Positions 1-20,705 of a stretch of DNA of 20,705 nt are shown here, piece by piece. The translations under genes and the position numbers were made by a program. This stretch comes from a virus, in IMG/VR virus record IMGVR_UViG_3300014886_000033, positions 1 through 20,705 of that record; one strand, written 5' to 3'. Under the pieces are notes generated by a model. The model was not told where the DNA came from. It saw only the letters and a program-made list of their open reading frames with translations, and made no database searches. Position 1 is the stretch's first letter, and the number at the start of each line of letters is the position of its first letter.

Positions 1-1
1 A

Positions 2-1291
2 ACCAAAGAACATCTTGCGATATTTGAAGCAACTCAGGAATTACCAGTTCACCCAAGAGGCTGGTGGTCCTACGAAATAATTAAGGATTGGCTTTCTGGT
101 TACAAGAAGATTCTTTTGAAAGCTCCGTCTGGAACTGGTAAGAGCGTTCTTGAGGACATTATGGCATATTTGAATTTGACACTTTTTGATAATTCCTTCA
201 CTCTCATAGGTTCAATTTCAATGCCAATAGCCGTGCAGCATATAGATAGAATCCGTGGATGGGTGGCTATGTCTCCCTTTAGAAACTTCATAGTGTATGA
301 CAGTAAAGAACAAATAAAACTCAAGAATGGTTCAAGAGTCTTAGCGATAGCGCAAAATGAAAAGACTCGAGGTGGCTATCATCCAGACCTTATACTCTTA
401 GACGAGTTAGCACGAATTCGTCCCTCCTCATATTATGGTTTGTTTTATCAGATGGGTAAAACGAAGGGAGCAACTGAAATAGGAGTTTCGACTCCATTTT
501 TATCTTCAGGACCCTTTCTCAAGCTTTGGTATTCTGGGACAGCACGAAATTACGCGGTAAAACTTGAAGACTGTTGGTTTATCACTGAAGAAATGATAAG
601 GGATGCTCAAAAAGATATGTCCCCTTCCTTTTTTGATCAAGTATTTAAAGCTGAATTTGTAGCAACTTCTAATAGAGTGATTCCGGATGAGCAACTCCTC
701 AATGCCATTACAGATACAAGATCAAAATATACAGGAGAGACAATAATGGGTCTCGACTTTGGACGCAAGCGAGATCATACAGCATTGGTAGTCCTTAATG
801 ATAAAGGTCACGTCATATACACTGAAATTTTACCACTCAAGACAACTTGGCGAGAACAATATGCTATAATACGCGATAGAGCAAAAAAATTTAATCCTAC
901 CACGATATATGCGGATCAGACATCGATTGGTGATCCCATACTGGAGGAACTCTCGGACCTTCCGATTGAGCCTGTCCTAATGTCTAATGACAAATTGAAA
1001 AAGAAAATCATTGATAATTTAGTTTTGTGTTTCGCTTATAATTCGATTCACATACCTAAAGATGAACAAAAGTTGATTGATCAGCTTTCAGCTTTTGTAT
1101 ATTTAGATGATAACTTAAGTAAATGTGGTCCCGAAGGAGGAGCACATGACGACCTCGTGGACGCGTTGGCTCTCGCCTCCTTGGGGCTCGAACGACATAT
1201 TGACGATGAAGAAACTACGGATATTTGGGGAGCGATTGGTGGAGAACGGTCGCTTAATGTGGAAGAAAGTACTTGGACAATTGTATGGTGA
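2..1291 (+). CDS. terL: Terminase large subunit (5'-truncated by window edge)
   Basis: This is the ATP-driven DNA-packaging motor and headful nuclease of a tailed virus. The frame is open from base 2 without a stop, so the true start lies left of the window. A TTG at 116 falls just before the Walker A motif and is not a credible start. The ATPase domain shows Walker A APSGTGKS (122-145) and Walker B LILLDE (about 393-410). The RNase H-like nuclease domain shows three acidic motifs: GLDFG (about 748-762), YADQ (about 907-918) and HDDLVDA (about 1143-1163). All expected catalytic parts are therefore present. The 3' end overlaps the portal frame. The family call is firm; the subfamily cannot be told by eye. 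Confidence 0.95.
   Translation, partial: TKEHLAIFEATQELPVHPRGWWSYEIIKDWLSGYKKILLKAPSGTGKSVLEDIMAYLNLTLFDNSFTLIGSISMPIAVQHIDRIRGWVAMSPFRNFIVYDSKEQIKLKNGSRVLAIAQNEKTRGGYHPDLILLDELARIRPSSYYGLFYQMGKTKGATEIGVSTPFLSSGPFLKLWYSGTARNYAVKLEDCWFITEEMIRDAQKDMSPSFFDQVFKAEFVATSNRVIPDEQLLNAITDTRSKYTGETIMGLDFGRKRDHTALVVLNDKGHVIYTEILPLKTTWREQYAIIRDRAKKFNPTTIYADQTSIGDPILEELSDLPIEPVLMSNDKLKKKIIDNLVLCFAYNSIHIPKDEQKLIDQLSAFVYLDDNLSKCGPEGGAHDDLVDALALASLGLERHIDDEETTDIWGAIGGERSLNVEESTWTIVW
1134..1140 (+). promoter_or_regulatory. Strong Shine-Dalgarno inside terL, candidate for portal start
   Basis: AAGGAGG lies five bases before ATG 1146. It is the best-looking ribosome binding site near the portal gene, but it also encodes the Gly-Gly next to the HDD nuclease motif of the terminase. 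It could therefore be a coincidence of codon choice. Confidence 0.4.
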
Positions 1292-2285
1292 TCGGGATAC
1301 AGATCCTTGGAAAGTAGGTGCTCCGAGTGGTGAAGACGAAAGTGATGAGTCTTTCAGAACTTTTAAGACTACACACGCGTTAGAGGTGGGTGGACCATCT
1401 CAAGAAGACTGGGAATTATATTTGACGAGTCCTCCTGCATTTGCAGCAGTTGAAGCCGTTACCTTTGCTGTTCTTTCTGCTGGTTTTGAAATTCATGGTG
1501 AGAGTGAGCAAATTAGGGAAAGATACACACGGCGCTTTGATAAAGTATTTCCAAAGCTTTATTCTGTTATGCGAGACGCTTTAGTGTTTGGTGACAGTTA
1601 TTCGAGAATCCTCTTCGGGAGGGATAACCATTTTACTGATATTGAAGTTTTATTTCCGCTCAATGTAGTAACTCAGAATGGTAATTACTTTGTGCGAGAA
1701 GGCGTTAAGCTTGTTCGCGTAAAGAATATTTGGCACTTTCAAGCTATGGCTCGTACGGACTCATCTTTTGGCATATCTATGATAGGTGTAGCAAGACAAC
1801 CTCTTAAATGGAAAAAAGAAATTGATGAAAGTGTTCACGAAGGTATTATCAGACACGGTTTTGCGAAATATCATATTCAGTGTCTTCCTGATAGACGAGG
1901 ACTCTATCCTGACGAAAACAAGCTCAAGGAATTGGAGAGACAATTTAGAAAGATTCACGTTGGTCATGAGTTTGTTTCGACAGACAAGGTTAAAATTGAT
2001 CCAATTGACACATCTGGATTTCCAGCTCTCTTAGATTATTTGCAATATTACACAAGTCTCGCTGCAACCGGCTTAATGGTTCCGGCTGAAACTCTTGGAC
2101 AGGGTATAGCAACTTCACAGTATGCAACTGCTAAGGTAAGGATGGAATTCTTTCTCAAGAATACAATTCCTTATTTCCAAAGAGTCCTTGAATGTTCTAT
2201 TAATGATAATCTCATGGGAGAACGAGCTGAGGGAGCTATATTTAAATTAAATGAGCCAAAAGAGATCTCATATAAGACAGGATGA
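1146..2285 (+). CDS. Portal protein
   Basis: This protein forms the dodecameric portal ring at the capsid vertex through which DNA is packaged. Recognition rests on its place directly after terL and on typical portal blocks. These include a PPAFAAVEAVTFAV-type segment followed by AGFEIHG, a DALVFGDSY segment matching the usual hhhGday block, and an acidic/hydrophobic C-terminal part with LMVPAETLGQG. The start is uncertain. ATG 1146 has an excellent SD but overlaps terL by 146 bases (379 aa). ATG 1206 has no visible SD. ATG 1257 reduces the overlap to 35 bases (342 aa) with only a distant GGAG. The stop overlaps the next start as ATGA. The portal call is good; the N-terminus is open. Confidence 0.85.
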   Translation: MTTSWTRWLSPPWGSNDILTMKKLRIFGERLVENGRLMWKKVLGQLYGDRDTDPWKVGAPSGEDESDESFRTFKTTHALEVGGPSQEDWELYLTSPPAFAAVEAVTFAVLSAGFEIHGESEQIRERYTRRFDKVFPKLYSVMRDALVFGDSYSRILFGRDNHFTDIEVLFPLNVVTQNGNYFVREGVKLVRVKNIWHFQAMARTDSSFGISMIGVARQPLKWKKEIDESVHEGIIRHGFAKYHIQCLPDRRGLYPDENKLKELERQFRKIHVGHEFVSTDKVKIDPIDTSGFPALLDYLQYYTSLAATGLMVPAETLGQGIATSQYATAKVRMEFFLKNTIPYFQRVLECSINDNLMGERAEGAIFKLNEPKEISYKTG

Positions 2286-2713
2286 TTCACGATACATTTA
2301 CACCTTTAGGACGAGAGAAAAAGGACATATTTCACGATAGGATTTTAGTAGAGAGTGGGGACATGTTATACGACTCCACATCCCAAGGTGTTCCTATTTT
2401 CATTCCCCCTAATGTTCTGAAAAATGCTCGTATTCCTAAAAAGTTACCCTTTCAAATTTTTCACAATGGAAAGGAAGTTGGAGAAGTTAAAAACATTCGA
2501 TGGGATGGTAGAGCGCTTCGTGGAGACATTCATGTTTATCCTCAACACAATGAGGAGGTAGTTAGAGAGCTCTTGAGAGGAAATCATGGTTTGTCTGTGC
2601 GCTTCTCTTCTATTGATGAGGATTATAAAACCTATACCTTAATTAAGGACTTGACGTTGGAGCATTTAGCTCTTGTCCCAGCTCCAGCGTCACCGTCTGC
2701 AAGAATAGTGTAA
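2282..2713 (+). CDS. Prohead maturation protease (HK97/DUF2213-like)
   Basis: A 143-aa serine protease expected to cleave scaffold or capsid N-termini inside the prohead. The candidate catalytic set is H61 (in FHNGKEVGEV), S105 (in GLSVRFSS) and H128 (in LTLEHLALVPAPA). These match the order and spacing of the His-Ser-His triad of HK97-type proteases and the HLALVP ending of related families. It is compact, lacks a long scaffold-like C-terminal extension, and no separate scaffold gene lies between it and the capsid gene. It is translationally coupled to the portal through an ATGA overlap at 2282-2285. A second protease-like domain is encoded near 20.3 kb. Confidence 0.85.
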   Translation: MIHDTFTPLGREKKDIFHDRILVESGDMLYDSTSQGVPIFIPPNVLKNARIPKKLPFQIFHNGKEVGEVKNIRWDGRALRGDIHVYPQHNEEVVRELLRGNHGLSVRFSSIDEDYKTYTLIKDLTLEHLALVPAPASPSARIV

Positions 2714-2731
2714 AATTCTACGAAAGATTTG

Positions 2732-2737
2732 AAGGAG
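2732..2737 (+). promoter_or_regulatory. Ribosome binding site of the capsid gene
   Basis: AAGGAG lies six bases before ATG 2744. It selects this ATG over an upstream TTG (2729) in the same frame. Confidence 0.7.
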
Positions 2738-2743
2738 AAAGAA

Positions 2744-3589
2744 ATGGGTGAATTAGCTGATAGGTTAAAAGAATACGTCGCTAAGGTGCAGACCCACGAA
2801 CTCAGTGCGTCTGATGATATACGACGACTAACGCAGAAAGCCTATTACAATGCCGTTGTAGCTGGAGCTAAACAAAGAGAATTCATGAGGAAGATATTAC
2901 CTGTTGTCAAAACAAGTTCGCATAGAGTGAGAGTATTCACGTCTGACGCAAATGGATACGCTTCAAAAGGAGCTTATAAAGGAGAAGTTCCCATTTTCCA
3001 TCCTAAATACACAAGCATTGACGCGGTTACCGAAAAGGCTTGGACTTTACCTCTTGCTCCAAAAGAATTAGTTGAGGATGCAGAGTTCGGTTTGATTGAA
3101 AATGAGGTTTCTCTCGCTGGTATGAGATTAGAGAATACTTTGAATCGAGATGCAATTTCCACTTTGATTGACAATGCAGGACACTCGGAAACGTGTGATG
3201 GTGCTTCTCCATTGACAGCGATTCAAAATGCATGTGTGAACGTTTCGGATTCTCAGTTTACCCCAACTTATATGATCACCAATTTAAAATTCCTCTTTAC
3301 TGCGTTTTCAATAACTCAAACTCCTTTCATGACAGAGGGTGGCTCACTCAACATTAGATATATTTCAATTACTTCAAATGGAGACAACAATTGGGGATGG
3401 GAAAACGCAGGAGATGTTGGAGCAGTGGTGTTAGATGCCGAAATGGCAGCATTGATCCTCATGAAAGAGGACATAACCGTGAAAAAATATTCTGATCCTC
3501 TTAATGATTTGCGTGGCGCAATAGTAGAAATGAAATACAAAGTTGTAGTAAGAAAACCTAAAGCTATTTGTATAATTAAACATGATTAG
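2744..3589 (+). CDS. Major capsid protein (HK97 fold)
   Basis: A 281-aa protein placed right after the protease, the standard position for the major capsid protein. Visible traits are a charged helical N-terminus (residues 1-50), a loop with FTSDANGYASKGAYKGEVP typical of the E-loop region, and a spine-helix-like segment (ELVEDAEFGLIENEVSLAGMR). An alpha/beta P-domain end with LRGAIVEMKYKVVVRKP closes the protein and is characteristic of this fold. Its C-terminus is IIKHD. The N-terminal arm is short, so any cleaved delta domain would be small. Start ATG 2744 is supported by its SD. The identity is inferred from position and pattern, not from close sequence identity. Confidence 0.85.
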   Translation: MGELADRLKEYVAKVQTHELSASDDIRRLTQKAYYNAVVAGAKQREFMRKILPVVKTSSHRVRVFTSDANGYASKGAYKGEVPIFHPKYTSIDAVTEKAWTLPLAPKELVEDAEFGLIENEVSLAGMRLENTLNRDAISTLIDNAGHSETCDGASPLTAIQNACVNVSDSQFTPTYMITNLKFLFTAFSITQTPFMTEGGSLNIRYISITSNGDNNWGWENAGDVGAVVLDAEMAALILMKEDITVKKYSDPLNDLRGAIVEMKYKVVVRKPKAICIIKHD

Positions 3590-3598
3590 GAGAAGAAA

Positions 3599-4276
3599 AT
3601 GCGAGCGATTGTTCTGTTAGTGACTCTTTTAGTGTTGTGTCTCGTTCCGCTTTCTCAAGCAGCCCTTTCCAGTGTTGTTACGCTCAACGCCACAGATGCA
3701 TCAGGAGTTGATCATGAATTATATTACATTGACTTTCGAGAAGACCTGTACGAAGGAGTGGTTTACAATTCAGAAAGTGCTGCTGATTATGGTACAGTAT
3801 TGTTCAAACAAGAAGCTACTAATGCTGGTAATATCATGATGGTGGCTACAAACTATTCCTATCTGCGAGGACATGCTTTAATAGCTGGTGCATCCATGAG
3901 AGAGAATATGGGTGGTGCAAATGTTCACAATGCCAGTTATTCATTAGGCACAATTGGTTTGATGGGAATGTCTAATGCTGAATTAACTGTAACCTCTACT
4001 TCCAGTGTTTCGCCCTATGACATACAATACCAGTACAGTGTCTCTGGAGCAAATGGAGGTGCAGGGATAGGTGCTGCTGAGGTGAGTAACACTGGCAAGA
4101 CTTACGCAAAGACAACAATAATGGACGCAAAGCAATTCACATTATCTGGTGAAATGAGCTGGTCAGTACCGAAACCCGCTGGCACAATTGAAGTGCCAGA
4201 CATTGGCATAGGAAACTTGTGTGTGTGGGAACAGAAAAATCCTACCTATCCTGTATTTCCAGGAATAGGAGCGTAA
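3599..4276 (+). CDS. Exported beta-rich protein with Sec signal peptide
   Basis: A 225-aa protein of unknown family. Residues 1-22 form a clear signal peptide: Arg at position 2, a Leu/Val-rich core, and an SQAA cleavage site near residues 21-22. The mature part is rich in Ser, Thr, Asn, Gly and Ala and predicted beta-strand. It contains three N-x-S/T sequons (NAT, NYS, NAS) and no second membrane segment. Its position immediately after the capsid gene would suit a capsid decoration protein, but a Sec signal is unusual for a virion protein assembled in the cytoplasm. The start is supported by AGGAG six bases upstream. Alternatives are a surface or receptor-blocking protein, or a spike delivered through the membrane. 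No function is assigned. Confidence 0.75.
   Translation: MRAIVLLVTLLVLCLVPLSQAALSSVVTLNATDASGVDHELYYIDFREDLYEGVVYNSESAADYGTVLFKQEATNAGNIMMVATNYSYLRGHALIAGASMRENMGGANVHNASYSLGTIGLMGMSNAELTVTSTSSVSPYDIQYQYSVSGANGGAGIGAAEVSNTGKTYAKTTIMDAKQFTLSGEMSWSVPKPAGTIEVPDIGIGNLCVWEQKNPTYPVFPGIGA
4267..4271 (+). promoter_or_regulatory. Ribosome binding site of the papain-like protease gene
   Basis: AGGAG lies within the last codons of the upstream gene, six bases before ATG 4278. This points to tight operon coupling. Confidence 0.6.
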
Positions 4277-4277
4277 G

Positions 4278-5273
4278 ATGAATAATTCTTTTCTTTTTAT
4301 TTTTAATTTAGGAGCAGTTCCTTCTCCTTGGGATAGAAGAGACGTCATTTATGCGGCTCTTACTTCAAAGGAGAAACCTAAAGTATTTAGTCTTAAGAAA
4401 TATCAAGGACCTGTGGTGAATCAAGGCTCTCGACAGATATGCGTTCCTTGTGCATTGTGTGCAATTGTGGAATCGAGACAATTTTACGATACAGATTTAT
4501 CCGAATGTTACATTTATAAACGCCGTTCTTACAAAGGAGACGGCATGGTTCTTAGAAACGCTCTCAAGATAATGCAAAAAGAAGGAACATGTCAAGAAAT
4601 GTGCTTTCCTTTGTCGACGTGTCAAGAACGATGCAGTGAGAGTTCAATTAAAAAGAACGCTCTGTCCTATAGGATAGGAGAGTATCACAGAATATTCAAT
4701 GACATTACCGGTACGATGTATACTCATAAGCTACCAGTATTTGCAGCCGTTCCTGTGTATGATAATTGGTCCTATGATGCTCGTATACCAATGCCATCTG
4801 GAAAATTCTTAGGATATCACGCCATTACCATTGTTGGATATAACCTTAAAGATAAATATTATGAATTTAAGAATTCTTGGGGAACAGAATGGGGAAATGG
4901 GGGATACGGGGAGTTGCCTTTAAACTATCCGATAGTCGAAGCATGGATAGTTGAGCCAAGACTTGGGAATAATCACGATGATTTACTTCCTGACGACATA
5001 ACAATTAAAAATACAATATGTGGCATGTCCATATTTGGGCTTGGTATCGAACTCGATATTACTGTTCCTTGGGACTGTACTGTAAGACCCGACTTTGGGA
5101 TATTCCGATTTCCACGCTTGCTTCATAAAGGCACGAACTCAGTAATGTTTAGAGTTTCATTTAAGAAAGGTTCACAACCACTAAGTTTAACCTTTAAGCG
5201 TAAGAATTCTTATATTAGAATGTCTGCTACTCTTTCTAATACCATTCGATTGAGTGAGTGGGAAAGAATTTAA
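4278..5273 (+). CDS. Papain-like (C1A) cysteine protease
   Basis: A 331-aa protein whose residues about 15-228 form a papain-like peptidase. The oxyanion glutamine Q49 and nucleophile C55 sit six residues apart, as in papain (NQGSRQIC). The catalytic histidine is H181 (GYHAITIVGYN) and the asparagine N199 (FKNSWGTEWGNGGYGELP). The lead sequence AVPSPWDRRDVIY is typical of prokaryotic members. Residues about 230-331 form a beta-rich C-terminal domain that is not recognised. No clear signal peptide is present, although residues 3-11 are hydrophobic. Possible roles are virion-associated digestion of a protein cell wall or S-layer, maturation cleavage of virion proteins, or action on host targets. 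The protease call is firm; its role is open. Confidence 0.88.
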   Translation: MNNSFLFIFNLGAVPSPWDRRDVIYAALTSKEKPKVFSLKKYQGPVVNQGSRQICVPCALCAIVESRQFYDTDLSECYIYKRRSYKGDGMVLRNALKIMQKEGTCQEMCFPLSTCQERCSESSIKKNALSYRIGEYHRIFNDITGTMYTHKLPVFAAVPVYDNWSYDARIPMPSGKFLGYHAITIVGYNLKDKYYEFKNSWGTEWGNGGYGELPLNYPIVEAWIVEPRLGNNHDDLLPDDITIKNTICGMSIFGLGIELDITVPWDCTVRPDFGIFRFPRLLHKGTNSVMFRVSFKKGSQPLSLTFKRKNSYIRMSATLSNTIRLSEWERI

Positions 5274-5279
5274 GTTAGA

Positions 5280-7694
5280 ATGAGCTTGCGAGTAACATTT
5301 CTCGGAGTAAATGCAGAAGCAAAGGGACATTCTTGTATATTGATTGAGTCCTCTAAAGCGAAAGTTCTTTTAGAACCCACTCAGCGAGTCAGGGATATAG
5401 ATGCTGTTATAATTACGGATATAGATAGAGATGAATATAGCGAATGGAAATATTATGCAGACCAAGGTGTTCCGATGTATTCGGTAGCAGCAATAAAGAG
5501 ATGGGCAAAAGATGACGAGCTTCGTGAGCACATTCAAGTGATAAGCAACAAGTTCTCAATTAAAGGTCTCCACATGAATTGGCTAAAAGCTAATGTCGCT
5601 CCTCACGAGCCAGCAGGTGGGATTAGAATTCCAAGTTATGATGTTGATATTATTCCCGAACTCCCACCTTACATTCCCCAAGCAGTTATAAAAGCATTTG
5701 GTTTACCACCCTCTCACATTATAGTTGGAATAGGCTCTTACAAAAAATCGGATCACAAAATATCATTTGAGGATTTCCTTTTACAGCTTGAGAAAACACG
5801 AAGTGGAAAAGAGAAAGGTCTTTTGTCTATTACTCTCACAAATTTCAGGAAAGATTTAAAAGAACACAAAAGTGAAGTCCTTAGAAGATTGAAAGAACGG
5901 TGGGATATACCCATCTTTTGGGCAGAAAAGGATATGACACTTGAATTCTCTAAAAGCGGACAGGTTGAACGAATAAATGGAACTTCTAGTGAATTAGAAA
6001 AGCTTCACCTCAAAGAATTCCTTTCCAAAGGAGTGGATTATGACATTAAACATGTTAAGACAAGGTGGAAAGAATGCATTGCGGATTTGCGATATTTAGC
6101 AAATAGTGCCGTTCCTCGTTTGAAGGCGGGAAAGAAGTGGGGTGAGTGGACACTTGATATGTGCTATAAATATTTTGCTGCTTTGGTGGATGCTCTTCGT
6201 GGTATATATTTTGCACTCGTTCCTCCCACTCAACCTGAGCTATACAAAATAGAGCATCCTAATAAAGATCCTAAGGAAGCACTTAAGACTTCTTTCTGGC
6301 AGACATATTTAAAAGCCAAGAAATACATGAAGTCCAAACCTCCCAAAGACGAAGAAGAATTAAAAGAATGGAATAAGAAGCGAGCAAAACTAATAAGTAC
6401 ATCTGAAGAAACGAAGAGCCTTAAAGTTGGATACCTTTCCAAGGCTAAACCCTACTTACGATTCTTCCTCCCTACTATTCACGAAGATATTGTGAGTGCT
6501 GGATGGGATGAAAAGAAGCTCCTTATCGATGTTAAAGCCGATGGTCTGAGAATCACTCTTTGGAAGTCAGGCGGTAAGGGGTATGTATTTGTAGATCCAG
6601 AAGAACTCAAACAAAAGTCCCCACTAATAAACAAATACGTTCCTCAGATAGCAAAAGAAATTGAGGAGCACTTTCCTGACAACACAGCTCTTGATGGGGA
6701 ACTTTATGCAGCAAAAGGCAATAAAGCTCTACACAGGACTGTCATAAATGGAATTATAAATACTAAACTTCCTCCCGAAAGATTCATACCTTATACTTAT
6801 GCCCTTGCTTTTGACGTCCTTATATACAAAGGCAAGGATGTGCGTGGTAATCCTCTTGAAGAGAGACTGAAGTTGCTTCGTGCCTTCAAATCCACGTCTC
6901 ATATCAAAATAGAAAGAGTATCTAATGTAGTCGTTCCCGGTTACTCTGGATATATAGTCAACGGGAGTAATAAAAACGCAGTAGATAAGGCTATTCATTT
7001 GATAGAAAGGTCAAAACATAATTTGCACGAGGGTGTACAAGAAGGCATAATGGTCAAAACATTAGATCATCCATATCAAACACCCACGAACCACGGATGG
7101 GCAAAGTGTAAGCTGTGGCATGAAGTTGATACTGTGGTGCTGGATAAGAAATTGGTAAAGGGACAAACCGATGTATGGAATTATTATTTGGGTATCGAAA
7201 TACCAGCCGGATATGCTAAGATGATGCTTGATGACACTCAGGCGTATAAACGTGTTCGATGTTTGTATAATGGTCATCTTTATAAAAAGAAAGAGTGTCA
7301 AGATTATTTAGACAGACGAGGTGCTCGATTCTTTATGGAATATGGAAAGTCGGATAATACAAAAATTAAGTGTAGTGTTGGAGACGTTCTCAGAGTGTCC
7401 TCCGAAGAAGTCCTCTATAATGCAAATGAGACTCACCCAGAATATCCGTATTATACGGGATACATAAACAGAGCGATGGAGCCAGTACCAGAAAGAAAGA
7501 CCTCCGATAATTTAGTTGTATTGCACCGTCTTGCGTTACTCGAGCCTCAGCGGATACCATTAGAGGTCTTAGCAAAGTGGAAAGAAAATATGCCTCCAGA
7601 GATCAAGAAGTATTGTGAATATATTAGGTCTTTATCTACCCCGAAACTAATTCAATTTTATAATGCACTGAAGAAGGTTCAAAATGAAGAGTGA
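5280..7694 (+). CDS. Metallo-beta-lactamase-fold / ATP-dependent DNA ligase fusion
   Basis: An 804-aa fusion. Residues 1 to about 225 resemble the MBL nuclease fold: a VTFLG strand, GHSCILIES at 16-24, then III-TDIDRDE at 44-52 where a metal-binding HxHxDH is expected, and a late LLSITLTNF strand. All three expected histidines are replaced by Asp or Glu, so the metal site is altered or lost. Residues about 380-735 form an ATP-dependent DNA ligase. It has motif I KADGLR with the nucleotidyl lysine K419, DGELYA (472-477), FDVLIYKG (511-518), EGIMVK (588-593) and WAKCK (607-611), then an OB-fold-like part. Residues about 250-380 are helical and unassigned. The gene overlaps the phosphoesterase-like gene by 11 bases. 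A role in joining or repairing viral or host DNA ends is inferred. Confidence 0.9.
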   Translation: MSLRVTFLGVNAEAKGHSCILIESSKAKVLLEPTQRVRDIDAVIITDIDRDEYSEWKYYADQGVPMYSVAAIKRWAKDDELREHIQVISNKFSIKGLHMNWLKANVAPHEPAGGIRIPSYDVDIIPELPPYIPQAVIKAFGLPPSHIIVGIGSYKKSDHKISFEDFLLQLEKTRSGKEKGLLSITLTNFRKDLKEHKSEVLRRLKERWDIPIFWAEKDMTLEFSKSGQVERINGTSSELEKLHLKEFLSKGVDYDIKHVKTRWKECIADLRYLANSAVPRLKAGKKWGEWTLDMCYKYFAALVDALRGIYFALVPPTQPELYKIEHPNKDPKEALKTSFWQTYLKAKKYMKSKPPKDEEELKEWNKKRAKLISTSEETKSLKVGYLSKAKPYLRFFLPTIHEDIVSAGWDEKKLLIDVKADGLRITLWKSGGKGYVFVDPEELKQKSPLINKYVPQIAKEIEEHFPDNTALDGELYAAKGNKALHRTVINGIINTKLPPERFIPYTYALAFDVLIYKGKDVRGNPLEERLKLLRAFKSTSHIKIERVSNVVVPGYSGYIVNGSNKNAVDKAIHLIERSKHNLHEGVQEGIMVKTLDHPYQTPTNHGWAKCKLWHEVDTVVLDKKLVKGQTDVWNYYLGIEIPAGYAKMMLDDTQAYKRVRCLYNGHLYKKKECQDYLDRRGARFFMEYGKSDNTKIKCSVGDVLRVSSEEVLYNANETHPEYPYYTGYINRAMEPVPERKTSDNLVVLHRLALLEPQRIPLEVLAKWKENMPPEIKKYCEYIRSLSTPKLIQFYNALKKVQNEE

Positions 7695-9729
7695 ACTTTT
7701 AAACACTCAGAATGTAAATACCTTACTTGAACTGGTAGAGTCAGAACTCAATTATAGACATGCGAAGGGATTGCATATTCCAAATAGAGGAATGTACCTC
7801 CCATCGCCACACGCTAAGCTTATTCACGATTGTCATAAGACAGTAATCCTCAAGGATAGGAAATTTAAGATAGCAGGTGTCCCATTCCTATACTGTGACA
7901 ACAAATATGCTTATGGTGTGTTAGAACTCAAGGAGCCAAAAGAAATTGAGACAGGAGGGCAATTTAAGGCTCTCCAGAAATATCACAGAGTAACCAAGAA
8001 AGAGTTTGAAAATTGGAATTGGTCACTTCCCCTTTACGCTTATTACATTAAAGAAGTCCACAATTTTAAGAAGCCTGTAAGAATTAACCTTCCTCAAGGC
8101 GTACAAAACTTTATTAAGAATCCAGTTCAATATTTAGAAGATAGCGAGTATCCATTTACTGGCAAGCATGAATTATCTCTTCCCCTACAAATAAACTGTC
8201 CTAATTGTGGAAGATGGATATACGTTCCACATTCTCCGATTCCGTCTGATTGTCCTTATTGTGGTTATCAGTTGAAAGAGCGAGAAGAAGAAAAATCACG
8301 AATGGTTCCTCTCCCAAAAGAAGAATACTCTCGAATAGTTAAGGATTATCCTCTCAAACCTTTACCTAAGAAATATTATAAAGACCAGAGAGGAGGAGTG
8401 GCTTGGTGTTTTGCCTCTCCCCGAACAAAAGTCCTTACGGAAGGCGGATGGAAACCTTGGAATAAGATTTATCCGGGCGAGAAAGTCCTGACTCATAAGG
8501 GTAGGTTCATGCGAGTCACACGAAAGGATGTGTTTGAAGGCATTTATGATTGGATTAAAGTTCATCTTCAGTGTGATAATATAAAGGACCTTAAATACGA
8601 TATTCGAGTGACTGAAAATCACCCCTTTCTCACAACAGAAGGTTGGAGGGAGGCAAAAGACCTAAAGGTTGGCGACAAGATTATCTCAAAAACACCTAAG
8701 CGTTGTCTTAATTGTCGTGTTCCGATTCCTCTTTCATGGAATGCGAAGACAGATTTTATGTTTTGTAGTGATGATTGTGCACGAAACTATGAATGGACAG
8801 AAGAGAGTTTACACACTGAATACATTGATAAACAAATTTATGATAATCCTCTTGTTGATGTCACAGTCACAGTTGTGAAAATAGAAAGAATTAAGATTCC
8901 AAAAGACTCTACTGTGTGGACACAGACTCATGCTTGTTCTTTAGAGGTAGAGGAAGACCATTCGTACATGACTCCTTTGGGATTCTCTCACAACTCACAA
9001 TGGCACATTAGAGGCATTGAACCAGAAGACAAAGAGGCATTTGATAAAGGCAAGATATCATTTGAGGAAATGATACTACATCACAGTTTGCATCAAGATT
9101 TAAGATGGAAGCTTGATGGTGTTTCAACTCTCCCACAATGCACTATAACAGAAAGTGATATGCAGTCTTATGTGAGAGGAATGTTAGGACAACTCAACCC
9201 TGAGCAAAAGGGTCCAGCTAATGTTCAGAAGGTTAAAGTTATTCCTAAAGTTGAGATTGCTAAACCTACAATGCCAAAGTCCAAAATAAAGGAATTCCTT
9301 ATAGACAAGGAAGGAGCTAAGCTTATCAATAAGATTATAATTCACGAAACTTCTTTCTTCATTTCTCCTGGGGAAGTTGGGAGCTTGCCGTACACTTGGG
9401 CTTATTTGGGAACAATTTGGACAGGAAAGGTAGAGACGGGCGTTGAGAGAGGAGATTATCATGAGCTCTTCTTTTATTCTGATAAAGATTTACCTGAACC
9501 TAACAGAAAATTCTTTGACGGACGATTTATACTGAGGGCATTTAGAGGCGAAGCAGCACGAGGGGGAAAGACATGGTGGTTGTGGAAGTCTACCAAAAAT
9601 CCATATCCACAGAACCCTTGGTGTTATTGTGATCAAGGTGAGCATGAAGTTTTGCCTCTCGATGAGATTAAATACTGGGGTCATGAAGATTATCCTGAGT
9701 GGAAAACACGAAAAGATGAATGTGAATAA
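7684..9729 (+). CDS. ASCH-like / zinc ribbon / LigD-type 3'-phosphoesterase-like protein with intein
   Basis: The precursor is 681 aa; removing the intein (residues 242-437) leaves 485 aa. Residues about 30-150 resemble an ASCH/PUA-like fold (GVPFLYCDNKYAYGVLEL, then PLYAYYIKEV). Residues 172-193 are a zinc ribbon (CPNC and CPYC). After splicing, QWHIRG and, after an insertion of about 25 residues, SLHQDLR would supply the H-x(n)-HxDxR signature of the 3'-phosphoesterase domain of bacterial LigD. Here these are H441, H470, D472 and R474. Later blocks (ISPGEVGS, GVERGDYHELFF, RFILRAFRG, KTWWLWKS) also fit that fold. Known family members remove 3'-phosphate or ribonucleotide ends before ligation. 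The ATG at 7684 follows AAGG and overlaps the ligase stop. The phosphoesterase call is moderate to good; the ASCH call is weaker. Confidence 0.78.
   Translation: MKSELLNTQNVNTLLELVESELNYRHAKGLHIPNRGMYLPSPHAKLIHDCHKTVILKDRKFKIAGVPFLYCDNKYAYGVLELKEPKEIETGGQFKALQKYHRVTKKEFENWNWSLPLYAYYIKEVHNFKKPVRINLPQGVQNFIKNPVQYLEDSEYPFTGKHELSLPLQINCPNCGRWIYVPHSPIPSDCPYCGYQLKEREEEKSRMVPLPKEEYSRIVKDYPLKPLPKKYYKDQRGGVAWCFASPRTKVLTEGGWKPWNKIYPGEKVLTHKGRFMRVTRKDVFEGIYDWIKVHLQCDNIKDLKYDIRVTENHPFLTTEGWREAKDLKVGDKIISKTPKRCLNCRVPIPLSWNAKTDFMFCSDDCARNYEWTEESLHTEYIDKQIYDNPLVDVTVTVVKIERIKIPKDSTVWTQTHACSLEVEEDHSYMTPLGFSHNSQWHIRGIEPEDKEAFDKGKISFEEMILHHSLHQDLRWKLDGVSTLPQCTITESDMQSYVRGMLGQLNPEQKGPANVQKVKVIPKVEIAKPTMPKSKIKEFLIDKEGAKLINKIIIHETSFFISPGEVGSLPYTWAYLGTIWTGKVETGVERGDYHELFFYSDKDLPEPNRKFFDGRFILRAFRGEAARGGKTWWLWKSTKNPYPQNPWCYCDQGEHEVLPLDEIKYWGHEDYPEWKTRKDECE
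8407..8994 (+). mobile_element. Intein (mini, Hint fold, zinc-finger-like insertion)
   Basis: A 196-aa in-frame protein-splicing element. It begins with Cys (TGT at 8407; CFASPRTKVLTEGGW, block A) and carries block B TENHPFLTTEGW. It ends with block F (LEVEEDHSYMTPLGF) and block G His-Asn (AAC at 8992-8994), followed by Ser as the +1 extein nucleophile. All splicing residues are present, so it should be active. It is too short for a LAGLIDADG endonuclease. Between blocks B and F it carries a CxxC...CxxxC module (CLNC and CSDDC) that looks like a zinc finger or a remnant of an HNH-type insert. It sits three residues before the first presumed active-site His of the host domain. Confidence 0.92.
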
Positions 9730-9758
9730 CTCTTCTTTAACATTGTAGTCCTCATAAT

Positions 9759-10694
9759 ATGGGTTGGTTATCTGATTATGAATACAGGAAGAAAGTAACT
9801 ATCTCCGGTTCGAGTGGAGCCGGAGAAAATTATCAAGTTAAGTTAAAAATAGGTTCGTCATCTGGTGGAGACTTCCATTTAGAGGGACACTGCGAGGACT
9901 TCCCTAATGACATCCGCTTTACAGATAACGATGGCACTACTCCTCTTGATTATTGGATAGAAGATCCTTCTGAAGACCCTATTACGGTTTGGGTAGAGGT
10001 TAACGATAACTTAGATAATAACGTGGATATTTACGTGTATTATGGTAAGAGTGGAGAAGTTTCAGCAAGCGATGCGGAAGCGACATTTATAAGAGTAATA
10101 AATGGAAATCAACCAGTTAAAGGTAGCTGGCATTTCGATGAAAACTCTGGAATCATCGCTGAAGACACCTCTGGCAATGACTATGATGGAAGTATTCACG
10201 GAGCAGATTGGACAACAGGAAAATTTGGCTCTGCTTTGAGTTTTAACGGAAGCAGTGATTACGTGGATTGCGAGAATGTAGGAACTTCGATTGATAAAAC
10301 TTACAGTGTAAGTCTGTGGTTTAAGGTTGATAGTCTGAGCCATGAGATGCAGATTTTTTCAGGTGGTGGTACTTCAGGTGATAATCGGTATCCAGATATT
10401 GTATTGTGGACTAGCGGAAAGATTGGATTTAGAATAAATGACGCAGATCCGGGAGCTTGTTCTGCTGAAGGACTTATTTCATCAAATACTTGGTATCATG
10501 TTGTAGGGGTAGTTGAAAGTGATGGAAAAACCACTCGCCTTTATGTGAATGGAGACGAAAAAGCAACTCATGTCCATACATCTGATGCTGTATTTTACGA
10601 TGATGTTAATATAGGAAGAAGGGGAAATGATACTAACTATTTTGATGGTATCATTGATGAAGTTTTTGTCTTTAATAGGGCTTTGAGTGCTTAA
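9759..10694 (+). CDS. Fibre/adhesin N-terminal part: DUF2341 + LamG (ends at in-frame TAA)
   Basis: A 311-aa product if the TAA is respected. Residues 1-110 match the DUF2341 pattern (YRKKVTI, FPNDIRFTDNDG, LDYWIE, ITVWVEV, IYVYYG). Residues about 125-311 match a LamG/concanavalin-like domain (GSWHFDE, DTSGNDYDG, FGSALSFNGSSDYVDC, YSVSLWFKV, IDEVFVFNRALSA). Such domains bind carbohydrate or form adhesin modules on tail fibres. The stop interrupts the final LamG motif, where homologues normally read ALSAEEI followed by a helix, and the same frame then stays open to 14282. The start lacks an obvious SD after a 29-base gap. It is best read as the front of one large gene. Confidence 0.8.
   Translation: MGWLSDYEYRKKVTISGSSGAGENYQVKLKIGSSSGGDFHLEGHCEDFPNDIRFTDNDGTTPLDYWIEDPSEDPITVWVEVNDNLDNNVDIYVYYGKSGEVSASDAEATFIRVINGNQPVKGSWHFDENSGIIAEDTSGNDYDGSIHGADWTTGKFGSALSFNGSSDYVDCENVGTSIDKTYSVSLWFKVDSLSHEMQIFSGGGTSGDNRYPDIVLWTSGKIGFRINDADPGACSAEGLISSNTWYHVVGVVESDGKTTRLYVNGDEKATHVHTSDAVFYDDVNIGRRGNDTNYFDGIIDEVFVFNRALSA
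9765..10088 (+). repeat. Direct repeat copy 1 (DUF2341 unit)
   Basis: This pairs with 10938-11261 at a constant offset of 1173 bases without gaps. The strongest shared stretch includes GGTTCGTCATCTGGTGGAGA. Conservation at the DNA level suggests a fairly recent internal duplication. Confidence 0.8.
10692..10694 (+). other. In-frame TAA splitting the fibre gene
   Basis: The codon sits where LamG domains usually have Glu (ALSA-stop-EISDLYNNYG). The reading frame continues unbroken on both sides, and a GAA to TAA change would explain it. It may be a nonsense mutation, a programmed readthrough site, or a sequencing or assembly error. Confidence 0.85.
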
Positions 10695-10874
10695 GAAATT
10701 TCCGATTTATATAACAACTACGGTTATACAACAATAAACTATCCAGGCAGAGTTTTAATTCGCAAATATGTTTCTCCTGAGCCGACATTCAGTAGTGCTG
10801 GAAGTGAAGAAACCAGCTTTTCTTGTACAGACATAATTGGATTACAAGACAGTTCCTCCAGAAGCGGACCGATT

Positions 10875-13800
10875 GTGGGAAGTTGTACTGACATTTTAGA
10901 TTCCACATCTTCCTCTTCTCTTCTAAAGATAGCTCCCTGGCTTTCGGGTTTTTCTTATAGGAAACGATTAATTATTAACGGTTCAAATGGAGCGGGCACA
11001 GGATACCAAATTAAGCTTAAGATTGGTTCGTCATCTGGTGGAGATTTTCATCTTAATGGTCACTGTTCAGATTTCCCCAATGACATACGTTTCACAAAAG
11101 ACGATGGTCTTACTCTCTTGAAATACTGGATAGAAGATCCTTCGGAAGATCCAATTACTGTATGGGTAAAGATTGATGATAACTTAGACAGCAATAAAGA
11201 AATTTACTGCTACTATGGTAGTTCTATTGCCTCCTCTTTAAGCGACGGAGAGGAGACTTTTGAGTTCTTCGATGATTTTCTTGGAACACCATATCAAGTG
11301 TCATTTGCAAATATCTCTACGAATACTTACGGGAATGGCATCTATCCCCCGCAATATCCACAAGCAATTTACGTTCCTTCACAAAATAAGACATATATTA
11401 TATTTCAAACTCGTTATGTTGGGCGACACATAATTGAGTATGATCATTCAACAAAGACATTCCAGAATGAGACAGATATTGGGGGACACACACTGTGGGG
11501 AGAAAATCAACCCGGTCATGGCGCTCCTGCGTTAGGCATTGATGGCGATGGATATTTATATGTATTTTATGGTTCACATGGTGGTCCTCAGTATTATAAA
11601 AAATCTACAAATCCTTACGACATAACGTCATGGGGAAGTGAACAAACTCTTGTAAGCGCAGCGACCTACCCTCAAGTTTTTTGGACAGATAACAAACTGT
11701 GGGTATTTTATAGAAATGGTCCCCAAGAATGGGTATATAAGACTACATCGGATGGCGGCTCAACATGGAGTAATGAAGTAGAAATCACTGATTTTGATTC
11801 TCAACCTAATTTCTGGGGTGTTTATGCAAGGACAATGAAAGCACCCAATGGTGACATTCATATTGTGTGGTTATGGAGAAATGATGCAAATGATTATTTT
11901 AATCTTTATTATGCTTACTATGATATTTCAGAAGGGAAATGGAAGAAACGAGATGGGACTGAATTGACATTACCTATAAGCGAAAGTGAGGCTGATAAAG
12001 TATTTGACGGGAGTCATACATGGATATGGGGTCTGGATATTGATGAGAACAATGAACCGTATATTTTCTGGGCATATTCAGGAGATAATAAATTGAAATT
12101 AACAAAGTGGAAAAATAGTGCGTGGCATACCTACAATATAACTGACTATCCTTTTTACAAGAGTGGCTCCTTTGGCGCCTTGAAAGTCGATGACTCATCT
12201 AATCTACGAGTGATAGCGGACAGTTCTGACCACAAAACTGCTAAATTGTATAAAAGTACAGATGGTGGTGAAACATGGCAATTCGTAAAAATAGTCTCCG
12301 AAGAGTTACCAGGCATGGAGTATGGACCGGGGAGTGGTGCAGGATTCCAGTCTGTATTTAATGCAAACAGTGAATTAGAATTTCTTTTGGGACCTGGAGA
12401 CAATCCACAGGACAATGGTATTTGTGGTGCGTGGGGACAAGATAGTGACTTTACACATAATGAATATATTTATGATCTTTCAAATAAGTGGAACATAAAT
12501 AAAAATCCTGAAGTCGAAAATGGGATATTGACATGTACAGGCGAAGACAATGAGGCGGTACACTCAAAAACCACATTTTTATACAAAGCATTAAAGGTAA
12601 GAGCAAAAGTAACACACGGTGGAAGTGATGATGCAGGCAATGTGGGATTCGCAACAGATCTCAATGGAGGTAATTTAAACGCAGAACGATTTTGGGTCGT
12701 TACTCCCACACGAACAAAAGTGTGTAGCGGTAATGCAGAAAACCAAGAATGTACTGACATAACAAGCTATAATGCTGCTTGGCATATATGGGAAGTATTA
12801 TGGAAAGAAGGAGAGGCAAAGTTTATAGTTGATGACAACTTAGAGGCAACTCATTCTACTTATGTCTGCGAACAAGCAATACCTATAATGTTTCAGAGTT
12901 ATCGCCCAGATGCAACAACAGAGGTTGATTGGGTTTTTGTTCGGAAGTACGTCTCCCCAGAACCTTCTTTCAGCGGCGCTCAAGCCGAGGAGGGACCCGT
13001 GTTCACTTGTGGAGACACGCTTGCAAATTCAGTTGCTTCTTCTGTTCATAGAGACATTTTTCCGACGTGCTTAGAAACTCTGAGTTGTCAAGATACTCTT
13101 TTCTCTCTTCTTTCTTCGATCTGTCGTTCTCAAGACTCATTGGGATTGATGGATTCAAGTGTCTCTTTAGCTGTTCTTTTACTCAATGCAATTGACTCAA
13201 TAGACGTTAGTGATGGTTGTACTCTTTCTCTCTCGTTTTCATCATCTTGTCTGGACGTGTTACACGCCATCGATAGTGCCTCGTATCCATTGCCAAATGT
13301 GGTTAGTTGTTTAGATAGCTTAGGGACTCAAGACTCCTTTTCGTCACTCCTTTCAATGCTATGTCAAAGCAAGGATAATATTGGAGGAGCAGATGGTGAA
13401 ACTTCTCAACTTTCAGTTGAACGAGCATTACTCGATATTCTTGCTTTCCAAGATACCTCTTCTTATCTTGCGGGTATTATTGCTTCAGCTTCCGATGTTC
13501 TTAATGTGCAAGATTTGAATAGTATTCGTTTAACATTCTCTTGTTCAAGCATAGACATTATTAAGAATGTAGATAGTGGAGGAATTAATGTTACATTCCA
13601 CTTGAGTGGAGATGACATACTTAAAGGAGCGGATTATGTCTCTGGCAACCTTCAAGTTCTTCTTGATTCCTTATCAGTCTTTAAGAATACAGACCAAAGT
13701 GCTTCTTCATTACTGGGTTTCATTCTCAGATCAGCTTCTGACGTACTCGATATGTATGATTTGAATACAGCCACGCTTCAGATATCCTCTTCCTCAATAG

Positions 13801-14282
13801 ATCTCTTCAGGACAGAAGATAATTCCTCTATTAACATCACGTTCCATTTAAACAGTGCAGACGTCTTTAAAAATTCTGATTCAGCAATTCTCAATTTACA
13901 AGCCCTTCTTAGTGCGTTAGAAGCTCTTGAGATTAGCGATAGTAGTGCGTCTTCTCTGTTTGCTGAGATATTAGCTTCCGCTTCTGATTTACTCTCCGCA
14001 TCTGACTACAATGAAATCCGTTTGGAGTTTCTTAATTCTTCTATCGACGTGATTAAGTCTGAAGATGGTGTTACTCCCAATTTTACTTTGCATTTGAACA
14101 GTTCGGATATTCTTCATGGATTAGATTCTGTTACAGCTAAACTCGAAGCCATTCTACATGCCATGTCCGAATTTAAGAGTACAGACGAATCTTCGACACG
14201 CAAGAAAGTTGTTCTTGTTACTCCCGTTAAGATATTTAAAGCTCAACAAAAAATCTTAATCTTTAAAGCAGAGAACATTTAA
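10875..14282 (+). CDS. Fibre/adhesin C-terminal part: DUF2341, sialidase-like, LamG-like, 20-residue repeats
   Basis: The frame is continuous with the upstream fibre gene (open from 10695). The only initiation candidate near the front is GTG 10875, without a convincing SD. If that start is used, the product is 1135 aa. Domains in order: DUF2341 (10938-11261); a beta-propeller-like region with Asp boxes SDGGSTW (about 11747-11767) and TDGGETW (about 12258-12278), as in sialidases and BNR proteins; a LamG/jelly-roll-like segment (about 12510-12940); an RKYVSPEP linker (12942); then at least 20 tandem repeats with a core of about 20 residues up to 14222, closing with a basic, hydrophobic tail. 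It is likely a tail-tip or fibre protein that binds or trims host surface glycans. Several N-x-S/T sequons occur in the repeats. Confidence 0.8.
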   Translation: MGSCTDILDSTSSSSLLKIAPWLSGFSYRKRLIINGSNGAGTGYQIKLKIGSSSGGDFHLNGHCSDFPNDIRFTKDDGLTLLKYWIEDPSEDPITVWVKIDDNLDSNKEIYCYYGSSIASSLSDGEETFEFFDDFLGTPYQVSFANISTNTYGNGIYPPQYPQAIYVPSQNKTYIIFQTRYVGRHIIEYDHSTKTFQNETDIGGHTLWGENQPGHGAPALGIDGDGYLYVFYGSHGGPQYYKKSTNPYDITSWGSEQTLVSAATYPQVFWTDNKLWVFYRNGPQEWVYKTTSDGGSTWSNEVEITDFDSQPNFWGVYARTMKAPNGDIHIVWLWRNDANDYFNLYYAYYDISEGKWKKRDGTELTLPISESEADKVFDGSHTWIWGLDIDENNEPYIFWAYSGDNKLKLTKWKNSAWHTYNITDYPFYKSGSFGALKVDDSSNLRVIADSSDHKTAKLYKSTDGGETWQFVKIVSEELPGMEYGPGSGAGFQSVFNANSELEFLLGPGDNPQDNGICGAWGQDSDFTHNEYIYDLSNKWNINKNPEVENGILTCTGEDNEAVHSKTTFLYKALKVRAKVTHGGSDDAGNVGFATDLNGGNLNAERFWVVTPTRTKVCSGNAENQECTDITSYNAAWHIWEVLWKEGEAKFIVDDNLEATHSTYVCEQAIPIMFQSYRPDATTEVDWVFVRKYVSPEPSFSGAQAEEGPVFTCGDTLANSVASSVHRDIFPTCLETLSCQDTLFSLLSSICRSQDSLGLMDSSVSLAVLLLNAIDSIDVSDGCTLSLSFSSSCLDVLHAIDSASYPLPNVVSCLDSLGTQDSFSSLLSMLCQSKDNIGGADGETSQLSVERALLDILAFQDTSSYLAGIIASASDVLNVQDLNSIRLTFSCSSIDIIKNVDSGGINVTFHLSGDDILKGADYVSGNLQVLLDSLSVFKNTDQSASSLLGFILRSASDVLDMYDLNTATLQISSSSIDLFRTEDNSSINITFHLNSADVFKNSDSAILNLQALLSALEALEISDSSASSLFAEILASASDLLSASDYNEIRLEFLNSSIDVIKSEDGVTPNFTLHLNSSDILHGLDSVTAKLEAILHAMSEFKSTDESSTRKKVVLVTPVKIFKAQQKILIFKAENI
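10938..11261 (+). repeat. Direct repeat copy 2 (DUF2341 unit)
   Basis: Second copy of the DUF2341-coding unit; see copy 1. Differences are mostly third-position and conservative changes (for example FPNDIRFTKDDG against FPNDIRFTDNDG). Confidence 0.8.
13008..14222 (+). repeat. Tandem 20-residue (60-bp) repeats in the fibre C-terminus
   Basis: The unit is roughly x-x-D-x-L-x-x-x-D-S followed by about ten residues ending in a Leu/Ser-rich stretch. Eight exact 60-bp units occupy 13008-13487, most starting with Cys, Ser, Ala or Leu before the Asp. From 13488 a 246-bp super-unit (20+20+20+22 residues) repeats three times. Two orphan units (CTDII at 10824 and CTDIL at 10884) follow the first linker copy. 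The repeats are degenerate at DNA level and protein-coding. Confidence 0.9.
13488..14225 (+). repeat. Higher-order 246-bp repeat, three copies
   Basis: Copies begin at 13488, 13734 and 13980 (ASDVLNVQD, ASDVLDMYD, ASDLLSASD), exactly 246 bases apart. Within each copy the four sub-units keep their own identity, for example the second sub-unit begins SID and contains NVTFHL, NITFHL or NFTLHL. Confidence 0.9.
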
Positions 14283-14304
14283 TATTTCTATTTTAAAACG
14301 AAAT

Positions 14305-14310
14305 AGGTGA
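14305..14310 (+). promoter_or_regulatory. Ribosome binding site deciding the start at 14316
   Basis: AGGTGA lies five bases before ATG 14316. The GTG at 14307 in the same frame is part of this SD and is unlikely to be the start. Confidence 0.65.
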
Positions 14311-14315
14311 CTGAT

Positions 14316-14825
14316 ATGAGTGGAAAGATAGGTATTGGTGGTGTGTTCGAGATCGAATGCTATGATAAGGATGGCGAATTGAAGTGGAAAGACGATGCTC
14401 ACAACATGTGGGTTCAGGAAGGAAGAGATTACATTCTAAATGTGATATTTAAGAACGGCACACGTAATGATCCTCTCTACGTTGGTCTTTTCGAGCAGGA
14501 TACTCCTTCGGATAATTGGACGATGTCTAACAATGGAACAACATGGCATGAGAATGAGAGCTATTCTGAGTCAACCCGACAGGAGTTTGTAGATGGTAGC
14601 ATAAGTGGTACCACGACTCGACAGCTCGATAACGATGCCAGCAAAGCTACGTTTAGCATAACCGCAAGTGCAACTCTTAAGGGTGCATTCTTGACAACAG
14701 ATAACACGAAGGGTGGCACGTCTGGCACATTACTATGTGCAGCCACATTTGATGAGGGTGATAGAAGTGTGACAAATGGTGATACAGTGCAGGTTAAGTA
14801 TACGGTCGGTTGTCAGGACGCATAA
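14316..14825 (+). CDS. Tail/fibre-associated structural protein
   Basis: A 169-aa protein. Its front (FEIECYDKDGELKWKDDAHN followed by VQEGRDYILNVIF and PLYVGLF) matches a pattern seen in many uncharacterised tailed-phage structural proteins encoded beside tail fibres. The rest is Ser/Thr-rich and beta-strand-like (TFSITASATLKGAFL, VQVKYTV). There are no enzyme motifs. It starts at ATG 14316 behind a good SD, after a 33-base gap that follows the fibre stop and is AT-rich (TTTTAAAA). A role as a tail-tip, fibre-base or virion surface component is inferred from the pattern and from its neighbours. Confidence 0.65.
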   Translation: MSGKIGIGGVFEIECYDKDGELKWKDDAHNMWVQEGRDYILNVIFKNGTRNDPLYVGLFEQDTPSDNWTMSNNGTTWHENESYSESTRQEFVDGSISGTTTRQLDNDASKATFSITASATLKGAFLTTDNTKGGTSGTLLCAATFDEGDRSVTNGDTVQVKYTVGCQDA

Positions 14826-14830
14826 GCGAA

Positions 14831-15145
14831 ATGGTGCTAATTCCAGATCGTTGTTATAAACAGCCAAACGAAAAGGAGTATCTTCGGATTGATTTCTCTT
14901 CACGATTAGCATCAAAGGAATTTATTACGGGGATACAAAAGTGTAGATGTTACAATTCAAATGGCGATGACGTAACAAGTGATATAATAGAAGATCCAGA
15001 TTACGATGAGACTTCAGTGAAATTTTGGTTTAAAGATGGAACGTCTGGAAGTACCTACAATTTGACCGTACGAGTGGAAACAAACAAAGGAGCCGTGTTA
15101 GAAGAAGATTTAATCTTAGTGGTTGAGGAGATTGGGCATGATTAA
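14831..15145 (+). CDS. Small beta-rich protein, fibre-tail adaptor-like
   Basis: A 104-aa protein. The layout is an N-terminal PNEKEYLRIDFSSRLASKE segment, a middle strand pair, then FWFKDGTSGSTYNLTVRVET and a final strand. This resembles small phage proteins annotated as fibre-tail adaptors, which share the order DWS-x-L, then L/FxxGTxGxTYxhTxxhxT. ATG 14831 starts five bases after the previous stop. An in-frame TTG (14810) would extend it into the upstream gene and is less likely. No strong SD is visible, so translational coupling is probable. The stop overlaps the next gene by eight bases. The assignment is by pattern only. Confidence 0.6.
   Translation: MVLIPDRCYKQPNEKEYLRIDFSSRLASKEFITGIQKCRCYNSNGDDVTSDIIEDPDYDETSVKFWFKDGTSGSTYNLTVRVETNKGAVLEEDLILVVEEIGHD
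15125..15130 (+). promoter_or_regulatory. Ribosome binding site of the small membrane protein gene
   Basis: GAGGAG lies seven bases before ATG 15138. It favours this ATG over the TTG at 15123. Confidence 0.65.
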
Positions 15146-15359
15146 CGCCAAAGAATTTCTATCCACTTATGCAGAACTCCACTCGTTCATCATGGGAATT
15201 TACGCGGGACTTACAGAGTGGCGTGGTATAGATTCAAACATTTTGAATAATCCCGACGTCAGGAAAGAACCTCATTACTGCTATGGTGGTTACGTCTTTG
15301 GCACTCTACTTAGATGGATTATAATTCTTTCTGTGGGCTACAAGTTCTTCTTGGGCTAA
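15138..15359 (+). CDS. Small membrane protein
   Basis: A 73-aa protein with a polar, helix-prone N-terminal half (INAKEFLSTYAELHSF) and a hydrophobic C-terminal segment (about residues 50-70, YVFGTLLRWIIILSVGYKFF). The latter should span a membrane once. It lies at the end of the fibre block and overlaps the previous gene by eight bases. Size and position would allow a holin or spanin-like role, but only one clear membrane segment is seen and no lysin is adjacent, so no function is assigned. Confidence 0.6.
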   Translation: MINAKEFLSTYAELHSFIMGIYAGLTEWRGIDSNILNNPDVRKEPHYCYGGYVFGTLLRWIIILSVGYKFFLG

Positions 15360-15381
15360 TACTTCTATTATTCTTTAATTT

Positions 15382-15387
15382 AGGTGG
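15382..15387 (+). promoter_or_regulatory. Ribosome binding site at the head of the modification cassette
   Basis: AGGTGG lies six bases before ATG 15394. The 34-base gap 15360-15393 is T-rich (TTCTTTAATTT) and is one of few true intergenic gaps here, so transcription of the cassette might restart in it. No consensus promoter can be claimed. Confidence 0.5.
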
Positions 15388-15393
15388 TGCAAT

Positions 15394-16176
15394 ATGCAAT
15401 TTTCAATAATAGTTGCAACAAATCGTGGACCCGAACTTCTAAAATATCTATTTGTTTCTGCACATCCGGAGAGTGAACTCATAATAGTTGACTCTCACTA
15501 TAATGAAAAAACAAAAGATTTCCTCTCTCGTCAAGAGGGGTACAGACAAATAGTCTACTCTCCACCTGAGCATTCACCCTTTAAGTGGCATAGAGACTTT
15601 TCTCAGTCCCTCAATACAGCACTGTGTTTTGCTGAGCACGAATATATTGTACGTGCAGATGATTACATAGAATTTAAGGAGGACTTTTTTGACGTTGCAG
15701 AGATGGATATCAAGAGTTATCCTCAAAAGACTCTTATAATAGGACAGAAAGCACAAGAATACAACAAGGAAGAGAAATTCATTGATTACATGTCACAAAA
15801 AGGGATAGGTGGAGAATTTAGGTATGTAAACATTGAGAACCCAGCATTCACATTCTCCTTTGGAGTAGCACCACTTCAGTTATACCTTGACCTTAATGGT
15901 TATGATGAAAGGTACGATTCTGGTTGGGGTTTTGAAGACAGAGACTTTCTTCATAGAGCACTAAAAGCTGGCTACGTTGCAATGCTTGACAAGCTTCTTA
16001 TGGGATATGGTCATGCTCATAAGCCAGCTTGGGAGACAATTTCAATGCCTCATATAATTTATGAGGTAACAAAGACAGAAATAGAGAGTGGCAAAGTTTG
16101 GGCTTATAATCCTTATAAACTCAAGGACAGACGGGAACAGAAACTGCAGGAGAAAGAAAAATGGATAGTAAGATAA
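15394..16176 (+). CDS. Glycosyltransferase, GT-A fold (family 2-like)
   Basis: A 260-aa enzyme expected to transfer a sugar from a nucleotide-sugar donor. The N-terminus has the Rossmann-type start FSIIVATNRGPELLKYLF. An acidic metal/donor motif RADD occurs at 87-90, and the acceptor-side block GYDERYDSGWGFEDRDFLHRAL (about 169-190) is typical of GT2 enzymes (GWGxED). There is no membrane segment, so it is probably cytosolic. Its 3' end overlaps the radical SAM gene by 16 bases. Together with the second glycosyltransferase it suggests modification of virion fibres, host surface glycans or DNA; the target cannot be read from sequence. Confidence 0.85.
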   Translation: MQFSIIVATNRGPELLKYLFVSAHPESELIIVDSHYNEKTKDFLSRQEGYRQIVYSPPEHSPFKWHRDFSQSLNTALCFAEHEYIVRADDYIEFKEDFFDVAEMDIKSYPQKTLIIGQKAQEYNKEEKFIDYMSQKGIGGEFRYVNIENPAFTFSFGVAPLQLYLDLNGYDERYDSGWGFEDRDFLHRALKAGYVAMLDKLLMGYGHAHKPAWETISMPHIIYEVTKTEIESGKVWAYNPYKLKDRREQKLQEKEKWIVR

Positions 16177-17099
16177 ACATGATTCAGATACAGACCACGA
16201 GTATTTGTTCCGGGAGGTGTATCATTTGTCCTTACAAAGACAGTTGGCTACGAAAGGCTCATGGCTATATGAGTGATGAAGATTACGTTCACGTCTTAGA
16301 GGAGGTCAAGTCCTGTCTTGGTGATTACAAAGAAAAGCTTCCACTTTATTTGATGAACGATCCATTTGCAGACAAGAAAATAATTGAGCGAATGGAGTTA
16401 GCTTATCAGTATTTTCCTAAATGCAAATTAGAGTTGTCCACCAATGGTCTACTCCTCACAGAAAAACTATCCAAGAGAATAGTGGAAACTGTGACTCATT
16501 ATAATGGTGAGGATACGTTTGAACTTTGGATTTCTTTTCATGGAGCAAGTAAGAAAACATGGGAGTTCCTCAACAATTTACCCGGTAAATTTGAAAGAGT
16601 CCTCAAGAGCATCGTTACATATCTCAAGATAAACAATGGTCAGCTTAGAACAGTCATTAACTCAGCGGGAGGAGCGTCTCGTGATGGTTCTATGTTCTTT
16701 TATTCCCAGAGTGCTTGGAAACATTTCCTAAACTCTATATTTCAAACTTATAATCTTCCATTAGAGAACGTTCATCTTCGATACTATACCTTTCATAACA
16801 GAGCTGGAAACGTAAGGCTGTGCAATTGGGATGGAACAGAGTACTATCGAGAAATAGGTCCCGAGTATCCCTTTGATTGTTGGCGATTTAGGAGTGGCAT
16901 TCACATTCTTTACAATTTAGACGTGATAGCCTGTTGCATGGATTGGAACAGAGAAACAGTCTTTGGAAATCTCAAAACCCAAACTCTAAAGGAAATATGG
17001 GAGGGTGAGAAACGACGTACCTTTGTTGATATGGCATCGGGTAGAAAACCCTCTCCTAAAGACTTTATATGTAAGAGGTGCATGTCGCCAGGCGGGTGA
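16161..17099 (+). CDS. Radical SAM enzyme with SPASM-like C-terminus
   Basis: A 312-aa protein. CSGRCIIC (C16, C20, C23) is the CxxxCxxC cluster-binding motif of radical SAM enzymes. NDPFADKK and STNGLLL fit the following strand motifs of the barrel. The C-terminal part has a Cys series (DCWRF, ACCMDW, CKRC) and the phrase FGNLKTQTLKEIWEG. Both are typical of SPASM/Twitch auxiliary-cluster domains, which act on peptides, proteins or sugars. ATG 16161 follows AGGAG and overlaps the upstream glycosyltransferase. Lying between two glycosyltransferases, it may modify a sugar or a glycosylated protein. The family is firm; the substrate is unknown. Confidence 0.9.
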   Translation: MDSKINMIQIQTTSICSGRCIICPYKDSWLRKAHGYMSDEDYVHVLEEVKSCLGDYKEKLPLYLMNDPFADKKIIERMELAYQYFPKCKLELSTNGLLLTEKLSKRIVETVTHYNGEDTFELWISFHGASKKTWEFLNNLPGKFERVLKSIVTYLKINNGQLRTVINSAGGASRDGSMFFYSQSAWKHFLNSIFQTYNLPLENVHLRYYTFHNRAGNVRLCNWDGTEYYREIGPEYPFDCWRFRSGIHILYNLDVIACCMDWNRETVFGNLKTQTLKEIWEGEKRRTFVDMASGRKPSPKDFICKRCMSPGG

Positions 17100-17100
17100 G
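17094..17100 (+). promoter_or_regulatory. Ribosome binding site overlapping the radical SAM stop
   Basis: GGGTGAG contains the TGA stop of the upstream gene and lies four bases before ATG 17105. It selects that start over the in-frame ATG 17078. Confidence 0.65.
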
Positions 17101-17104
17101 TATT

Positions 17105-18007
17105 ATGGATAACGTAACAGCGATTGTGAAAACCTTTATGCGCCCTGAAAAATTCGAGTTTTGTTTGAGAAGCTTAGTGTCTGCCGGACTTAAGAAAATA
17201 ATTGTTTCTTTTGATGGTCCTGAAGAGTACCTCGAAAGGCATAGAAGAGTAATAGGCAAGTATCAAAGAAACGTGACTATTCGTTTCTTAGAACTTCCGT
17301 TTAATGTAGGACTCGCAGCCGCAAGGAACAGAATGATAGAGAGAGTGAACACAGATTTCGTCTTGATGATCGACGATGATAATTACGTTCCTCTTCAAGT
17401 CTTAGAGATGGTACATGGACTTTTACAGCTCCCCGAAGATGTGGGAGGAGTAGCTATGGGATGGCTGCCAGCTTTTAACCCTCTTCCACAGATGGATGCT
17501 TGGGACTTCGAGATTGTAAATAAAATACTCTTCAAGACGTGGCGAAGTGATAAACAACGTGCGATTATTAATGGTAATGCTTATATGTTTCCTTTTGATT
17601 TTATTCCTAATCAAGTTCTCTTCAGACGAAAGCTCTTTAATGATGTGCAGTGGGATGAACATTATATCATAAGCAGAGAGCATGAGGATTTCTATCTAAC
17701 ATGCAAGAAAGAAACAGATTGGAAGTTTGGGATATGTACGTCCATTTACTCCGTACATGACCCAGGTGGGAACAAAGAGTACATACGTGAGTATCGAGCA
17801 GGAAAGGAATGTGATAAATCTGCTGAATATTTCCTCAAGAAGTGGAACTTAAAAGGCATTGCTCCTCAAAGATATAGCGATGATTATACTTCTTTGTTTT
17901 ATGACGCTCCTTGGCAAGTAAGACGAAACCTCGATAAGAATAGATATATAAGATGGAAGTTGGAGACGAATCGAGCTTTGCCTGATGATGTCTTCCAAAC
18001 TCGTTAG
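17105..18007 (+). CDS. Glycosyltransferase family 2-like, GT-A fold
   Basis: A 300-aa protein. VTAIVKTFMRPEKFEFCLRS is the usual GT2 opening; NVGLAAARN (67-75) and the donor/metal motif MIDDDNYV (DDD at 90-92) follow. EHEDF (about residue 200) matches the ED base motif on the acceptor side. There is no membrane anchor. The start at ATG 17105 rests on the SD; the upstream ATG at 17078 would add nine residues read from the tail of the radical SAM gene. It differs clearly from the glycosyltransferase at 15394, so the two are not a recent duplication and probably add different sugars or act in sequence. Confidence 0.87.
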   Translation: MDNVTAIVKTFMRPEKFEFCLRSLVSAGLKKIIVSFDGPEEYLERHRRVIGKYQRNVTIRFLELPFNVGLAAARNRMIERVNTDFVLMIDDDNYVPLQVLEMVHGLLQLPEDVGGVAMGWLPAFNPLPQMDAWDFEIVNKILFKTWRSDKQRAIINGNAYMFPFDFIPNQVLFRRKLFNDVQWDEHYIISREHEDFYLTCKKETDWKFGICTSIYSVHDPGGNKEYIREYRAGKECDKSAEYFLKKWNLKGIAPQRYSDDYTSLFYDAPWQVRRNLDKNRYIRWKLETNRALPDDVFQTR

Positions 18008-18025
18008 ATGATTAGAATATGTGAT

Positions 18026-18030
18026 GGAGG
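18026..18030 (+). promoter_or_regulatory. Ribosome binding site of the sulfatase-superfamily gene
   Basis: GGAGG lies six bases before ATG 18037, in a 29-base gap. Confidence 0.6.
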
Positions 18031-18036
18031 AAGTGT

Positions 18037-18696
18037 ATGGTGGAACGTTTAGAATTGAAACATGGAAACTTTTATATACTGTTAGACGCCTGTCGTTACG
18101 ATGTATTTGCATCTATAATTCACGAATATCTTGATGGAAAATTAGAGGAACGTGATAGCAGAGCTTGTAACACTCCCCAATTTTATCAAAATTCAAACAT
18201 AAAGGAATTTAAGGTAGCTTCATTTAATCCGACTGCCATGCTTCAAAACCATCCCGACTTCGTGTTGCTGCCTTCCCTTTATTGTGAAGATAATCTTGAT
18301 GACTTCATCTCTCGGTATAGAGATCGTGAAGTCCTTCATCTTATACCACCCCACATGCCTCCACAAGAAAGAAAGTACTGGGAAATATGGTTCGATACAG
18401 TAGAGGATTGTATAGAGGAATCTGAGAAAGGTAAGCCAAAAACGCTTGGACATTTTGGTATAGAGGGATATTTTTATTCTCGATTGGGCAGAGAAAAAGC
18501 TTTAATGATCTACGAAAGTAATCTTCGTTTTGCATTAAGAGCCATTACTAAACGAGTAGACAAGCTTCCACGACCTTTGATATTAATAGCGGATCATGGT
18601 GAACTCTTTGGAGAATTTGGATGCTGGGGACACTCAGAGGACTGCCCAGAAGGAAGGAATATCCTGTCGAGAGTTCCACATTTTAAAGTGAAATGA
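18037..18696 (+). CDS. Alkaline phosphatase/sulfatase-superfamily protein (short)
   Basis: A 219-aa protein that keeps the metal-binding skeleton of the superfamily. It has ILLDACRYDVF (D17 first metal ligand), ACNTPQF (C44-P47, where the Thr, Ser or Cys nucleophile sits), PPHMPP (H106), IADHGELFGE (D186, H187) and GHSED (H199). Typical members exceed 350 aa, so this is a minimal version, similar in motif style to sulfatase-like proteins seen in archaea. The CxPxR formylglycine motif of true sulfatases is absent, so it may act on phosphate, phosphonate or phosphoglycerol/sulfo groups by a Thr or Cys nucleophile. There is no signal peptide. Its stop overlaps the DUF2061 start (ATGA). Activity is inferred. 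Confidence 0.75.
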   Translation: MVERLELKHGNFYILLDACRYDVFASIIHEYLDGKLEERDSRACNTPQFYQNSNIKEFKVASFNPTAMLQNHPDFVLLPSLYCEDNLDDFISRYRDREVLHLIPPHMPPQERKYWEIWFDTVEDCIEESEKGKPKTLGHFGIEGYFYSRLGREKALMIYESNLRFALRAITKRVDKLPRPLILIADHGELFGEFGCWGHSEDCPEGRNILSRVPHFKVK

Positions 18697-18962
18697 ACGA
18701 AGGATTAATTCGCAGTTGGACTAAATCCTTTACTTGGCGAGTATTAGGAATACTATTGTTGCTTTGTTTTTCGTATCTCTTTACTCATGATGTTGAGACA
18801 GCAAGCATGATTGCCCTTCTCTTTCACGGAGTTCGAGTTCCCTTGTATTTCATACATGAACAGGCATGGGAGCGAGTGCGCCATATTAGTTATTTATACT
18901 TCTTTTTTGCTATGGTGTTGTTACTTACTTCCTTTATATTTGTTTGGAAGGTGGGAGCATGA
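18693..18962 (+). CDS. DUF2061-like small membrane protein
   Basis: An 89-aa protein. The opening RSWTKSFTWRVLGILLLLCFSYLFTHD followed by an A-M-I-A-L-L segment and YFIHEQAWERV fits the DUF2061 pattern (R-x-x-x-K-x-hxWR-hh ... hhxHExxW-x-R). Two to three membrane segments are visible (about 14-32, 36-55, 67-86); the last lies beyond the usual domain. DUF2061 has no proven function. In this window it is coupled by ATGA overlaps on both sides, with a sulfatase-superfamily gene before it and a CysD-like gene after it. That context suggests a role connected with sulfate or sulfo-group handling. Confidence 0.8.
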   Translation: MNEGLIRSWTKSFTWRVLGILLLLCFSYLFTHDVETASMIALLFHGVRVPLYFIHEQAWERVRHISYLYFFFAMVLLLTSFIFVWKVGA

Positions 18963-19741
18963 GTCATCTTGAAGAGAAAAGCATATACGTGATACGAGAG
19001 GCTTATAGTAAGTTTGATCGTATAGCTGCATTATGGAGTACTGGCAAGGACAGTACCGTATTGTTATGGCTTTGTCGAAAAGCCTTCTTTGACGAAACAC
19101 CCTTTCCAGTGATACACATAGACACGGGTTTTAAGTTTAGTGAAATGTACTCATTCAGAGATAGAATTGCAAGGGAATGGGAACTGGATTTGATAATAAC
19201 CAAGAACGAAGAGGCATTAAAGAGTGGAATGAATCCAAGGTGTGGAAGATTTAAGTGTTGTAATACACTAAAGACTGAAACACTTAAGAGGTGTATAAAG
19301 GAATATAAATTTGATGCCATTCTTTTGGGAATACGACGCGATGAGCATGGAGTAAGAAATAAAGAGAGGTTTTTCTCACCAAGAGATGCGAACTTTAATT
19401 GGGACATTTGGGAACAACCTCTTGAAGCTTGGGATATTTATACAATAGACGAGGAAGCTGATCACTACCGAGTTCATCCCATCTTACACTGGACTGAAAT
19501 TGACGTCTGGAGATATATCAAGAAGGAGGGATTGCCAGTTAATCCTCTTTATTTCGCCAAGGATCATAAGCGTTTTCGTTCTTTAGGTTGTAAGCCTTGT
19601 ACATCCCCTATCGATTCGGATGCTAAGACTATTGATGAAATTATCAAGGAAGTAGAGAATAGTAATACACGAGAACGATATGGTAGAGTCCAAGATAAAG
19701 AGAATTTAATGGAACGTCTACGTGTACTTGGTTACATGTAA
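18959..19741 (+). CDS. CysD/PAPS-reductase-family PP-loop enzyme
   Basis: A 260-aa protein matching ATP sulfurylase small subunit CysD along most of its length. Matches are LEEKSIYVIREAYSKFD, the PP-loop STGKDST (27-33), IHIDTGFKFSEMYSFRD, ILLGIRRDE, WTEIDVWRYI and FRSLGC near 206-211, then TIDEIIKEVENSNTRERYGR. It also has a Cys pair (C100, C101) and CKPC (C211, C214), the CC...CxxC arrangement that holds a [4Fe-4S] cluster in APS reductases; ordinary CysD lacks these. It could thus activate sulfate, reduce APS/PAPS, or use its PP-loop for another adenylylation. No CysN or CysC partner lies in the window. ATG 18959 follows AAGGTGG and overlaps the upstream stop. Confidence 0.85.
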   Translation: MSHLEEKSIYVIREAYSKFDRIAALWSTGKDSTVLLWLCRKAFFDETPFPVIHIDTGFKFSEMYSFRDRIAREWELDLIITKNEEALKSGMNPRCGRFKCCNTLKTETLKRCIKEYKFDAILLGIRRDEHGVRNKERFFSPRDANFNWDIWEQPLEAWDIYTIDEEADHYRVHPILHWTEIDVWRYIKKEGLPVNPLYFAKDHKRFRSLGCKPCTSPIDSDAKTIDEIIKEVENSNTRERYGRVQDKENLMERLRVLGYM

Positions 19742-19742
19742 A

Positions 19743-20654
19743 ATGTTAGATAAAGAAGAAATAAAAAAATTAACAAAGAAAGGTATGGAGAAGGCTTATC
19801 TCCCAGTGCCTTCTCATGGTGGGCTCAAGACAGCAAGGTTCACCTTAGAGGATGTTCAGCAATGCTTTAAGCAACCTGCTCTTCTCCGAGATCTTGTATA
19901 TTTGGTTGGAGGAGTAGCGGTTCACGGCAAGGGTAATGATGTGGACTTAGTAATACGTGGAGATGATTTATCAGAGCCTCAACGCGAAGCCCTATTGTTC
20001 CGTCTCTATCGAGCGTTTGGTGATTACTTCAATATTCCTTACGATATGACGCCCAAACATCTACACGTAACCTTTAACAATTATGGTCCTTTTACAGATC
20101 ACGTTCTCTTATATCACTTAGCAATTGTTCCTTCTGAAGACCGAAGTATCCACGAAATGGAAGCTATGAAGTCCGTGTCCTCCAATGGTGAATGGATAGT
20201 TTATGGTTATGGTTCAATAGACGCAATTGACCTCGAAGGTGATGAGATAACCATTGATGCTCTCAAAGGCATGTGGGAGGAAATGCAAAAGACCCCGAAG
20301 AAGTACTGGAATGTCATGAATGAACATGGTGGTGTACAAGTAGGAGAAATTCTCCCAGAGTGGAATGGGCTCAAAACTCATGTTGACGAAAAGGGGTTCT
20401 TTGTGATAGTGAAGCTCCGTAAGGATATAGACGCAGCACGAAGGATATGGGAAGCGATTCATTCTGACAATGAAGCAGAACGTATCAAGAGTTTCTCAAT
20501 TCATATTGAGTATCCTGGAGGTGTGCAAAATTGTACAGAAAAGGTCTGTGACAAAAACAGATGCTGGCGTAAGATAACCAAAGCAAGATTCCTTGAGTTG
20601 AGTTTCACAAGAAATCCTGCTAATCCGTTATGTATTTTTAAACCCGCGTTCTAA
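19743..20654 (+). CDS. Nucleotidyltransferase-like / prohead-protease-like fusion
   Basis: A 303-aa protein with two parts. Residues about 45-130 show the Pol-beta-type nucleotidyltransferase signature LVGGVAVHGKGNDVDLVI (GG at 56-57, DxD at 66-68). Residues about 150-303 resemble an XkdF/HK97-type prohead protease: WIVYGYGSIDAIDLEGDEIT, H195 (VMNEHGGVQVGEI), S252 (IKSFSIHI) and LELSFTRNPANP. A short Cys-rich insert (about 264-274) interrupts the latter. A separate prohead protease already lies at 2282, so this is a second, modified copy of the fold. ATG 19743 starts just after the upstream stop; GTG 19722 is an alternative. Third catalytic residues of both domains are not certain, so activity is unproven. 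Confidence 0.72.
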   Translation: MLDKEEIKKLTKKGMEKAYLPVPSHGGLKTARFTLEDVQQCFKQPALLRDLVYLVGGVAVHGKGNDVDLVIRGDDLSEPQREALLFRLYRAFGDYFNIPYDMTPKHLHVTFNNYGPFTDHVLLYHLAIVPSEDRSIHEMEAMKSVSSNGEWIVYGYGSIDAIDLEGDEITIDALKGMWEEMQKTPKKYWNVMNEHGGVQVGEILPEWNGLKTHVDEKGFFVIVKLRKDIDAARRIWEAIHSDNEAERIKSFSIHIEYPGGVQNCTEKVCDKNRCWRKITKARFLELSFTRNPANPLCIFKPAF

Positions 20655-20671
20655 CTCTAACATTTAAAATT

Positions 20672-20680
20672 AAAGGTGAG
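20672..20680 (+). promoter_or_regulatory. Ribosome binding site of the last gene
   Basis: AAAGGTGAG lies four bases before ATG 20685, after an AT-rich gap (TTTAAAATTAAA). Confidence 0.6.
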
Positions 20681-20684
20681 CGAG

Positions 20685-20705
20685 ATGCAAGAGCTTTATA
20701 TAGGA
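20685..20705 (+). CDS. Start of an unidentified gene (cut by right edge)
   Basis: ATG 20685 behind a strong SD opens a frame reading MQELYIG before the window ends. Too little is visible to name it. It continues the same-strand gene series. Confidence 0.6.

Follow-up and report, generated by a model that had tools for sequence, protein, structure and literature searches.

The DNA analysed here, henceforth the window, is the whole of the IMG/VR record IMGVR_UViG_3300014886_000033, a linear fragment of 20,705 bases. The feature of interest is the reading frame of a fibre protein, opening with ATG 9759, in which a listing of stop codons returned only TAA 10692 and the terminal TAA 14280. The frame 9759-14282 holds 1506 sense codons, in agreement with the first-pass annotation, which had described some 1507 codons open except for TAA 10692-10694. 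That annotation had placed its feature at 10695-10874, which is indeed the stretch between the stop and a downstream GTG; the feature proper is the codon 10692-10694 itself, inside 9759-14282. It had also located the stop where LamG domains read ALSAEEI, and translation bears this out: the last residues before TAA are ...FVFNRALSA, and the in-frame text then resumes EISDLYNNYG. The parts of the frame are as follows.

9759-10691, plus strand: 5′ part of the fibre gene, 311 residues before the stop.
Residues ~50-112 of this part: DUF2341 module 1 (Pfam DUF2341, 1.4e-14).
Residues 163-311 of this part: LamG/ConA-like lectin module (Laminin_G_3, 3.1e-28, profile positions 1-147 of 151).
10692-10694, plus strand: in-frame TAA; a sense codon stands in this column in every homologous LamG copy examined.
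10695-10874, plus strand: remainder of the LamG end, EISDLYNNYGYTTINYPGRVLIRKYVSPEP, followed by linker; conserved and in the same frame, it reaches from the stop to the first possible restart.
10875-10877, plus strand: GTG, the first possible restart codon; locus L047 conserves it as a valine codon within its open reading frame.
10947-11270, plus strand: DUF2341 module 2 (Pfam, 4.7e-19; dN/dS 0.057 against L047).
11271-13000, plus strand: variable BNR (sialidase-like propeller) module (Pfam BNR_4, 8.6e-28) and a second ConA-like/linker segment.
13050-14282, plus strand: conserved C-terminal repeat region common to all relatives, with the end motif VKIFKAQ and the terminal TAA.

The Laminin_G_3 match ends at residue 311, the very last before the stop. 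In an AlphaFold model of the 311-residue part the jelly-roll strands are kept to residue 305, and in the model of an intact relative (L052) a helix, residues 323-331, comes after the last of these strands. As the stop column aligns with residue 324 of that relative, the short product is predicted to lack the helix while keeping the jelly-roll strands. A fold search with a LamG relative returned generic ConA-like jelly rolls (an arabinanase domain, CBM40, laminin LG and similar), in agreement with the Pfam match; the literature on readthrough and on DUF2341/LamG yielded nothing specific. The C-terminal region is likely to be the part that attaches to the virion or oligomerises. Inspection by eye of 13050-14279 reveals degenerate SSSIDIIKNVDS-like repeats, and the end motif is found in all fibres of the group.

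To which virus does this gene belong? The large terminase subunit (TerL) of the window has relatives at 82-98% amino acid identity, including contigs of 80,678, 71,922 and 81,823 bp, and in three of the relatives (G002, G004 and G005) it is 97-98% identical over the aligned parts. The genes around the fibre are collinear with those of the TerL-relative contigs. The Ekchuahviridae are head-tailed viruses of ANME-1 ('Ca. Methanophagales'), with the complete genomes GBV302 (80.6 kb; accession OP880253) and GBV301 (71.8 kb) (PMC9894754); the paper describing these viruses mentions neither fibres nor stop codons (PMC9894754). The virus of the window is probably a head-tailed virus of the ekchuahvirus type, with ANME-1 methane-eating archaea as its probable host. 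As for the Caudoviricetes core of TerL, portal and HK97-fold MCP, the TerL C-terminal domain of the window scores above the Pfam cut-off and a Phage_portal match (E 2e-8) lies below it. In an annotated phage collection, TerL matched only distant Thermus and Tunturiibacter phages, and the 311-residue fibre part matched nothing. Three further genes of the window touch on this kinship.

2282-2713: protease-like gene, judged by eye, preceding the putative major capsid protein (MCP) gene.
2729-3589: putative MCP gene, assigned by gene order only.
19722-20654: Peptidase_S78 prohead-protease-like gene, a single S78 match at the contig end.

Ekchuahviruses have a pair of MCP genes, with a separate maturation protease for each (PMC9894754). 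The S78 gene together with the protease-like gene would fit such double sets; the contig ends before any second MCP gene could follow the former.

The first-pass annotation had suggested a comparison with related viruses, and this comparison strongly supports a single gene. The fibre with two DUF2341 modules is one uninterrupted open reading frame in G002 (1393 aa), G004 (1491 aa) and G005 (1383 aa), as it is in L049 (1471 aa), all four with the same C-terminal repeats. The fibre of G001 is a single-module one, 1136 aa long; that of G003, with 541 aa, consists of LamG only and reads ALSAEEI straight through the stop column. Three ekchuahvirus-like contigs, IMGVR_UViG_3300021495_000002 (80,678 bp), 3300033156_000439 (81,823 bp) and 3300021492_000046 (20,186 bp), have the same fibre neighbourhood as the window, and their fibres share with it the MGWLS start, the two DUF2341 modules and the conserved C-terminal repeats, at 79-86% amino acid identity in module 1 and ~80-84% in the C-terminus. 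Unlike the window, they keep an uninterrupted frame of 1383-1491 aa and carry other binding modules in place of LamG. Indeed, the module between the two DUF2341s differs from virus to virus, LamG being found there only in the window. The comparison shows that in this virus group DUF2341 and the C-terminal parts are conserved while the modules between them, lectin-like or propeller, are swapped. This is relevant to the way in which viruses of uncultured methane-oxidising archaea recognise their hosts.

The LamG module can be followed further afield. Among the loci fetched, about 40 LamG alignments from viral contigs and 9 from genome contigs span the column; all of them have a sense codon there, and seven loci (L052, L053, L055, L056, L057, L070 and L071) combine it with the same EI/VSDLYNNYGY...VLVRK junction. 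No part of the module is more conserved than the stretch that follows the stop, EISDLYNNYGYTT..GKVLVRKY, which is intact in the window; in close homologues the best-conserved stretch, EI/VSDLYNNYGYTT..GKVLVRKY, likewise comes directly after the column. Archaeal and bacterial DUF2341-LamG surface or adhesin proteins, such as those at the Aenigmatarchaeota MAG loci L071 and L072, end their LamG domain as the window does and share the EISDLYNNYGYTT..GKVLVRKY junction, differing from it in having a sense codon where the window has its stop. The same DNA at or just after the stop was not found in other viral contigs, nor did searches confirm any close relative of the window's own LamG module; because no contig with the same module was found, in collections from which near-identical records may be missing, the comparison at this column is one between homologues and not between near-identical alleles.

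What lies beyond the stop behaves as coding sequence. Its 1195 codons are open where base composition would lead one to expect ~83 stops (log10 P(open) ~ -37), which identifies the frame as coding. Against six relatives, a comparison in which many other dS values were saturated, dN/dS is 0.12-0.19 in the C-terminal region, at 77-85% amino acid identity, and falls to 0.06 in DUF2341 module 2. When changes in the C-terminal region were polarised, 47 nonsynonymous and 61 synonymous ones fell on the window's own branch (p ~1e-10 against a neutral nonsynonymous fraction of 0.73), a ratio not different from that on the sister branch of L047 (16 to 30; p 0.37). Had the changes on the window branch been neutral, ~3.7 further stops would have been expected, and none is seen. 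The stretch from stop to GTG is too short to be tested separately; linker plus DUF2341 gives 7 nonsynonymous to 8 synonymous changes (p 0.036). Purifying selection thus still acts on the downstream sequence along the branch of the window, and for this reason the stop is very young, or an error; continuing constraint is also what some readthrough, or a restart of translation, would leave behind.

A restart would have to use GTG 10875. The first-pass annotation called this a weak start lacking a Shine-Dalgarno (SD) sequence; it is indeed the first usable start, and its pairing with the anti-SD sequence (-3.2 kcal/mol) is the median of all ATG, GTG and TTG codons of the window. An SD is equally missing at ATG 9759, where the fibre itself starts (0.8 kcal/mol), and the fibre starts of relatives are not preceded by any visible GGAGG-type SD, so that the missing SD is weak evidence. 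One may imagine that the stop split the gene into two working ones: DUF2341-LamG as a short protein, and a fibre of 1135 aa restarted at the GTG and consisting of DUF2341, BNR and C-terminus. Such a fibre would have the domain layout, and almost the length, of the natural single-module fibre of G001, and the 311-residue partner keeps its jelly-roll strands in the model; the SD-less start at 9759 and the constraint downstream also speak for a split. Yet GTG 10875, with its median SD, lies 180 nt past the stop and is a valine codon conserved inside the frame of L047, the closest relative in this comparison; those 180 nt, which a split would leave untranslated, keep the consensus protein sequence. 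We regard the split as very unlikely. A related scenario, in which the stop is real and tolerated, leaving a free lectin and a restarted single-module fibre and thus providing a one-step passage from two-module to one-module adhesins, is very unlikely; if true, it would be a route to adhesins such as that of G001.

Readthrough of TAA at a low rate, which had been put forward as a means of making short and long adhesins, would explain why the 1195-codon frame stays open and constrained. It finds no positive support elsewhere. A programmed event would be recognised by a stop conserved in relatives and by stimulatory features, be it the 3′ context, an RNA structure or a suppressor tRNA; here the stop is absent from all relatives examined, no RNA structure beyond chance follows it (fold z 0.44), and a scan of the window and of relatives, among them three contigs of 72-82 kb covered almost completely, returned not a single tRNA gene, hence no suppressor. 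Furthermore, TAA is the commonest terminator, ending 12 of the 20 tabulated open reading frames of the window, both parts of the fibre among them. We infer that no recoding device operates at the stop, and hold programmed readthrough to be highly improbable. A change of the genetic code was rejected as well. Reassignment of TAA to an amino acid, in the virus or its host, would account for this single open frame only, when TAA is the commonest terminator of the window and closes the fibre gene itself, when no tRNA gene was found in the window or the scanned relatives, and when mapping relatives' open reading frames onto the window uncovered no other TAA within a gene; it is scarcely credible.

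The account that we consider very probable is this: 9759-14282 is one modular tail-fibre (adhesin) gene, and its TAA is a single non-programmed nonsense change at the end of the LamG module, either a very recent mutation or an error in the consensus base. As far as comparison can show, the gene descends from a single uninterrupted one, its relatives are intact, its downstream frame is kept, and only one in-frame stop cuts it. Among the options first listed for this locus, those of one gene with a nonsense change and of a base error both fit, and that of readthrough is unsupported. The evidence points to a recently broken copy or a wrong consensus base rather than to a switch built into the gene. 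When relatives' open reading frames are mapped onto the whole window, TAA 10692 is the only stop to fall inside a gene, all other hits preceding a true start or following a true stop, and the contig is therefore not of generally poor quality. A word of caution to annotators follows: two genes would be reported here where one exists, and a claim of readthrough would not hold.

Nonsense alleles of tail-fibre genes are known in phages. As in those, a receptor-binding gene of the window is cut by one in-frame stop, with the difference that the present case is known from one metagenomic sequence. If the stop is real, translation would end after DUF2341 and the lectin jelly roll, giving a product of 311 aa. 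Missing from it would be the helix that closes the LamG domain, DUF2341 module 2, the BNR propeller and the conserved C-terminus. As the latter presumably attaches the protein to the virion, the virus would have little or none of this fibre. This loss might be tolerated: some 20 kb downstream, G002 and G004 each have another open reading frame with DUF2341, of 1693 and 1725 aa respectively.

Other interruptions occur in the contigs compared. A homologue of the window's 7684-9729 gene has a frameshift by a one-base deletion (L029, around 8253), and the LamG module of another DUF2341 protein is frame-broken in L054 (around 5700) relative to L053 and L055, showing that isolated breaks do occur in contigs of this environment. 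The protein encoded by 7684-9729 itself contains a Hint/intein-like stretch (PT-HINT at the cut-off, Intein_splicing below it), and its homologue in L035 has ~1 kb extra near residue 568. In G005 (L037:10580-11599), a DNA ligase homologue is broken after residue 608 by an in-frame insert of 340 codons with a weak Intein_splicing match (E 3e-6, below cut-off), an insert that the ligase of the window does not have. In relatives again (L037:2953-3786, L038, L039 and L040), ~0.8 kb splits TerL after about residue 169, and residues 104 onward match again downstream; this might be an intein, an intron or a partial duplication, and TerL is intact in the window. Finally, right after its structural genes (15394-19741), the window encodes two glycosyltransferases, a radical SAM/SPASM protein and a PAPS reductase.

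Follow-up and report, generated by a model that had tools for sequence, protein, structure and literature searches.

The Ekchuahviridae, viruses of ANME-1 archaea, are described in the main text of the published account as encoding two major capsid proteins (MCPs), each with its own maturation protease (PMC9894754). Head proteins that are cleaved by the prohead protease and ejected are known from other tailed viruses, namely Alt of T4 and proteins of phiKZ and SPN3US (PMC5694885), and multidomain injected proteins have been proposed (PMC5512222).

The window analyzed here is a whole stretch of 20,705 nucleotides of viral DNA (IMG/VR record IMGVR_UViG_3300014886_000033, positions 1 to 20,705). 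It encodes a protein in which a nucleotidyltransferase (NTase)-like domain precedes a prohead protease domain, in a genome that matches the two-protease layout. The window ends 51 bases after this open reading frame (ORF), and the second major capsid protein is therefore visible only in relatives. The features of the window are as follows.

2282-2713, + strand: first prohead protease, that of MCP-1 (position before MCP-1; weak PHROG match; published two-protease layout)
2729-3589, + strand: MCP-1, HK97-type major capsid protein (position; Pfam Phage_capsid E = 0.01, under the cut-off)
5280-7694, + strand: ATP-dependent DNA ligase with a KADG motif (K419), of the same subfamily as the ligases of the kit described below (Pfam DNA_ligase_A_M E = 9.6e-13; LIG profile E = 3e-66 in an iterative search that included the query)
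7684-9729, + strand: Zn-ribbon and LigD-type 3'-phosphoesterase (PE) protein whose PE motif is interrupted by a mini-intein (spliced protein against the PE profile, E = 2.7e-6; intein-type domain matches)
19743-20654, + strand: NTase-S78 fusion protein, 303 residues, predicted as the protease that matures MCP-2, the second major capsid protein (ORF, Pfam, gene order in relatives, profile match)
19830-20165, + strand: Pol-beta-type NTase-like domain, residues 30-141 (profile E = 3.4e-16; AF2 model matched by Foldseek to MNT nucleotidyltransferases)
19908-19913, + strand: GG motif, residues 56-57 (G56 in 37/37 and G57 in 36/37 sequences)
19938-19946, + strand: DVD metal-binding motif, residues 66-68 (both Asp in 37/37 distinct NTase domains)
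20115-20117, + strand: His125, in the column likely to be that of the third carboxylate (domain alignment)
20169-20174, + strand: Lys143-Ser144 at the domain junction, predicted self-cleavage site (conservation; Lys-Ser in Herelleviridae proteins)
20178-20642, + strand: Peptidase_S78 prohead protease domain, residues 146-300 (Pfam, PHROG, Herelleviridae alignment)
20325-20327, + strand: His195, predicted catalytic (conservation, Herelleviridae alignment)
20496-20498, + strand: Ser252, predicted catalytic, matching the GFSIE serine of the Herelleviridae proteases (conservation, alignment)

The fusion ORF begins at ATG 19743, a start common to its relatives, with a possible GTG alternative at 19722. 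Full-length copies with 87-100% identity were found in 14 other viral contigs from several metagenomes. Between the two subclades (for example, the window versus the contig L012), the N-terminal half is 83% identical and the C-terminal half 94%. Wherever dN/dS could be computed, that is, where synonymous change was not saturated, it was <0.09 for the N-terminal and for the C-terminal half, which argues that both are kept by selection. An assembly chimera or a non-functional fusion was ruled out by the 14 further contigs together with the purifying selection on both halves. The preliminary description of this DNA had read a GG-x(8)-DVD motif in the first half and placed H195 and S252 in prohead-protease contexts in the second; G56, G57, D66, D68, H195, and S252 all lie at the numbered residues, and the four whose conservation it proposed to check (D66, D68, H195, and S252) are fixed in the relatives, H195 and S252 in all of them.

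The C-terminal half matched Pfam Peptidase_S78 with 22.2 bits against a cut-off of 21 (E = 1.7e-4), a marginal but consistent result, and the same family was matched by 12 of 12 full-length relatives, with a best E of 2.8e-5. It also matched a PHROG head maturation protease family (E = 1.5e-5) and was 27-28% identical, across the whole half, to four Herelleviridae maturation proteases, with which it has in common the pattern GEWxVxGYxSxxxxDLxGD, the FSI serine (S252), and an NPANP end. Compared by motif, S252 is the counterpart of the serine in GFSIE, and H195 that of the histidine in NYxH; at each of these sites the raw alignment is shifted by a few columns. In this half the AF2 model of the full-length protein was poor (pLDDT <50), and profile-profile comparison of the S78 half with XkdF, the first protease, and the proteases of contigs L028 and L039 gave nothing above noise because the alignments were shallow. 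Judged by sequence, the C-terminal half is a Peptidase_S78 prohead protease, in line with the preliminary description, and proteolytic activity is predicted for it.

A conventional protease had also been noted at 2282. It is present, directly 5' of the HK97-type capsid gene; its own profile matches are weak, and it is assigned from its position, from a pattern recognized in its sequence by eye, and from what has been published on such viruses. On the 3' side of the fusion gene, two near-identical, syntenic relatives, L003 (a contig of 80,678 bp) and L012 (71,922 bp), carry an 84-residue ORF and then genes for a scaffold-like protein (acidic, coiled-coil), a decoration-like protein, and MCP-2, a second capsid protein of the HK97 type. 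A tblastn search of 50,697 named phage records with MCP-2 returned no match. MCP-1 and both proteases are thus seen in the window and MCP-2 in the syntenic relatives, which match the published Ekchuahviridae in layout and synteny and which we call ekchuahvirus-like. Because that family has one protease per capsid protein, a second protease is expected, and we predict that the protease at 2282 belongs to MCP-1 and the fusion protease to MCP-2. The domain pair had been called unexpected: the fusion itself is real, and the presence of a second protease has an ordinary answer in the two-protease layout of these relatives.

Three further regions of the window may be recorded here. The gene at 18944-19741 belongs to the PAPS-reductase family, but in NCBIfam it is matched best by CysD, a subunit of sulfate adenylyltransferase (321.8 bits against a cut-off of 195), so that the name 'PAPS reductase' may be wrong. 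At 4278-5273, two genes after MCP-1, the head region encodes another protease, a cysteine protease of the papain family (E = 4.2e-13). Within the structural region, at 15394-18007, two glycosyltransferase-like genes surround a radical-SAM-like gene (assigned by eye), and this arrangement is conserved in L003 and L012.

Scans of the N-terminal half with Pfam and NCBIfam gave nothing significant (Pfam NTP_transf_2 reached only E = 0.09, in one member), and PDB sequence searches with the whole protein and with the NTase profile yielded nothing useful. The first lead was the N-terminus of the DNA ligase of the ANMV-1 virus (26% identity, pairwise E = 6e-9). When we built a profile, A4, from five ligase-associated NTases only, with no sequence of the window clade, it matched the window at 19839-20165 (E = 3.4e-16), as a single copy in the record; because the window domain is found by a profile that lacks its own clade, its homology to the ligase-associated domains is firm. 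The predicted structure of the domain (mean pLDDT 70, and 82-91 over most of the core) shows a strand-helix-strand core around the GG and DxD motifs. Its best fold matches in the PDB were MNT nucleotidyltransferases (7ae2: probability 1.00, E = 2.7e-3, TM ~0.4), followed by HI0073 and terminal transferase, with unrelated cis-CaaD folds intermixed at weaker scores. The Pol-beta motif hG[GS]-x(8-13)-Dx[DE] is matched by G56-G57, D66, and D68. The earlier suggestion of a Pol-beta-type NTase therefore gains from the homology to ligase-associated NTases and from the nearest solved folds, and we regard this half as a probable Pol-beta-type NTase-like domain, for which sequence and model give good though not conclusive support.

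Successive scans of viral contigs and prokaryote genomes identified the NTase domain in 28 contigs besides the window clade. A tblastn search of the 50,697 named phage records with the domain returned ANMV-1 only, and named phages thus lack the family almost entirely. Custom domain profiles found an ATP-dependent DNA ligase accompanying the NTase on 26 of the 28 contigs, the other two ending just downstream, and phosphoesterase-like domains wherever the contig extends far enough. This set, hereafter the kit, lies in the head module of other viral contigs. The best PDB sequence matches of the PE profile were the LigD-type phosphoesterases 3p43 (E = 1.8e-3) and 3p4h (E = 0.017), archaeal LigD-PE domains, and the motif H...H.D is fixed. 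Domain scans identified the ligase as the DNA type, and D12 DNA adenine methylases often occur in the same chain; together these suggest that the substrate is DNA rather than RNA. Ku (PF02735) was absent from the 19 records searched, several of which are possibly incomplete, and Pfam and NCBIfam scans of the kit proteins revealed no archaeo-eukaryotic primase-type polymerase domain.

In ten of these contigs (L030, L031, L032, L033, L036, L045, L046, L056, L058, and L059), the NTase and an XkdF prohead protease (PF14550) share a single polypeptide 1141-2052 residues long; the XkdF protease of L034, L049, and L055 is on a neighboring piece. In each such record that was searched in full, nothing but XkdF matched PF14550, and the polyprotein therefore appears to act as the maturation protease of the virus. 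The Guaymas-type contig L039 has the order terminase, portal, metallo-beta-lactamase-like protein, NTase-ligase-PE-PE, protease-scaffold, decoration protein, and MCP (several of these names assigned by eye).

The kit also takes other forms. Two complete giant MTase-NTase-PE-ligase polyproteins (L029 and L030) lie near opposite ends of the 105.8-kb contig JACPVI010000063.1, which was binned into a Myxococcales metagenome-assembled genome (MAG). Since the kit is absent from 146 related genomes of the MAG's class, and only this one contig of the MAG has it, the contig is probably phage. In L028 (6653-9346), two tandem NTase domains precede the ligase, and a companion protein has a region resembling Mu I protease by eye, with no Pfam match. 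L034 (6988-14873) holds an extended kit in which 2H-phosphoesterase-like, methylase-like, and TGT-like regions, all read by eye, stand beside the NTase, ligase, PE, and XkdF.

In the window virus the ligase and 3'-phosphoesterase domains of LigD are both present, on two separate genes that adjoin MCP-1, and the only NTase of the virus is the one fused to the MCP-2 protease. Copies of the ligase with 84-92% identity occur in the L003, L005, and L012 genomes, and the ligase and PE counterparts in L003 and L012 are 84-94% identical; the full-length relatives keep both genes and contain no other NTase copy. Because neither gene carries a protease fusion of its own, their entry into the virion is not implied directly. 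The N-terminal region of the ligase resembles, by eye only, a degenerate metallo-beta-lactamase fold. The mini-intein, also listed under L066 (G003:C1:37000-50436), comprises 196 residues (~8407-8994) at the phosphoesterase active-site motif; the PE gene of L012 has a longer frame (1029 residues), with an apparently larger intein, and because of that longer frame its match to the window gene comes in pieces.

The protease of HK97 cuts its capsid protein between Lys103 and Ser104. In the fusion protein, Lys143-Ser144 lies between the two halves in every full-length copy. In each of the four Herelleviridae proteases a Lys-Ser immediately precedes the core, in a position equivalent to K143-S144. 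The phages that encode these four closest proteases have scaffolds with 13 Lys-Ser pairs versus 2.7 expected, 11 versus 3.4, 7 versus 1.9, and 10 versus 3.3 (each P <0.002, 500 shuffles). The excess in ekchuahvirus scaffolds is modest, at 4 versus 1.1 (P = 0.02) and 3 versus 1.4 (P = 0.16), and Lys-Ser also arises by chance. From the conservation of the junction pair and the enrichment in Herelleviridae scaffolds and proteases, we infer that the protein cleaves itself at K143-S144. No dominant cleavage motif was found in the XkdF-type scaffolds. Tyr-Pro repeats (KYPYAKYPYA, YPYPYP) were observed in scaffold-like proteins encoded beside these proteases in L003 (7212-7829), L012 (7222-7803), L039 (7713-8765), L028 (9932-12877), L045, L049, and L058, and in the scaffolds of L045, L049, and L058 Tyr-Pro occurs at 14 to 21 times expectation.

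We propose that the fusion protein is the maturation protease of MCP-2 bearing the NTase of a virus-borne DNA-end repair kit, which would be carried in the head, release itself, and help in end repair on entry; we hold the case for this proposal to be evenly poised. Set beside the observed domain identities, gene context, homology, co-occurrence, and motif conservation, the course that we infer runs from prohead entry through cleavage and ejection to end repair. The NTase domain would occupy the place of the protease's short N-terminal pro-region, having been drawn from the head-module kit (NTase, ATP-dependent ligase, LigD-type 3'-phosphoesterase, and often a DNA adenine methylase) that appears to have been joined repeatedly to a prohead protease. 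The fusion would enter the prohead together with the scaffold and MCP-2, where the protease would cleave the scaffold, MCP-2, and itself at Lys143-Ser144; the freed NTase domain would remain in the head and enter the cell with the DNA, and NTase, ligase, and phosphoesterase could then help to repair the ends of the entering genome and to join them. Counting against a kit carried in the virion are the moderate fold match of the NTase (TM ~0.4), the poor model of the C-terminal half, and the absence of Ku from the 19 records searched. That the kit acts instead in the infected cell during replication or packaging, with the protease fusion ensuring no more than late co-expression, would accommodate the separate ligase and PE genes of the window virus, and encapsidation is not proved by a fusion alone; in the XkdF-type viruses, however, the one protease domain found, which has to enter the prohead, is covalently joined to the kit, and we consider action confined to the cell very improbable. 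Among the functions suggested in the preliminary description, processing in the prohead is best supported, by the conserved K143-S144 and by the recurrence of this NTase in fusions with prohead proteases elsewhere, whereas a toxin-like nucleotidyltransferase sits poorly with the domain's partners, a DNA ligase, a 3'-phosphoesterase, and a DNA methylase. The consistency of those partners across the family also speaks against an NTase that acts on protein or RNA, in the manner of the MNT antitoxins that AMPylate HEPN toxins, and regulates the protease or a target in the host following injection. Such antitoxins (7ae2, 7ae9) are indeed its nearest folds, but the nearest fold does not fix the substrate and no HEPN-like partner was present among the ORFs read; such a function seems improbable to us.

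Whether the NTase of the window clade is catalytic bears directly on its role. A third catalytic carboxylate would be expected on a later strand, at the column of residue 125, whose catalytic role is taken from its position and not from coordinates: this column holds Asp in 24 of 26 ligase-type domains and Asn in 2 of 26, while the carboxylate is absent from the window clade, where all 11 distinct protease-fused sequences have His125. In the NTase tree these sequences form one clade (100/100) on a long branch whose placement is not resolved. The histidine and the long branch make catalysis uncertain, and the domain may, from its sequence, be altered or dead as an enzyme while retaining its nucleotide- and metal-binding motif. 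It could accordingly be a structural pro-domain derived from an NTase, which would hold the protease in place at the scaffold or the portal core, or dock the separate ligase and PE to the prohead, and be clipped off on maturation. Besides His125 and the long branch, the faster evolution of this half (83% versus 94% identity between subclades) would suit such a role, and targeting or anchoring has been proposed for the long propeptides of giant-phage head proteins (PMC5694885). On the other side, both metal-binding Asp residues, the GG motif, R90, and T118 remain fixed, and strong selection suits a retained active or nucleotide-binding site. Some NTases, moreover, function with fewer acidic residues. 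We think a purely structural role unlikely, though it deserves serious consideration.

If the proposed delivery of the NTase in the head is correct, it would explain the second protease of the two-capsid-protein ANME-1 viruses and would give linear viral genomes whose ends are damaged or unusual a direct means of being restored as they enter the cell. That phages inject enzymes along with their DNA is established; no description was found of a capsid protease into which a full set of end-healing and ligating activities is built. Prohead proteases would then serve as packaging and release tags for enzymes, and a new family of DNA ligases, phosphoesterases, and NTases would be available for study. 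More tentatively, and with somewhat more doubt than confidence, we suggest that a LigD-like machine, delivered as part of the prohead protease and released by it, is present in the heads of many uncultivated tailed viruses, both archaeal and bacterial, and that it heals, protects, and circularizes the injected genome, the ekchuahviruses having a split version with the NTase on the MCP-2 protease.

Neither the NTase-protease fusion nor the NTase-ligase-PE-prohead protease family was found in the main texts of the papers searched, and the family appears to be undescribed. The two-protease arrangement is already known, and the NTase fusion is what is new to that literature. The closest viruses, the Ekchuahviridae (Methanophagales viruses GBV301 and GBV302; Laso-Perez et al. 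2023, PMC9894754), share two HK97-type MCPs with cognate proteases, a Guaymas-type source, and a PAPS reductase-type gene reported for ANME-1 viruses; the main text of that paper mentions no nucleotidyltransferase or ligase, so the fusion is not described there. The Herelleviridae S78 proteases (SPO1 gp3.2-like) share the GFSIE serine, the N-P-A-N-P motifs, and the Lys-Ser just before the protease core, and their genes stand in the order portal-protease-scaffold-MCP, of which protease-scaffold-MCP is found in the ekchuahvirus-like relatives; in contrast to the fusion, their N-terminal extension is ~20-30 residues long, and none of the four aligned has an NTase. Polyvalent proteins (Iyer et al. 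2017, PMC5512222) are likewise large enzymes of many domains whose genes lie with those of the virion and for which packaging and injection are predicted, but that survey found Pol-beta NTases in the conjugative-element versions only, the processing enzymes it names are zincin-like metallopeptidases, and neither 'DNA ligase' nor 'XkdF' appears in its text. RlaP, the RNA-ligase-associated Pol-beta NTase of jumbo phages (PMC7824862), which we compared by description only, also pairs such an NTase with a ligase to restore nucleic-acid ends; it acts in RNA repair and has no tie to a head module or protease. The 'ATP-dependent DNA ligase' of the ANMV-1 virus (AJP62006, in KP703175) has a homologous N-terminal NTase-like domain followed by ligase, PE, and a second PE-like domain, whereas it includes no protease, and the ANMV-1 prohead protease is of another type (DUF2213). 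Bacterial LigD and the archaeal NHEJ enzymes combine a ligase, a 3'-phosphoesterase, and a nucleotide-adding domain (PMC8656161), and the PE match extends this likeness to sequence; the kit differs from LigD in having a Pol-beta-type NTase instead of the archaeo-eukaryotic primase polymerase, in the absence of Ku from the records searched, and in its linkage to capsid proteases. LigD is thus the functional model for the kit, which is not itself a LigD, since its nucleotide-adding domain belongs to another superfamily and no Ku was found with it.
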